From Azospirillum lipoferum 4B (lineage in GTDB: Bacteria; Pseudomonadota; Alphaproteobacteria; Azospirillales; Azospirillaceae), in the NCBI RefSeq assembly GCF_000283655.1, contig NC_016587.1:581254-645253 (forward strand): a DNA stretch of 64,000 bases, read 5' to 3'. A program made the translations under genes and the position numbers. Positions within the stretch are counted from its first letter, which is position 1. The number at the start of each line of letters is the position of its first letter. The notes beneath the pieces are model-generated. The model did no database searches. It was given only the letters and a program-made list of their open reading frames with translations, and was not told where the DNA came from. Positions 1 through 64,000 of the stretch are shown piece by piece.

Positions 1-3000
1 GACTATTCGGCCTCCGATACCGGCGTGACGGTCGATCTGGCGGCCGGCGCCGGCAGCGGCGGCGATGCCGAAGGCGACCTGCTGTCGGGGATCGAGAACC
101 TGACCGGCTCGGCCCATGACGACCGGCTGACCGGTGACGCGAACGCCAACCTGCTGGACGGCGGTGCGGGCGACGACACGCTGGCCGGGCTGGGCGGCGC
201 CGACACACTGACCGGCGGCGAGGGGACCGACACCGCCGACTATGCCGCGTCGGGTGCGGGCGTCACCGTCGATCTGGCGGCGGGCACCGGTTCCGGCGGC
301 GATGCCGAGGGCGACCGGCTGGCCGGGATCGAGAACGTCACCGGCTCCGCCGCCGCCGACAGCTTGTCGGGCGACGCGGGCGGCAACCGGCTGGACGGCG
401 GCAGCGGGGACGACTGGCTGTCCGGCGGCGCCGGGGCGGATACGCTGATCGGCGGCGACGGAATCGACAGCGCCGATTATGCGGCCTCGACCGGTGGCGT
501 CGACGTGAACCTCGCCGCCGGCACCGGTTCGGGCGGCGACGCCGAGGGCGACCTGCTGACGGGCATCGAGAACCTGACCGGCTCCGCCCATGACGACCGG
601 CTGACCGGCGATGCGAACGCCAACCGGCTGGACGGCGGCGCGGGCGACGACATCCTGGCCGGGCTGGGCGGGGCGGACACGCTGGTCGGCGGTGACGGCA
701 TCGACCTTGCCGATTACTCGGCCTCCGCCGCGGGTGTGGCGGTGGACCTGTCGACCGGGACCGGTCTCGGCGGCGACGCCGAGGGCGACCTGCTGTCGGG
801 GATCGAGAACCTGACCGGCTCGGCCCATGACGACCGGCTGACCGGTGACGCGAACGCCAACCTGCTGGACGGCGGTGCGGGCGACGACACGCTGGCCGGG
901 CTGGGCGGCGCCGACACACTGACCGGTGGCGAGGGGACCGACACCGCCGACTATGCCGCGTCGGGTGCGGGCGTCACCGTCGATCTGGCGGCGGGCACCG
1001 GTTCCGGCGGCGATGCCGAGGGCGACCGGCTGGCCGGGATCGAGAACGTCACCGGCTCCGCCGCCGCCGACAGCTTGTCGGGCGACGCGGGCGGCAACCG
1101 GCTGGACGGCGGCAGCGGGGACGACTGGCTGTCCGGCGGCGCCGGGGCGGATACGCTGATCGGCGGCGACGGAATCGACAGCGCCGATTATGCGGCTTCG
1201 ACCGGTGGCGTCGACGTGAACCTCGCCGCCGGCACCGGTTCGGGCGGCGATGCCGAGGGTGACGTGCTGACGGGGGTCGAGAACCTGTCCGGTTCCGATC
1301 ACGACGACCGGCTGACCGGCGATGCGAACGCCAACCGGCTCGACGGGCGCGGCGGCAACGACACGCTGGCCGGGCTGGGCGGGGCCGACACGCTGATCGG
1401 CGGCGACGGCATCGACACGGCGGAGTATCTGGCCTCGGCCGCCGCGGTGTCCGTCAGCCTGACGAGCGGCACCGGTTCAGGCGGCGACGCCCAGGGCGAC
1501 CGGCTGACCGGCGTCGAGAACCTGACCGGTTCCGCCTTCGGCGACCGGCTGACCGGCGACGGCGGCGCCAACATCCTCGACGGGGCGGGCGGCAACGACA
1601 CGCTGCTGGGCGGTGCCGGCGCCGACACGCTGATCGGCGGCGCCGGCAGCGATACCGCCGACTATTCGGCGTCCGGGGCGGCGGTGACGGTCGATCTGGC
1701 GGCCGGAACCGGGCTTGGCGGCACGGCGGAGGGGGATGTGCTGATCGGGGTGGAGAACCTGATCGGCTCCGCCCGCGCCGACCTGATGACCGGCGACGGG
1801 CAGGACAACACCCTGCGTGGAGGCGCGGGTGCGGACACGCTGACCGGCGGCGCCGGATCGGACACCGCCGACTACACCGGTTCGGCGGCGGGGGTGACGG
1901 TCAGCCTTGCCGACGGGACGGCGGAAAGCGGCGATGCCGCGGGCGACGTGCTGACCGGGATCGAGAACCTGACCGGCTCGGCCGCCGACGACCGGCTGAC
2001 CGGCGATGGCGAAGCCAACCGCCTGCGCGGCGGCGGCGGCAACGACACCCTGATCGGCGGGACGGGCGCCGACACGCTCAGCGGCGGGGCTGGGATCGAC
2101 ACCGCCGACTATTCGGCGTCCGACGCGGCGGTGTCGGTCAACCTCGCCACCGGCATCGGCCGCGGCGGGCATGCGGAGGGCGACCGTCTGGACGGGGTGG
2201 AGACCCTGATCGGCACCGGGCTCGGCGACAGCCTGACCGGCGACGGCGCCGCCAATTATCTGGACGGCCGCGGCGGCGCCGACAGCCTGTCCGGCGGGGC
2301 CGGCGACGACACCTTGCGGGTGCTGGACGACGGATTCGCCAGCCTGGACGGCGGCAGCGGTTTCGACACCCTGCGCTTCGAGGGGGAGCGGCTGGTGGTG
2401 ACCGGCGCCGATGCCGGCGGGGTTCACGGCCTGGAGACGATCGACCTCTCCCATTCCGGCCGCCAGGTCCTGATCCTGAACGAGCAGGGCATTCTCGCCG
2501 ACACCGGCGGCGCGCCGCTCTATGTCACCGGCAACCGCGACGACCTGGTGACCTTCAAGGAATCCGGCTGGAAGCGCGGCGGTGCCGAGACCGTCGGCTC
2601 CGTCCTCTACAACCAGTACAGCCGCGGCACGACCACGATCTATGTCCAGGATGGCGTGCGGATGTTCGGCGACCTCCTGGTCACCGGCACGGCGGGAGAC
2701 GACATCCTCACCGCGCCGTCGGGCGTCGGCCATGTGGTGGTGTTCGGCGAGGGCGGCGACGACACGGTGCGGTTCGGCGCCGGCTTCCGGCATGAGATCG
2801 CGCATCTGGTGCGGATCGACGACGACCTCCACGTCCTGTTCGACGCCCAGGGCGGTCCGGCCGGCGAGGACGGCTATGCCCGCGACCGCGTCACCATCAT
2901 GGGCCATTTCGCCGCCAACGGCGCCGCCGGGGCGGGGGACGGCAGCGTCCGCCGGATCGAGTTCGCCGACGGCGTGGTCTGGCCGGTATGGGGCGACGAC

Positions 3001-6000
3001 CTGCTGCTGGGCAGCACCGGCGACGACACCGTCGCCATCGAACCGGGGTTCGGCAGCCACAGCCTGCATGCCGATGCCGGCGTGAACGTCATCCGCTTCG
3101 GTGACGACGTGACCGCCGACGACCTGCGCCTGTCGCGCAAGGGCGACGACCTGGAGATCCGCATCGCCGGCACCGACCGCTCGCTGCTGCTCTTCAACCA
3201 TTTCTCGGCGGAGGCGCTGGCCGGCGCCGGCAATGGCGGGGTCGAGGCGGTCGAGTTGGCCGACGGCACGCGCTGGCGCGTGCGCGGCAGCGACGTGGTG
3301 ATCGGCAGCGGCGGCGACGACCGCGTGGTGTTCGGGTTGGATGGCGGGCAGACGACGCTCTACGGCAGCGCCGGGGCCGACACAATCGCCTTCGCGACGA
3401 CCATCGATCCCGACCGCATGCGGCTGAGCCGCGAGGGCGACGACCTGCGCCTGTCCTATGAGGGCAGCGGCGCGTCCTGGCTGATCGAGCAGCATTTCGA
3501 CGGCGATCCGGACGGCTACCGGACGATCCGCTTCGGCGACGGCACCGAATGGGCCATCGACAACACCCGCCTGATCGCCGGCACCGCCGCCGACGAGAGC
3601 GTGGAGCTGGGCGCCGGGCTGGGAGAGCGCGTGCTGGCGACCGGCGGCGGCAGCGACGGGCTGGTCCTGGCGGCCGGCATCGCCCCGTCGCAGGTGGCTC
3701 TGCGCCGCGACGGCGACAAGCTGGCGATCCAGATCGCCGGCAGCACCGACCGGGTGGTGGTGCTCAACCACTTCAACGGCACGGGCGCCGGCAACGGCGT
3801 GCTGCGCAGCCTGAGCTTCGCCGACGGCACGGTGTGGCCGCTGGATCCCGGCACCGGGTTCCGCATCGGCGGCGACACCGGCGACGTGTTCTCCTTCAAG
3901 CCGGGCGACGGCGCCGTCACGCTGTTCGCCGGCAAGGGCGTCGATACGCTGAACGTCGCCTCCACCATCGGCGCCGCCGCGCTGGGCTTCACCCGCCAGG
4001 GCGACGACCTGGTCATTTCGGTGAAGGGATCGGCGGACAAGGTCACGGTGCTGAACCATTTCGCCAGCGGCTGGGGCGCGTCGCTGCTCGAGAACGTCTA
4101 TGCCGGCGGGCGTTTCTGGAACCTGTCCGATCCGGCCATGCTGATCGGCGGGGCCGGCGACGACAGCTACACCCTGACGGTGGGCAGCGGCGCCATGTCG
4201 ATCCTGCCCGGCGGCGGCAACGACCGGATCGTCATCGGTCCCGGCATCGACAAGGCGAGCGTCACCATGCAGCGGGTGGGCGACGATCTGGTGATCGGCC
4301 TGCGCACGCTGCCCGACAAGCTGACCGTGCTGAACCACTTCTCCGGCGGGGCAAGCGGCGGGGTTCACACGCTGCGCTTCATCGACGGCGACACCTGGAA
4401 CATCTGGGGCGCCAGTCTGATGGTCGGGACCAGCGCCACCGACACCTTCACCGCCGAACCCGGCATCGGCCACGTCTCGCTCTTCCCCGGCGGCGGCAGC
4501 GACCGCCTGCGGCTGGGCACCGGCTTCGACAGCCTGAACACGCTGGTGCGGCGGGACGGCGACGATCTCGAGATCGTGATGCGCGACGGCAGCGATTCGG
4601 TCAAGGTCCTGAACCACTTCCTGGGCAACGAGGCGCGCGACATCGCCTTCGCCGACGGCAAGGTCTGGACGGTCGGCGGCCCCAATGCCCGCATCGGCAC
4701 CGACGGCGCCGACCGCTTCGTCCTGTCGCCCGGCATGGGGAATGTCGTGATCTATGGCGGCGGCGGCCAAGGCGGCGACCGCATCGAGGTGGCGCCCGGC
4801 GTCGACCCGTCCACCGTCCGGCTGACCCGGGTCGGCAACGACCTGCGGGTCACCGCCGGCACCGACAGCATGACCATCGTCAACCAGTTCGCCACCGGCG
4901 GGGTGGTGACGATCCCCGAGATCGTCTTCCCCAACGGCGTCGTCTGGCCGATTGCCGGCACCAACGTCTTCATCAGCGGCGCCGGGGCGGAAACGATCCC
5001 CGCGGGTCCGATGTTCATCTATCCCGGTGCGCCCGGCCAGCGTCTGTCCATCGACGCCGACCCGGGCAAGACCCGCGTCGTGCGTGTCGGCAACGACCTG
5101 CATCTGAGCATCGTCGGCCAGCCGAACGAGATGATCGTCGTCAACCACTTCGCCATGAACGGCATCGGCGATCTGGTCTTCGACAACGGCACCACCTGGA
5201 ACATCCAGGGCGGCCGGGTGCTGATCGGCGGCACCGGCCATGACGAATTCGTGATCCAGCGCGGCATGGGCGACGTCATCGTCTATCCCGACAGCATCGG
5301 CGACGACACCCTTCGCTTCGTCGACACGGTGGACGGATCCAAGATCCGCGTGGCGCGCGTCGGCGACAATCTGCGCATCACCATCGACGGCACCGCGGAC
5401 GCGCTGACCATCGTCAACCATTTCGCCGGCACGCCGATGGAGTCGCTTCAGCGTCCCGACGGCTCCGTCCTGCCGCTGACCGGCGACGGGCTGCTGTTCG
5501 GCAGCCCCGGCGGAACCGTCTTCCTGGTCGGCGAGGACAGCGGGTCGAAGACCATCTATGCCGAGGGCGGCGACCGCGTGGTCTTCGACGACATCGACAG
5601 CACGGAGGTGCGGCTGATCCGCACCGGCTCCGACCTGCAGATCTTCATCGACCGCACGCAGCAGGTGGTGACCGTCCTCAACTATTTCGGCGGCGTCGGC
5701 CAGCTGGAGTTCCCCAACGGACGGACCTTCGACCTGTCGTCGCCCTACACGCTGATCGGCGGCGGCGGCGGCGACCGCTTCACCATCGGCAGGACCGGGC
5801 CGGCCAGCCAGATCATCCATGCCGGCGGCGGCGGCAGCCAGATCGACTTCGGCCCCGACGTCTCGCCCGGCGACGTGACCCTGCGGCAGGACGGCGTCGA
5901 TCTGGTCGTGGTCTTCATCGGCAGCGGGCGCACGGTGCGCGTGGTCAACCACTTCACCGCACCCACCGACGGCCTGTCGCGCGGGCTCGACGCCATCACC

Positions 6001-9000
6001 TTCAGCGGCGGCGTCACGCTGGACGTCTTCGGCGAGAACGTGATGTTCGGCCAGCAGGGGACGGACGACTTCACCGTGTTTCCCGGCCAGGGTCGGCAAT
6101 ACATCTTCGCCGGCGGCGGCACCGACCGGCTGACTTTCGGTCCCGGCGTCGATCCGGCGCTGGTGCGGATGGAGCGGGACGGCGTCAACCTGCACATCTT
6201 CACCGACGACGGCAGCATCGATCTGGTGGCGGTCAACCATTTCGGCCCCACCGGGGTGGCGGGCAGCGGCTCCGGCCTTGCCACCGTCGCCTATGCGGAC
6301 GGGCAGAACTGGACGGTCGCCGGCAACGGCATCCTGATCGGCAGCCTCGGCAACAACAGCTACAGCGTGGCGACCAACAGCGGCCCGGTGACGATCCACC
6401 CGGCGGGCGAGGACAACCGGCTGGCCTTCACCGCGGGCATTCCCCCAACGAATTTGCGGCTGGTGCGCGAGCATGACGACCTGCGCATCCTGTCGGCCGA
6501 CGGCACGGTCAACGTGCTGGTGGTCAACCATTTCCGGAACCAGCTGGATCAGGTCACCTTCTCGGCCGGCGCGCCGTGGAATCTGGGGGCGGGCAACGTC
6601 TTCATCGGCGGCGACGGGCCGTCGGTCTTCCGCTTCGACAACATCGCCACCGACCTGATGGTGTTCCCCGGCAGCGGCGACATCGTGGGGATGCCCAGCG
6701 GCCTCGACTGGAAGGACGTGGTGCTGACGCGCTCCGGCGGCGACCTGATCGTGCAGGTCCGCGCCACCGGGCGGCAGGTCCGCATCGTCAATCATTTCTC
6801 CGCCAGCGACGGCACCGGCGGGTTGGCCGGGCTGAACTTTGCCGACGGCACGACCATGCCGCTGGGTGAGCTGGCGGTGCTGGGCGGCGGCAGCGGCGAC
6901 CTGCTGACCGGGACGGCCACCGAAGACGTGATGCTGGGCCAGGACGGCGACGACCGGCTGAGCGGCGGCGGCGGCAACGACACGCTGATCAGCGGCATCG
7001 GCAACGACACGCTGGACGGCGGCGCCGGCAACGACGTCTATGTCTACCGCATCGGCGACGGCCGCGATTACATCCTGGACAGCGCCGGCTTCGACCGGAT
7101 CGAGTTCGGTCCCGGCATCGGCCGCGGCGACCTCTACTTCGCGCGCTTCGGCAACGATCTCCACATCCGCTTCCGCGGCCGGCCGGCCGACGAGATCGTG
7201 GTGACCGGCCGCTTCAACATGGCGGGCGACGGAACCAGCTTCGTGGAGCGGCTGGCCTTCGCCGACGGCAGCAGTTTCGAGCTGACCCGCACCGACATCG
7301 CGCTGGAGACGGTGGCGACCAACGCCAGTGAATACCTGCAGGGCTACAATGTCGGCGACCGGATCGAGGGAACGGCCGGCAACGACACGATCCTGGGATA
7401 TGCCGGCAACGACACGCTGATCGGCGGCACCGGATCGGACTCGATCGACGGAGGGATGGGCGACGACCTGATCGACGGCCGCGACGATCCCGGCACCGAT
7501 GGCGCACGGGACGTGATCCTGGGCCGCGACGGCAACGACACCATCCTGGCCGGCGGCGGATCCGATGTCATCCTTGGCGGTACCGGCGACGACAGCATCG
7601 ACGGTGGCGGCGGCAACGACAGCATCGATGGCGAGGACGGCAACGACAGCATCGACGGCGGCACCGGTGCCGACACCATCTATGGCCGGGACGGCAACGA
7701 CACGCTGGCCGGCGGCGCCGGCAACGACACGCTCTACAGCGGTGCCGGCGACGACCTGATCCGTTACGGCGGCGGCAGCGACACCATCGCCAACGAGGAC
7801 GGCCGCGACATTCTGGAGATCGGGCCGGGCTTCGCCCGCGCCGACCTCTACTTCGCGCGCTTCGGCAACGATCTCTACATCCGCTTCCGCAATTCGGCGG
7901 AACAGATCGTCCTGACCGGCCGCTTCAGCGGGGCGGGCGACGGGACCAGCTTCGTGCAGACGCTGCGCTTCGCCGACGGCACGGACTATGCCGTCACAGC
8001 GCAGGATCTGGCGCTGGAAACGGTGGCGACCGACGCCAGCGAGACGCTGGAAGGCTACAATGTCGGCGACATCATCCTCGGCCAGGGCGGCAACGACACC
8101 ATTCACGGCTATACCGGCAACGACAGCCTGGACGGCGGGAGCGGCAACGACCGCCTCTATGCCGGCAGCGGCGACGATGTCCTGGAGGGCGGCGACGGAG
8201 CAGACGCCCTGTATGGCGACATCGGCAACGACCTGCTTTCCGGCGGCACCGGCAACGACAGCCTCTATGGCGAGGCGGGAGCCGATTCCCTGTCCGGTGG
8301 CGACGGCGCCGACTTCCTGTCGGGTGGCGACGGCAATGACGGTCTGACCGGCGGGGCGGGCAACGACACGCTGGATGGCGGGGACGGCAACGACCTGCTG
8401 GAGGGCGGTGACGGCGACGACAGCCTGCGGGCCGGCGACGGCGACGATACGCTGGTGGGCGGCAACGGCACCGACACCCTGTCGACCGGGGCCGGCAACG
8501 ACACCATCCGCTTCGATGGCGGGCGCGAGACCATCACCAACGAAGGCGGCGCCGACGTGCTGGAGATCGGCGGCGGGCTGACCAAGGCCGATCTCTATTA
8601 CGCCCGCTTCGGCAACGACCTGTATCTGCGCTTCCGCAATCGCAGCGACGAAGTGATTCTGACCGGCCGCTTCAGCGGCGACAGCGACGGGTCGAGCTAT
8701 GTCCAGACCGTGCTGTTCGCCAATGGCGACCGCGCCGATCTGACCGATCCAGCCCTGGTGCTGGAAACGGTGGCGAGCGAACTCAACGACTCGCTGGAGG
8801 GTTACAACGCCAACGACACCATCAGCAGCCTGGGCGGCAGCGACACCATCCGTGGCTATGGCGGCGACGACCTGCTGGCTGGCGGCACCGGCAACGACGT
8901 GCTGTTCGGCGGAACCGGGAACGACCGTCTGAACGGCGGCGGCGGGGCCGACCGTCTGGAAGGCGGCGACGGCAACGACACGCTGGAAGGCGGAGACGAT

Positions 9001-12000
9001 GCCGACCTGCAGTATGGCGGTGCGGGCGACGATTTGATCCTCGGCGGCGGCGGCAACGATTACATGCAGGGCGGTGACGGGGCAGACAGCCTGACCGGCG
9101 ACGTCGGCAACGACACGCTGTACGGCGATGCCGGCGACGACAGCCTGCAAGGCGGCGACGGCAACGACTATCTTCAGGGCGACGACGGCGCCGACACGGT
9201 GGAAGGCGGGGCGGGCACCAACACCGTCCTGACCGGGCTGGGCGACGACGTGATCCGCTATGACGGCGGGCGCGACACCATCACCAACGAGGGCGGCAAC
9301 GACGTTCTGGTGATCCGCACCGCATTGAGGCGGGAGGACCTCTATTTCGCCCGCTTCGGCAACGACCTGTATCTGCGCTTCCGCGGCGCGGCCGACGAGA
9401 TCGTTCTGAAGGACCGCTTCAACGGCGCCGGCGATGGGACGAGCTATGTCCAGCGCATCCTGTTCGCCGACGGGCAGGAGGTGGACCTGACCGACCCGAC
9501 GCTGAAGCTGGAAACCCTGGCGACCGCGGCGTGGGAGACGCTGGAGGGCTACAATGTCGGCGACCTCATCCAGGGCGTGGGCGGCAACGACAGCATCCAC
9601 GGCTATGGCGGGAACGACACGCTGGATGGCGGGGCCGGCAACGACACGCTCTATGGCGATGCGGGCAATGACACGCTGATCGGCGGGGCGGGCGACGACC
9701 GGCTGGAGGGCGCCGACGCCGACGACCTGCTGCAGGGCGGCGACGGCAACGACAGCCTGACCGGCGGGGCCGGCGACGACACGCTGACCGGCGGCGCCGG
9801 TAAAGACCAGTATTACGGCGGCGACGGCAACGACCTGATCGACAACCGGGACGACACCGGCACCGGCGCCGCGCTGAATGTCGCCTATGGCGAGGCGGGG
9901 AACGACACCATCCTGGGCGGCGATGCGGGCGAGACCTTCGCCGGTGGAGACGGCGACGACCGGCTGGAGGGCAATGCCGGCAACGATTGGCTGGAGGGCA
10001 ACGCCGGGAACGACAGCCTGCAAGGCGGCGGCGGCGACGACAACCTTCAGGGCGGCGATGGCGCTGACACTCTGGAAGGCGGGGCGGGCACCAACACCGT
10101 CCTGGCCGGGCTGGGCGACGATGTGATCCGCTATGACGGCGGGCGCGACACCATCACCAACGAGGGCGGCAACGACGTTCTGGTGATCCGCACCGCTTTG
10201 AGGCGGGAGGACCTCTATTTCGCCCGCTTCGGCAACGACCTGTATCTGCGCTTCCGCGGCGCGGCCGACGAGATCGTTCTGAAGGACCGCTTCAACGGGG
10301 CCGGCGATGGGGCGAGCTATGTCCAGCGCATCCTGTTCGCCGACGGGCAGGAGGTGGACCTGACCGATCCGACGCTGAAGCTGGAAACCCTGGCGACCAC
10401 GGCGTCGGAAAAGCTGGAGGGCTACAATGTCGGCGACCTGATCCAGGGCGTGGACGGCAACGACACGATCCATGGCTATGGCGGGAACGACACGCTGGAT
10501 GGCGGGGCCGGCAACGACACGCTCTATGGCGATGCGGGCAACGACACGCTGATCGGCGGCACCGGTGTCGACCGGCTGGAGGGCGGCGACGGCCTCGACA
10601 CGCTGGACGGTGGCGAGGGGGACGACACGCTCTATGGCGATGCCGGCGACGACACGCTGATCGGCGGGGCCGGCAACAACACCCTCTATGGCGGAACGGG
10701 CAGCAACGTCATCCGTTTCGATGGCGGCCAGGACATCGTCTACAACACCGGCGGCAGCGACGTCATCGAACTGGATGAGTCCTTCGACAAGGCTGCGCTC
10801 TATTTCTCCCGTTTCGGCAATGATCTCTATGTGCGTTTCACCGGCCGGACGGATCAGATCATCGTCAAGGACCGCTTCAACGGCGCCGGCGACGGTGCGG
10901 CCTATGCGCAGACCCTGCTGTTCGCCGATGGATCGCGGGAGGATCTGACCCGCAAGGATCTGGTGATCCAGACGATCGGCGGCGCTGGAGGCGACAAGCT
11001 GGAGGGGTACAATGTCGGCGACACCCTCGACGGACAGGCCGGCAACGACACCGTTTACGGTTATGGTGGCGACGACACGCTGACAGGCGGAACCGATCAC
11101 GATCTGCTGGATGGTGGCGATGGCTCAGACATCGTCGATGGCGGGGAGGGCAACGATCTGGCTTTCGGCGGTGGTGGAAATGATACCGTTGCGGGCGGAA
11201 ACGGCGAGGACCGCCTTTGGGGCGATGGTATTTCTCCCACTGGGAATGAGGTGATCACCATTCGGATTCGAATGGGTGGACACAGTGTCAGTGGAAATTG
11301 GCCCCGAACCATCGTCACTCTCGATGGTCGGGTGATTATGGACGAGACGGTCTACGTCCATTATTCGCATCTCAGTCCTTATCGGGTTGAAACGATTTAT
11401 AATGGAGAACTGCGGGATTATAAGTTCACGTTAAGGGATATCAGTCAGGCAAGTCAGCTTGTCATCAGTGTGTACGATTATACGCATGGACGCGAAAGGC
11501 ATAGCACGGCCGTGTTCATCGCCGGCATTGAGGTCGATGGCTATCCTGTCGCTGCCGGGTTTTATGTTTGGGAGTCCTACGCTGCAGGCGTATGGGGGCT
11601 GAATTCCCTCCTGCCCTCCCCATCCGCGACCGAACCTGTCGGCAACGACTCTCTGACGGGTGGCGCCGGCAACGACGCGCTCAGCGGCGGCCAGGGCGAC
11701 GACAGCCTGACGGGCGACAGCGGCAACGACACCATCCTCGGCGGCGCCGGCAACGACACCATCCTCGGCGGAGCCGGCTCCGACGAAATGCATGGCGGCG
11801 CCGGCAACGACCAGATCGACAACCGTGACGACCCGAACGCCGCCGGCATCAACGACCTGTCCTACGGCGGTACTGGTACCGACACCCTCTACGGCGGTGG
11901 CGGCATCGACGTCGCCTATGGCGGGGCCGGCGACGACCTGATCGACGGCGGCGGCGGCGCCGATTACCTCTATGGCGAGGACGGCGCGGACTCCGTCCTC

Positions 12001-15000
12001 GGCGGCGCCGGGGCCGACTATCTCTACGGTCAGGCCGGCAACGACACTCTGGACGGCGGGGCCGGCAACGACGCCATCGACGGCGGGGCCGGCAACGACC
12101 TGATCCGCTTCATCTCCGGTGACGGTGTGGACAGCATCGCCGGCGGCGGCGGCAACGACACGCTCGAACTGGGAGCCGGGCTGACGCTGGAGCAGATGTA
12201 TCTCTCGCGCATCGGCACCGACCTGCACCTGATCTTCCGCGACACCGGCGACCGCATCGTCCTGGCCGGCCGCTTCAGCGGCGACGGCGACGGCGCGAAT
12301 TTCGTACAGACGGTTAAGTTCGCGGATGGACGCACCATCGACCTGTCGGCCCAGACCATCGTGATGGAAACCCATGGGCAGGCGGCGGCGGAGACCCTGT
12401 ACGGCTACAAGGACGACGACAGCATCGATGGCGGCGGCGGCAACGACACCCTCTATGGCTATGCCGGCGACGACCTGCTGACCGGAGGGGACGGCAACGA
12501 CGCGCTGTATGGCGGGACCGGCAACGACACGCTGTCGGGCGGTGCCGGCGCCGATTACTTCGAAGGCGGCGACGGTGCCGACAGCCTGTCCGGCGGCGCC
12601 GACAACGACACGCTGTATGGTGGGGCCGGCAACGACGCGCTGTCGGGCGGCGCGGGCGCCAACACCATCGACGGCGGCGCCGGCAATGACAGCATCCTCT
12701 ACGAAGGCGGCACCGACACCATCGTCGGCGGCGGCGGCAACGACGAGCTGGTCTTCGGCGAGGACTACACCCAGGCGGGCCTGCGGCTGGAACGCTTCGG
12801 CAAGGATCTGCACCTGGTCTTCGACGACCTGGCCAAGCGGATCGTCGTCGCCAACCGCTTCAGCGCGGTCGGCAACGGCGAGGGGACGAACTATGTGCAG
12901 ACCCTGCGCTTCGCCGACGGCGGTACGATGGACCTGTCACGCACCGATCTGGCGATCGCCACCCGCGACAGCGACGTCGGGCATGAGCTGGCGGGCTACA
13001 ACGTCGGCGATGTGATCCGCGGCAACGGCGGCACCGACGCTATCTATGGCTATGGCGGCAACGACACGCTGTATGGCGGCGCCGGCGCCGACGAGATGCG
13101 TGGCGGCGACGGCGACGACCTGATCGACAGCCGGGACGAGACGGCCGGCGGCGACGTTGCCTATGGCGAGGCCGGCAACGACACGCTCTATGGCGGTGCC
13201 GCCAACGATGCGCTCCATGGCGGCGACGGCGAAGACCTGATCCTGGGCGGCGCTGGCAACGACAGCATCGAGGGCAATGCCGGCAGGGACAGCCTGAGCG
13301 GCGGGGCGGGCGTCGACAGCCTGCACGGCGGGGCGGACGACGATACCCTTCATGGCGATGACGGCAACGATTACCTGTCCGGCGATGCCGGCGACGACAT
13401 CTTGGCCGGCGGGGCCGGGGCCGACACGCTGGATGGCGGTATCGGCGCGGACATGCTGTCCGGCGGCGACGATGCCGATACGCTGGACGGCAAGGACGGC
13501 AACGACACGCTGGCCGGCGGTGCCGGCGCGAACTGGATCGTGACGGGGGCGGGCGACGACCTCGTGCTCTACCAGGGCGGTGCCGACACGGTGGTCGGCG
13601 GCGGCGGCAACGACACGCTGTCCTTCGGCGACGGCTTCAGCCGCGACGACCTGCGGTTCGAACGCTACGGCAACAACCTGCATGTCCGCTTCGACGGCAA
13701 GCCCGACCGGATCGTCGTCGCCAACCGCTTCAGCGGAGCCGGCAACGGCGCCAACTACCTGCAGACGCTGCTGTTCGCCGACGGACGAACCGTCGACCTG
13801 AGCGATCCGGGCCTCGTCATCGACACCCGGGACGATGCGACCGCCCGCACGCTGGAAGGCTATGCCGCATCGGACACCATCCGCGGCGGCGGCGGCGACG
13901 ATTCCATCCACGGCTATGGCGGCGACGACAGCCTGTATGGCGGGGCGGGATGGGATCTGGTCCGCGGCGGGGCCGGCAACGACCTGATCGACAGCAGCGA
14001 CGACGACGCCAGCCACGACAGCCTCTATGGCGAGGACGGCAACGACACCGTGCGCGGCGGCGGCGGCGGCGACGCCCTTTATGGCGATGCCGGCAACGAC
14101 CGGATCGAGGGGCTGGCCGGGACCGACTCCATGATGGGAGGCACCGGCGACGACACGATGGAGGGCGGTGCCGGCAACGACACCCAGTTCGGCGGCGACG
14201 GGGCCGACAGCCTCGATGGCGGGGCGGACAACGACTATCTGATGGGCGATGCCGGTGCCGACGAGCTTTCGGGGGGCCTGGGTCACGACACGCTCTATGG
14301 CGGGGCCGACGGCGACCGCCTGTTCGGCGGCGACGGCAACGACATCCTCTTTGGCGATGCCGGCAACGACACCCTGATGGGCGGCGCCGGCGACGATGCC
14401 ATCGACACCGGCGCCGGGGACGATCTGGTCGTCTATGACGGCGGCCGGGACACCGTCCTGGGCGGCGGCGGCAACGACACGCTGCTGTTCGGCGAAGGCT
14501 TCGCGGCCGACCAGCTCTATTTTGCGCGATTCGACAACAATCTGGTGTTGCGCTTCCGCGACCGGCCGGAACAGGTGGTCATCTCCAACCGCTTCAGCGG
14601 CGGGGGAGACGGCGCCAACTATCTGCAGACCGTCCGCTTCCACGACGGAACGGAGGTGCTGCTGTCCGATTCCGCACTGCGGCTGGAAACGGTCGGCGGC
14701 GACGGTGACGAGGCTCTGGCCGGCTATGTCAACGGCGACCGGATCGACGGGCAGGGCGGCAAGGATGTGCTGGCCGGCTACGGCGGCAACGACACGCTGG
14801 TGGGCGGCACCGGCAGCGACAGACTATCGGGCGGCGACGGTGACGACCTGCTGGACAGCCGGGACGACCTTGCCGGCTCAGGCGACAATGACGTCGCCTA
14901 TGGCGAGGCCGGCAACGACACCGTGCTGGGCGGCGGCGGCAACGACAGCCTGTCGGGCGGCGACGGTGACGACAGCCTGGACGGCGGCGTTGGCGTCGAT

Positions 15001-16647
15001 ATCCTGGTGGGCGGCGCAGGACAGGACACATTGGAGGGCGGTGACGGCAACGATGTGCTTGCAGGCGACGCCGACGATGACCGGCTTTCCGGCGGGGCCG
15101 GCGCCGACACGCTGGTGGGTGGCACCGGACGGGATGTGCTGGAAGGCGGCGACGGCAACGACAGTCTGGTCGGCGATGCCGGGGCGGGAAGCGGCACCTA
15201 CATGTTCGATACGATGAAGACGGTGTTCAGCGGCGCCTTCTCCGTCACCTGGAACACGCAGGATCATGTTCCCCGCCTGCTCGGCGACGTGAACGGCGAT
15301 GGCCGGGCGGACATCGTCGGCTTCTCCAGCACGTCGGTCCAGATCGCCCTGGGGCGGGCGGACGGCAGCTTCGGACCGGTTCAGGTCGCCTACAACGGGG
15401 AATTCACGCCCACCTATGGCGGCTGGAACAGTCAGAACGTCAATCCCCGGCAACTGGCCGACGTGAACGGCGACGGCCGGATGGACATCGTCGGCTTCGC
15501 GAGCGGCGTGGTGCGGGTGGCCCAGGGGCAGGCGGATGGAACCTTCGCGACCGCGCAGACGGCGCTGAGCGGGACTCTGACCTCCGGCACGAGCTGGACC
15601 AGCATGGGGCAATATCCCCGCCTGCTCGGGGATGTGAACGGCGACGGCCGGGCGGACATCGTCGGCTTCTCCAGCACCAGCGTGGTGACCGCGCTGGGGC
15701 AGGCGGACGGAACCTTCGGGTCCGTCACTCTCGCCTACAACGGCAGCTTCACGACCGGCTATGGCTGGACCAACAACAATGACTATCCCCGTCTTCTGGG
15801 TGACGTCGATGGCGACGGCATGGCCGACATCGTCGGTTTCGGTGGCAATCAGGTCTTCGTCGCCCGTGGCCGGGCCGACGGCACCTTCGCCCCGATGAAG
15901 GTCGCCTACAGCGACAACTACACCAAGTACACGGGCGGCTGGACGACCCAGGACCAGTATCCCCGCCAACTGGCGGACGTGAACGGCGATGGCCGGATGG
16001 ACATCGTCGGCTTCGCCAGCAACGGGGCCTACGTGTCGTTCGGTCAGGCGGACGGCACCTTCAGCCGGATTCGCCAGGGCACCGACGACTATGGCTATGG
16101 TGGCTGGAATACCCAGAACACCTATCCGCGGCAGACCGCCGATGTCGACGGCGACGGGCGTGCCGACATCGTCGGCTTCGCCTCCAACAGCGTCGTGGTG
16201 TCCAGATCGGTCCTCAACGACGATACGCTGAGCGGCGGGGCCGGGGACGACACGCTGGGCGGCGGGCTGGGCGACGATGTCTACCGGTTCGGTCGCGGAG
16301 ACGGCCGGGACCGCATCGTCGAGAATGACAGCGACATCGGCACCGACCGGCTGGTGTTCGAGGCCGGGATCGACGCCCGCCAGCTGTGGTTCACCAAGAC
16401 GGGCAACGACCTGGAGGTGCAGGTGGTCGGCACGGCGGACAAGGTGACCATCGCCGACTGGTACAGCGGCGCCGAGCATCACATGGATAGCATCGAGACG
16501 GCCGACGGGGCCGTGCTGCTGGATTCCATGGTGGCGGGGTTGGTTCAGGCCATGGCAGGGTTTGCCCCGCCAGAAGCCGGGACGATGAGCATCGAGCCCG
16601 ATCTCTATCCGTCCGTCGATCATGCCATCACAGCCGCATGGCGGTGA
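1..16647 (+). CDS. Giant RTX (haemolysin-type Ca2+-binding repeat) secreted protein, 5'-truncated by the window edge
   Basis: The frame is open from base 1 to a TGA at 16645-16647, at least 5548 codons. The residues before the first possible start already match the repeat unit, so the true start lies upstream. Modules in order: about ten units of roughly 79 aa (1-2300) containing VTVDLAAGTG-like, GIENLTGS-like and GGxGxD segments; an array of about fifteen units of 80-100 aa ending in VLNHF/VVNHF-like motifs (2690-6870); ten RTX blocks each carrying an LYFARFGNDL-like segment (6880-15190); a lower-GC globular insert (about 11215-11640); six FG-GAP/VCBS-like units (15200-16215); and a last RTX block with a C-terminus containing LVQAMAGFAPP. 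GGxGxD repeats are known to bind Ca2+ after type I secretion. An extracellular adhesin or matrix protein is my inference. No type I exporter genes lie in the window. Confidence 0.93.
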   Translation, partial: DYSASDTGVTVDLAAGAGSGGDAEGDLLSGIENLTGSAHDDRLTGDANANLLDGGAGDDTLAGLGGADTLTGGEGTDTADYAASGAGVTVDLAAGTGSGGDAEGDRLAGIENVTGSAAADSLSGDAGGNRLDGGSGDDWLSGGAGADTLIGGDGIDSADYAASTGGVDVNLAAGTGSGGDAEGDLLTGIENLTGSAHDDRLTGDANANRLDGGAGDDILAGLGGADTLVGGDGIDLADYSASAAGVAVDLSTGTGLGGDAEGDLLSGIENLTGSAHDDRLTGDANANLLDGGAGDDTLAGLGGADTLTGGEGTDTADYAASGAGVTVDLAAGTGSGGDAEGDRLAGIENVTGSAAADSLSGDAGGNRLDGGSGDDWLSGGAGADTLIGGDGIDSADYAASTGGVDVNLAAGTGSGGDAEGDVLTGVENLSGSDHDDRLTGDANANRLDGRGGNDTLAGLGGADTLIGGDGIDTAEYLASAAAVSVSLTSGTGSGGDAQGDRLTGVENLTGSAFGDRLTGDGGANILDGAGGNDTLLGGAGADTLIGGAGSDTADYSASGAAVTVDLAAGTGLGGTAEGDVLIGVENLIGSARADLMTGDGQDNTLRGGAGADTLTGGAGSDTADYTGSAAGVTVSLADGTAESGDAAGDVLTGIENLTGSAADDRLTGDGEANRLRGGGGNDTLIGGTGADTLSGGAGIDTADYSASDAAVSVNLATGIGRGGHAEGDRLDGVETLIGTGLGDSLTGDGAANYLDGRGGADSLSGGAGDDTLRVLDDGFASLDGGSGFDTLRFEGERLVVTGADAGGVHGLETIDLSHSGRQVLILNEQGILADTGGAPLYVTGNRDDLVTFKESGWKRGGAETVGSVLYNQYSRGTTTIYVQDGVRMFGDLLVTGTAGDDILTAPSGVGHVVVFGEGGDDTVRFGAGFRHEIAHLVRIDDDLHVLFDAQGGPAGEDGYARDRVTIMGHFAANGAAGAGDGSVRRIEFADGVVWPVWGDDLLLGSTGDDTVAIEPGFGSHSLHADAGVNVIRFGDDVTADDLRLSRKGDDLEIRIAGTDRSLLLFNHFSAEALAGAGNGGVEAVELADGTRWRVRGSDVVIGSGGDDRVVFGLDGGQTTLYGSAGADTIAFATTIDPDRMRLSREGDDLRLSYEGSGASWLIEQHFDGDPDGYRTIRFGDGTEWAIDNTRLIAGTAADESVELGAGLGERVLATGGGSDGLVLAAGIAPSQVALRRDGDKLAIQIAGSTDRVVVLNHFNGTGAGNGVLRSLSFADGTVWPLDPGTGFRIGGDTGDVFSFKPGDGAVTLFAGKGVDTLNVASTIGAAALGFTRQGDDLVISVKGSADKVTVLNHFASGWGASLLENVYAGGRFWNLSDPAMLIGGAGDDSYTLTVGSGAMSILPGGGNDRIVIGPGIDKASVTMQRVGDDLVIGLRTLPDKLTVLNHFSGGASGGVHTLRFIDGDTWNIWGASLMVGTSATDTFTAEPGIGHVSLFPGGGSDRLRLGTGFDSLNTLVRRDGDDLEIVMRDGSDSVKVLNHFLGNEARDIAFADGKVWTVGGPNARIGTDGADRFVLSPGMGNVVIYGGGGQGGDRIEVAPGVDPSTVRLTRVGNDLRVTAGTDSMTIVNQFATGGVVTIPEIVFPNGVVWPIAGTNVFISGAGAETIPAGPMFIYPGAPGQRLSIDADPGKTRVVRVGNDLHLSIVGQPNEMIVVNHFAMNGIGDLVFDNGTTWNIQGGRVLIGGTGHDEFVIQRGMGDVIVYPDSIGDDTLRFVDTVDGSKIRVARVGDNLRITIDGTADALTIVNHFAGTPMESLQRPDGSVLPLTGDGLLFGSPGGTVFLVGEDSGSKTIYAEGGDRVVFDDIDSTEVRLIRTGSDLQIFIDRTQQVVTVLNYFGGVGQLEFPNGRTFDLSSPYTLIGGGGGDRFTIGRTGPASQIIHAGGGGSQIDFGPDVSPGDVTLRQDGVDLVVVFIGSGRTVRVVNHFTAPTDGLSRGLDAITFSGGVTLDVFGENVMFGQQGTDDFTVFPGQGRQYIFAGGGTDRLTFGPGVDPALVRMERDGVNLHIFTDDGSIDLVAVNHFGPTGVAGSGSGLATVAYADGQNWTVAGNGILIGSLGNNSYSVATNSGPVTIHPAGEDNRLAFTAGIPPTNLRLVREHDDLRILSADGTVNVLVVNHFRNQLDQVTFSAGAPWNLGAGNVFIGGDGPSVFRFDNIATDLMVFPGSGDIVGMPSGLDWKDVVLTRSGGDLIVQVRATGRQVRIVNHFSASDGTGGLAGLNFADGTTMPLGELAVLGGGSGDLLTGTATEDVMLGQDGDDRLSGGGGNDTLISGIGNDTLDGGAGNDVYVYRIGDGRDYILDSAGFDRIEFGPGIGRGDLYFARFGNDLHIRFRGRPADEIVVTGRFNMAGDGTSFVERLAFADGSSFELTRTDIALETVATNASEYLQGYNVGDRIEGTAGNDTILGYAGNDTLIGGTGSDSIDGGMGDDLIDGRDDPGTDGARDVILGRDGNDTILAGGGSDVILGGTGDDSIDGGGGNDSIDGEDGNDSIDGGTGADTIYGRDGNDTLAGGAGNDTLYSGAGDDLIRYGGGSDTIANEDGRDILEIGPGFARADLYFARFGNDLYIRFRNSAEQIVLTGRFSGAGDGTSFVQTLRFADGTDYAVTAQDLALETVATDASETLEGYNVGDIILGQGGNDTIHGYTGNDSLDGGSGNDRLYAGSGDDVLEGGDGADALYGDIGNDLLSGGTGNDSLYGEAGADSLSGGDGADFLSGGDGNDGLTGGAGNDTLDGGDGNDLLEGGDGDDSLRAGDGDDTLVGGNGTDTLSTGAGNDTIRFDGGRETITNEGGADVLEIGGGLTKADLYYARFGNDLYLRFRNRSDEVILTGRFSGDSDGSSYVQTVLFANGDRADLTDPALVLETVASELNDSLEGYNANDTISSLGGSDTIRGYGGDDLLAGGTGNDVLFGGTGNDRLNGGGGADRLEGGDGNDTLEGGDDADLQYGGAGDDLILGGGGNDYMQGGDGADSLTGDVGNDTLYGDAGDDSLQGGDGNDYLQGDDGADTVEGGAGTNTVLTGLGDDVIRYDGGRDTITNEGGNDVLVIRTALRREDLYFARFGNDLYLRFRGAADEIVLKDRFNGAGDGTSYVQRILFADGQEVDLTDPTLKLETLATAAWETLEGYNVGDLIQGVGGNDSIHGYGGNDTLDGGAGNDTLYGDAGNDTLIGGAGDDRLEGADADDLLQGGDGNDSLTGGAGDDTLTGGAGKDQYYGGDGNDLIDNRDDTGTGAALNVAYGEAGNDTILGGDAGETFAGGDGDDRLEGNAGNDWLEGNAGNDSLQGGGGDDNLQGGDGADTLEGGAGTNTVLAGLGDDVIRYDGGRDTITNEGGNDVLVIRTALRREDLYFARFGNDLYLRFRGAADEIVLKDRFNGAGDGASYVQRILFADGQEVDLTDPTLKLETLATTASEKLEGYNVGDLIQGVDGNDTIHGYGGNDTLDGGAGNDTLYGDAGNDTLIGGTGVDRLEGGDGLDTLDGGEGDDTLYGDAGDDTLIGGAGNNTLYGGTGSNVIRFDGGQDIVYNTGGSDVIELDESFDKAALYFSRFGNDLYVRFTGRTDQIIVKDRFNGAGDGAAYAQTLLFADGSREDLTRKDLVIQTIGGAGGDKLEGYNVGDTLDGQAGNDTVYGYGGDDTLTGGTDHDLLDGGDGSDIVDGGEGNDLAFGGGGNDTVAGGNGEDRLWGDGISPTGNEVITIRIRMGGHSVSGNWPRTIVTLDGRVIMDETVYVHYSHLSPYRVETIYNGELRDYKFTLRDISQASQLVISVYDYTHGRERHSTAVFIAGIEVDGYPVAAGFYVWESYAAGVWGLNSLLPSPSATEPVGNDSLTGGAGNDALSGGQGDDSLTGDSGNDTILGGAGNDTILGGAGSDEMHGGAGNDQIDNRDDPNAAGINDLSYGGTGTDTLYGGGGIDVAYGGAGDDLIDGGGGADYLYGEDGADSVLGGAGADYLYGQAGNDTLDGGAGNDAIDGGAGNDLIRFISGDGVDSIAGGGGNDTLELGAGLTLEQMYLSRIGTDLHLIFRDTGDRIVLAGRFSGDGDGANFVQTVKFADGRTIDLSAQTIVMETHGQAAAETLYGYKDDDSIDGGGGNDTLYGYAGDDLLTGGDGNDALYGGTGNDTLSGGAGADYFEGGDGADSLSGGADNDTLYGGAGNDALSGGAGANTIDGGAGNDSILYEGGTDTIVGGGGNDELVFGEDYTQAGLRLERFGKDLHLVFDDLAKRIVVANRFSAVGNGEGTNYVQTLRFADGGTMDLSRTDLAIATRDSDVGHELAGYNVGDVIRGNGGTDAIYGYGGNDTLYGGAGADEMRGGDGDDLIDSRDETAGGDVAYGEAGNDTLYGGAANDALHGGDGEDLILGGAGNDSIEGNAGRDSLSGGAGVDSLHGGADDDTLHGDDGNDYLSGDAGDDILAGGAGADTLDGGIGADMLSGGDDADTLDGKDGNDTLAGGAGANWIVTGAGDDLVLYQGGADTVVGGGGNDTLSFGDGFSRDDLRFERYGNNLHVRFDGKPDRIVVANRFSGAGNGANYLQTLLFADGRTVDLSDPGLVIDTRDDATARTLEGYAASDTIRGGGGDDSIHGYGGDDSLYGGAGWDLVRGGAGNDLIDSSDDDASHDSLYGEDGNDTVRGGGGGDALYGDAGNDRIEGLAGTDSMMGGTGDDTMEGGAGNDTQFGGDGADSLDGGADNDYLMGDAGADELSGGLGHDTLYGGADGDRLFGGDGNDILFGDAGNDTLMGGAGDDAIDTGAGDDLVVYDGGRDTVLGGGGNDTLLFGEGFAADQLYFARFDNNLVLRFRDRPEQVVISNRFSGGGDGANYLQTVRFHDGTEVLLSDSALRLETVGGDGDEALAGYVNGDRIDGQGGKDVLAGYGGNDTLVGGTGSDRLSGGDGDDLLDSRDDLAGSGDNDVAYGEAGNDTVLGGGGNDSLSGGDGDDSLDGGVGVDILVGGAGQDTLEGGDGNDVLAGDADDDRLSGGAGADTLVGGTGRDVLEGGDGNDSLVGDAGAGSGTYMFDTMKTVFSGAFSVTWNTQDHVPRLLGDVNGDGRADIVGFSSTSVQIALGRADGSFGPVQVAYNGEFTPTYGGWNSQNVNPRQLADVNGDGRMDIVGFASGVVRVAQGQADGTFATAQTALSGTLTSGTSWTSMGQYPRLLGDVNGDGRADIVGFSSTSVVTALGQADGTFGSVTLAYNGSFTTGYGWTNNNDYPRLLGDVDGDGMADIVGFGGNQVFVARGRADGTFAPMKVAYSDNYTKYTGGWTTQDQYPRQLADVNGDGRMDIVGFASNGAYVSFGQADGTFSRIRQGTDDYGYGGWNTQNTYPRQTADVDGDGRADIVGFASNSVVVSRSVLNDDTLSGGAGDDTLGGGLGDDVYRFGRGDGRDRIVENDSDIGTDRLVFEAGIDARQLWFTKTGNDLEVQVVGTADKVTIADWYSGAEHHMDSIETADGAVLLDSMVAGLVQAMAGFAPPEAGTMSIEPDLYPSVDHAITAAWR
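61..1250 (+). repeat. Higher-order 711-bp repeat inside the RTX gene (three 237-bp units)
   Basis: The N-terminal units are 237 bp (79 codons). Every third unit is nearly identical: bases 74-537 match bases 785-1248 with only about two or three differences seen by eye, an offset of exactly 711 bp. Neighbouring units within the triplet are clearly more diverged at the base level. This points to recent unequal crossing-over or gene conversion of a three-unit block. Because the frame is preserved, copy number could vary without breaking the protein. Confidence 0.85.
2690..6870 (+). repeat. Array of about fifteen 80-100-aa units ending in NHF-like motifs
   Basis: Units follow a loose pattern: GTxxDxF, a glycine-rich turn such as FPGGGSDRL, a V.L.R.GDDL.I strand pair, VTVLNHF or VRVVNHF, then LxFADGxxW and an IG-type start of the next unit. 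Fifteen such motifs can be counted, including the variants IMGHF, EQHF, VNQF and LNYF. The GDDLxI...V.V.NHF part resembles the haemolysin-type calcium-binding-related domain (HCBP_related, PF06594). Here it is repeated back to back with very few GGxGxD nonapeptides between, unlike the 3' half of the gene. A stalk of beta-roll or beta-solenoid type is inferred. Confidence 0.75.
9200..9690 (+). repeat. RTX module duplicated 873 bp downstream (10073-10563)
   Basis: Bases from about 9200 to 9690 recur at 10073-10563 with only scattered differences, for example one mismatch across 9301-9360 against 10174-10233. The offset of 873 bp is a multiple of three and equals one complete RTX block of about 291 residues (segment with LYFARFGNDL, hydrophobic strand region, then GGxGxD repeats). 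Other blocks of the same type in the gene are clearly more diverged, so this copy pair is recent. Confidence 0.8.
11215..11640 (+). other. AT-richer non-RTX insert domain in the giant RTX gene, possibly CBM60-like
   Basis: About 140 codons between two GGxGxD stretches lack glycine repeats and have visibly lower GC than the gene around them. The protein begins near NEVITIRIRMGG, continues with NWPRTIVTLDGRVI and DYKFTLRD, and ends near FIAGIEVDGYPV. The strand pattern and the opening ITIR..G.....NWP...V.LDG resemble the Ca2+-dependent xylan-binding module CBM60 (PF16841); that match is from memory and not confirmed. The flanking RTX codons (11080-11215) are also less GC-biased. A domain gained by transfer, possibly carbohydrate-binding, is inferred. 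Confidence 0.55.
15200..16215 (+). repeat. Six FG-GAP/VCBS-like repeats of about 57 aa near the C-terminus of the RTX protein
   Basis: Six units each contain YPRLLGDVNGDGRADIVGF or a close variant, near 15277, 15449, 15620, 15788, 15964 and 16129, with a spacing of about 57 codons. The DxNGDGRxD core is the calcium-binding loop of FG-GAP/VCBS repeats, known from integrin-type beta-propellers and bacterial surface proteins. Six to seven such units commonly close one propeller. Here the propeller would sit between RTX blocks just ahead of the secretion signal. Confidence 0.85.
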
Positions 16648-16827
16648 CGGGCATGGACAATCCATAGGCCACGGCACGCGCGCGGCATCGACCTGGGCCA
16701 CCGCCCCCGGCGTCGATGCCGCGTCGGGGGCGAGGCCCAGCGGGCTGCGGTCGATGCGGGCTCCGGTCGACCGCCGTCGCTACGGTTCCGGACGCAATGA
16801 GAAAGGCCGGCTCGGGCCGCCAGAGGG

Positions 16828-17670
16828 TCAGATGCTGTAATCGCCCTGCTGCAGGCTCTGGTCCATGGTCAGTGCCGGGGCCGGCTCGTCGCGGCACCAG
16901 CCGACGACCTTGGCGGGCACGCCGGCCACGGTGGCGCAGCCGGGGACGTCCTTCAGCACGACGCTGCCGGCGCCGACCTTGGCGTGGGCGCCGATGGTGA
17001 TGTTGCCCAGCACCTTGGCCCCGGCCGACAACAGCACGCCGTCGCGGACCTTGGGGTGGCGGTCGCCATGTTCCTTGCCGGTGCCGCCCAGCGTGACGTT
17101 CTGCAGGATCGAGACGTCGTTGCCGATCACCGCGGTCTCGCCGATCACCACGCCGGTGCCGTGGTCGATGAAGACGCCGCGCCCGACCGGAACCGCCGGG
17201 TGGATGTCGACGGCGAAGGCCTCCGACACGCGGCTCTGCAGGAAATGGGCGAGGTCGTGGCGCTGGCGCTTCCACAGCCAGTTTGCCACGCGGTGCCATT
17301 GCAGGGCGTGGAAGCCCTTGAAATAGAGGAAGGGCGTCAGGCAGCCGTCGGCGGCCGGGTCGCGCGCCAGGATGGCGGCGAGGTCGGCGGCGGCGGCGTC
17401 GACGATGGCCGGGTCGGACTCCATGGCGTCGCGCACAACGGCGGCCAGCCGGTCCTCCGGCATGGCGCGGTCGGCCAGCTTGCGCACCAGCAGCGCCGCC
17501 AGCGCCGGGCCGAAGCCGTCGCGCGCCAGCACCGCGTCATACAGGAAGGGGGCGAGGCCGCTTTCCTCCTCCGCGACGCGGGCGGCATCGGCGCGCAGGC
17601 GGCGCCACAGCGATTGTTCGACCGATTCCGCCGCCTCCCGCACTGCAACGTCCAGGCTGTCCATCGCCAT
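16828..17670 (-). CDS. cysE: Serine O-acetyltransferase
   Basis: 280 aa. It transfers acetyl from acetyl-CoA to L-serine, giving O-acetylserine for cysteine synthesis in the cytoplasm. The N-terminal helical domain is followed by left-handed beta-helix hexapeptide repeats (about residues 170-260). Diagnostic segments are FHALQWHRVANWLW, AVDIHPAVPVGRG, FIDHGTGVVIGETA (catalytic Asp/His pair) and NVTLGGTGKEHGDRHPKV. The start at 17670 (or the in-frame ATG at 17664) follows a GGAAGGGG ribosome binding site; the frame stays open upstream but would run into the pobR-like gene. It lies 55 bp downstream of that gene on the same strand, with no functional link apparent. Confidence 0.93.
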   Translation of the reverse strand: MAMDSLDVAVREAAESVEQSLWRRLRADAARVAEEESGLAPFLYDAVLARDGFGPALAALLVRKLADRAMPEDRLAAVVRDAMESDPAIVDAAAADLAAILARDPAADGCLTPFLYFKGFHALQWHRVANWLWKRQRHDLAHFLQSRVSEAFAVDIHPAVPVGRGVFIDHGTGVVIGETAVIGNDVSILQNVTLGGTGKEHGDRHPKVRDGVLLSAGAKVLGNITIGAHAKVGAGSVVLKDVPGCATVAGVPAKVVGWCRDEPAPALTMDQSLQQGDYSI

Positions 17671-17725
17671 CACCCCTTCCCGCGGGGCGTGCCCCGCGAT
17701 ATCCGCTCGCCATATCCGAAGGATG

Positions 17726-18721
17726 CTACTGTGGTGAGACGCCCCCGGTCCGGTCAAGGCCGTTGCCATCAAGGCTGCCTCCCGCTGCGCCGGTGGCCTC
17801 GTGCCCATCGCCGGCGTGCGCCCGCCGGAAGGCCTGCGGCGACCGCCCTTCCCGCTTGGTGAAGAAGCGCGAGAAATAGGCCGGATCCTCGAAGCCCAGG
17901 GCATAGCCGATCTCCGCCATGCCGTGGCTGGTATAGATTAGCGACCGTTTGGCCTCCAGCATCAGCCGGGCATGGACCAGCTGCAGGGTCGACAGGCCGG
18001 TGACGCGGCGGCAGGCGGCATTCAGCCGGCCGGGGGTGACGCCCAGCGCCGCGGCATAGCGCTCCACCGGCCAATGCTGGCTGAACCGCTCGTCGATCAT
18101 CGGCCGCAGCCGGGCGAGCAACCGCAAGTCGGGGGATTGCCCCGGCCCGTCCCGGCCCGCCCCGTCCCGCCGGCCGGCCTTCAGCCGCGCCACGGCGACA
18201 AGCAGCAGCATCACATGGGCCGAAATCGCGCTGGCGCGGCCGACATGGTGAGCGCGGAACTCCCCCCGGATGGCGGCGAAGGCATGGGACAGCGCCGCCG
18301 CCTCGTCCGATCCCTCTTCCAAATCCCAGGCCAGCGGCAGGGGCGGAGCCTCGCGCAGCTCCGCCTCCGGCGCGGCGGCAAGCACGCCGGCCAGGAAGCC
18401 CTCCGACATGGTCAGCACATGGCCGTCGGTGCCGGCATCGAAGCGGAAGCCGTGCACCACCTGCGCCGGAACGACGATGAGGGCGGGGGCGCGAAAGGCG
18501 GTTTCCACCCCATCGGCGGTCAGCCACCCACCGCCGCCGGTGACCAGAAGCGCGTGGCTCAACCCGTCGTGGCGGTGGGGCCGGACCTCCCAATTGTACA
18601 AGCGCATCCGTTCCGGGATCGTCTCGATATGGACGAAGCGCAGCTCCGGGACGGCCGGCGGTTCGCCATAGAGCCAATAGCGGGGAATGGGTTCGGCACT
18701 GTGGGCAAGCTGGGCGGACAT
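17726..18721 (-). CDS. pobR: AraC-family regulator, PobR-like activator of pobA
   Basis: 331 aa. The N-terminal half (about residues 25-110) is a cupin-like effector domain with WEVRPHRHDGLSHALLV. The C-terminal AraC helix-turn-helix pair (about 215-310) includes RLMLEAKRSLIYTSHGMAEIGYALGFEDPAYFSRFF. The gene is divergent from pobA with 161 bp between start codons, the usual layout for PobR, which activates 4-hydroxybenzoate hydroxylase when the substrate is present. The effector is inferred from that context. The last roughly 25 residues are low-complexity and Gly-rich. Confidence 0.85.
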   Translation of the reverse strand: MSAQLAHSAEPIPRYWLYGEPPAVPELRFVHIETIPERMRLYNWEVRPHRHDGLSHALLVTGGGGWLTADGVETAFRAPALIVVPAQVVHGFRFDAGTDGHVLTMSEGFLAGVLAAAPEAELREAPPLPLAWDLEEGSDEAAALSHAFAAIRGEFRAHHVGRASAISAHVMLLLVAVARLKAGRRDGAGRDGPGQSPDLRLLARLRPMIDERFSQHWPVERYAAALGVTPGRLNAACRRVTGLSTLQLVHARLMLEAKRSLIYTSHGMAEIGYALGFEDPAYFSRFFTKREGRSPQAFRRAHAGDGHEATGAAGGSLDGNGLDRTGGVSPQ

Positions 18722-18810
18722 CGCACGGGCTCCGACGGTCTGGCGATGAAAAGTACAAGGCTTTCACCGGTTCGTCTATGTCCGGCCGTCCGCTTCCGGG
18801 AATAGCATGA

Positions 18811-20082
<1,272 letters not shown>

Positions 20083-20102
20083 GTGGGGCTACTGCGGCTG
20101 CC

Positions 20103-20149
20103 CCCCTCCCTAACCCTCCCCCGCCCAGCGGGGGAGGGTTAGGGAGGGG
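20103..20149. repeat. Dispersed GC-rich palindrome, copy 1 (perfect 21-bp arms)
   Basis: Arms at 20103-20123 and 20129-20149 are perfect inverted copies around the 5-base loop CCCAG. The same core (CCCTCCCCCGCCCAGCGGGG and flanks) recurs at 51844-51950 and 59086-59190, and a related one begins at 63968. It lies between pobA and the Lin0512-family gene. No T-run follows, so it is a dispersed repeat rather than an obvious intrinsic terminator, though its transcript would fold strongly. Confidence 0.8.
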
Positions 20150-20259
20150 AAAAACCCGCTGCTTCCACCCCCCGAAAATCCCACCCCCGCCCCCTGGCCC
20201 TCCCCGCCTCCGCGCGCCATCATCCTCCTCACCCGACACCGACAGGAAAGCCCGGCGCG

Positions 20260-20616
20260 ATGAAGCAGGTGATGTTCGTGGAACTCGGCATGGGGGTGGA
20301 TCTGCACGGCCAGGACGTGACCAAGGCCGCCGTCCGCGCCGTGCGCAACGCCATAGAACGCAACTCGATGCCCGGCATGCGCGCCCTGGTGGACGGCGAC
20401 ACCGGCAGGATGCAGGTGCGGGTCCACCTTGCCGTGCCGGCCGATGCCGACCGGCTCGACCACGAGGCGGTGAAGGCCGTCTTCCCCTATGGCGCCGTCA
20501 CCATCCACGTCACCGGCGGCGGCATGCTGGCGCCGAGCGGCATCTTCCTCGCCGACAAGAACGACCGCAACGAACAGATCTACGTCGTCAACGCCGCGGT
20601 GGAGGTCGGCCTTTGA
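20260..20616 (+). CDS. Lin0512-family conserved protein
   Basis: 118 aa. The sequence has the features of the Lin0512 family (PF09585): an N-terminal FVELGMGVDLHGQDVTKAA segment, RAVRNAIERNSMPG, and a C-terminal half with PYGAVTIHVTGGGM. Family members are small cytoplasmic proteins of unknown function. They are often encoded with catabolic or ring-hydroxylating genes, and here the gene follows pobA by 177 bp on the same strand. A role linked to aromatic catabolism is only suggested by that position. Confidence 0.8.
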   Translation: MKQVMFVELGMGVDLHGQDVTKAAVRAVRNAIERNSMPGMRALVDGDTGRMQVRVHLAVPADADRLDHEAVKAVFPYGAVTIHVTGGGMLAPSGIFLADKNDRNEQIYVVNAAVEVGL

Positions 20617-20654
20617 GCGTTCCAACCGCCGCGGCGTGAGCTTTGCGGCATGAC

Positions 20655-22340
20655 TCAGCCGGCGCGGATGCCGCCGATGAAGCGGTCCATCTGGCGGGTC
20701 AACTCCTCTGACTGCATCAGCAGATCGGAGGCGGCCTCTTCCACCTGGCTGGCGCCGCTACCGGTTTCGCCGGCCATCTTCTGCATGCCCTGGACGCGGC
20801 TGACCACCTCCTGCGCCCCGTTGGCCGCCTGCTGCACGTTGCGAGCGATCTCGCGGGTCGCCGCTCCCTGCTCCTCGACGGCTGAAGCGATGGTGGTTGC
20901 GGTCTCATTGATGCCGGTGATGGTGCTGCTGATGTCGTCGATGGCAGTGACGACGGAACGGGTGGCGGACTGGATCGTCCCGATCTGGGCGCTGATCTCT
21001 TCTGTGGCCTTCGCCGTCTGATTGGCGAGGTTCTTGACCTCGCCGGCGACCACGGCGAAACCCTTGCCGGCCTCACCGGCCCGCGCCGCCTCGATGGTGG
21101 CGTTCAGTGCCAGCAGGTTGGTCTGCGAAGCGATGGCGTTGATCAGGTTGACCACATCGCCGATCTTACCGGCGGCGGCGGTGAGGCCGGCGACGATCTC
21201 GGCCGTCCGCTGGGTTTCGTCCACCGCCTTCTGGCTCATGCTGGTCGACCGGCTGACTTCGGCGCTGATCGCCTGGATCGACGAAGCCAGCTGCTCCGCC
21301 GCCGCAGCGACGATCTGCACGCCGCTGCCGGCTTCGGAGGCCGCCCGCAGGGTGTGGTCCGACTGCTCGGCCGCATTCCGGGCGATGTCGGTCAGCACGC
21401 CCGAGGTCGAGCGGAGCTGGGATGCCTGCTCGGCAACGCTGTCGACGATGGTCTTGATCTGGGTTTCGAAGCCGTTGGCCAGATCCATCATGCCCTTGCG
21501 CCTGTCGGCCGCGGCCTGTTCGGCGGCCTGTTCGGTGTTGCGGCGCAGGGCCTCCATGGCGATGCCATTGTCCTTGAAGACCTGGACGGCTTGGGCCATC
21601 GCGCCGATCTCGTCCCGCCGCCCGGCTCCTGAGATGGTCACGCCGTGGTCGCCATCGGCCAGCCGGCGCATGGCGGCCGACAGCGCGGCGATGGGCCCGG
21701 TGATCGCCTTGCCCAGATAGGTCGAGGCGATCAGCAGCACCGCGATCACGCCGGCGACCACCGCCAGGGCGCGATAGAGCTTGTCGGCGAAGCTGTTGTC
21801 GATGTCGTCGACATAGACGCCCGACGCGATCACCCAATTCCACGGGGTGAAGGGGGCGTCGTAGGAAATCTTGGCATAGACGGCGCTGCCGCCATTCGGC
21901 TTGGTGAAGCGGTAGGTGGTGAAACCGCCGCCGGCCTGGGCGTTGGCGATCTGATGACGCAGGAAGGGGAAGCCGTCGACGTCCTTCTCCTCCAGACGCA
22001 TCTGGCCTTCGAGTTCCTTGCGCGTGCCATGGACCTCGGTGACGCCATTCGTATTGTAGACGAAGAAGTAATCGCCCTTGCCATACCGCAGGGCGCGGAT
22101 GACGTTCTTCGCGCGCGTCTTGGCCTCTTCCACCGGAAGCGCGCCGCTCATCGCCTCTCGATTGTAATAGTCGGCGATGCTGACGGCTGTTTCCACGATG
22201 TTGCGGATCGCCTGCTTGCGATCCTCGATCATCGATTGCTTCAGACTTGTAAAGTTGTGAAACACGATGGCGAACGAACAAAACAATGCCAGCGCAACAA
22301 GCGCAAGAATCTTTTTCGTTATGCTGAGGTTATTCAACAT
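20655..22340 (-). CDS. Methyl-accepting chemotaxis protein with a single Cache (sCache_2) sensor
   Basis: 561 aa. A first membrane segment (about residues 10-30) precedes a periplasmic single-Cache domain (about 35-190) with [24 protein letters not shown] and [15 protein letters not shown], typical of sCache_2. A second membrane segment (about 192-210), a HAMP domain (about 210-265) and the cytoplasmic signalling domain follow. The CheA/CheW-binding tip is seen in [46 protein letters not shown] lies about 10 bases before the ATG. sCache_2 receptors often sense small organic acids, but the ligand here is unknown. No che genes are nearby. Confidence 0.93.
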
Positions 22341-22626
22341 GAAAGAACACCCTTCCTCTCACGGCGCTTATCAGAACGCCATTCCGTGCCGTTTCCACAT
22401 TCGTCGGGTGTCCTTTTGACATAGCTGAACGGACGTTCAAGAAAAAACTCTATACGATATATCAATGGCAGGTCCGCACATTTGCAGGGGAATGATCCGG
22501 CCGGAATTCGCCGTCTGCGTTCGTAAACGGCCGACGGTCCGGACGCTGTGGACACGACCATCCCTCGCCCGTCATCCCTTGCTCGTTTGGCGACCGTGCA
22601 GGAGCGGATGGGGGGCGGGAACTGCT

Positions 22627-23628
22627 TCAGCCCCGCCCTTCGCGCATCCTCGCCGGTGAAACGCCGAACCAGCGGCGGAAGGCCCGGCTGAAGGCGCTGA
22701 CCTCCGAATAGCCGAGCAGCGCGCCGATGTCGGCGATGGGCACATGGCGCTGGCGGATGTAGACCGCGGCCAGATCGCGCCGCACCCCCTCCACCAGATC
22801 GGAGAAGCTCAGCCCCTCGTCGGCCAGCCGGCGCTGCAGGGTCCAGCGGGCGATGCCGATCCGGTCGGCGATGTCCTCGACATAGGGCGGGCCTTCCGGC
22901 AGCCGCGCCCGCACCTCCGCCTTCACGCGGTCGAGCAGCGGCGGCGTGCCGGTGCCGCGGGCGATGTCGATCAGCGTGCCGCACAGCCCGGTCAGCCGGG
23001 CCATGTCGCCGCCGGGCATGCGGCGGTCGAGATGGCGGTCGCGCAGCAGGATGGCGTTGGTGCGCTGGCCGAAATGGGCGGGCGCGTCGAACAGCGCCTC
23101 GTGCTGGCGCCAACCCTCCGGCTTGGGATGCTCGAAATGCACCTCCTCCGGCATCCACTGCGGCCCCAGGCAGGCGCGCACCACATTGGCGAACATGCCC
23201 ATGGTCAGCTCGGCATCCTGCCGCCGCTCGACGATGCAGCCGTCGAGGATGCGGTATTCCAGCCGCAGCAGCTCGCCCTCGCGGACGAAGCGGGTCTCGG
23301 TCGCCTGCTGATGGAAGGGGAACAGCCGGGCCAGATGGTCCAGCGCCGCACCCAGCGTCGGGGCGGCCAGCGCGATGGAGCCGATCAGCCCCAGCATCTC
23401 CGGCTGGAACTGCCGTCCGAACATCAGGCCGAAATTGTCGTTGCCGGTCTCCGCCGCCGCCACCTCCATCATCGCCACATAGGCGCGGAGGTCGAGCGCC
23501 ACCGTCGGCTGGCCGAGCGCCCGCTCCTCCACGCCAGCGCGGTGGAACACCCGGTCGGGGCAGCCGCCCTGCGCGGCGATGAAGCCGGACACCCCGCAAG
23601 CCGCGGCGGCCAGGATGTTGTTCTGCAC
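22627..23628 (-). CDS. AraC-family regulator with arabinose-binding-like (PF12625) sensor domain
   Basis: About 333 aa from the GTG at 23628; the frame extends to an ATG at 23694 or one at 23733. The GTG is preferred because the product then begins directly with the family fold (NILAAAACGVSGFIAAQGG) and an AGGA sits just upstream. Residues 10-200 resemble the PF12625 sensor of OruR/ArgR-like AraC proteins. The C-terminal HTH pair contains VEDIADRIGIARWTLQRRLADEG and IADIGALLGYSEVSAFSRAFRRWFG. It is not divergent from an obvious target, so its regulon is unknown. Confidence 0.85.
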   Translation of the reverse strand: MQNNILAAAACGVSGFIAAQGGCPDRVFHRAGVEERALGQPTVALDLRAYVAMMEVAAAETGNDNFGLMFGRQFQPEMLGLIGSIALAAPTLGAALDHLARLFPFHQQATETRFVREGELLRLEYRILDGCIVERRQDAELTMGMFANVVRACLGPQWMPEEVHFEHPKPEGWRQHEALFDAPAHFGQRTNAILLRDRHLDRRMPGGDMARLTGLCGTLIDIARGTGTPPLLDRVKAEVRARLPEGPPYVEDIADRIGIARWTLQRRLADEGLSFSDLVEGVRRDLAAVYIRQRHVPIADIGALLGYSEVSAFSRAFRRWFGVSPARMREGRG

Positions 23629-23767
23629 AGATCCTGTGCGGCCCCCGTCAAGGCGGCCGGCAGTGTGCCCAAAAGACGGTCGGTGCGGTCCCATGACACA
23701 GCCCCTCGCAGCCGGTTTGCCGCAACGCAGCAAACATCATGCCGACTTCAGGCTGCCAGAGACCGTT

Positions 23768-23785
23768 CGTATAGGAAATTATACG
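23768..23785. promoter_or_regulatory. Inverted repeat CGTATA-N6-TATACG upstream of the AraC-family gene
   Basis: Perfect 6-bp arms (23768-23773 and 23780-23785) around GGAAAT lie in a short AT-rich patch about 140 bp upstream of the preferred start of the AraC-family gene. It is also about 80 bp beyond the stop of the ABC ATPase gene. The form suits a dimeric regulator's operator. No regulator can be named. Confidence 0.35.
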
Positions 23786-23866
23786 ATGGACTTATGATCG
23801 TGAGGCCAGGGAGCGGCGAATGCCCCCGCACCCCACGGGCGGGAGCACTCTCCGGGCTTTTTCCGA

Positions 23867-24634
23867 TCAGATGCTGTAATTGTCGGCGATTTCCGAGCGC
23901 AGCTGCTCCACCTGATCGCGGAACACCGAGCCGTCGCGGCCGGCGCTGTTGCGCACGTCGCGCACCACCCGCGCCGGGGTGCCGCCCAGCACGATGATGC
24001 GGTCGGCCAGATGCACCGCCTCTTCCAGGTCGTGGGTGACGAACAGCACGGTCTTGCCGGTCTCCTGGTGGATGCGGCGCAGTTCGTCCTGAAGGTTGTG
24101 GCGGGTGATGGCGTCCAGCGCGCCGAAGGGCTCATCCATCAGCAGGATGTCCGGGTCCACCGCCATGGCGCGGGCGATGCCGATGCGCTGGCGCTGGCCG
24201 CCCGACAGCTCGTAGGGCCAGCGGCGGGCATAGCCGTCGAGCCGGACCAGCTTCAGCGCGGCCTCCGCCCGTTGACGCCGCTCGTCGCGGCTGACCGGCA
24301 GGCCCTCCAGCCCGAATTCCACATTGCGGATCACCCGGCGCCAGGGCAGCAGGCGGGAATCCTGGAACACCAGCCCGACCGGCCGGTGGCCGGGACGCTG
24401 GTCCTGGTGGATGGTGACGCCGCCGCTGCGCGCGGTGTGCAGCCCGGCGACGACGCGCAGGAGCGTGGATTTGCCGACGCCCGACGGGCCGACGATGGCG
24501 ACGAAGCTGCCGCGCTCGACCGACAGGTTGACGTCGACCAGCACCGGCGGCGCATCCTTGCCATAGCCGATGGACACGTCCTCCAGGTCGATGACCGACG
24601 CGGCGGTGGTCTTGGAGAGGGTCACCGCTGCCAT
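23867..24634 (-). CDS. ABC transporter ATPase of the SsuB/TauB/NrtD type
   Basis: 255 aa. It is the cytoplasmic ATPase energising the import system encoded with it. It carries Walker A GPSGVGKST, Q-loop VFQDSRLLPWRR, signature LSGGQRQRIGIARAM, Walker B ILLMDEPFGALD and H-loop VTHDLEEAVHLADR. The frame is open well upstream inside the permease gene, but the ATG at 24634 gives the normal family length and overlaps the permease stop by 13 bp, typical of translational coupling. Homology alone does not separate sulfonate, taurine, nitrate and related substrates. Confidence 0.92.
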   Translation of the reverse strand: MAAVTLSKTTAASVIDLEDVSIGYGKDAPPVLVDVNLSVERGSFVAIVGPSGVGKSTLLRVVAGLHTARSGGVTIHQDQRPGHRPVGLVFQDSRLLPWRRVIRNVEFGLEGLPVSRDERRQRAEAALKLVRLDGYARRWPYELSGGQRQRIGIARAMAVDPDILLMDEPFGALDAITRHNLQDELRRIHQETGKTVLFVTHDLEEAVHLADRIIVLGGTPARVVRDVRNSAGRDGSVFRDQVEQLRSEIADNYSI

Positions 24635-25374
24635 GAGAGCACCCGCGACTGAACTTGCATGAACAGGAAATCCGACACGCCGTAGAGCAGCGCGATGGTG
24701 ACCATGTAGAGCACGACGATGTGGGTCGCCAGCAGGCCCGACGCCTCCATCATCCGCATGCCGAGGCCGGAGATGCCGAACAGCTCGGCCGCGACCACCG
24801 TCATCCAGCCCTGCCCCAGCCCGGCGCGCAGGCCCGACAGGATGCCCGGAAGGGCGCCCGGCAGGATGATCTTGAACAGCCGCGGGAACAGCCCGCCCTG
24901 GCCGAAGGCATAGCCCAGCTCGATCAGGTCCTTGTCCACCCCGCGCACCGCGGCGTAGCTGGCGTAATAGTTGATCCAGAACACCGTCAGCGCGATCAGG
25001 AAGGACGCCGCCGCCTCGCTGACGCCGAACCAGATGATGGCGAAGGGGATCCAGGCGATGGCCGGGATCGGGCGCAGCATGCGCACGACCCAGGCCTGGA
25101 AGGCGTCCCACTTGCCCCACAGCGCCGCCGCCGTGCCGAAGGACACGCCGAGGAAGGTGCCCAGCGACAGCCCGACCAGATAATGCGACAGGCTGGCCGT
25201 CACCATCGCCTGCCAGGTGCCGCTCTTGAACTCGGTCAGGAAGGCGGCGGGCACGGCGCTCGGCGACGGCAGCAGCCGGGCCGGCACCACGCCGCTGCGC
25301 GCCACCGCTTCCCACGCCAGCAGGAAGACGACGACGCCCAGCGCCGACAGGGCGATCTTGTTATAGGTCTTCAT
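24622..25374 (-). CDS. ABC transporter permease of the SsuC/TauC type
   Basis: 250 aa, an inner-membrane protein with about six hydrophobic segments. It is a binding-protein-dependent permease of the BPD_transp_1 fold. The cytoplasmic loop that contacts the ATPase is in the region of FKIILPGALPGILSGLRAGLG (about residues 155-175). It sits between the binding protein (30 bp upstream) and the ATPase (13-bp overlap), forming one operon read leftward. Confidence 0.92.
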   Translation of the reverse strand: MKTYNKIALSALGVVVFLLAWEAVARSGVVPARLLPSPSAVPAAFLTEFKSGTWQAMVTASLSHYLVGLSLGTFLGVSFGTAAALWGKWDAFQAWVVRMLRPIPAIAWIPFAIIWFGVSEAAASFLIALTVFWINYYASYAAVRGVDKDLIELGYAFGQGGLFPRLFKIILPGALPGILSGLRAGLGQGWMTVVAAELFGISGLGMRMMEASGLLATHIVVLYMVTIALLYGVSDFLFMQVQSRVLSWQR

Positions 25375-25404
25375 CGGCTTTCCGATATCCCTGGGCGCGC
25401 CGGA

Positions 25405-26445
25405 TTACTTGGCGACGGCGTCGTAGAAGCTGAAATCGAAGGCTTCGGCCACCGGAATGGTCTCGCTGGCCGACCCGATCTCCTTGGTGAAGGCCATCAT
25501 CGCCTCCACCGCCGGCACGACCTTGTGCGGATCGGCGACGAACTTGGAACCCGGACCCTTGAAGGCAGCTTCCAGAGTCGCCGGCTCCATCAGGCCCTTG
25601 CCGAGATAATTGTTCACCAGCTTCGCCGACGCGGCCGGATCCTTGGCGATCATGTCGACGGCGCGGATGTGGGCCTTGACCAGCGCCTTGATGGCCTCGG
25701 GGCTCTTCTTCAGCACTTCGGCGCGGGCGGCGACCACGGTGCCGGGCTGGTCCGGGAACATCTGTGCGCCGGTGGCGAGCAGGGCGACGTTCGGGTCCAT
25801 CTGCTGGGTGACGGTCACCGTCGGCTCGCGGATGGTGGCAGCGTCGAGCGCACCGGCCAGCAGGGCCTGCTGCGTCTTCTCGATGCCCATCGGCACCAGC
25901 TCGACATCGGCCGGATCGACCTTCACCACCTTGAACAGCCAGTGCTTCAGTACGGTGTCGGGAACCGACCCCGGCGGCTGGGTGCCGATCTTCGGCTTGC
26001 GGCCGGTGTCGGCGGCGAACTTCCTGAAGGATTCGGCGGTCGGGTTGGCGCCCACCGCCTTGGCGAAGGGACCGCGGGCGGCCACCACCATCTCCTCCAC
26101 CGCCGAATTGGCGATGACCGAGATGTCGGCGCCCTTGGTGCGGGCGACCAGCACCGGGGCGACACCGGCATAGAGCAGGTCGATCTGGCCGGCGGCCATC
26201 GCCTGGATGGCGTGCGGGCCGGATTCGAAACGGGTCAGCTTCAGCTGGATGCCCGCCTCCTTGGCCCAGCCCTGCCCGTCGACGATGAACAGCGGCGACG
26301 CGGCCAGGATCGGGATGTAGCCGATCTCCAGCTTCACCGGATCGGCGGCGCGCGCGGTGCCAGGCATGACGGCGACGGCCGATGCGGCAGCCGACGCGAG
26401 GGCGACCAGGGCGGCAAGGGTGGAGCGACGGGTCAGGCGGAGCAT
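25405..26445 (-). CDS. SsuA/TauA/NMT1-like periplasmic substrate-binding protein
   Basis: 346 aa from the ATG at 26445, which follows GAGGAT by about 6 bases; an upstream in-frame start at 26484 lacks support. The N-terminus has paired arginines (TRRSTLAALVALA) and a hydrophobic stretch ending ARA-AD, so Sec or possibly Tat export with cleavage near residue 33. The mature protein begins VKLEIGYIPILAASPLFIVDGQGW, typical of the NMT1/SsuA group that binds sulfonates, taurine, nitrate or pyrimidine precursors. It heads a three-gene importer operon. The substrate cannot be told from sequence. Confidence 0.9.
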   Translation of the reverse strand: MLRLTRRSTLAALVALASAAASAVAVMPGTARAADPVKLEIGYIPILAASPLFIVDGQGWAKEAGIQLKLTRFESGPHAIQAMAAGQIDLLYAGVAPVLVARTKGADISVIANSAVEEMVVAARGPFAKAVGANPTAESFRKFAADTGRKPKIGTQPPGSVPDTVLKHWLFKVVKVDPADVELVPMGIEKTQQALLAGALDAATIREPTVTVTQQMDPNVALLATGAQMFPDQPGTVVAARAEVLKKSPEAIKALVKAHIRAVDMIAKDPAASAKLVNNYLGKGLMEPATLEAAFKGPGSKFVADPHKVVPAVEAMMAFTKEIGSASETIPVAEAFDFSFYDAVAK

Positions 26446-26627
26446 CGGATCATCCTCGACTGGGGTTCCGACGCTATTTAGCACGGTTGCGCGTTTGGGG
26501 AAGAGAGATTTTCACATGATCGTGCACGGGAATTTGCAATAGCACACAAAGTTGATGTTATTTAAGGAGTCGGAATAGGCGAAAACCGCGGAAATTGCGG
26601 GTCCGGCGCGGTGCAGGCGGTCCGGAC

Positions 26628-26756
26628 TCAGATCTCCGTCAACAGGTAGAGCGAGACGCCGCAGAGCGAGACACCCACCATCAGGATGGCCACCGCGATG
26701 CGGGTCCACAGCGCGATGTGCGAATCGAGCGGTTCGGCAAAGTCGTCGTCGTCCAT
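26628..26756 (-). CDS. Small single-span membrane protein, 42 aa
   Basis: The ORF starts at ATG 26756, 7 bases after GGAAG, and ends at TGA 26628-26630. The product begins MDDDDFAEPLDSHIALWTRI, giving an acidic N-terminus of about 15 residues. One hydrophobic helix (about residues 20-39, IAVAILMVGVSLCGVSLYLL) follows, then TEI. The acidic head, good ribosome binding site and single clean membrane segment support a real gene. It stands alone between the importer promoter and the DUF1330 gene. I do not recognise a family. Confidence 0.6.
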   Translation of the reverse strand: MDDDDFAEPLDSHIALWTRIAVAILMVGVSLCGVSLYLLTEI

Positions 26757-26900
26757 ATCCGGACTTCCGTCACTGTGGGGGAGGCGGCGGGGCGGACCCC
26801 GCCGGTTCCTGGTGACGGCAAGCGATAGCGGGGCCGTGTTGCCGCCATGTGTCCCGCGGACGGCCTTGTGTAACGGTTGGTAACGGCGCCCTCCGGCGCG

Positions 26901-27188
26901 TTACAGCCCCTCCACCACGATCATCTTGAAGTCGGCGGCATCGCGCCGGGCTTCGCGCGCCTTGCGGTATTCCGGGCTGTCGTAGAAGGCCTTGGCACTG
27001 CCCAAGTCCGGGAATTCCAGGATGACGATGCGGTTGGGCTGCCAGTCGCCTTCCAGCACCGCCGTTTCGCCGCCGCGGCTGAGGAAGCGCCCGCCATTCC
27101 TGGCGATCGCATCGGGGGTCAGCGACTTGTAGACCTCATAGGCGACCGGGTCGGTCACGCGCACGTCGGCGATGATGTAGGCGGCCAT
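26901..27188 (-). CDS. DUF1330-family protein
   Basis: 95 aa. The whole protein matches the DUF1330 (PF07045) dimeric ferredoxin-like fold: AAYIIADVRVTDPVAYEVY at the start, GGRFLSRGGETAVLEGDW in the middle, RIVILEFPDLGSAKAFYDSPEY, and a C-terminal FKMIVVEGL strand. Members are small cytoplasmic proteins related to the EthD/antibiotic-monooxygenase fold, mostly of unknown function. It is separated from pntB by a terminator hairpin, so it is probably an independent transcript. Confidence 0.88.
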   Translation of the reverse strand: MAAYIIADVRVTDPVAYEVYKSLTPDAIARNGGRFLSRGGETAVLEGDWQPNRIVILEFPDLGSAKAFYDSPEYRKAREARRDAADFKMIVVEGL

Positions 27189-27226
27189 GGTTTCCGCATC
27201 CTCTCTTGTCTTTTTCGGCCCAAAGA

Positions 27227-27260
27227 AAAGGGCGCGGGAAGCTTCGCCCCCGCGCCCTTT
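27227..27260 (-). terminator. Intrinsic terminator downstream of pntB
   Basis: A perfect 12-bp stem (27227-27238 with 27249-27260, AAAGGGCGCGGG type) has a 10-base loop. Read on the minus strand, the stem is followed by TTTTCTTT. It lies 38 bp beyond the pntB stop and before the DUF1330 gene, so it should end the pnt operon transcript. Confidence 0.75.
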
Positions 27261-27298
27261 CCGGTCAATTGCAGATGGATGCCGCAGATGGACGCCGA

Positions 27299-28693
27299 TC
27301 AGGCTTCCATCGCCTTCACCACCTCTTCGGTGACCTTCTTGGCGTCGCCGAACAGCATCATCGTGTTCGGCCGGAAGAACAGCTCGTTCTCCACGCCGGC
27401 ATAGCCCGCCGCCATGCCGCGCTTGATGAAGAACACCGTCTTGGCCTTCTCCACATCCAGGATCGGCATGCCGTAGATCGGCGAGGTCGGATCGGTCTTG
27501 GCCGCCGGGTTGGTCACGTCGTTGGCGCCGATGACGAAGGCGACATCCGCCGTGCCGAAGTCGCGGTTGATGTCCTCCAGCTCGAACACCTCGTCATAGG
27601 GGACGTTGGCTTCGGCCAGCAGCACGTTCATGTGGCCGGGCATGCGGCCCGCCACCGGGTGGATGGCGTATTTCACATCCACGCCCTCGTGCTTCAGCAC
27701 GTCGGCCATCTCGCGCAGGGCATGCTGGGCCTGGGCCACCGCCATGCCGTAGCCGGGGACGATGATGACCGACTGGGCGTTCTTCATGATGTAGGCGGCG
27801 TCCTCGGCCGAGCCGGCCTTGACCGAGCCCTGCGGACCCTTGGCAGGACCGCCGGCAGCGGCACTCTCGCCGCCGAAGCCGCCGAGGATGACGTTGAAGA
27901 TCGAGCGGTTCATGCCCTTGCACATGATGTAGGACAGGATCGCGCCCGAAGAGCCCACCAGCGCGCCGGTGATGATCAGCAGGTTGTTCTGCAGGGTGAA
28001 GCCGATGCCGCAGGCCGCCCAGCCGGAGTAGCTGTTCAGCATCGAGATGACCACCGGCATGTCGGCGCCGCCGATCGGCAGGATCAGCAGGAAGCCGAGA
28101 GCCAGCGCCACCAGCACGATCAGCCACATCGCCGCCGACGAGTTCGACTGCACCAGCCAGATGATGAGGATGACGGTCAGCACGCCCAGCGCCGCGTTCA
28201 GCGGGTGCTGCATCGGGAAGACCAGCGGCTTGCCGGTGACGAGGCCCTGCAGCTTGGCGAAGGCGACCAGCGAGCCGGTGAAGGTGATGGCGCCGATGGC
28301 GGTGCCGAGCGCCATTTCGACCAGCGAGCCCTTGGCGATGGCGCCGGCCACGCCGATGCCGTAGGCCTCCGGCGAGTAGAAGGCGGCCAGCGCCACGAAG
28401 ACGGCGGCGAGGCCGACCAGCGAGTGGAAGGCGGCGACCAGCTGCGGCAGCGCCGTCATCTCGATCTTCTTGGCCACCACATAGCCGATGGCGCCGCCGA
28501 TGGCGATGCCCAGCACGATCATCCAATAGGACTGGACGATGGGGGAGGCCAGCGTGGTCAGGATGGCGATGGTCATGCCGACCATGCCGTAGATGTTGCC
28601 CTGGCGCGAGGTCTCCGGGCTGGAGAGCCCGCGCAGCGCCATGATGAAGCAGATGGAGGCGACGAGATAGAGAAGGGCCGACAAGGTTTCCAT
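27299..28693 (-). CDS. pntB: NAD(P) transhydrogenase subunit beta
   Basis: 464 aa. It is the membrane and NADP(H)-binding subunit of the proton-translocating transhydrogenase, which uses proton entry to reduce NADP+ with NADH. The N-terminal about 270 residues are a series of membrane helices; the C-terminal domain III has VIIVPGYGMAVAQAQH, HPVAGRMPGHMNVLLAEA and FVIGANDVTNPAAKTDPTSP, the NADP-binding signature. It is the last gene of pntAA-pntAB-pntB, with only 4 bp between the pntAB stop and its ATG. Confidence 0.97.
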   Translation of the reverse strand: METLSALLYLVASICFIMALRGLSSPETSRQGNIYGMVGMTIAILTTLASPIVQSYWMIVLGIAIGGAIGYVVAKKIEMTALPQLVAAFHSLVGLAAVFVALAAFYSPEAYGIGVAGAIAKGSLVEMALGTAIGAITFTGSLVAFAKLQGLVTGKPLVFPMQHPLNAALGVLTVILIIWLVQSNSSAAMWLIVLVALALGFLLILPIGGADMPVVISMLNSYSGWAACGIGFTLQNNLLIITGALVGSSGAILSYIMCKGMNRSIFNVILGGFGGESAAAGGPAKGPQGSVKAGSAEDAAYIMKNAQSVIIVPGYGMAVAQAQHALREMADVLKHEGVDVKYAIHPVAGRMPGHMNVLLAEANVPYDEVFELEDINRDFGTADVAFVIGANDVTNPAAKTDPTSPIYGMPILDVEKAKTVFFIKRGMAAGYAGVENELFFRPNTMMLFGDAKKVTEEVVKAMEA

Positions 28694-28697
28694 GGTC

Positions 28698-29117
28698 TTA
28701 CTTGCCCTTCTTCTTGAACATGGAGAGCATGCGCTGGGTCACGAGGAAGCCGCCGAAGATGTTGACGCTTGCCAGGATGACGGCGAGGAAGCCCAGGACC
28801 TTGGAGAAGCCAAAGCCTGCGGGGCCGGCGGCGATCAGCGCGCCGACGATGATGACCGAGGACACGGCGTTGGTGACGGCCATCAGCGGCGAGTGCAGAG
28901 CCGGGGTGACGCGCCAGACGACGTAGTAGCCGACGAAGCAGGCCAGCACGAGCACCGTCAGGCCGGTGACGAAGAAATCGCCGTGGCCGCCGGCGGCCTC
29001 CGCGGCGGGCTGGGCCGCGTGAGCGACCTGGGCGGCCAGCTGGTCGGCCTGCTGGCTCAGCGCCGCGAGATTCGCCTTGAGCTCGGCAATACGGGCGGAC
29101 AGTTGGGTCTGGTCCAT
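28698..29117 (-). CDS. pntAB: NAD(P) transhydrogenase subunit alpha, part 2 (membrane segment)
   Basis: 139 aa from the ATG at 29117, which follows GAGGAG by 10 bases; a longer frame upstream is Arg-rich and overlaps pntAA. The first about 45 residues are polar and Ala/Gln-rich. The rest is three to four membrane helices ([55 protein letters not shown]) ending FKKKGK. This is the domain II part of PntA, encoded separately in Rhodospirillum-type organisms. It is the middle gene of the operon. Confidence 0.94.
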
Positions 29118-29143
29118 TGCGGTAAGTCTCCTCAGGCGCCCGG

Positions 29144-30292
29144 TCAGCCGGCGAAGGCGGGGTGGACGACGGCGCCATCGCGGGTCAGCGCGATGGCCTT
29201 GACGATCTCGTCGTCCCAATTGACGGCGACACCCGTCTCCTTGCCGTGCAGCGAGGTCAGCAGCGCCAGCAGGTTCTTGGCGTAGAGCAGCGATGCGGAC
29301 TCGGCGATGCGGCTGGCGTAGTTGGCATGGCCGACGATCTTCACGCCGTTGGCCGTGGTCACCACCTCGCCCAGCTTGGCGCCTTCGACGTTGCCGCCCT
29401 GCTCCACCGCCAGATCGATGATGACCGAACCCGGCTTCATCGACGCCACATGCTCCGCCGTCACCAGGATCGGCGCCTTGCGGCCGGGGATCAGCGCGGT
29501 GGTGATGACGATGTCCTGCTTCTTGATGTGCTCGGCGACCAAGGCGGCCTGCTGGCGCTTGTAGTCGTCCGACATCTCCTTGGCATAGCCGCCGGCGGTC
29601 TCCGCCTGTTTGAACTCTTCATTCTCGACGGCGACGAAGCTGCCGCCCAGGGACTGCACCTGCTCCTTCACCGCCGGGCGCACGTCGGTGGCCGAGACGA
29701 TGGCGCCGAGGCGCTTGGCGGTGGCGATGGCCTGGAGGCCGGCGACGCCGACGCCCATGATGAAGGCACGCGCCGGCGGAACGGTGCCGGCGGCGGTCAT
29801 CATCATCGGGAAGGCGCGGCCGTATTCCGAGGCGGCATCGACGACGGCCTTGTAGCCGGCGAGGTTGGCCTGGGAGGACAGCACGTCCATGACCTGGGCA
29901 CGGGTGATGCGCGGCATGAACTCCATGGCGAAGGCGTTCACGCCGGCATCGGCATAGGCCTTCACATGGTCGCGGCTGTTGTAAGGGTTGAGGATGGCGA
30001 ACAGCAGCGTGCCCCGGCGCATCAGCGCCAGCTCGTCCTCGCCACCTTCGGCGGCGATGAGCGGCCGCTGCACCTTCAGCACGATGTCGGCGTCGGCCAG
30101 CGCGGACGCGGCATCGGCGGCGATGGCGGCCCCCGCCGCCTCAAAGGCCGCGTCGGTGATGCTGGAACCGAGACCGGCCCCGCTCTCCACCACCACGTCC
30201 AGTCCCAAACCCTTCAGTTTCTTCACCGTTTCCGGTGAGGCGGCCACGCGAAGTTCGCCCGCACGTCGCTCCTTTGGAATGGCGACTTTCAT
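29144..30292 (-). CDS. pntAA: NAD(P) transhydrogenase subunit alpha, part 1 (NAD-binding)
   Basis: 382 aa from the ATG at 30292, preceded by GGGGAG at 9 bases; an upstream in-frame start adds 16 atypical residues. It is the soluble domain I that binds NAD(H), related to alanine dehydrogenase. [26 protein letters not shown] opens the protein; [25 protein letters not shown] and the Rossmann-like [20 protein letters not shown] follow. It is first in the operon, with 26 bp to pntAB. The split of PntA into two genes is normal for this lineage. Confidence 0.96.
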
Positions 30293-30678
30293 TAGATAAG
30301 ACTCCCCTGCCTCAGATACGCCGATCCCGGCATCCCCCATGGGTCATCGGCCCAGACGACGCGCATTCATGACGCATCTCCGTGGTTTTGTGAAGCCGAC
30401 CCCCTTGATGGTAATACCAGCCTATACAGTGCATCGCAACAAAGGGAATGGCTACGTGAGTCCATCGTACGATTGTTTCAGATATTAGGACAAATCAGCC
30501 ACGGGCTGTTCAAATCCGCGCGGTGACCCAGGATGTACGAAGGAACAACCGCGACGCGATGACGCAGGCGCAGCCCGGTACCGTCCGGCCGGGGCGCATC
30601 GTCGGCTTGCCAATCCCCCCGCCCGCCGATATTGTCCCGCCCCTGTTCCAGAACACCCCCATCGTTTGAGGTTTTGCC
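30293..30678. other. 386-bp intergenic region between divergent pntAA and gapR
   Basis: No convincing gene is present. The stretch at about 30400-30500 is lower in GC than its surroundings and probably holds the leftward pnt promoter; the 30600-30678 end leads into gapR with GAGG nine bases before its ATG. I could not assign specific -35/-10 boxes or operators. An ORF read leftward across 30510-30779 is the antisense shadow of gapR. Confidence 0.5.
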
Positions 30679-30927
30679 ATGTCCGACGTCGGCGGCATCG
30701 CGGCTGATCGCCTGAAGTCCTTCGTCGAGCGCATCGAGCGTCTCGAAGAGGAAAAGCGCGGCCTGCAGGAAGACATCAAGGAAGTCTACGCCGAGGCGAA
30801 GGGCACCGGTTTCGACACCAAGATCATCCGTCAGATCATCCGCCTGCGGAAGATGGACAAGGCCGACCGCCAGGAGCAGGAAGCCATCCTGGAGCTCTAC
30901 AAGGAAGCGCTGGGGATGGTGGAGTAA
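30679..30927 (+). CDS. gapR: GapR-family DNA-binding protein (DUF2312)
   Basis: 82 aa. Almost the whole protein is the DUF2312/GapR fold (PF10073): two long helices (DRLKSFVERIERLEEEKRGLQEDIKEVYAEAKGTGFD) forming a coiled-coil dimer, then KIIRQIIRLRKMDKADRQEQEAILELYKEAL. In Caulobacter, GapR is an essential nucleoid-associated protein that binds AT-rich, overtwisted DNA ahead of replication and transcription and assists topoisomerases. A GAGG ribosome binding site precedes the ATG. It appears monocistronic; the next gene is convergent. Confidence 0.93.
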   Translation: MSDVGGIAADRLKSFVERIERLEEEKRGLQEDIKEVYAEAKGTGFDTKIIRQIIRLRKMDKADRQEQEAILELYKEALGMVE

Positions 30928-30951
30928 AGACCCCGGAGAGCTGACGGCCGG

Positions 30952-32499
30952 TCAGTTGCAGCCGGCCATCATCAGCCCCAGCGTCTTCTCGTCCGCCTCG
31001 TCCGGCAGAACCTCGCCGACGATGTGGCCGTCGAACATCACGACGATGCGGTCGGACAGGGCGCGGATCTCGTCCAGTTCCACCGAGACCAGCAGGATGG
31101 CCTTGCCCTGGTCGCGCAGGGCCACGAGCCGGCGGTGGATGAACTCGATGGCGCCGATATCGACGCCGCGGGTCGGTTGCCCGACCAGGAGAAGGTCGGG
31201 ATTGCGTTCGATCTCGCGCGCCAGCACGATCTTCTGCTGGTTGCCGCCGGAGAAATTGGCCGCCGCCAGCGTGCCGTCGCGCGGTCTGGTGTCGTAATCC
31301 TCCATCTGGCGGGCGCAGTTGGCGGCGATGGCGTCGCGGTCGAGCAGAACCCGCCCGTTCCAGGCCGGATCGTCCTGGAATCCCAGGATCGAGCATTCCT
31401 CCGCCGAGAACCCGGTGACGAGGCCGACCTTCTGCCGGTCCTCCGGCACATGGCCGACACCGAGTCCGCGCAGCGCGCGGGCGTTGAAGCGGTTGGCATG
31501 GCCGGCCAACTCCTCCCCCCGCATCCGGACGGAGCCGCCGGCGATGGGCCGCATGCCGGCCAGCGCCTCCAGCAATTCGGACTGACCGTTGCCGGACACC
31601 CCGGCGATGCCGACGATCTCGCCGGCCCGCACCGACAGGCCGACGCCCTTCACCCGCTCCACGCCCGACGGATCGCGCACCCGCAACCCCTCGACCCGCA
31701 GCACCTCCGCCCCCGGCTTGGCCGGCGTCTTGTCGACTCGCAGCAGGACCTTGCGGCCGACCATCAACTCGGCCAGCTGTTCCCGGCTGGTGTCGCGGGT
31801 GGCGACGTTGGCGACCACCTGCCCGCGCCGCATCACCGTGACGTTGTCGGTCAGCTCCATGATCTCGCGGAGCTTATGGGTGATGATGATGACCGTCTTG
31901 CCCTGCTGGCGCAGCGCCCGCAGGATGCGGAACAGGTGATCGGCCTCCTGCGGGGTCAGCACGCCGGTCGGCTCGTCAAGGATCAGGATGTCGGCGCCGC
32001 GATAGAGCGCCTTCAGGATCTCCACCCGCTGCTGGGCACCGACCGGCAGGTCGCCGACCGGGCTGTCGAGATCGACCTCCAGCCCATAGTCGCGGGCCAG
32101 CCGCGTCAGTTCCCCCCGCGCGCGGGCAAGGCCGCCCGCCAGCGTCACCCCGCCTTCCGCCCCCAGCAGTACATTCTCCAGCACGCTGAAGGGATCGACC
32201 AGCATGAAGTGCTGGTGGACCATGCCGATGCCGGCGGCCAGCGCGTCGCGCGGCGTCCGGATGGCGGCAGGATTGCCGTTCACCCGGATTTCCCCACCGT
32301 CGGCGCGCAGATAGCCGTAGACGATGCTCATGATCGTCGACTTTCCGGCACCATTCTCGCCGATCACCCCATGGATCGTTCCGGCCGGCACGGACAGCGA
32401 CACGTCGCGGTTGGCATGGTTGGTGCCGAACCACTTGTTGATCGCCACCGTTTCCAGAGCGATGCCGGAACGGGCAGGCCGCGGGCTTTCCTGCATCAT
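30952..32499 (-). CDS. BMP-type sugar/nucleoside ABC transporter, double ATPase subunit
   Basis: 515 aa with two fused ABC domains, as in YufO/NupA and RbsA-like proteins. Domain 1 (about 15-250) has Walker A GENGAGKST, signature-equivalent LPVGAQQRVEILKAL and Walker B ILILDEPTGVL. Domain 2 (about 265-510) has the degenerate GVSGNGQSE loop normal for this group, FSGGNQQKIVLAREI and LLVGQPTRGVDIGAIEFIH. It starts 14 bp after the binding-protein gene, with MM and no clear Shine-Dalgarno. Purine nucleosides are the usual substrates of this subfamily, but that is inference. No permease genes follow. Confidence 0.92.
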   Translation of the reverse strand: MMQESPRPARSGIALETVAINKWFGTNHANRDVSLSVPAGTIHGVIGENGAGKSTIMSIVYGYLRADGGEIRVNGNPAAIRTPRDALAAGIGMVHQHFMLVDPFSVLENVLLGAEGGVTLAGGLARARGELTRLARDYGLEVDLDSPVGDLPVGAQQRVEILKALYRGADILILDEPTGVLTPQEADHLFRILRALRQQGKTVIIITHKLREIMELTDNVTVMRRGQVVANVATRDTSREQLAELMVGRKVLLRVDKTPAKPGAEVLRVEGLRVRDPSGVERVKGVGLSVRAGEIVGIAGVSGNGQSELLEALAGMRPIAGGSVRMRGEELAGHANRFNARALRGLGVGHVPEDRQKVGLVTGFSAEECSILGFQDDPAWNGRVLLDRDAIAANCARQMEDYDTRPRDGTLAAANFSGGNQQKIVLAREIERNPDLLLVGQPTRGVDIGAIEFIHRRLVALRDQGKAILLVSVELDEIRALSDRIVVMFDGHIVGEVLPDEADEKTLGLMMAGCN

Positions 32500-32513
32500 C
32501 GGAGGCGCCGATC

Positions 32514-33500
32514 TCAGGGCTTGTACGGCTTGACCGCCAGCGAGCCGGCGATGATCTGCTTCTCGGCCTCCTCCAGCCTGGCCTCCATCTCCGGCGTGAT
32601 CAGCTTGCGGTTATGCTCGTCCAGCGCATAGCCGACGCCGTCCTCCTTCAGGCCGACGACACGGTGGCCGGCCTTCCAGCTGCCCTCCTTCGCCGCCTTC
32701 ATGCAGTCATGGACGACCACATCGACCCGCTTGACCATGGAGGTCAGCACCTTGCCGGGATGGACGTGGTTCTGGTTGCTGTCGACGCCGATGGCGAGCT
32801 TGCCGGCATCGGACGCCGCCTGCATCACGCCCAGCCCGGTGGCGCCCGCCGCGGCGAAGACCACGTCGGCGCCGCGGCCGAACTGGCTCTTGGCAAGCTC
32901 CGCCCCGCGGCCGGGATCGTTCCAGGCGGCGGGCGTGGTGCCGGTCATGTTGACGAACACCTCGGCGCCCGGCGTCACATGCTTCACGCCCTGCTCGTAG
33001 CCGGTCAGGAAATTGCGGATCAGCGGGATGTCCATGCCGCCGATGAAGCCGACCTTGCCGGTCTTCGACGCCAGCGCCGCCGCCATGCCGACCAGGAAGG
33101 AGCCCTCCTCCTCCTTGAAGGTCACGGACTGGACGTTGGGGGCCTCCAGCTTGTCGTCGATCAGGCAGAATTTGGTGTTGGGCGATTCCTTCGCCACCTT
33201 CTCCACCGCCGCGGTCTGCGAGAAGCCGACGGCGACGATCACCGAGGCGCCGCGGCGCACCAGCGTGCGCAGGGCCTGCTCGCGCTGCCCCTCATTCGTG
33301 ACCTCGAACTCGCGATAGGCGGTGCCGGTCTCCTTCTTGAAGCGTTCGGCGCCGTTGTAGGCGGCTTCGTTGAAGGACTTGTCGAACTTGCCGCCCTGGT
33401 CGAACACCACGGCCGGCGAGAAGTCCTGCGCCCGCGCCTGGGGCCCGACAGCAACGGCCGCCGTCATCGCCAGCATGGCGGCAAGGATACGCGTCTTCAT
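32514..33500 (-). CDS. BMP-family (Med/PnrA-like) substrate-binding protein
   Basis: 328 aa from the ATG at 33500. Signal peptide MKTRILAAMLAMTAAVAVGP with cleavage near ARAQ-DF. The mature chain has PAVVFDQGGKFDKSFNEAAYNGAERF (BMP/PnrA opening, with the conserved GxxDKSFN), VGFSQTAAVEKVA, VGFIGGMDIPLIRNFLTGY and GADVVFAAAGATGLG. These place it in the Bmp family (PF02608) of basic membrane or nucleoside-binding proteins, here periplasmic. It heads a two-gene operon with the double ATPase. The in-frame start at 33536 adds residues lacking signal-peptide character. Confidence 0.92.
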   Translation of the reverse strand: MKTRILAAMLAMTAAVAVGPQARAQDFSPAVVFDQGGKFDKSFNEAAYNGAERFKKETGTAYREFEVTNEGQREQALRTLVRRGASVIVAVGFSQTAAVEKVAKESPNTKFCLIDDKLEAPNVQSVTFKEEEGSFLVGMAAALASKTGKVGFIGGMDIPLIRNFLTGYEQGVKHVTPGAEVFVNMTGTTPAAWNDPGRGAELAKSQFGRGADVVFAAAGATGLGVMQAASDAGKLAIGVDSNQNHVHPGKVLTSMVKRVDVVVHDCMKAAKEGSWKAGHRVVGLKEDGVGYALDEHNRKLITPEMEARLEEAEKQIIAGSLAVKPYKP

Positions 33501-33747
33501 GTCCCACCCACTCCGGATAGCCGAAACTTGACCCAAAGGATAACCGCGCCATCATTCCGCACAACAGGGAAAGCGGGCGAGATGGCGCAGCAAATCGCGG
33601 CGCCCCCGGTTGACGACGGGAACGGGGGCGTTTATCACCCCCGCCGATGGTCGTTGCATCGAACCGGTTGCGGTTTGCAGCGGCAAGCCGGCAAGGCCAC
33701 AGGTGTTGGCGACAGGATCTGGCAATAGGTTCGGGGGGCGACGCTCG

Positions 33748-34395
33748 GTGGACGAAGTCTGGGTGCTTTTGCAGGGGATCGCTCTCGGATTCGCCATCGC
33801 CGCACCCGTCGGGCCGATCGGTCTGCTGTGCATCCGCCGCACCCTGCAGCACGGCCCCCTGATGGGCTTCTTCACCGGATTCGGCGCCGCGGTCGCCGAC
33901 ACCATCTATGGCGCCATCGCCGCCTTCGGCGTGTCGGCGGCGCTCAGCTTCCTGCGCGGGCACGAGACGGCCTTCCAGCTGATCGGCGGCATCTTCCTGC
34001 TGGTGGTGGCGGTCCGCACCTTCCGCCAGCAGCCCGACGCGGAAGAGCGGGAGGCGGCGGCCGCTCCCGACACCAAATCCTGGTTCACCGGCTTCATGAC
34101 CGGGCTGTCGCTGACCCTGACCAACCCGGCGACCATCATGGCCTTCATCGCCATCTTCGCCGGTTTCGGGCTGGGCGGCACGCTGAACCGGCTGGAGGCC
34201 TCGACCCTGGTGCTGGGCGTCTTCATCGGATCGTCGCTGTGGTGGATGACGCTGTCGATGGGCGTCGCCGCCGTGCGCCACCGCATTTCCGACCGCGGGC
34301 TGACCATGCTGAACCACTGCACCGGCGTGGCGCTGGGCGCCTTCGGCCTGTGGGCGCTGGGCATGGCCGCCACCGGCCTCGCCGGCATGGCCTGA
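33748..34395 (+). CDS. LysE-family translocator
   Basis: 215 aa from the GTG at 33748, preceded by a G-run (GGGGGG) about 9 bases upstream. The frame extends to 33610, but those codons are not family-like. LysE/RhtB exporters have about six membrane helices; here VLLQGIALGFAIAAPVGPIGLLCIRRTL carries the conserved APVGPIG, followed by GFGAAVADTIYGAIAAFG and TNPATIMAFIAIFAGFG (the conserved NP in helix 4-5). It is divergent from the BMP binding-protein gene. The amino acid or metabolite exported is unknown. Confidence 0.9.
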   Translation: MDEVWVLLQGIALGFAIAAPVGPIGLLCIRRTLQHGPLMGFFTGFGAAVADTIYGAIAAFGVSAALSFLRGHETAFQLIGGIFLLVVAVRTFRQQPDAEEREAAAAPDTKSWFTGFMTGLSLTLTNPATIMAFIAIFAGFGLGGTLNRLEASTLVLGVFIGSSLWWMTLSMGVAAVRHRISDRGLTMLNHCTGVALGAFGLWALGMAATGLAGMA

Positions 34396-34400
34396 AGCGG

Positions 34401-35063
34401 TCAACAGCCGGCCGGCGGCGTGACGGTTGGGCTCTGGTCGCTGCCGCCCCCCTTGCGCAGCAGATGCAGGTGCCCGGCCAGCCGCCAGAGATAGAGCCCG
34501 ACCAGCACCACCAGCAGCCCGACGGTGACATAGCCGACCAGCCGGTGCGCGAAGGGCCAGGTGGACAGTATGTAGCCGGTCCAGGCCAGCAGCGCCGTCC
34601 ACAGGATCGAGCCGATGCCCGAGGCCAGCGAATAGTTCAGGATCGACATCCTGCACGCCCCGGCCGGAATCGAGATCAAGGTCCGCACCCCCGGCACCGG
34701 CTGCGAGAACAGCACGGCGATGCCGCCATGCCTGGCGAACCAGTCCGTGCTCCGCCGCACCTTCTTCGGGTCGATGGTCAGCCAGGGACCGTATTTCTTC
34801 AGGAAGGCCTCCAGCCGGTCGCGGCCCATCAGCCGGCTGGGCAGGAACCACACCAGCTGCCCGGCCAGCGAGCCGAGCCCGCTGGCGATGGCGATCCCGA
34901 CCAGCGTGAACTCGCCGGTCGCCGCCCCGATCCCGGCCAGCGGGATCACCGACTCGGCCGGCAGCGGCGGAAAGATCCGCGCGAGCGCCACCAGCAGGAA
35001 GATCCCGATATAGTGGAGGTGGTGCATGGTGTGCACCAGCCAGTCCGTCAATCCGCCATCCAT
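34401..35063 (-). CDS. DedA-family membrane protein
   Basis: 220 aa from the ATG at 35063, chosen because GGAGGA lies 9 bases upstream; in-frame starts at 35093 and 35102 are less supported. The SNARE-associated/DedA domain (PF09335) spans about residues 15-165: ARIFPPLPAESVIPLAG (re-entrant loop with the conserved E), FLPSRLMGRDRLEAFLKKYG and WFARHGGIAVLFSQPVPGVRTLISIPAGACRM (the [F/Y]xRxxPGxR-like region). DedA proteins are inner-membrane, linked to phospholipid flipping and membrane-potential homeostasis. It converges with the LysE gene, 5 bp apart. Confidence 0.9.
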   Translation of the reverse strand: MDGGLTDWLVHTMHHLHYIGIFLLVALARIFPPLPAESVIPLAGIGAATGEFTLVGIAIASGLGSLAGQLVWFLPSRLMGRDRLEAFLKKYGPWLTIDPKKVRRSTDWFARHGGIAVLFSQPVPGVRTLISIPAGACRMSILNYSLASGIGSILWTALLAWTGYILSTWPFAHRLVGYVTVGLLVVLVGLYLWRLAGHLHLLRKGGGSDQSPTVTPPAGC

Positions 35064-35142
35064 TCCGTTCCGTCCTCCCCCAGCGGTCGACATGACCCGC
35101 ATCGGGAAAACGGCCGGCTGCGGCAGACGGTTCCCGCCCCCC

Positions 35143-35772
35143 TCACGCCGCCTTCGCCATCCCGCCGCCGGAACCGCTGTTTTCCTGGTGGCAGCGCCGC
35201 AGCCGGAAGGCGGTCACCAGCGCCAGCATGCCGAACGCGATCAGATAGGCCGCCACCCCCCAGGCGAGCGCCAGCAGGCCCAGCGCCGGCAGCACCCACA
35301 TGCTGAAGCCGAACAGAATCGACAGCACGCCGGCCACGCCCCAGGCCCATTTGCCGTGGCTGCGGTCCATGCGCCAGGCGCCCATCACCTCGGCGAAGCC
35401 GGTGATGACCGACCAGGCGGCGATCAGAAAGACCAGGGCGAACAGGCTGGCGGCCGGCCACAGCGCGGCGACGACGCCGGCGATCAGGCTGACGACGCCC
35501 TCCAGGATGAAGGGCAGCGAGCGCTCATGGTGGCGGGAGGCACGGATGCCGGCCAGGATGGCGAAGACGCCGTCCAACAGCAGATAGGCGGCGAAGGTCA
35601 GCGCCAGGGTCGCCACCGTCACGCCCGGCATCGTCAACGCCAGGATCCCCAGCAGGATGGCCGCCGCCCCGCGCAGCGCCAGCGCCCACCAGTTGCGCGC
35701 CAGCAGCATGTTCATGCTGTGCAGGCGGCTTGCGGGCTCACGCGTCGCCCGCTGTGCCGGATCATAGGACAT
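35143..35772 (-). CDS. HdeD-like membrane protein (DUF308)
   Basis: 209 aa from the ATG at 35772, 7 bases after GGGAGG; a longer frame adds 12 residues without support. A short polar head is followed by six membrane helices arranged as repeated DUF308 pairs, for example NWWALALRGAAAILLGILAL, ATLALTFAAYLLLDGVFAILAG, FILEGVVSLIAGVVAALWP and LVFLIAAWSVITGFAEV. HdeD in enterics is a membrane protein of acid stress; the function in alphaproteobacteria is not established. It lies upstream of dedA on the same strand, so they may be co-transcribed. Confidence 0.87.
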   Translation of the reverse strand: MSYDPAQRATREPASRLHSMNMLLARNWWALALRGAAAILLGILALTMPGVTVATLALTFAAYLLLDGVFAILAGIRASRHHERSLPFILEGVVSLIAGVVAALWPAASLFALVFLIAAWSVITGFAEVMGAWRMDRSHGKWAWGVAGVLSILFGFSMWVLPALGLLALAWGVAAYLIAFGMLALVTAFRLRRCHQENSGSGGGMAKAA

Positions 35773-35859
35773 GAAACGCCTCCCGCTGCCCGTCTTGCGA
35801 AATGACAACAGGAGGCGAAGGGTTTTGTTTCCGGCCCGGTATCGAAGATGTCCGGCCGC

Positions 35860-36546
35860 TCAGTTGCCGCGGCCGAAATCCGATCCGCGCGCCGGCTCCT
35901 TGAAATAGAACATGTCGCGGTCGAAGGTGACGTCGGTGCGCGGATTCAGCAGGGCGACCTCGGTGGTCATGCCCTGGGCATCCAGCACCCGCCACTTGCG
36001 CAGCTGGAAGGGACGGTCCTCGAACACCAGCGTCAGGGTGCCCTTGCCGGGATCCTTGGTCTCCAGCAGGCTGACCTCGATCACACCGGGGGCCTGGAAC
36101 ACCTCGGTGACGGTCACGTCGCCCGACAGGCGGATATCCTTGCGCAGGATGAAGTCGGCCAACGTCGATCCGATGGGAGCGCTCGACTGCTGGCGCATCT
36201 CGCCGTCCCAATAGAAGACGAAGCTGCCGTCGGCGACGATGAAGTCCTTCAGCGGCCGGTCATACTCCAGCCGCATCCGGCCGGGCCGCCACAGATAGAA
36301 GGTGCCGGTCGCCTGCCGCCCGTTCGGCGCCACCTGCAGGAACTTCGACTGCAGGGTGGCGATGCCGTTCAGATACTCCTCCACCTTGGCGACGACGGCC
36401 TGATCCTGCGCCGACAGCGAGACGGGCGTGGCCGGGGCGGCGACGGCGGACGGGGCGAGCACGACCGGCAGCGGAGCCAGGAGGGCGGCGCACAGCAGGG
36501 CGGCGGGAAACAGAGAGCGGGAGAGGCGGCGAAGCACGGTCTTCAT
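35860..36546 (-). CDS. lolA: Outer-membrane lipoprotein carrier protein LolA
   Basis: 228 aa. The Sec signal peptide spans about residues 1-37 (RSLFPAALLCAALLAPLPVV, cleavage near AVA-AP). The mature protein has the LolA fold (PF03548): LQSKFLQVAPNGRQATGTFYLWRPGRMRLEYDRP, VADGSFVFYWDGEMRQ and TLTLVFEDRPFQLRKWRVLDAQGMTTEVAL. LolA carries lipoproteins from the LolCDE complex across the periplasm to LolB. The only cysteine is inside the signal peptide, not at a lipobox, consistent with a soluble carrier. Confidence 0.92.
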   Translation of the reverse strand: MKTVLRRLSRSLFPAALLCAALLAPLPVVLAPSAVAAPATPVSLSAQDQAVVAKVEEYLNGIATLQSKFLQVAPNGRQATGTFYLWRPGRMRLEYDRPLKDFIVADGSFVFYWDGEMRQQSSAPIGSTLADFILRKDIRLSGDVTVTEVFQAPGVIEVSLLETKDPGKGTLTLVFEDRPFQLRKWRVLDAQGMTTEVALLNPRTDVTFDRDMFYFKEPARGSDFGRGN

Positions 36547-36662
36547 CCTTGGTCGTTCGGATCCCGAATCCCTAATCGGGCAGTGAGGCGGACATAAGGC
36601 GTCCGCCCGCCGCTGCCAAGGATTACCGGTGCCGGCAAAGTGGCTGCTTCAAAGTGGCTGCT

Positions 36663-37946
36663 TCAAAGCGGCTGGCCCCGGATCATCCGCGGCAGGTCGC
36701 CGACCACGCCCATCGCATGCTTCATGAAGAAGCGCTTGACCGGCGGCAGACGGTTGATCGCCGCCATGCCCAGGTTGCGCGCCAGCTTCAACGGCGGAAT
36801 GCTGTTGGAGAACAGGTGGACCAGCCCGTCGCACACCGCCGCCAGCAGAACGGTGTCGAAGCGGCGCCAGCGCTGGAAGCGGGCCAGCACCTCCGGCCCG
36901 CCGACATCGAGGCCGAGGCGGTGGGCGTCGACCACCACCTCGGCCAATGCCGCGACGTCGCGCATGCCCAGGTTCAGCCCCTGCCCGGCAATCGGGTGGA
37001 TGGCGTGCGCCGCCTCCCCCACCAGGGCCAGCCGGTCGGCGACGAAGCGGTCGGCCAGCAGCACCGACAGCGGCCAGGCCTCGCGCTTGGTCAACAGCGC
37101 GATCTCGCCCAGATAGCCGCCGGAGCGCCGTTGCAGTTCGTCGATGAACTGGTCGTCGGGCAGGTTGAGATAGGTGTCGACCAGCGACGTCTTCTCGCTC
37201 CACACGATGGAACAGCGGTTGTCGGTCATCGGCAGCACGGCGAAGGGGCCGTTGGGCAGGAAATGCTCGACCGCGACGCCCTTGTTCGGCTCGGTGTGGC
37301 GGATGGTGCAGATGATGGCGCTCTGGTCGTATGACCAGCGCCGCACCTTGATCCCGGCGCTGTCGCGCGCCAGCGATCGCCGCCCGTCGGCGCCGACCAG
37401 CAGCCGGCCGCGCACCGTGCGCCCGTCGGCAAGCCGCACCGACACGCCGGACCGCGTGCGCTCCACCGCGGTCGCCTGGGCCGGCGCCAGATGGACCAGC
37501 CCCGGCAGTTCGGCCGCGCGGGTGAACAGGGCGCGGCGGATGTCCTTGTTGTCCAGGATCCAACCGAAGGGCTGGTGCCTGCCCTCCATCGCCAGTTCGG
37601 TGTGGTCGTAATGGATGAACAGGGGCGAGAACTGGTCGGCGATGCGGATGTCCAGCATCGGGCCGGCCTGGTCGGCCATGTGGTGCCACACGCCCGCCGA
37701 CTCCAGCACCATCTTGGAGGCGTAGGAGATGGCGGTGGTGCGGATGTCGAAATCCTGGCCGCCCATGCGTTCCGGGCTGTCCCGGTCGATGCAGACCACC
37801 GGCACGCCGGCGCTGGCCAGCGCCGCCGCCATGGTCAGCCCGGCGAGACCGCCGCCCAGCACCACGACCTCGGTGGTGATGTCGCCGCCGACGCCCCCCT
37901 GGGGAGGAACGGTCGCGTTGCCCGATTCGGTGCCCGGTACGGCCAT
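36663..37946 (-). CDS. UbiH/UbiF/Coq6-type FAD-dependent hydroxylase (ubiquinone biosynthesis)
   Basis: 427 aa from the ATG at 37946 (MAVPGTESG); the frame continues upstream to 38045 without family character. The dinucleotide-binding motif VVVLGGGLAGLTMAAALA (about 27-44), DFDIRTTAIS, the central LLVGADGRRSLAR (the DG motif) and LVGEAAHAIHPIAGQGLNLGMRD (FAD ribityl site) identify the Ubi hydroxylase group (TIGR01988). These flavoenzymes hydroxylate the ubiquinone ring at the inner membrane. Which ring position this one acts on is not clear from sequence. A 14-bp tandem repeat overlaps its stop codon. Confidence 0.88.
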   Translation of the reverse strand: MAVPGTESGNATVPPQGGVGGDITTEVVVLGGGLAGLTMAAALASAGVPVVCIDRDSPERMGGQDFDIRTTAISYASKMVLESAGVWHHMADQAGPMLDIRIADQFSPLFIHYDHTELAMEGRHQPFGWILDNKDIRRALFTRAAELPGLVHLAPAQATAVERTRSGVSVRLADGRTVRGRLLVGADGRRSLARDSAGIKVRRWSYDQSAIICTIRHTEPNKGVAVEHFLPNGPFAVLPMTDNRCSIVWSEKTSLVDTYLNLPDDQFIDELQRRSGGYLGEIALLTKREAWPLSVLLADRFVADRLALVGEAAHAIHPIAGQGLNLGMRDVAALAEVVVDAHRLGLDVGGPEVLARFQRWRRFDTVLLAAVCDGLVHLFSNSIPPLKLARNLGMAAINRLPPVKRFFMKHAMGVVGDLPRMIRGQPL

Positions 37947-38101
37947 GATGCTCGCTGCCCTCTCGCCTTCTTGCGCCTGCGCTGCGGTCGACCGGCCGGA
38001 CGTGAGCCTTGCCGGGTGCCGCGCGCGGTGAAACAATTGTCGCACGGGGGCGTCCTGTCCAGTCTCCTGTCCCCGGCCGGCGGCCGGCGCGCACCGGACA
38101 G

Positions 38102-38117
38102 ATTGCCGCTGGGCAAT
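38102..38117. promoter_or_regulatory. Perfect palindrome ATTGCC-GCTG-GGCAAT upstream of glnZ
   Basis: Six-bp perfect arms around a 4-base spacer lie about 88 bp upstream of the sigma-54 promoter core of glnZ and 156 bp upstream of the Ubi hydroxylase start. The form suits a dimeric regulator or activator site. It does not match the NtrC consensus as I know it, so the cognate protein is unknown. Confidence 0.4.
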
Positions 38118-38123
38118 TTATAG

Positions 38124-38684
<561 letters not shown>

Positions 38685-38758
38685 GGCTGCAGGCCCCAAG
38701 GCCACTGGTCATGGCGGGCGCGCGTCTGCGCGCCTGTCCGCTCTTTCAGCCGGCAAAC

Positions 38759-39322
38759 TCAGCCGGCAAACGCATCCGCCGCCAGCGCGCGGGCATAGTC
38801 GCGCTGGTCGGCCGGCCAGTCCGCCGTCAGCGCGTCGAACCGCGCGCGGTCCGCGGCATAGAGCGCCCGAACCGCCTCCTCATAGCCCGGCCGGTCGCCG
38901 GCCAGCTCCAGCATGACGCGATAAGCGGCCTCCTGCGCATGGCGCACGCGGTCCTTCGCCTCGTTGCCCTTGCGTGCCTCGTCCACCAGCTTGCGCAGCG
39001 CCACCGACGCCCCGCCCGGCTGGGCGTTCAGCCAGTCCCAATGGCGCGGCAGCAGCGTCACCTCCCGCGCCACCACCCCCAGCTTCGGCCGGCCCGGCCC
39101 CCGCGGCGGCGGCGCGAGACGCCACGCAACCTCCTCATCGCTTCCCCGCAGATCGAGGTCGACCGCCTTTCCGGTGGCATCGTCGAACACCAGCACCGGC
39201 GGTCCATCCGGCTCCGCGTCCAGCGCCGCCCGCAACGCCCGCGCCACGCTCAGCGCATCCCCTGCGGCAAGGCGTCGCTCGCCACGAAAGGCGGTGCAGA
39301 GAGTCTCGGCGGTGACGGACAT
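38759..39322 (-). CDS. DUF2239-family protein
   Basis: 187 aa. The central GRPKLGVVAREVTLLPRHWDWLNAQPGGASVALRKLVDEAR segment (from about residue 77) is the diagnostic part of DUF2239 (PF09998); the C-terminal half has RVMLELAGDRPGYEEAVRALYA. The N-terminal region (VTAETLCTAFRGERRLAAGD) is also family-like. Function unknown, cytoplasmic. It is preceded by GGAG at 9 bases. Two TTATCCGGGT direct repeats sit 31-68 bp upstream of its start. Confidence 0.87.
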   Translation of the reverse strand: MSVTAETLCTAFRGERRLAAGDALSVARALRAALDAEPDGPPVLVFDDATGKAVDLDLRGSDEEVAWRLAPPPRGPGRPKLGVVAREVTLLPRHWDWLNAQPGGASVALRKLVDEARKGNEAKDRVRHAQEAAYRVMLELAGDRPGYEEAVRALYAADRARFDALTADWPADQRDYARALAADAFAG

Positions 39323-39352
39323 GGACGGAGCTCCGGTTGTGCGGACGGAATT

Positions 39353-39390
39353 TTATCCGGGTGGAATGCGGGCGTCAATATTATCCGGGT
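39353..39390. promoter_or_regulatory. Direct repeat TTATCCGGGTnnAATG x2 upstream of the DUF2239 gene
   Basis: Copies of TTATCCGGGT start at 39353 and 39381, 28 bp apart, and both continue nnAATG (GGAATG and TTAATG). They lie in a short AT-richer patch between the divergent DUF2239 gene and the aminotransferase gene, next to the DUF2239 start. The shared 16-base pattern and placement suggest operator half-sites for a regulator I cannot name. Confidence 0.45.
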
Positions 39391-39585
39391 TTAATGTGGA
39401 CCTCCCTCTCCCGTCCCGGGAGAGGGATTCTTCCCCCCCTGTGACCGTTCGGCCACCTGCCGCGACCAAGGGTTTTGGGCGCTTGTGCCCCCCGTGCCCC
39501 GCCGATAGGATCGGTCGCTCGTAAGGCGTGGCCGTCTCCCCTGGCCGGGGTACGGCACCAGGGTGGGAAGAGGGTTGCGGTCGTC

Positions 39586-40842
39586 ATGGTCTCTGCCGAT
39601 TTCAGCGTGAACAGCGGTGCCGTCTTCACCGAGGCGATCGGCAACGACCGGCTCGACCTGCTGACCGATTATCCCTTCACCCGGCTGGCCAACCTGCTGG
39701 CGCCGATCACCCCGCGCGCCAACGTCGCCCCCATCCTGCTGACGGTGGGCGAGCCGCAGCACACCCCGCCCGCCATCATCGAGGAGACGCTGCGCGCCAG
39801 CGCATCCGGCTGGAACAAGTATCCGCCGGTCGGCGGCACGCCGGAGTTCCGCGCCGCGGCCGGCGACTGGCTGACCCGCCGCTACGACCTCCCGGCCGGG
39901 CTGCTGCATGCCGACAGTTCCATCCTGCCGCTGTCCGGCACGCGCGAGGCGCTGTTCATGCTGGCCCTGCTGGCGGTGCCGACGCGGAAGGCCGGGCGCC
40001 AGCCGGCGGTGCTGATGCCCAACCCCTTCTACGCGCCTTACGAGGGGGCGGCCGTGATGGCGGGGGCGGAACCGGTCTTCCTGTCGGCGACGCGCGAGAC
40101 CGGCTTCCTGCCCGACCTCGACGCCCTGACGCCGGACCTGCTGGAGCGCACGGCGCTCTTCTATCTCTGCACGCCCGCCAACCCGCAGGGGGCGGCGGCG
40201 ACGCCGGGCTATCTCGCCAAGGCCATCGGGCTGGCGCGGCAGTACGGCTTCGTGCTGGCGGTCGACGAATGCTATGCCGAGATCTGGCTGGATGCCCCGC
40301 CCGCCGGCGCGCTGCAGGTCGCAACCGCCCTGCCGCATGAGGACGGGAAGCCCTGGGCCAACCTGCTGGTCTTCCATTCCCTGTCCAAGCGGTCGAGCGC
40401 GGCCGGCCTGCGCTCCGGCTTCGTCGCCGGCGACCCGGCACTGATCGGGCGCTTTTCCCGCCTGCGCAGCTACGGCTGTGCCGGCATGCCGCTGCCGATC
40501 CTGGCCGCCAGCACCGCACTGTGGCGCGACGAGGCGCATGTGGAGGAGAACCGCGCCGCCTACCGCGCCAAGTTCGCGGCGGCGGAGGCGGAGCTGGGCG
40601 GGCGCTACGGCTATCAGCGGCCGGCCGGCGGCTTCTTCCTGTGGCTGGAGGTCGGCAACGGCGAGGAGGCGGCGAAGCGGCTGTGGGCGGAGGGCGCCGT
40701 CCGCGTGCTACCCGGCGCTTACCTGTCGCGCAGCAACCCCGGCGAGCCGAACCCCGGCGACGCCTTCATCCGCGTCGCCCTGGTGCAGGACACCGACACC
40801 GTCGCCCAGGCCTGCGCCGCCATCGTCCGCATTCTCGGCTGA
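39586..40842 (+). CDS. Class I/II pyridoxal-phosphate aminotransferase
   Basis: 418 aa. PLP-dependent fold type I: LLTVGEPQHTPPAIIEE near the start, GWNKYPPVGGTPEFRAAAG, LSGTREALFMLAL (phosphate-binding loop), YLCTPANPQGAAATPGYL, LAVDECYAEIW (Asp to the ring nitrogen) and FHSLSKRSSAAGLRSGF with the Schiff-base lysine. The ATG at 39586 is preceded by GGAAGAGGG; a frame from 39475 adds Pro/Arg-rich residues outside the family. It is close to DapC-type succinyldiaminopimelate and aspartate transaminases. In Azospirillum an aat gene lies near glnZ, as I recall. Substrate uncertain. Confidence 0.88.
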   Translation: MVSADFSVNSGAVFTEAIGNDRLDLLTDYPFTRLANLLAPITPRANVAPILLTVGEPQHTPPAIIEETLRASASGWNKYPPVGGTPEFRAAAGDWLTRRYDLPAGLLHADSSILPLSGTREALFMLALLAVPTRKAGRQPAVLMPNPFYAPYEGAAVMAGAEPVFLSATRETGFLPDLDALTPDLLERTALFYLCTPANPQGAAATPGYLAKAIGLARQYGFVLAVDECYAEIWLDAPPAGALQVATALPHEDGKPWANLLVFHSLSKRSSAAGLRSGFVAGDPALIGRFSRLRSYGCAGMPLPILAASTALWRDEAHVEENRAAYRAKFAAAEAELGGRYGYQRPAGGFFLWLEVGNGEEAAKRLWAEGAVRVLPGAYLSRSNPGEPNPGDAFIRVALVQDTDTVAQACAAIVRILG

Positions 40843-40895
40843 CCGGTTCCGGCCAGCACGTCATTTCGGTTTCTACAGCACGAGGTTCCCGCCCC

Positions 40896-43508
40896 ATGGC
40901 CCGACCCGCCGGCCCCACCTCCGCGCGCCCCCGGCCCAGCCTGGGACGGACCGCCCCCGGCCCGCGCAAGGGGTCCCCCCGCGACGGCGCGAAGGAGCTG
41001 GGATCCAAGGATCCGGGGAAGGACCGCCTGCGCGCCGGCCGCAGCCGGCCTGAAAAGCCGCCCTTCTTCTCCCCGGCCATGCGCGCCTTCGTCGTCGCCC
41101 GCGCGCGCGAGGCGATGGGCTTCGTGCTGGGGCTGTTCGGCCTGCTGCTGATGGTGCTGCTGGGCAGCTACGACCCGCGCGACGCCTCGCTGAACTCGGT
41201 CCCCGCCACGGCGGGCGACACCCACAACCTGTTCGGCCCGCCCGGCGCCTATGTCGCCGACCTGCTGATCCAGTATATCGGCTGGTCCGCCTTCGTCATC
41301 GCCCTGGTGCCGATGTTCTGGGGCTGGCGGCTCGGTGCGCAGCGCAAGCTGGGCAACCCGCTGTTCCGCACCGTTCTGGCCCTGTGGGGCGTGATCCTGG
41401 TGTCGATGGCGCTAGCCAGCCTGTCCGACGCCTCCAGCGATCCGCTCGCCCCGCTGCCCGGCGGCAGCATCGGCCAGATCCTGCTGCGCGGAGTCGGCAA
41501 TCTGTTCGGGGCGGAGCCGATGGTGGCGACGGTCGCCGCGGTCGGCGGTGGGCTGGTGCTGTTCCTGGCGGCCGGCCTGACGATCGGCGAATGGATCGCC
41601 AGCTTCCGCGCGCTGGGCCGCGGCACCGTGAACGGCGTCCATCTGATCCGCCACGGTGCCCGCAGCGGCGTCGACGCCCTGCGCCGCCATGGCCGCAACG
41701 CGGCCCAGGCCGCAGTGCAGACCGCCTCCATCGCCGTGGACGACGCGCTGCGCGGCGACGAGGTTCCCAAGCGCAAAGGCCCCCGCTTCGACGATGCCGT
41801 GCGCGTCGATCCGCTTCCCCCCGCCGGCCTGGACGCCGGCCCGGTGCCGCTGTCGGCCACGCCGTCCGTCGCCGAGAAGCCGCTGCGCCCGGTCCCCATC
41901 GTCACTCCGCCCAAGTCCGCCGCGTCGGAGCGCGAAGCCGCCAAGGCCGACCCGCGCCAGACCCGCCTGCCCCTGGGCGAGGAGGAGGGTCCGACTGGCT
42001 ACGAGTTGCCGCCGCTCGACCTTCTGCAGGCGCCGCCCACCGGCATCCGCGGCGAACAGCTGGACGAGGCGGCGCTTCAGCGCAACGCCGGCCAGCTGGA
42101 GGGCGTTCTGGCCGATTTCGGCGTGCGCGGCGAGATCCAGAAGGTCCATCCCGGCCCGGTCGTCACCCTGTACGAGCTGGAACCGGCCCCCGGCACCAAA
42201 TCGTCCCGCGTCATCGGGCTGGCCGACGACATCGCCCGTTCCATGAGCGCGGTGTCGGTCCGTGTCGCCGTGGTGCCGGGCCGCAACGTCATCGGCGTCG
42301 AGCTGCCCAATGCCAGGCGCGAGACCGTGCTGCTGCGCGAGCTGATGGCGGCGGAAGGCTTCGACAAGCATGGCGGCAAGCTGGCGCTGGCGCTCGGCAA
42401 GGACATCGGCGGCCAGCCGGTGGTGGCCGACCTCGCCCGCTTCCCCCATCTGCTGGTCGCCGGCACCACCGGTTCGGGCAAGTCGGTGGCGATCAACACG
42501 ATGATCCTGTCGCTGCTCTACCGGCTGCCGCCGGAGCGCTGCCGCTTCATCATGATCGACCCCAAGATGCTGGAACTGTCGGTCTATGAGGGCATCCCCC
42601 ACCTGCTGACGCCCGTCGTCACCGACCCCAAGAAGGCGGTGGTCGCCCTGAAATGGACGGTGCGGGAGATGGAGGACCGCTACCGCAACATGTCCAAGCT
42701 GGGCGTGCGCAACATCGAGGGCTACAACGCCCGCCTGCGCGAGGCACGCGAGGGCGGCGAATCGCTGACCCGCCGCGTCCAGACCGGCTTCGATCCCGAC
42801 ACCGGCAAGCCGCTGTTCGAGGAGCAGCCGCTCGACCTCACCGAACTGCCCTACATCGTCGTGATCGTCGACGAGATGGCCGACCTGATGCTGGTCGCCG
42901 GCAAGGACATCGAGGCCGCCATCCAGCGGCTGGCCCAGATGGCGCGCGCCGCCGGCATCCACCTGATCATGGCGACGCAGCGCCCCTCGGTCGACGTCAT
43001 CACCGGCACCATCAAGGCCAACTTCCCCACCCGCATCAGCTTCCAGGTCACCAGCAAGATCGACAGCCGCACCATCCTGGGCGAACAGGGCGCCGAACAG
43101 CTGCTGGGCCAGGGCGACATGCTCTATATGGCCGGCGGCGGCCGCATCACCCGCGTCCACGGCCCCTTCGTCTCCGACCACGAGGTCGAGCAGATCGTCC
43201 GGTTCCTCAAGGCGCAGGGCGAGCCCAACTATGTCGACGCCATCCTGGAGGACGAGGAGGGCGAGGAGTCCTTCGACGACGGCGCCCTGACCGGCACCGG
43301 CGGCGGATCCGGCGACGACCTCTACGACAAGGCGGTGGCAGTGGTCTGCCGCGAGCGCAAGGCCTCGACCAGCTTCATCCAGCGCCAGCTGCGCATCGGC
43401 TACAACTCCGCCGCCCGGCTGATCGAGCGGATGGAGACCGAAGGGGTGGTCAGCAAGCCCAACCACTCCGGCAAACGCGAAGTGCTGGCGCGCAACATCG
43501 ACGAATGA
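40896..43508 (+). CDS. ftsK: DNA translocase FtsK
   Basis: 870 aa from the ATG at 40896; the frame runs on upstream inside the aminotransferase gene. The N-terminus has a basic, Pro-rich cytoplasmic tail, then four to five membrane helices (about residues 70-225), anchoring it at the division septum. A linker of about 220 residues leads to the RecA-like motor: GIRGEQLDEAALQRNAGQLEGVL (alpha), Walker A GTTGSGKS near residue 525, Walker B YIVVIVDEMADL. The C-terminal winged-helix gamma domain (SFIQRQLRIGYNSAARLIERME) reads KOPS sites. It coordinates chromosome segregation with division. It is 53 bp downstream of the aminotransferase gene. Confidence 0.96.
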   Translation: MARPAGPTSARPRPSLGRTAPGPRKGSPRDGAKELGSKDPGKDRLRAGRSRPEKPPFFSPAMRAFVVARAREAMGFVLGLFGLLLMVLLGSYDPRDASLNSVPATAGDTHNLFGPPGAYVADLLIQYIGWSAFVIALVPMFWGWRLGAQRKLGNPLFRTVLALWGVILVSMALASLSDASSDPLAPLPGGSIGQILLRGVGNLFGAEPMVATVAAVGGGLVLFLAAGLTIGEWIASFRALGRGTVNGVHLIRHGARSGVDALRRHGRNAAQAAVQTASIAVDDALRGDEVPKRKGPRFDDAVRVDPLPPAGLDAGPVPLSATPSVAEKPLRPVPIVTPPKSAASEREAAKADPRQTRLPLGEEEGPTGYELPPLDLLQAPPTGIRGEQLDEAALQRNAGQLEGVLADFGVRGEIQKVHPGPVVTLYELEPAPGTKSSRVIGLADDIARSMSAVSVRVAVVPGRNVIGVELPNARRETVLLRELMAAEGFDKHGGKLALALGKDIGGQPVVADLARFPHLLVAGTTGSGKSVAINTMILSLLYRLPPERCRFIMIDPKMLELSVYEGIPHLLTPVVTDPKKAVVALKWTVREMEDRYRNMSKLGVRNIEGYNARLREAREGGESLTRRVQTGFDPDTGKPLFEEQPLDLTELPYIVVIVDEMADLMLVAGKDIEAAIQRLAQMARAAGIHLIMATQRPSVDVITGTIKANFPTRISFQVTSKIDSRTILGEQGAEQLLGQGDMLYMAGGGRITRVHGPFVSDHEVEQIVRFLKAQGEPNYVDAILEDEEGEESFDDGALTGTGGGSGDDLYDKAVAVVCRERKASTSFIQRQLRIGYNSAARLIERMETEGVVSKPNHSGKREVLARNIDE

Positions 43509-43605
43509 GTGTTTTCGGGCTGCCCGTTGACAGCGATGGGATGCCGCACCAATATCGGGGGTAGGCAGACCAGGGACTGGTACTCCCCGGCCCGCCCGCC
43601 CGATC

Positions 43606-43680
43606 TTAGTGCATCAGAAGGTCAAGCAACCGCTTGACGATCTCCAGCACCAGGATCAGGAGAGTGAGGATCTTCTCCAT
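43606..43680 (-). CDS. Tiny hydrophobic peptide ORF, 24 aa
   Basis: ATG at 43680, stop TAA at 43606-43608; GGAGGG lies about 8 bases upstream. The product begins MEKILTLLILVLEIVKRLLD and ends LLMH, an amphipathic, leucine-rich helix with Glu, Lys, Arg and Asp on one side. An in-frame ATG at 43695 would add five residues, but the ribosome binding site favours 43680. It sits alone between convergent ftsK and znuB. Its form is like type I toxin or membrane-active peptides, but no antitoxin RNA is recognised and no family is claimed. Confidence 0.4.
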   Translation of the reverse strand: MEKILTLLILVLEIVKRLLDLLMH

Positions 43681-43810
43681 CCTCCAGCCCTCCATTGGTA
43701 CGGACGCAGTGGCGGCCCTCCCGCCATCGCGTCCGCCCGCGGACTATGGCGCAGGCGGCCACGTCCGCAAACGGGAATTCCATGCAATCGTGCTCTTTTC
43801 CTGATTGCAA

Positions 43811-44596
43811 TCAGCGCCGCAGCGGCACCAGCGATCCCAGCAGGAACAGGGCGGCGGCGGCCACCACCACGCTCGGCCCACCCGGCAGATCCCAGTTCAG
43901 CGACGCCAACAGCCCGGCAACCACCGCCACGACACCCAGGATCGAGGCCAGCGCCGCCATGCCTTCCGGCGTGCGGGCGAAACGGCGGGCGGCGGCGGCC
44001 GGGATGATCAGCAGCGAGGTGATCAGCAGGATGCCGACGATCTTCATGGCAATGGCGATCACCAGCGCGATCAGCAGCATGAAGGCCAGCCGCAGGGCGT
44101 CGACCGGCATGCCCTCCACCCGCGCCAGATCCTCGTCGACCGTCACCGCCAGCAGCCGGCGCCACAGCAGCGCCAGCCCGGTCAGCGCCACCGCGCCGCC
44201 GCCATAGATCGCCATCAGGTCACCGTCGGTCACCGACAGGATATCACCGAACAGATAGGCCATCAGATCGACACGCAGCGTCTCCAGGAAGGCCAGGGCC
44301 ACCAGCCCGAGCGACAGCGAGCCGTGCGACAGGATGCCCAGCAGCGTGTCGGCCGCCAGCGTGCGCCGCCGCTGCAAGGCCACCAGCGCCAGCGCCAGCG
44401 TCACGCAGACCGCCATCACGCCGACCATCGGGTTGACGCCCAGCAGGAAGCCCAGCGTCACCCCCAGCAGGGCCGAATGGGCCAGCGTGTCGCCGAAATA
44501 GGCCATGCGCCGCCACACCACGAAGGATCCCAGCGGCCCGGCCAGCAGGGCGATGCCGCCGCCGGCGAGCAGGGCGCGGATCACGAAATCATCCAT
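43811..44596 (-). CDS. znuB: Zinc ABC transporter permease ZnuB
   Basis: 261 aa from the ATG at 44596, overlapping the znuC stop by 8 bp; the frame continues upstream through znuC. It is an ABC-3 family permease with about eight membrane helices: [45 protein letters not shown] carries the conserved R-R-x-x-x-x-G-D-x-x-x-H-x-x-x-x-G pattern. [40 protein letters not shown] is the typical helix pair. With ZnuC and ZnuA it imports Zn2+. It is the second gene of the leftward znuCB operon. Confidence 0.94.
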
Positions 44597-45389
44597 GGCA
44601 GCAGCCCCCGTCATGGTCGGGCACGACCTTGCCGTCCTCGGCATGGGCGTGGTCGTGGTGATGGACATAGACGGCGAGGTCGCCGGCATGGCCGCCGAAC
44701 AGGGCATGATATTCGGGGTGGCGGCTGACATCCTCCGGCCGGCCGGAACAGCAGACATGGCCGTTCAGGCAGATCACCCGGTCGGTGCGCGCCATCACCG
44801 TGTGCAGGTCGTGGCTGACCAGCAGCACGCCGCAGCCGCGCCGCTGCCGCACCTGGGCGATGCGGTTGAACAACTCCGCCTGGCCATGGACGTCCACCGC
44901 CTGATCGGGTTCGTCCAGGACCAGCAGGTTGGGGTCGCCCAGCAGGGCGCGGGCCAGCAGCACCCGCTGCATCTCGCCGCCCGAGATGGTCTGCACCGCC
45001 GAGTCGGCCAGCCGCGCCACCCCGGCCTCCTCCAGCGCCGCCTCCACCCGGTCGGCGGCCACCGGCCGCCACAGCTTCAGGAACCGGCGCACGGTCAGCG
45101 GCAGCGTCTGATCCACCGACAGCTTCTGCGGCATGTAGCCGATGCGCAGGTTCGGACGCCGCAGCACCCGCCCGCCATCGGGCGCCACCAGCCCCAGCAC
45201 GGCGCGCACCAGTGTCGTCTTGCCGGCCCCATTCGGGCCGATCAACGTCACCACCTCCCCCGGCTGGACGGCGACGTTGACGCGGTCCAGCACGGTGCGG
45301 CGGCCGAAGCGGACGGTCAGATCCTCGGTCCAGGCGAGCGGACCGGCGAAGAGCGCGGAGGCATCACGGCGTGTGTGGGGTGTTGACAT
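44589..45389 (-). CDS. znuC: Zinc ABC transporter ATPase ZnuC
   Basis: 266 aa. Walker [14 protein letters not shown], a MPQ Q-loop ([10 protein letters not shown]), signature [16 protein letters not shown], Walker [17 protein letters not shown] and H-loop [14 protein letters not shown]. The Cys/His tail ([32 protein letters not shown]) is typical of ZnuC and may bind zinc. The only usable start, ATG 45389, has no Shine-Dalgarno upstream and abuts the Zur-like palindrome, so the transcript may be leaderless or nearly so. Confidence 0.94.
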
Positions 45390-45408
45390 GTTACGTTATA
45401 ACGTGACA
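45389..45408. promoter_or_regulatory. Zur-like operator between znuC and znuA
   Basis: TGTTACGTTATAACGTGACA is a near-perfect 20-bp palindrome centred on GTTATAAC, the core of Zur boxes known in alphaproteobacteria. It touches the znuC start codon and lies 71 bp upstream of the znuA ATG. A zinc-loaded Zur dimer here could repress both divergent transcripts. The zur gene itself is not in the window. Confidence 0.75.
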
Positions 45409-45478
45409 CCAAAGTGAAACTGGCTTCCCTATGCGCTGAAACCAGCAGCCTGTCCAGCAAGTCGAGAGGATCCCTCCC

Positions 45479-46456
45479 ATGCGCCGATTCGCGCTGTCCG
45501 CCATCCTGACCGCAGCCCTTGCCGCAGCTACCGCACTGCCGGCCCAGGCCGAGGTGCCGAAGGTGGTGGTGTCGATCAAGCCGATCCACTCCCTGGTCGC
45601 CTCGGTCATGCATGGGGTGGGCGAACCGGCTCTGCTGGTGCGCGGCGGCGCATCGCCGCACAGCTACACGATGAAGCCGTCGGACGCGAAGGCGCTGTCG
45701 GCCGCCGATCTGGTGGTCTGGGTCGGGCCGGAGCTGGAGAGTTTCCTGGAAAAGCCGCTGAAGGCCAACGCGCCCAAGGCGACGCGGTTGACCCTGATGG
45801 AGCTGAAGGGCCTGACCCTGCTGGAAACCCGCGAGGGCGGCGCCTGGGATGCGCACGACCACGGCCATGAAGCGGGTCACAAGGGCCACGACCATAAGGG
45901 ACACGACCACAAGGGCCACGACCATGACGAGGAGCATGAGGAGCTGAACAGCCACATCTGGCTCGACCCCGCCAACGCCCGCGCCATCGTCAAGGCCGTG
46001 GCGGAGGCGCTTGCCGCCAAGGATCCGGCCGATGCGGAGGCCTACCGCACCAACGCCGACCGCACCCTGCAGCAGCTCGACGCGCTGGATGCGGAGCTGA
46101 AGGCCACGCTGGCGCCGGTGAAGGACAAGCCCTTCGTCGTCTTCCACGACGCCTACCAGTATTTCGAGGCGCGCTACGACCTGTCGGCGGTCGGTTCCAT
46201 CACCGTCAGCCCGGACCGCCGCCCGTCGGCCAAGCGGCTGTCGGCGATCCGCGCCAAGATCGGCGGGCTGGGTGCCGCCTGCGTCTTCGCCGAACCGCAG
46301 TTCGAACCGGCGCTGGTCCAGACGGTGGTGGAGGGCACCAAGGCCAGGACCGGCGTGCTCGACCCCGAGGGTGCCGGGTTGCCGGAGGGCGAGGCGCTCT
46401 ACCCCACCCTGCTGCGCAACCTCGCCGCATCGCTGCGCGGCTGCCTTGGCGCTTAA
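45479..46456 (+). CDS. znuA: Zinc ABC transporter substrate-binding protein ZnuA
   Basis: 325 aa with a Sec signal peptide (MRRFALSAILTAALAAATAL, cleavage near AQA-EV). The cluster-9 zinc-binding fold (PF01297) is seen in VVVSIKPIHSLVASVM, GASPHSYTMKPSDA (first His ligand), a charged loop containing three GHDHKG-like repeats, NSHIWLDPANARAIVKA (second ligand) and PFVVFHDAYQYFEARYDL (third). Family members capture Zn2+ in the periplasm and deliver it to ZnuB; the His-rich loop is typical of ZnuA. GAGAGGA precedes the ATG by about 9 bases. It is divergent from znuCB, sharing one Zur-like box. Confidence 0.95.
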   Translation: MRRFALSAILTAALAAATALPAQAEVPKVVVSIKPIHSLVASVMHGVGEPALLVRGGASPHSYTMKPSDAKALSAADLVVWVGPELESFLEKPLKANAPKATRLTLMELKGLTLLETREGGAWDAHDHGHEAGHKGHDHKGHDHKGHDHDEEHEELNSHIWLDPANARAIVKAVAEALAAKDPADAEAYRTNADRTLQQLDALDAELKATLAPVKDKPFVVFHDAYQYFEARYDLSAVGSITVSPDRRPSAKRLSAIRAKIGGLGAACVFAEPQFEPALVQTVVEGTKARTGVLDPEGAGLPEGEALYPTLLRNLAASLRGCLGA

Positions 46457-46532
46457 GCCCCGGCCGGGCCTGTGCTAAACCGCTGTAAGGACGGGAAGGC
46501 CGGCCGGAAGAGCTGAACAGGGGATTGGCGTC

Positions 46533-47330
46533 ATGAAGATCGGTGTCGTCGGGTGCGCGGGGCGCATGGGGCAGATGCTGGTGCGCGAGATCGCGGCGAC
46601 CGCGGGCTGCACGCTGGCCGGCGGGACCGAGCGGGTGGGCGGCCCGGCGCTGGGCAAGGATCTGGGCGTGCTGGCCGGGCTGGACCCGCTGGGCGTGACC
46701 GCCATCGACGATCCGGTCGCCCTGTTCGCCGAGGCCGACGCGGTGATCGACTTCACCAGCCCGGAGTCGACGGAGCGGCACGCCGCGCTGGCCGCCCAGT
46801 CGGAAACCGTGCTGGTCGTCGGCACCACCGGCCTGAACCCGTCGCAGCAGGCGGCCATCGCCACCGCGGCCACCCACACCGCCATCGTCCAGTCGCCGAA
46901 CATGTCGCTGGGCGTCAACCTGCTGCTGGCGCTGGTGGAGCAGGTCGCCCACAGGCTGGGCGACGATTTCGACATCGACATCCTGGAGATGCACCACCGC
47001 CGCAAGGTGGACGCGCCGTCGGGCACCGCGCTGGGCCTCGGCCATGCCGCGGCGGCCGGGCGCGGCGTCAGGCTGGAGGATGTCTGGCAGAAGGTGCGCG
47101 ACGGCCACACCGGCGCCCGTCCGCGCGGCGAGATCGGCTTCGCCACCTTGCGCGGCGGCGACGTCATCGGCGACCACACGGTGATGTTCGCCAGCGAGGG
47201 CGAGCGGATCGAGCTGACCCACAAGGCCTCCAGCCGCCAGATCTACGCCAAGGGCGCCGTCCGCGCCGCCCTGTGGGCGCAGGACAAGACGCCCGGCCTC
47301 TACAGCATGCGGGACGTGCTGGGCCTCTGA
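46533..47330 (+). CDS. dapB: 4-hydroxy-tetrahydrodipicolinate reductase
   Basis: 265 aa. It reduces the DapA product to tetrahydrodipicolinate with NAD(P)H, on the route to diaminopimelate and lysine. MKIGVVGCAGRMGQMLVREI is the nucleotide-binding motif; VIDFTSPESTERHAALAA, VVGTTGLNPSQQ, SPNMSLGVNLLLAL and EMHHRRKVDAPSGTALGLG (the catalytic His-Lys region) are diagnostic; GEIGFATLRGGDVIGDHTV and ELTHKASSRQIYAKGA follow. AGGGG lies about 10 bases before the ATG. It stands alone between znuA and the convergent HD-GYP gene. Confidence 0.96.
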   Translation: MKIGVVGCAGRMGQMLVREIAATAGCTLAGGTERVGGPALGKDLGVLAGLDPLGVTAIDDPVALFAEADAVIDFTSPESTERHAALAAQSETVLVVGTTGLNPSQQAAIATAATHTAIVQSPNMSLGVNLLLALVEQVAHRLGDDFDIDILEMHHRRKVDAPSGTALGLGHAAAAGRGVRLEDVWQKVRDGHTGARPRGEIGFATLRGGDVIGDHTVMFASEGERIELTHKASSRQIYAKGAVRAALWAQDKTPGLYSMRDVLGL

Positions 47331-47366
47331 CCCTCAAACGTCTGAAATTGGTGGGCGGCGGCGGTC

Positions 47367-48989
47367 CTACACCCCCGCCCCTTCCCGCGTCAGCACCGCC
47401 AGGAAGGCGTCGACCACGCGCGGGTCGAAATGGCTGCCCGACTCGGCGCGCAGCAGGTCCAGGACCTCGCCGATGTCCCACGCCTTCTTGTAGGGGCGGC
47501 GGTGCAGCAGCGCATCGAAGACGTCGGCGACGGCGACGATGCGGCCGGAGAGCGGAATGGCGTCGCCCGCCAGCCCGCGCGGATAGCCGCTGCCGTCGAA
47601 CTTCTCGTGATGGCTCTCGGCGATCTCCGCACCCATCGACAGATAGCCGCGGCGGTCGCCGCCGCAGGCGTCGCGCAGGATGCTGCCGCCGATGGAGGCG
47701 TGGTCGCGCATGACCGCCATTTCCGCATCGTCCAGCCGGCCGGGCTTGCGCAGGATGGCATCGGGGATGCCGACCTTGCCCACGTCATGCAGCACGCTGG
47801 CCAGCCCGATGGTGTCGCAGAACCAGTCGTCCAACTCGCCCGCGAAGTCGCCGCGGGCGTGCAGTTCGCGCGCGATCGCCGTCGCCCAGCGGCCGAGTCG
47901 CTTCACATGGTCGCCGGTGACCTCGTCCTTGTACTCCGCCAGCTTGCCGAGCGCATGGACGGTGGCGACCTGCGCCTCGTTCAGCCGCTCGTAGAGCCGC
48001 AGATTGTCCAGCCCCACCGCCGCCTTGGTGCAGAGCAGCTCCAGCAGCGGCCGGTCGCCCTCGGCAAACGGACCGCCGAGCAGGCAAAGCGCCAGCGGTG
48101 CCACATCGCGGCCGCGCAGCACGGCCACGCCATGGCGCACCCCCCATCGCACCTGTCCGTCGTTCAATGCGGCGGCGATGTCGGCCAAGGCCGCCGCCGG
48201 CGGATCGGCCGGCAGCCCGGCTTCGGCGAGGATCGCCACGCCGCCGTCCTCCCCGACCCCGCACAGCAGCGCGGCGGTGGCGTCGGTCACCAGGGCCGAC
48301 GCCCGCCCCACCAGACCGGCCAGGAACTGGGACCGCGACCGCAGGCCGGCCAGATGGACGGCGGCCTCCATCACCCGCTCCAGCCCCTGCCGGCCGCGCT
48401 CGATGGTCGCGATGTGCTGGTAGGAGCGCAGGGCCGCGATGGCGGCGGTGTAGAGCTTCTGCGCCGTCAGCTCGCTCTTGGCCTTGTAGTCGTTGATGTC
48501 GTAGGCGGCGATCACCTGCCGTTCCGGCGCCTGACCCGGCTGGCCGGTGCGCAGGATGATGCGGATCTGCCGGTTGCCCATCTCCTCGCGGATGTGGCGG
48601 ACCAGCTTCAGCCCGGCATCGTCGGTCTCCATCACCACATCCAGCAGGATGGCGGCGATCCCCGGATTTTCGGCCAGCAGCGACCGCGCCTGCCGCGCGG
48701 TGTAGGCGGACAGGAAGCGGACAGGCCGCTCCTCGAACGTCATTTCGCCCAGCACGACTCGGGTGATGGCGTGGACCTCGTGGTCGTCGTCGACGATCAG
48801 GATCTGCCAGGGCGGATTTTGCCGGACGTCGGCCGCATCGACGGTCTCGGCGGCGAACTCCAGCACATCCCCGGCGGGCTCCCGCCGGGTCTCTTCCGCC
48901 ATCCCGCCCCTGTTGCAGACGTCGACCATCACCGCCCCCGCGGATCGATTCGCTTCCGCCGGCTCCATGAAAGTTACCGACGCGTGCAT
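47367..48989 (-). CDS. Response regulator with DUF3369 and HD-GYP domains (putative c-di-GMP phosphodiesterase)
   Basis: About 540 aa. The N-terminal receiver domain has ILIVDDDHEVHAITRVVL and phosphoacceptor Asp in AAILLDVVMETDDAGL; a DUF3369 domain follows (from about residue 200); the C-terminal HD-GYP domain has ASVLHDVGKVGIPDAILRKPG and HHEKFDGSGYPRGLAGDAIP. Intact HD and GYP motifs predict hydrolysis of cyclic di-GMP controlled by a cognate kinase, which is not in the window. The start is uncertain: in-frame ATGs at 48989, 48968, 48929 and 48902 and a TTG at 49007 all lack an ideal ribosome binding site. Confidence 0.9.
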   Translation of the reverse strand: MHASVTFMEPAEANRSAGAVMVDVCNRGGMAEETRREPAGDVLEFAAETVDAADVRQNPPWQILIVDDDHEVHAITRVVLGEMTFEERPVRFLSAYTARQARSLLAENPGIAAILLDVVMETDDAGLKLVRHIREEMGNRQIRIILRTGQPGQAPERQVIAAYDINDYKAKSELTAQKLYTAAIAALRSYQHIATIERGRQGLERVMEAAVHLAGLRSRSQFLAGLVGRASALVTDATAALLCGVGEDGGVAILAEAGLPADPPAAALADIAAALNDGQVRWGVRHGVAVLRGRDVAPLALCLLGGPFAEGDRPLLELLCTKAAVGLDNLRLYERLNEAQVATVHALGKLAEYKDEVTGDHVKRLGRWATAIARELHARGDFAGELDDWFCDTIGLASVLHDVGKVGIPDAILRKPGRLDDAEMAVMRDHASIGGSILRDACGGDRRGYLSMGAEIAESHHEKFDGSGYPRGLAGDAIPLSGRIVAVADVFDALLHRRPYKKAWDIGEVLDLLRAESGSHFDPRVVDAFLAVLTREGAGV

Positions 48990-49127
48990 CCCCCTGGTTG
49001 GCGACAATTTTCAGTGAAGTTATCTTGTTTTGTCAACAAATCGCCGACTGCGGGCGTGTGTCGCGCATTGCCTATGCGGTTCGGCTGGGCCCATCGCCTA
49101 TGCCCATCGCTGGGGCCGGCGATCGGC

Positions 49128-49754
49128 TCAGGCGGTCCGCTTCCAGGCGACGGTCAGCAGCCCGGCCCCCATCAGCAGAGACCCGCCGACCCGGTTGACC
49201 GTGCGCTGCACCGACGGCGTCCGCACCGCGCGCCGCGCCGCCGAGGCAAGCAGGGCGTAAGCGGCGGCGTTCAGCGTCGCCAGCACCAGGAAGGTCGCCT
49301 CCATCACCACCATCTGTTCGGCCAGCGGCCGGCCGGGATCGAGGAACTGCGGCAGGAAGGCGACGAAGAAGACGATGCTCTTGGGGTTCAGCGCGGTGAC
49401 GGCATAGGTGTGCAGCATCATGCGCCAGGGCCGCACCGCCGACTCGTCGGCCAGCGTCTCGGCGGTCCTGACCGGCGCCCGCCACAGCTTGATGCCGAGA
49501 TAGACCAGATAGGCGGCGCCAGCCCATTTCAGCAGGGTGAACAGCGCCGCCGAGGTCGACAGCAGCACCCCCAGCCCCAGCATCGAGGCGGTCATCGCGG
49601 TGAAGTCGCCCAGCGCCACCCCCGCCACCGTCGCCATGGCCGACTTCCGTCCATGGCCCAGCGCATAGGAGACGACGATCAGCACCGTCGGCCCCGGGAT
49701 CATCAGCATGACGGCGGAGGCGGCGGCGAAGGCGAGCCACAGGTCGGGGGACAT
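49128..49754 (-). CDS. LysE/RhtB-family amino-acid exporter
   Basis: 208 aa, about six membrane helices. The conserved helix 1 motif is VMLMIPGPTVLIVVSYALGHGRKSAMATVAGVALGD (PGP with a following G-rich amphipathic segment), typical of RhtB rather than LysE. TALNPKSIVFFVAFLPQFLDPGRP carries the conserved NPK and FLPQF. These proteins export homoserine, threonine or related amino acids in the inner membrane. The substrate here is not determined. It lies 79 bp downstream of the GH17 gene on the same strand. Confidence 0.92.
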   Translation of the reverse strand: MSPDLWLAFAAASAVMLMIPGPTVLIVVSYALGHGRKSAMATVAGVALGDFTAMTASMLGLGVLLSTSAALFTLLKWAGAAYLVYLGIKLWRAPVRTAETLADESAVRPWRMMLHTYAVTALNPKSIVFFVAFLPQFLDPGRPLAEQMVVMEATFLVLATLNAAAYALLASAARRAVRTPSVQRTVNRVGGSLLMGAGLLTVAWKRTA

Positions 49755-49833
49755 CGAACGGGTCTCCGGTTAAGGCCAGGAACCCGTCAATCAATCCACA
49801 GCGCTGCGGCCCGCGCAATGGGTCACTGCGACC

Positions 49834-51615
49834 TCAGATCCGCCGCAGCGGGCGCCGGGCGCTCCACACCCCGGCCAGGAACGGCAAGGCCAGCACGACC
49901 TGCAGGGCGGCCCAGCCCAGCGCCTCCCAGTTCGGCAGGGTCCAATCGACCTCGTGCAGGGCCTCCATGAAGGGAAGCTGGCCGTAGATCAGCGATTCGA
50001 GCGGGACGAACCCCTCGGCCACCACGGTCAGCAGCGCACCCAGCAGCAGCCCGAAGCCCAGCAGCGACTCCACCGGCATGCGGCGGACGGCGCCGCACAG
50101 CCCGCGCGGCTCGCCATCGTCCACCGGGACCGCCGGGCGGAACAGGCTGGCGATGCCCAGCGTATCGCGCGTTTCCGCCCCCACCGGGCGGCGGGCGGCG
50201 CGGATCAGCCCCAGCGCCGGCAGCGCCACCGCCGGGATCAGCAGGTAGGGGTTGGGGAAGTCGCGATAGCGGCCGTCATAGACGATCAGCAGCGACCAGA
50301 CCAGCGCCACGCCGCCCAGCGCCACGGCGCTCCACCGCCCCACCCGCTCGGTGCGGGTCAGGGCCGGGCGGGCATGGCGCAGGCCGACCAGCGGCTCCAG
50401 CGCCAGTCCGCCGCTGGCCAGCGTGCGGTGGGCGGTCAGCAGCACCGCCAGCACCAGCGCGGCGGTCAGCGCCAGCATGCCCACGGCCAGCGTGGTGTCC
50501 TGCCAGTAATGCTTGCCATGCGCCGCGACGAAGCCGGCGCGGACATAAAGCGTGGACAGCGCCTGCGCCAGCAGGATCAGCACCACCCAGCCGCTGCCCG
50601 GCAGATGGCGGCGCAGCAGGGCCAGCCCGCCCAGCAGCACCAGCGCCAGCCCGCTGGAGATCGTGAACAGCCAGGGCCAGGCGACAGTGCCGACGACCGG
50701 ACCGGCCAGCGAGAATTTCGGCGTGCGGTCGGCGTTGTAGAGGCCCCAATGGCCGCCGACGGTGCCCTCCAGCTTCGCCTTCCATTCCTGGTCGAAGGCC
50801 TCGATCACGTTGTAGTCGAAGCCCTCCTGCTCGGCCATGCGGACGAAGGCGTTGACGAACTTCGCCTTGTTGACCAGCCCCGGCACGGCGGCCCCGCGCG
50901 AGCGGCCTTGCGTCGGCCAGCCGGTCTCGCCGACCAGGATCGGCTTGCCGGGGAAACGCTGGGCGATGCTGCGGTAGCTCTGGCGGATGCGCTCGGTCGC
51001 GCCCTCGACGCCGGCCGGCACATCCTCCCAATAGGGCAGCAGGTGGATGGTCAGGTAATCGACGTGATCGGCGATCTGCGGGTATTTCAGCCACCATTCC
51101 CACACGTCGGCATAGGACACCGGCTGCTTCACCGCCGCCTTGACCCGGTCGATGTAGCCGGTCACCTGCTCCGGCGTCAGCTCGCGCCGCAGCAGCACTT
51201 CGTTGCCGACGATGACGCGGGTGATGACGTCGGGATAGCGGTTGGCGAGATCGATCAGCGAGGCGATCTCCGCCTCGTTCTTCTCGGCCTTGGAGGACAG
51301 CCACGCCCCCATGGTGACCTGGATCCCGTGCCGGCGCGCCATCTCCGGCACCACCTGCAAGCCTTCCAACGAGGTGTAGGTGCGGATGCCGGCCACCTGC
51401 GGCGCCAGGGCTGCGAGGTCCTCCTCGATCTGGGCATCGGTCGGGAAGACCTGGGTCAGCGGGCTCTGGCCGTCGCGGAAGGGGGCGAAGGACACGCTGC
51501 GCAGCTTGCCCCCCGGCGGCGGATCGAGCGGCACCGGGCGGTTCGGCAGGGACCAGACGGCGAGATTCGCGAAGCCGGCGACGAGGATCGCGGCGAGGAT
51601 GAGGATCGGGCGCAT
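49834..51615 (-). CDS. GH17-family membrane glucan enzyme (NdvC N-terminal-like)
   Basis: 593 aa. One N-terminal membrane anchor (residues 3-22) leads to an extracytoplasmic GH17-like (beta-1,3-glucanase fold) domain (about 38-305) with VTMGAWLSSKAEKNEAEI, ITRVIVGNEVLLRRELTPEQ (general acid Glu), VDYLTIHLLPYWE and PILVGETGWPTQGR (nucleophile Glu). About eight C-terminal membrane helices follow (315-590). Bacterial proteins of this design, including NdvC of Bradyrhizobium, act in synthesis of beta-1,3/1,6-glucans by transglycosylation. NdvC also carries a GT2 domain that is absent here. A role in periplasmic or cell-surface glucan is inferred. Confidence 0.82.
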   Translation of the reverse strand: MRPILILAAILVAGFANLAVWSLPNRPVPLDPPPGGKLRSVSFAPFRDGQSPLTQVFPTDAQIEEDLAALAPQVAGIRTYTSLEGLQVVPEMARRHGIQVTMGAWLSSKAEKNEAEIASLIDLANRYPDVITRVIVGNEVLLRRELTPEQVTGYIDRVKAAVKQPVSYADVWEWWLKYPQIADHVDYLTIHLLPYWEDVPAGVEGATERIRQSYRSIAQRFPGKPILVGETGWPTQGRSRGAAVPGLVNKAKFVNAFVRMAEQEGFDYNVIEAFDQEWKAKLEGTVGGHWGLYNADRTPKFSLAGPVVGTVAWPWLFTISSGLALVLLGGLALLRRHLPGSGWVVLILLAQALSTLYVRAGFVAAHGKHYWQDTTLAVGMLALTAALVLAVLLTAHRTLASGGLALEPLVGLRHARPALTRTERVGRWSAVALGGVALVWSLLIVYDGRYRDFPNPYLLIPAVALPALGLIRAARRPVGAETRDTLGIASLFRPAVPVDDGEPRGLCGAVRRMPVESLLGFGLLLGALLTVVAEGFVPLESLIYGQLPFMEALHEVDWTLPNWEALGWAALQVVLALPFLAGVWSARRPLRRI

Positions 51616-51843
51616 GGGCGGGATGTCTACACCAAAGCCTTGACGGTTTGAACGAGGACCGTCGCACCAACAGGCCGAAGGGCGTTTTTATTCACCGGCT
51701 CCGAACGGAAAATGGGCGCACCCCCCGGAGGAGACGCGCCCAGTCGGTCAAGGATTGAGTGACGTGCCATCGTCACGGAATTGTAAACGTGCGGAAGGGG
51801 AGATTATTCCGGCGGGGGGTGTGACTTTGTGGGGAAGTCCTCG

Positions 51844-51950
51844 GCCCCCTCCCCATCCCTCCCCCTCTTCGAGGGAGAGGGGGCAGGAGCTTTGAAGGAG
51901 CGCAGCGGAGTTCCCTCCCCCGCCCAGCGGGGGAGGGTTAGGGTGGGGGC
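51844..51950. repeat. Dispersed GC-rich palindromic element, copy 2
   Basis: Within the gene-free stretch 51616-51979, bases 51844-51950 form an inverted pair of arms (GCCCCCTCCCC... and ...GGGTGGGGGC) enclosing two hairpins: one around CTCTTCGAG and one around the CCCCCGCCCAGCGGGG core shared with copies at 20103 and 59086. The size and structure are like a small palindromic (MITE- or BIME-like) element. Bases 51616-51843 show no gene. Confidence 0.75.
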
Positions 51951-51979
51951 ATTCGTAAGCCAACACCCCTCCGAAAAAC

Positions 51980-52753
51980 TCACCGCTCCACGAACGCCTT
52001 CTCGATGACGAAGCCGCCCGGCTCGCCGTTGGTGCCCATGACGAAGCCGCGCTTCTCCATCATCGCGGTGGTCTCGGCCAGCATCGCCGGGCTGCCGCAG
52101 ATCATCACGCGGTCCTTCTCGGCGTCCAGTTCCGGCAGGCCGAGGTCGCTGTACAGTTTGCCCGTCTCCATCAGCGTGGTCAGACGGCCCTGGTTGCGGA
52201 AGGGCTCGCGCGTCACGGTCGGGTAATACAGCAGCTTCTCCTTCACCTGCTCGCCGAAGAACTCGTTCTCCGGCAGGCTGTGATGGATCAGGTCGTCATA
52301 GGCCAATTCCGCCACGGTGCGGGTGCCGTGGGTCAGGATCACCCGGTCGAACTTCTCGTACATCTCCGGGTCCTTGATGATGCTGAGGAACGGCGCCAGG
52401 CCGGTGCCGGTGCTCAGCAGATACAGGTTCCGCCCGGGAAGCAGGTTGTCGGTGATCAGCGTGCCGGTCGCCTTGCGGTTCACCAGCAGCGTGTCGCCTT
52501 CCTTCAGGTGCTGCAGGCGCGAGGTCAGCGGGCCGTCCTGCACCTTGATGCTGAAGAACTCCAGCGTCTCCTCGTAATGCGCGCTGACGAGGCTGTAGGC
52601 GCGCAGCAGGGGCCGGCCGTCGACCTCCAGCCCGATCATGGTGAACTGCCCCGGCAGGAAGCGGAAGGACGGATCGCGCGTGGTGGTGAAGCTGAACAGC
52701 GTGTCGGTCCAGTGGTGAACGGTCAGCACGCGCTCTTTGATCAAGTTGCTCAT
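51980..52753 (-). CDS. fpr: Ferredoxin/flavodoxin-NADP+ reductase
   Basis: 257 aa, bacterial subclass I Fpr length. FAD-binding domain with RAYSLVSAHYEETLEFFSIK (RxYS FAD motif), then the NADP domain with LLSTGTGLAPFLSII, RVILTHGTRTVAELAYDDL, VMICGSPAMLAETTAMM and the C-terminal FVIEKAFVER. The enzyme moves electrons between NADPH and ferredoxin or flavodoxin, supplying redox reactions and oxidative-stress repair. It is in the cytoplasm. Its upstream 236 bp, facing away from it, hold the 3' end of the XRE-family gene; no SoxR or Fur site was recognised. Confidence 0.94.
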   Translation of the reverse strand: MSNLIKERVLTVHHWTDTLFSFTTTRDPSFRFLPGQFTMIGLEVDGRPLLRAYSLVSAHYEETLEFFSIKVQDGPLTSRLQHLKEGDTLLVNRKATGTLITDNLLPGRNLYLLSTGTGLAPFLSIIKDPEMYEKFDRVILTHGTRTVAELAYDDLIHHSLPENEFFGEQVKEKLLYYPTVTREPFRNQGRLTTLMETGKLYSDLGLPELDAEKDRVMICGSPAMLAETTAMMEKRGFVMGTNGEPGGFVIEKAFVER

Positions 52754-52989
52754 GGGGGCGTTCCAAAACCTGTCGAGGCCAACTCCGTTGGCACTGTTCT
52801 AGCCATTGTCCGGGACGCTGCATCAGGTGGCCGGTGCGCAGACACGCAAGCGGAGCTGCCGCGACGCAACGGCCGAAACCTATCAACAAACCCGGTCGAA
52901 GGCCACGGATTTATACCAGTCAAATGACGGGCTTTCCGACAAACAACACAATCCACGCCGTACAACATTGATCCCGGTCAATCGCCGCT

Positions 52990-54432
52990 TCATTCCGCAC
53001 TGGGCGGCGCGAACAGGTAGGGCGACAAGCCGCGCAGGTTCTCGTCGACGATAAGCCGATGATTCAGCGGCGGAAACGCCCGCTGCGAGCAGTCGAGCCG
53101 CGGGCAGAGCCGGCAATTCACCCCGATCGGGGTCGCCGCGTCGGTGTTGGACAGGTCGAACCCGTCCGCATAGGTGACTTGAGCCGCATGCTGGACGTCG
53201 CACCCCAGCGCGACGGCGAATTGCTGCGGCGGGCTGCGGTGGCCGCCGCCGGCCTTCACCACCGTGCGGGCGATGGAGAAATAGGCGGTGCCGTCCGGCA
53301 TTTCCGCCATCTGGCTGTGGATCTTGCCCGGCGTGCGGAACGCCTCGTAGACGATCCAGCGCGGACAGCCGCCGCCGAAGCGGGCGAAATGGAAACCGGC
53401 GCCGGAAAAGCGCTTGGACACGTTGCCGGCGCTGTCCACCCGCATGAAGAAGAAGGGCACGCCCTTGGCCCCCGACCGGTGCAGGGTGGTCAGCCGATGG
53501 CAGACCTGCTCGAACGACGCGTCGAAGCGCCGCCGCAGGATCTCGATGTCGTAGCGGACCTGGGTCGCCGCCTCGTGGAAGCGGGCGTAGGGCATCAGCA
53601 CCGCCGCGGCGAAATAGTTCGCCAGCCCGATGCGGGCCAGCCGCCGCGCCTCGTCGCCGGACAGGTTGGCGGACTCGACGATGCCGTTCAGCAGGTCGCG
53701 GTGACGCAACAGCGCGATCTGGCAGGCCAGCTGGAAGGTGCGGCCCGACGGCGCCAGCATCTCCGACAGCAGGATGCGCCGGCTGTGGCGGTCGAAGCGG
53801 CGGACGGCATAGCCCATCACCTCCGACGGCAGCAAACGGACGCGCACGCTGTGCTGGGTGTTCAGCCAGTCGACCAGACCGCGATAGAGGTCGCCGCGTT
53901 CCAGCTTGCCGTCCTGCCACAGGCTTTCGGCCGCCGCCTCCAGGTCGGGGAAATGGTTGGAATGGGTCTGGAACAGGTCGCGCACCTCGTCCTGGGGGAA
54001 GCCGGCGCTCTGCACCAGATGCAGCTTCTCGCGGTCGGCCACCCGCTCCGCCAGCGCCTGCAGGTCGTCGCGCGCCCCGCGGAAGCCGCGATAGAGCGCC
54101 ACCACCGCCTGACCCAGCGTCGGCGCCACCGCCGCCAGTTCGCGGAAATCCTGGTTCTTGATGTCGGAGCCGTCGAACAGCGGATCGGCGAACACTTCGC
54201 GCAGGCCGGCGACCAGCCGGCTTTCCTCATCCTCGGCGAAGGCCTGCAGATCGACGCCGAATTGCTGGCCCAGCTTCAGCAGCAGCGGCACCGTCACCGG
54301 GCGCTGATTGTGCTCGATCAGATTCAGATAGCTGGGGGAGATACCCAGCTGCTCCGCCATCTGCGCCTGGGTCAGGCCGTGGTCGCGGCGCAGGCGGCGG
54401 ACCTTCGGACCCAGCATCGCCTTCTTTTCCAT
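52990..54432 (-). CDS. XRE-family regulator with ImmA/IrrE-like and DUF2083 domains (ScfR/RamB group)
   Basis: 480 aa from ATG 54432 (or GTG 54441, nearer a GGAGAGG). An N-terminal Cro/CI helix-turn-helix (KVRRLRRDHGLTQAQMAEQLGISPSYLNLIEHNQRPV) is followed by a large middle region, a DUF955-like part (RFDRHSRRILLSEML, FQLACQIALL) and a DUF2083 domain with conserved cysteines (RLCPRLDCSQRAFPPL). RamB of Corynebacterium, a relative, controls isocitrate lyase and acetate genes. Here the gene is divergent from aceA, 302 bp apart, with repeated TTTACA motifs between, so control of aceA is inferred. A frame to 54645 covers non-family residues. Confidence 0.88.
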   Translation of the reverse strand: MEKKAMLGPKVRRLRRDHGLTQAQMAEQLGISPSYLNLIEHNQRPVTVPLLLKLGQQFGVDLQAFAEDEESRLVAGLREVFADPLFDGSDIKNQDFRELAAVAPTLGQAVVALYRGFRGARDDLQALAERVADREKLHLVQSAGFPQDEVRDLFQTHSNHFPDLEAAAESLWQDGKLERGDLYRGLVDWLNTQHSVRVRLLPSEVMGYAVRRFDRHSRRILLSEMLAPSGRTFQLACQIALLRHRDLLNGIVESANLSGDEARRLARIGLANYFAAAVLMPYARFHEAATQVRYDIEILRRRFDASFEQVCHRLTTLHRSGAKGVPFFFMRVDSAGNVSKRFSGAGFHFARFGGGCPRWIVYEAFRTPGKIHSQMAEMPDGTAYFSIARTVVKAGGGHRSPPQQFAVALGCDVQHAAQVTYADGFDLSNTDAATPIGVNCRLCPRLDCSQRAFPPLNHRLIVDENLRGLSPYLFAPPSAE

Positions 54433-54454
54433 GGTCGCCACCGCGCCTCTCCGC

Positions 54455-54517
54455 TTTACAAGATTTACCGATTTACAGGATTGTGAAAACGGCAGTTTAC
54501 AAACGGACCTTTTTACA
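54455..54517. promoter_or_regulatory. Four TTTACA direct repeats between the XRE regulator and aceA
   Basis: TTTACA occurs at 54455, 54472, 54496 and 54512, with a TTTACC at 54465, all in one AT-rich patch directly upstream of the regulator gene. Two copies extend to TTTACAAAC. Even spacing of 16-24 bp suggests an operator array. RamB sites, as I recall, are TTTGC-type, so this would be a variant. Confidence 0.45.
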
Positions 54518-54734
54518 AACAAGGGCTTATTGCAACGCACTCGGGCCGGGTTTAAGTCTTGGTTCACGGCCGCGCTGTAAAGCGCAAGCGGCCCCGAAGA
54601 CACCGGCGGCAGAGCAAGGGCGGGAGGAAACGCCACTGCGCACAACCGGTTGTCGGGACCGACAAAAGGCCCGCCCCGAGACCCCAGTTCCGCCCCGATC
54701 GACCGGGCGCACCGGACAATAAGGAACCTGACCC

Positions 54735-56012
<1,278 letters not shown>

Positions 56013-56096
56013 TCGCAGGTTCCGATCAACGGGATTGGTCCGTGATCCAGTGTGCGAGCTGGATCTTTTCGAACGGCTGATGCTTTGACTTGCCGA

Positions 56097-56128
56097 CGGC
56101 CGGGGGCCTTCCCCCCGGCCGTTTTTTT
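56097..56128 (+). terminator. Intrinsic terminator of aceA
   Basis: A 10-bp perfect GC stem (56097-56106 CGGCCGGGGG with 56112-56121) has a 5-base loop and is followed directly by seven Ts (56122-56128). It lies about 85 bp beyond the aceA stop. Confidence 0.9.
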
Positions 56129-56583
56129 GTGTCCGAAAGACTCCGAAGCGGTTCGTTCGGGATAAGCCGCCCGCGAAGCCAAGCCCCCATGGTATGGCAG
56201 CCCTGCGCCGCATCAACCGGTGGTACGGCCCGGCTGGCCCGAAAGTCTTGAACGGGGCTGGAAAATACCGCCAAATCCCTTGCCGGAGCGCGGATCGGCA
56301 GGCCGCCAGCCTTGGGTGCGGCGCGGAATCCGTTGTTGACTTGGCACCGCATCGGGACCAATTAAGTCCGCATGCTGAAAACAAACCGATCCGGGACGTA
56401 AAGGTCCCACACGCCGGCACCCGACCCAGGGGGCCCGGCGGGCGGAACTGGCCGCCGCGCAGCCCCTTGCGCGGCGATGACCGTTTCCCGACCGCCACTT
56501 GCCCCGGCGGGTTCTCCCCTGGTGGACATGCCATCGGAGATGATCCGGCGTTCTTTGGTGAAACGATGAAAGGACAAGACAGT
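56129..56583. other. 455-bp stretch between the aceA terminator and the DJ-1-like gene
   Basis: No gene is supported. A frame in phase with the DJ-1-like gene opens at 56194, but its product is Pro/Arg/Gly-rich with no family likeness. A promoter for the DJ-1-like gene must lie here, and an untranslated leader or small RNA is possible. I recognise no riboswitch. Confidence 0.4.
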
Positions 56584-57147
56584 ATGGATCAATCGCTCGC
56601 AGGAAAGTCCATCGCCATCCTCGTCTCCAACGGCTTCGAAGAAGCGGAGATGACCGAGCCGCAACGCGCCCTGATCAAGACCGGCGCAAACCTGCGGACC
56701 ATCTCCACCGAGACGGGTCTGGTCAACGGCTGGCACGGCAAGTCCTGGGGCCATTACTTCCCGGTGGACAAGCATCTGAGCGAGGCGCTGGGCGCCGACT
56801 TCGACATGCTGCTGCTGCCGGGCGGTGAGCGCAGCGTGGCGAAGCTGCAGCAGTCGGCCCACACCCGCCGCATCGTCGGCCATTTCCTGGATGCCGGCAA
56901 GCCGATCGCCGCCATCGACCAGGGCATCCAGCTGCTGGCCATCCCCGGCAAGCTGCGCGGCCGCCTGCTGGCCGCCCCGGAAGCCTACCGCGCCGACCTG
57001 ACCGCCGCCGGCGGCCGGATCAGCGACGAGGCCCTGGTCGTCGACGACGTCACGGTCTCGGCGCTCGGCCAGGACCAGCTGAACGAGTTCGTCGAAGCGG
57101 TGGTGAAGCTGTTCACCGAGCTGGGTTCCGTTCGCAAGGCCGCCTGA
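56584..57147 (+). CDS. DJ-1/PfpI-superfamily protein lacking the nucleophilic cysteine
   Basis: 187 aa from ATG 56584, about 8 bases after AAAGGA; an ATG 18 bases earlier is also in frame. The fold matches PfpI/DJ-1: KSIAILVSNGFEEAEMTEPQRAL (with the conserved Glu), HGKSWGHYFPVDKHLSEAL, DMLLLPGGERSVAKLQ and HFLDAGKPIAAIDQGIQLLA. In active family members the last segment reads A.CHG, with the Cys on the nucleophile elbow; here it is AIDQG, so Cys and His are replaced by Asp and Gln. No protease, glyoxalase or deglycase activity by the usual mechanism is expected. A binding or chaperone role is possible. Confidence 0.88.
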   Translation: MDQSLAGKSIAILVSNGFEEAEMTEPQRALIKTGANLRTISTETGLVNGWHGKSWGHYFPVDKHLSEALGADFDMLLLPGGERSVAKLQQSAHTRRIVGHFLDAGKPIAAIDQGIQLLAIPGKLRGRLLAAPEAYRADLTAAGGRISDEALVVDDVTVSALGQDQLNEFVEAVVKLFTELGSVRKAA

Positions 57148-57170
57148 TCTCCATCCTCAGCCGGTCCCGA

Positions 57171-57213
57171 AACGGCCGCCGCACCGACCGGGTGCGGCGG
57201 CCGTTTCGTTTTC
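57171..57213 (+). terminator. Intrinsic terminator of the DJ-1-like gene
   Basis: A perfect 15-bp stem (57171-57185 with 57191-57205) has a 5-base loop GACCG and is followed by TTTCGTTTT. It lies 23 bp after the stop codon. Confidence 0.8.
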
Positions 57214-57360
57214 GGATTTCCGTTCGCCGGCAATCTCCGACCGATCCGCTCACCTTCCGTGTTGATAATTTTAAACGTTCGGATTAGAAAGGTTGAGGGT
57301 CGAATAATTCCATCGGTGGAGAGTTTCTCTTGCCGATGCCTTGGCGGGGATGCAGGCAAG

Positions 57361-59058
57361 ATGGCTAAATTTCGTGCATTCGGGCGCCTCACCATCCGCG
57401 CCAAGATCATCGTCGCCGTGCTGGGCACCGTGGTGATGGCCGGCGCCTTCGGCCTGTTCACGCTCAGCCGGCTGGAAATTCTAAACAATGCTGCCGAAAC
57501 CATGCGCAGCCGGTCGCTGCCGGCGACCCAGCTGGCCGCTCAACTGACCTCCGCCGCGCAGAGTCATCGCATCGCCGAAGCCGCCTATGCGCTCGCCACC
57601 AACGAGATGCAGGTGAACCAGGCGGAAAAGGGCTGGACCGACGCGGTGGCCGATGTCACGGCCCGCCGGCAGGAGGCCGGCACCCGCTTCACCGCCGGGG
57701 AAGGGGCGGCGCGGCTTGCGGCATTCGACGAGGCCTGGACCGCCTATGCCGCCGCCGCCGACCGGGTGCGCGCCCAGGCCCGCGACGGCAACGCCCAGTC
57801 CGCCGTCAGCGTCTTCAAACGGCCCAGCGCCGTCGCCTTCGCCCGCGTGCAGGAGGCGTTGGATGCGCTGGTCGACGGCACGATGGCCGATGCCGGCGCC
57901 GTCGCCGACCAGGGGGCGGAGGTCTACCGCAGCGCCCACGGCATGGTGCTGGGCGGGGTGACGCTGTGCACCCTGCTGGCGCTGGGCTTCGGCGTCGTGC
58001 TGGTGCGCGGCATCTCGCGCCCGATCCTCGACGTGGCGAGCGCCCTGGAGCGGCTGGCCGCCCGCGACTTTTCCGTCAGTTTCGAGGAAGGCCGCCGCGA
58101 CGAGATCGGCCGGATGGCGACCGCCGCCCGCGTCTTCCGCGACACCATGCTCGACACCGAACGCCTCCAGCAGGAGCAGGAACGGCTGAAGACCGCCGCC
58201 GCCGAGGAGCGCCGCCGCGAGTTGCGCACGCTCGCCGACGGATTCGAGGCGACGGTGAAGCGGCTTGTCGAAGCGCTGTCGGCCTCCACCGCCGAGATGG
58301 CCGCCGCCTCCGCTGCGATGGCCGAGGGCGCGGCCGAGACGGCGCGCCATTCCGACGCGGTGTCGTCGGCCGCCGGCCGCGCCTCGGCCAATGTCGACAA
58401 CGTCGCCGCCGCCACTGCCGAGCTGTCGGCCAGCTTCGCCGGCATCGCCCGTCTGGTCGCCGATTCCGCCGGCATCGCCGCCGACGCCACCCGCGACGCC
58501 GAACGCAGCACCGCCGTGATGGGCAGCCTCGCCGAAGCGGCGGAGGAGATCGGCAAGGTGGTGGACATGATTTCCGGCATCGCCGGCCAGACCAATCTGC
58601 TGGCGCTCAACGCCACCATCGAAGCGGCCCGCGCCGGCGAGGCCGGCAAGGGCTTCGCCGTCGTCGCCAGCGAGGTCAAGCAGCTCGCCGGCCAGACGGC
58701 GAAGGCCACCGCCGAGATCCAGGCCCGCATCGCCGAGATCCAGAGCGCATCCGGCACCGCGGTCGACACCATCGGCGCCGTCACCCGCACCATCGCCCGC
58801 ATCAACGAGATCGCCGCCGAGGTCGCCGCCGCGGTGGAGCAGCAGTCCGCCGCCGTGGGCGAGATCGCCGCCAACATCCAGGACGCCGCCGACGGCACCC
58901 GCAGCGTCTCCGCCAACATCGCCGCCGTCACCGCCGCCGCCGCATCCGCCGAACAGGCCAGCGGCGCGATGGTGCGCTCGGTGGATACGGTGCATGACGA
59001 CGCCGGACGGATGCGGCAGGAGGTGGACGGGTTCCTGGGGGCGCTGCGGGCGTCGTAG
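57361..59058 (+). CDS. Methyl-accepting chemotaxis protein with a four-helix-bundle-type sensor
   Basis: 565 aa from ATG 57361; the frame is open to 57259, but the added residues are not family-like. Membrane helix 1 (about 13-33) and helix 2 (about 195-220) flank a periplasmic Ala-rich helical domain (about 35-190) of the 4HB_MCP/HBM kind. HAMP follows ([23 protein letters not shown]), then the signalling domain with [51 protein letters not shown]. It is unrelated to the Cache receptor at 20655 in its sensor but near-identical at the kinase-control tip. Ligand unknown. Confidence 0.92.
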
Positions 59059-59085
59059 AGGACGTTGCTGGACGTCTAGGTTAAA

Positions 59086-59190
59086 CCCCCACCTATCCTC
59101 CCCCGCTGGGCGGGGGAGGGACTGCCGCTGCCTTTCCGATCAAGCACTTATCCCCTCCCCCGCCCAGCGGGGGAGGGTTAGGGTGGGGGC
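59086..59190. repeat. Dispersed GC-rich palindromic element, copy 3
   Basis: Two hairpins, around CCCCCGCTGGGCGGGGG (from 59101) and around the mirror-image CCCCCGCCCAGCGGGGG (about 59157-59175), are joined by about 40 bases. The outer arms are inverted copies of each other, CCCCCACCTATCC and GGGTTAGGGTGGGGG, differing by a small indel. The right arm is the same as in copy 2. The element lies between convergent chemoreceptor and tyrC genes. Confidence 0.8.
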
Positions 59191-59218
59191 AATCGAAGCC
59201 GACACCCCCACTTGCAAA

Positions 59219-60115
59219 CTACGCCTGCTTGGCGTCGATGATCCCCCGACGCACCGCCCGCGTCTTGGTGAAGTGGTCCTGCAGCTGCTCGCCCTCGCCC
59301 CAGCGGATGGAGCGCTGCAGCGCCGTCAAATCTTCCGTAAACCGCTGCAGAATCTCCAGCACCGCCTCGCGATTGTTCAGGAAGATGTCGCGCCACATCA
59401 CCGGATCGCTGGCGGCGATGCGGGTGAAGTCGCGGAAGCCGCCGGCGGAGAACTTGATGACCTCGGACTTGGTGTCCTCCTCCAGGTCGGACGCGGTGCC
59501 GACGATGGTGTAGGCGATCAGGTGCGGCAGGTGCGAGGTGATCGCCAGCACGCGGTCGTGGTGGCTGGCCTCCATGATCTCCACGGTCGAGCCGACGCGG
59601 CGCCACATCTCCGTCACCCGCGCCAGCGCTTGGCGGTCGGCGCCGGTCGCCGGGGTCAGGATGCACCAGCGGCCCTGGAACAGGGTGGCGAAGCCGGCCT
59701 CGGGACCGGAATGCTCGGTGCCCGCCACCGGATGGCCGGGGATCAGGTGGACGCCGTCGGGCAGATGCGGCCCGATGTCGCGCAGCGTCGCCTGCTTGAC
59801 CGAACCGACATCGGTGACGATGGTCCCGCGCTTCAGCAACGGCCCGATGGCCTCGCCCACCGTGGCGAAGCTGCCGACCGGGGTCGCCAGCACCACCAGA
59901 TCCGCACCGGCAAGCGCCGCCGCCAGATCGGTGGTGGCCTCCGCCACGATGCCCAGCTCCAGCGCCTTGGCGCAGGCCTCCGGGTTGCGGTCGGCGCAGA
60001 CGACCTGCCGCGCGATCCCATACTCCGCCAGCGCCCGCGCCAGGGAGGAGCCGATCAGACCGATGCCGACGATGGCGACGCGGTCGAACAGAGGTGCGGT
60101 GTCGGTGGTGACCAT
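59219..60115 (-). CDS. tyrC: Prephenate/arogenate dehydrogenase
   Basis: 298 aa. An NAD(P)-dependent oxidative decarboxylation in tyrosine synthesis. The nucleotide-binding motif VAIVGIGLIGSSLARALAEYG is at residues 13-33; VVLATPVGSFATVGEAI, TDVGSVKQATLRDI, IPGHPVAGTEHSGPEAGFATLFQGRWCILTP (catalytic His region) and SHLPHLIAYTIVGTA are diagnostic for the prephenate dehydrogenase domain (PF02153). There is no chorismate mutase or ACT domain, as in the cyclohexadienyl dehydrogenases of this lineage. The usual hisC/aroA neighbours are not here. Confidence 0.92.
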   Translation of the reverse strand: MVTTDTAPLFDRVAIVGIGLIGSSLARALAEYGIARQVVCADRNPEACAKALELGIVAEATTDLAAALAGADLVVLATPVGSFATVGEAIGPLLKRGTIVTDVGSVKQATLRDIGPHLPDGVHLIPGHPVAGTEHSGPEAGFATLFQGRWCILTPATGADRQALARVTEMWRRVGSTVEIMEASHHDRVLAITSHLPHLIAYTIVGTASDLEEDTKSEVIKFSAGGFRDFTRIAASDPVMWRDIFLNNREAVLEILQRFTEDLTALQRSIRWGEGEQLQDHFTKTRAVRRGIIDAKQA

Positions 60116-60214
60116 GACGCAGAGTGTCCCGGAAGCGGGTTGAATGGCGAAAAACCGTCCCGTTTAAACCACCTCAGGCCCGCCGGACCAAGCGATACTT
60201 TGATCGCGCGCCCG

Positions 60215-61126
60215 TCAAGCGTCGTTGCGCGTCATCTCCGCCCGCAGCGCCTCGGCCAGCCGCTGGAAGGTTTCCTTCCGGCCGGAGGTGCGGCGCCAGG
60301 CCAGCGCGATGCGGCGCCCCGGACGGTCGCCGGCCAGCGGGCGCACCGCCAGATCCAGCCCGCGCAGGATGCCCGAATCGACCGCCATCTGCGGCAGCAG
60401 CGTCACCCCCAGCCCGTTCGCCACCATCTGCACCAGCGTGTGCAGGCTGGTGCCCTGGAAGGCGGTGTTGTGCGGCGTGGCGTCCAGCGCGCAGGCGGCC
60501 ATGGCATGGTCGCGCAGGCAATGCCCATCCTCCAGCAGCAGCAAATCCTCCGACGGAACCGCGACGGGCTGCGCCGGATCGCCGCCGCTCAGCCGGTGGC
60601 CGGTGGGGCAGACGAAGGAGAAGCGGTCCTCCGCGATGTCCTCCGTCTCCAGGTCGCCCATCGGATAGGGCAAGGCGAGCAAAGCCGCGTCGAGCTTGCC
60701 GGCATTCAGCTGGCCGAGCAGCCGGGCGGTCTGGTCCTCGCGCAGATACAGGCGCAGGCGCGGGAAGGCCTCGCGCAGGGCCGGCATCACGCGCGGGATC
60801 AGGAAGGGGCCGATGGTCGGGATCACCCCCAGATGCAGGGCGCCCGACATCGGGTCGGCGGCGGAGCGGGTGATCTCCACCAGCTCCTCCGCCCCCTTCA
60901 GCAGCTGGCGCGCCCGTTCGGCGATCTCGCGGCCGAGCGGGGTCGGCAGCACCGAACGGCGCGTGCGCTCCACCAGCGTGGCACCCAGCAGGTCTTCCAA
61001 TTCCTGCAGGCCGGCGCTGAGCGTGGACTGGCTGACGAGGCAGGCCTCCGCCGCCTGCCCGAAATGGCAGCGGTCGACGACGGCAACGAGATAGCGGAGC
61101 TGGCGCAGGGTGGGGAGCGGTTTCAT
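60215..61126 (-). CDS. oxyR: OxyR-type LysR-family hydrogen peroxide sensor
   Basis: 303 aa. The LysR helix-turn-helix is at about residues 3-62 (PTLRQLRYLVAVVDRCHFGQAAEACLVSQSTLSAGLQELE). The regulatory domain has the OxyR redox site LLLLEDGHCLRDHAMAAC, where two cysteines nine residues apart form the peroxide-sensing disulfide in E. coli OxyR (C199 and C208). The gene is divergent from ahpC, with ahpF beyond, so direct control of both is expected. Reduced and oxidised OxyR bind DNA as tetramers; a candidate AT-rich site sits just upstream of this start. Confidence 0.94.
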   Translation of the reverse strand: MKPLPTLRQLRYLVAVVDRCHFGQAAEACLVSQSTLSAGLQELEDLLGATLVERTRRSVLPTPLGREIAERARQLLKGAEELVEITRSAADPMSGALHLGVIPTIGPFLIPRVMPALREAFPRLRLYLREDQTARLLGQLNAGKLDAALLALPYPMGDLETEDIAEDRFSFVCPTGHRLSGGDPAQPVAVPSEDLLLLEDGHCLRDHAMAACALDATPHNTAFQGTSLHTLVQMVANGLGVTLLPQMAVDSGILRGLDLAVRPLAGDRPGRRIALAWRRTSGRKETFQRLAEALRAEMTRNDA

Positions 61127-61364
61127 GCCGGACTATGTAATCGGATTTATCGATCAGTTCAATTGGTATTTTCTACTTCTCTTGATCACTGATTTCCCGT
61201 ATTCCTCCTCGGGTCAACGGGACAACGGAACGACGCCCCACCCCCGGCCACCTGAAACGGCCCCCCTTGTTCGACCCGGTGCGCCGCACTAAGTCGGGCA
61301 TGTCACGGCCACCGGCCGGGGATTGAGGCGACAACCATTCATCGCACTCCATCGGAGAACACTA
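61127..61364. promoter_or_regulatory. Divergent oxyR-ahpC promoter region with an OxyR-like AT-rich patch
   Basis: The 238-bp region between start codons becomes AT-rich at 61135-61205. Bases 61147-61169 (TTATCGAT, seven bases, then ATTGGTAT) have a loose LysR-type dyad with the T-N11-A pattern. The match to the ATAG-N7-CTAT OxyR consensus is weak, so this is only a candidate site. The ahpC ribosome binding site is GGAG, 8 bases before its ATG. Confidence 0.4.
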
Positions 61365-61928
61365 ATGTCCTTGATCAACAGCGAGATTAAGCCCTTCAAC
61401 GCCAAGGCTTATAAGAACGGCAAGTTCATCGACGTCTCCGACGCCGACCTGAAGGGCAAGTGGTCGGTCGTGTTCTTCTATCCGGCCGACTTCACCTTCG
61501 TCTGCCCGACGGAGCTGGAAGACCTGGCCGACAACTATGCCGAGTTCCAGAAGCTGGGCGTCGAGATCTACAGCGTCTCGACCGACACCCACTTCTGCCA
61601 CAAGGCCTGGCACGACACCTCGCCGGCCATCGGCAAGATCCAGTACACCATGCTGGCCGACCCGACGCTGGCGATCAGCCGCAACTTCGAGGTCCTGATC
61701 GAGGAAGCCGGTCTGGCCGACCGCGGCACCTTCGTCGTCGACCCGGACGGCAAGATCCAGATCGTCGAGATCACCGCCGGCGGCGTCGGCCGCGACGCCA
61801 AGGAGCTGCTGCGCAAGGTCAAGGCCGCCCAGTACGTCGCCGCCCACCCGGGCGAGGTCTGCCCGGCCAAGTGGCAGGAAGGCGAGAAGACCCTCGCCCC
61901 GTCGCTCGACCTCGTCGGCAAGATCTAA
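61365..61928 (+). CDS. ahpC: Alkyl hydroperoxide reductase subunit C (2-Cys peroxiredoxin)
   Basis: 187 aa, the length of E. coli AhpC. It reduces hydrogen peroxide and organic peroxides in the cytoplasm. The peroxidatic Cys is in [20 protein letters not shown] (about residues 39-58); the resolving Cys is in [19 protein letters not shown] (about 160-178). [31 protein letters not shown] and [13 protein letters not shown] are also typical. An in-frame upstream start at 61323 is rejected because GGAG lies 8 bases before 61365. It is recycled by AhpF, encoded next on the same strand. Confidence 0.97.
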
Positions 61929-61965
61929 GGGTCCTTCGGGAACCCCCTCGGGATCCCTGAGGATC

Positions 61966-61989
61966 GGGGGCCGGTTCCGGCCGGCCCCC
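61966..61989 (+). terminator. GC hairpin after ahpC, possible terminator
   Basis: GGGGGCCGG (61966-61974) pairs with CCGGCCCCC (61981-61989) around TTCCGG, 37 bp after the ahpC stop. No T-run follows (ACCCCCC), so termination would be Rho-aided or only an mRNA-stabilising fold. It may set ahpC above ahpF in expression. Confidence 0.4.
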
Positions 61990-62110
61990 ACCCCCCGCCC
62001 TCCGGCGGGTGTTCATCACAGTACCCTTGCCGGCCGGAACGGCCAACAAGGGCGGTTTCCACGGGCCGGTTTCAAAGCCCGCCCGTGACAGGGTCCGTCG
62101 TCGGTTTCCC

Positions 62111-62190
62111 CATCCCCGCGAAGGCGGGCACCCAGACGCGCGTTTTGTCGCAGTCCTTTCAAAATCTGGATCCCCGCCTGCGCGGGGAGG
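62111..62190. repeat. Inverted-repeat (BIME-like) element between ahpC and ahpF
   Basis: Arms of 26 bp at 62111-62136 and 62165-62190 are inverted copies with 22 of 26 matches, spaced by 28 bp. Each arm is also a small hairpin (CCCCGCGAAGGCGGG and CCCCGCCTGCGCGGGG). The CCCGC...GCGGG with TCTGGAT motif is a widespread alphaproteobacterial intergenic repeat. It is distinct from the CCCTCCCCC family elsewhere in the window. The rest of 61990-62339 shows no gene. Confidence 0.7.
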
Positions 62191-62339
62191 ACGATGACGT
62201 TTCAAACTCTTCACTGTTTCAAAACCGGACCTCCCGCCCGACCGGCTTTTCCGACTCGGGCCACCATTTTCTCCGCCCGGACCGCCGCCATATCGGGCAG
62301 GCGATCCGCCCCGGACACGAGACGTTGGGAACGAAAGCC

Positions 62340-63935
62340 ATGCTGGACGCCAATCTGAAGACGCAGTTGAAGGCTTACCTGGAACGCATCACCCATCCGA
62401 TCACGCTGGTCGCGTCGCTGGACGACGGGGCGAAGTCGCAGGAGATGCTCGGCCTGCTGGAAGACATCGCCTCGCTGTCGGACAAGATCACGCTGGACCG
62501 CAACGGCGCCGACGCCCGCCGGCCCTCCTTCGCGATCAACCGCGATGGCAGCGACATCGGCGTCACCTTCGCCGGCCTGCCGATGGGGCACGAGTTCAAT
62601 TCGCTGGTCCTGGCGCTGCTGCAGGTCGGCGGCCATCCGTCCAAGGAGTCCGAGGAGCTGCTGGAGCAGATCCGCAACCTGGACGGCGATTTCCGCTTCG
62701 AGACCTATTTCTCGCTGACCTGCCAGAACTGCCCGGACGTCGTCCAGGCCCTGAACCTGATGAGCGCGCTGAACCCGCGGATCAAGCATGTCGCCATCGA
62801 CGGCGCGCTGTTCCAGCAGGAGGTCGAGCAGCGTCAGGTGATGGCCGTCCCCACCGTCTTCCTGAACGGCGAGCCCTTCGCCCAGGGCCGGATGGACGTG
62901 GCGCAGATCGTCGCCAAGCTCGACACCGGCGCCGTCGCCCGCGCCGCCGAGAAGATCAAGGCCAAAGCCCCGTTCGAGGTGCTGGTGATCGGCGGCGGCC
63001 CGGCCGGCGCCGCGGCCGCCATCTACGCCGCCCGCAAGGGCATCCGCACCGGCGTCGCAGCCGAGCGGTTCGGCGGTCAGGTGCTCGACACCATGGCGAT
63101 CGAGAACTTCATCTCCGTCTCGCACACCGAGGGGCCGAAGCTGGCCGCGGCGCTGGAGCAGCACGTCAAGGACTATGAGGTCGACGTGATGAACCTGCAG
63201 ACCGCCACCGCCCTGGTGCCGGCCACGCAGGAAGGCGGGCTGATCGAGGTGAAGCTGGCGAGCGGCGCCTCGCTGAAGTCCCGCACCGTGGTGCTGTCGA
63301 CCGGCGCCCGCTGGCGCTCGATGAATGTCCCGGGCGAGGCGGAATACCGCAACAAGGGTGTCGCCTACTGCCCGCACTGCGACGGACCGCTGTTCAAGGG
63401 CAAGCGCGTGGCGGTGATCGGCGGCGGCAATTCCGGCGTCGAGGCGGCCATCGACCTCGCCGGCATCGTCTCGCACGTCACGCTGATCGAGTTCGACAGC
63501 CAGCTGCGTGCCGACGCGGTGCTGCAGCGCAAGCTGCACAGCCTGCCGAATGTCACCGTCATCGTCTCGGCCCAGACCACCGAGGTGCATGGCGACGGCA
63601 ACAAGGTGGTCGGCCTGTCCTACAAGGACCGCAACAGCGGCGAGCTGAAGCGGGTCGATCTGGAAGGCATTTTCGTGCAGATCGGTCTGGTGCCCAACAC
63701 CGAATGGCTGAAGGGCACGCTGGCGCTGACCCCGCGCGGCGAGATCGAGGTGGACAACCGCGGCCAGACCTCGCTGCCCGGCGTGTTCGCCGCCGGCGAC
63801 GCGACGACGGTGCCGTTCAAGCAGATCGTCATCGCCATGGGCGAGGGTGCCAAGGCCGCGCTCGCCGCCTTCGACCACCTGATCCGCACGGTGCCTGCCG
63901 AGGAAGCCGTACGCGAGACCGTCGCGGCGGAGTGA
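62340..63935 (+). CDS. ahpF: Alkyl hydroperoxide reductase subunit F
   Basis: 531 aa. It passes electrons from NADH through FAD and two dithiol centres to AhpC. The N-terminal thioredoxin-fold pair (1-200) has the CxxC in [17 protein letters not shown]; the FAD domain has [23 protein letters not shown] and the C-terminal [17 protein letters not shown]; the redox-active CPHC is in [18 protein letters not shown], followed by the NAD-binding [19 protein letters not shown]. The ATG at 62340 gives the family start [18 protein letters not shown]; the frame opens earlier at 62085 across the repeat element. Ribosome binding site weak (GGGA). Confidence 0.96.
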
Positions 63936-63967
63936 GCGGGGTTATTGCGAAGCGTAGGCTTCGGGTA

Positions 63968-64000
63968 CCCCCTCCCTTACCCTCCCCCACCTTTGGTGGG
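63968..64000. repeat. Dispersed GC-rich palindrome, copy 4, cut by the window edge
   Basis: Thirty-two bases after the ahpF stop, CCCTCCCTTACCCTCCCCC followed by ACCTTTGGTGGG resembles the left arm and start of the loop of the palindromes at 20103, 51844 and 59086, with a different loop. The right arm falls outside the window. Confidence 0.65.

What the first reader, a model, noticed from the sequence alone, without database searches (positions are those of the whole stretch)
1..16647. Giant RTX protein with five distinct repeat classes in one chain
At least 5548 residues remain in frame, with about 79-aa RTX units, a fifteen-unit NHF array, ten long RTX blocks with LYFARFGNDL-type segments, a non-RTX insert, six FG-GAP/VCBS units and an RTX/secretion tail. 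The combination looks like a surface adhesin or matrix protein with separate stalk, binding and propeller parts. I do not know a described protein with this order of modules.
Basis: partly seen in the sequence, partly recalled or inferred. Interest (0 to 1): 0.7.

Follow-up and report, generated by a model that had tools for sequence, protein, structure and literature searches.

The report
Giant adhesin with swapped sugar-binding tips
A soil bacterium of the genus Azospirillum carries a gene for a giant, calcium-loving secreted protein of about 6,500 amino acids that looks like a long rod holding two sugar-binding parts, and related species keep the rod but carry different versions of those parts, as if the protein's grip were exchanged like tool heads.

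Summary
In detail: one + strand frame, window 1-16647, 5548 codons, open at the left edge. Eleven relatives carry the gene, eight of them with unbroken frames of 5,948-6,588 aa, so it is not an assembly artefact. In 5 of 9 copies with upstream sequence a HlyB/HlyD exporter lies next to it.

The "five classes" reduce to RTX beta-rolls alternating with HCBP_related domains (15 NHF units, 10 longer ones), interrupted by two modules. The insert has a CBM60-like fold. The FG-GAP part is a six-bladed propeller related to the fungal GlcNAc lectin PVL and, by fold, to Streptomyces UmbA4.

New finding: both modules are mosaic while the rod is conserved. Two copies 96% identical in the NHF array are 29% identical in the insert, and trees of the two parts conflict. 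The lectin's pocket segments vary more than the rest of it.

Best reading: a type-I-secreted giant adhesin whose recognition heads are exchanged between Azospirillum species. Secretion, adhesion and ligand are inferred, not shown. New variant of a known kind.

The parts
1..16647 (+). Giant RTX protein gene, 3' part (5548 aa of an expected ~6,500; 5' end outside the window)
   Evidence: full-length relatives of 5,948-6,588 aa
1..2310 (+). about 79-aa RTX units (PF00353)
2311..2670 (+). short linker stretch between RTX units and NHF array
   Evidence: boundaries set by me
2671..6900 (+). NHF array: 15 degenerate RTX/HCBP_related (PF06594) units 87-98 aa apart; the long stretch best conserved across relatives
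6901..11220 (+). RTX beta-roll blocks alternating with HCBP_related (LYFARFGNDL...GRF) units 1-6
11239..11649 (+). CBM60-like module inserted in an RTX block; hypervariable and mosaic between species
11650..15180 (+). RTX blocks alternating with HCBP_related units 7-10
15190..16215 (+). Six-bladed PVL/UmbA-type beta-propeller lectin (FG-GAP_3), inserted in the last RTX block
16216..16500 (+). Last RTX beta-roll and HCBP_related domain
16501..16647 (+). C-terminal 48 aa and stop; presumed type I secretion signal
   Evidence: position and conservation; signal function inferred, no model or 34 hit it

Best explanation
This is the 3' part of a giant type-I-secreted adhesin of Azospirillum (about 6,500 aa; 655 kDa in strain B510). 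A HlyB/HlyD exporter, encoded just upstream in all four lectin-bearing copies whose upstream is known and in one copy without the lectin, secretes it. Outside the cell, calcium folds the RTX nonapeptides into beta-rolls which, with the HCBP_related units, form a long stiff rod. Two recognition modules bud out of interrupted RTX blocks: a CBM60-like beta-sandwich in the middle and a six-bladed lectin propeller near the C-terminus. They bind surface glycans of a partner (plant wall, fungus, other bacteria or its own matrix). Species keep the rod but carry different versions of the modules, most simply by recombination between species, which would retarget binding. Shown: frame, modules, relatives, exporter adjacency in relatives, mosaicism. 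Inferred: recombination as its cause, secretion, rod shape, sugar binding, adhesion, retargeting.
Against: No binding, secretion or adhesion data. The window's insert scores below Pfam's CBM60 cut-off (15.5 against 28.2 bits) and slightly better against two unrelated families, also below cut-off; 3 of 10 versions match CBM60 at E up to 1, and the lowest E-value of the ten is to a bacterial Ig family (Big_15, 0.0079). Its AF2 model is modest (pLDDT 67, three sequences). GlcNAc-site residues known from AAL2 are mostly not kept: Asn/Asp 2 of 6, His at most 1 of 6, Trp 6 of 6 (by eye). No [TP]AAG motif in the first 300 aa of 8 of 8 full-length copies, so how it stays on the cell is unknown. The four brasilense-type loci have no such exporter in the fetched flank; their best HlyB relatives elsewhere are 37-39% identical. 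The insert data do not reject the six lipoferum-type copies, or the three brasilense-type ones, as single clades (p 0.22, 0.24), G042+B510 is not a well-supported pair in the insert tree, and the NHF tree leaves window, G022 and G042 unresolved. Positive selection could not be tested in the insert (dS saturated or not computable). Ten copies were compared.
Confidence: 0.7

Rival explanations
1. Matrix or surface-layer scaffold: the protein is a Ca-dependent structural sheath, and its sugar modules hold it to the cell's own exopolysaccharide. Module differences then follow the strain's own polysaccharide type.
For: RTX content is very high (121 GGxGxD motifs in the 5548-aa part, no cysteine, calculated pI at the program's floor of 4.05) and no [TP]AAG retention motif was found. 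A changing self-polysaccharide would also explain variable modules.
Against: Two different recognition modules, both placed like budding ligand-binding domains of RTX adhesins. The lectin is absent from G004 and the three brasilense-type copies aligned, which a scaffold would not obviously need to drop. None of this excludes it.
Confidence: 0.17
2. The variable module is exposed and diversifies to escape something that binds it (a phage or a plant immune receptor), not to change its ligand.
For: The sharpest variation lies in the exposed-looking modules; escape from predators gives similar mosaic patterns (general knowledge).
Against: The variation falls in domains of carbohydrate-binding kin and, in the lectin, in the pocket segments, as in UmbA4, whose pocket positions diverge between blades (PMC13274773, passages).
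Confidence: 0.08
3. Part of an antagonism system, using the propeller to find rival bacteria as Streptomyces umbrella particles do.
Against: No Pfam toxin domain in the window's chain or in two full-length N-termini. NCBIfam RTX-toxin models match the repeats far below their cut-offs (252.7 against 1000 bits at best). A shared fold shows no function.
Confidence: 0.04

Closest known systems
RTX adhesins with ligand-binding domains emerging from split domains (A. hydrophila AhLap, 5047 aa, PMC12077191, passages)
   Same: Giant single chain, type I export, carbohydrate-binding module, ligand-binding domains inserted in other domains, one inside the C-terminal RTX roll.
   Different: No retention motif found; only a Big_9/cadherin pair instead of a long Ig stalk; the rod is RTX/HCBP_related repeats; exporter is HlyB-type; different lectin fold.
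PVL / AAL2 fungal beta-propeller lectins
   Same: Clear sequence homology (E 2.6e-62 to PVL), Ca loops in every blade, Trp at each site.
   Different: Six blades, not seven; the Asn/Asp and His of the GlcNAc site mostly replaced; part of a giant chain.
UmbA4 six-bladed propeller lectin of Streptomyces umbrella toxins
   Different: UmbA4 belongs to a toxin particle; 26% identity; not found by sequence search; ligand of the Azospirillum module unknown.
CBM60 (Ca-dependent carbohydrate-binding modules, xylan-binding by Pfam's name)
   Different: Below Pfam's cut-off; the ND...DRNL stretch of the L093 relative is not kept in the window's version (by eye).
Azospirillum sp. B510 pAB510a NC_013855.1 282885-302540 and A. 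brasilense 2020WEIHUA_K NZ_CP059450.1 952352-970240 (- strand); no gene annotated there in the copies held
   Same: Same order of modules end to end; B510 also has the lectin.
   Different: Different insert versions; the A. brasilense copy lacks the lectin.

Membership tests
Type I-secreted RTX protein | GGxGxD nonapeptide repeats (PF00353) | tested here: met
   E down to 1.5e-179; 121 motifs
Type I-secreted RTX protein | HlyB/HlyD exporter encoded with it | tested here: inconclusive
   Adjacent in 5 of 9 copies with upstream sequence; HlyB and HlyD models over cut-off in B510; absent beside 4 of 9; the window has no upstream
Type I-secreted RTX protein | Secreted through it | not testable with these tools
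   needs a bench test
LapA-type retained RTX adhesin | N-terminal retention module with [TP]AAG cleavage motif | tested here: not met
   No motif in the first 300 aa of 8 of 8 full-length copies; no such Pfam match in the two N-termini scanned. Motif recalled
LapA-type retained RTX adhesin | LssB/LapB-type exporter (TIGR03375) | tested here: not met
   B510 exporter 573.7 bits, below the cut-off 693.1; HlyB model far better. That TIGR03375 stands for LapB-type is recalled
PVL lectin family | Sequence homology over the propeller | tested here: met
   E 2.6e-62
PVL lectin family | Seven blades | tested here: not met
   Six units in 6 of 6 lectin-bearing copies; model with 24 strands
PVL lectin family | GlcNAc site: Asn/Asp, Trp, His | tested here: not met
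   2 of 6, 6 of 6, at most 1 of 6 in the window (read by eye)
CBM60 | Pfam PF16841 over its cut-off | tested here: not met
   15.5 bits against 28.2; 3 of 10 versions match at E up to 1
CBM60 | CBM60 fold | tested here: met
CBM60 | Ca-dependent sugar binding | not testable with these tools
   needs a binding assay

The most novel reading that the evidence does not exclude
Azospirillum retargets one giant adhesin by exchanging its two glycan-recognition heads between species as separate cassettes while the long rod stays fixed; the CBM60-like head and the propeller lectin may even change in matched pairs, so that partner choice (plant, fungal or bacterial surface) is a transferable trait carried by about 130 and 340 residues of a 6,500-residue protein.
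Probability: 0.4. Interest if true: 0.75.

Novelty: new variant of a known kind. Interest (0 to 1): 0.58.

Why it matters
Which surfaces plant-associated Azospirillum recognises, and with what, is largely open (general knowledge, not searched). Here is a natural experiment: one rod, several alternative heads. Binding assays on about ten small modules could say what each recognises and whether partner range follows the head. It also links the PVL and umbrella-toxin lectin propellers to a giant adhesin-like protein.

Tried and rejected
Assembly artefact: rejected. Eight sequences hold the frame with both ends: genomes G022, G042, G046, G004, G009, G040 and two plasmid records, B510 and the A. 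brasilense strain. By identical coordinates the plasmid records are the same as G023 and G010, and L055/L056 are the same as G024/G022, so they are not counted twice. G024 runs off its contig, G005 is split by a frameshift, G032 is in pieces; G032 was not compared further.

Silent cassettes: in each of the 10 Azospirillum genomes with an insert match in the giant gene there was exactly one match, so no store of alternative inserts was found; a very divergent one could be missed at E 0.001.

Hypermutation: the G005 copy has the same insert as the A. brasilense strain (100% over 145 aa) while DNA beside the gene is 95.7% identical, which does not fit constant fast change.

Coupling of the two heads: G042 and B510 share insert type and lectin lineage, but with six lectin-bearing copies this is weak.

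Literature: no title in the listings (Azospirillum with RTX/adhesin, lectin, type I secretion, FG-GAP) names this protein; those papers were not opened. Other searches. The library lacks most subscription journals. Seen as passages: PMC4483166, PMC4456360, PMC12077191, PMC13274773; all others as search listings only.

Full report
Observation. Window 1-16647 (+) is one open frame of 5548 codons, open at the left edge. Pfam simplifies the picture: NHF and LYFARFGNDL segments are both HCBP_related (PF06594), alternating with RTX rolls (PF00353); the rest is an FG-GAP_3 module and the insert.

Relatives and the missing 5' end. The window's own assembly is not held. The NHF array matches in 13 of 82 genomes of the family, all in one genus; 11 matches are strong and near full length, 2 are weak. 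The nearest held genome, G001, has the region just downstream at 91-93% identity but not the gene: no NHF match, no PF06594. Eight copies with both ends are 5,948-6,588 aa. The two N-termini scanned hold RTX repeats and a Big_9/cadherin pair. The B510 copy is 655 kDa without cysteine.

Exporter. In B510 an ABC exporter with a C39-like domain and a HlyD adaptor lie directly upstream on the same strand; they pass the HlyB and HlyD NCBIfam cut-offs, while the LssB model is below its own. The pair lies upstream in 5 of the 9 copies with upstream sequence (G022, G046, G042, G004, B510) and not in the 8-20 kb of flank held for G009, G040, G005 and the A. brasilense strain. The best HlyB relatives in those four genomes are 37-39% identical; G001, without the giant gene, has one at 61%. 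In all 10 pairs of the five copies with the exporter, DNA similarity upstream spans 3.4-3.9 kb, about the two exporter genes, of up to 8 kb compared. Downstream (1.4-4 kb compared), only G046, G024 and B510 share 0.6-1.4 kb and G005 shares 3.9 kb with the A. brasilense strain. So the gene, with its exporter where present, sits in several neighbourhoods.

Mosaicism. The mean pairwise identity of six lectin-bearing copies is 84% along the chain but 32-45% in the insert core; in three brasilense-type copies 92% against 41-54%. G022 and G042 are 96% identical in the NHF array, 88-92% in the 500 aa on either side, 29% in the insert; G042 and B510 are 70% in the insert, G022 and G046 67%; the A. brasilense strain and G009 are 98% in NHF and 43% in the insert. 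dS in the insert is 1.8 or more, or not computable, against 0.17-0.78 elsewhere. The insert data reject G022+G042 (AU p 1.7e-49); the NHF data reject G042+B510 (8e-41) and G022+G046 (1e-6). Against a stronger claim: the insert data do not reject the six lipoferum-type copies (p 0.22) or the three brasilense-type copies (p 0.24) as clades; the insert tree supports G022+G046, window+G024 and G009+G040 but not clearly G042+B510; the NHF tree leaves window, G022 and G042 unresolved (all). G042 is nearer B510 than G022 in 15 of 90 windows of 60 aa, but by 10 points or more in only 4: two on the insert, two in the lectin. The stretch between the modules mostly follows G022. So the two heads have histories apart from the rod's. 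This shows exchange, or long retention of old versions; it does not by itself show selection for new ligands.

Function. Ligand-binding domains of RTX adhesins bud out of split domains, one out of the C-terminal RTX roll (PMC12077191, passages); both modules here interrupt RTX blocks. With sugar-binding kin for both, adhesion to glycans is the best reading, but nothing beyond sequence and models was tested.

Verdict. A real, conserved giant RTX protein in Azospirillum, most likely an adhesin, a new variant of a known kind. The unusual point is the mosaic state of its two recognition heads.

Noticed in passing
window 20101-20152; also 51913-51948, 59153-59188, 59097-59120: A near-palindromic G/C-rich repeat of about 36-50 bp; it makes up most of the 97 matches in G001. 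Looks like a REP-type element; whether the copies are intergenic was not checked.
   Followed up: partly
G022 contig C21 (1380-aa frame), G004 C61 (1152 aa), G014 C68 (703 aa), G007 C100: Propellers of the same kind occur in shorter, different reading frames of Azospirillum.
   Followed up: no
plasmid records such as NZ_HG938354.1 (Neorhizobium galegae) and NZ_CP071718.1 (Acaryochloris): PVL-like modules at 49-50% identity in other bacteria; 36 plasmid records match, and 11 of 385 genomes sampled from the class.
   Followed up: no
L093 (genus g13 relative): A roughly 1600-aa RTX protein with a true CBM60 after its first RTX repeats and, by eye, a further CBM60-like stretch; similar matches in four more genomes of that genus.
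   Followed up: partly
window 1477-11100, - strand: A 3207-aa antisense frame lies within the giant gene; taken as a high-GC shadow.
   Followed up: no
window residues 4661-4760 (nt 13981-14280): A third, milder variable patch with many length differences between copies, in RTX repeats.
   Followed up: no
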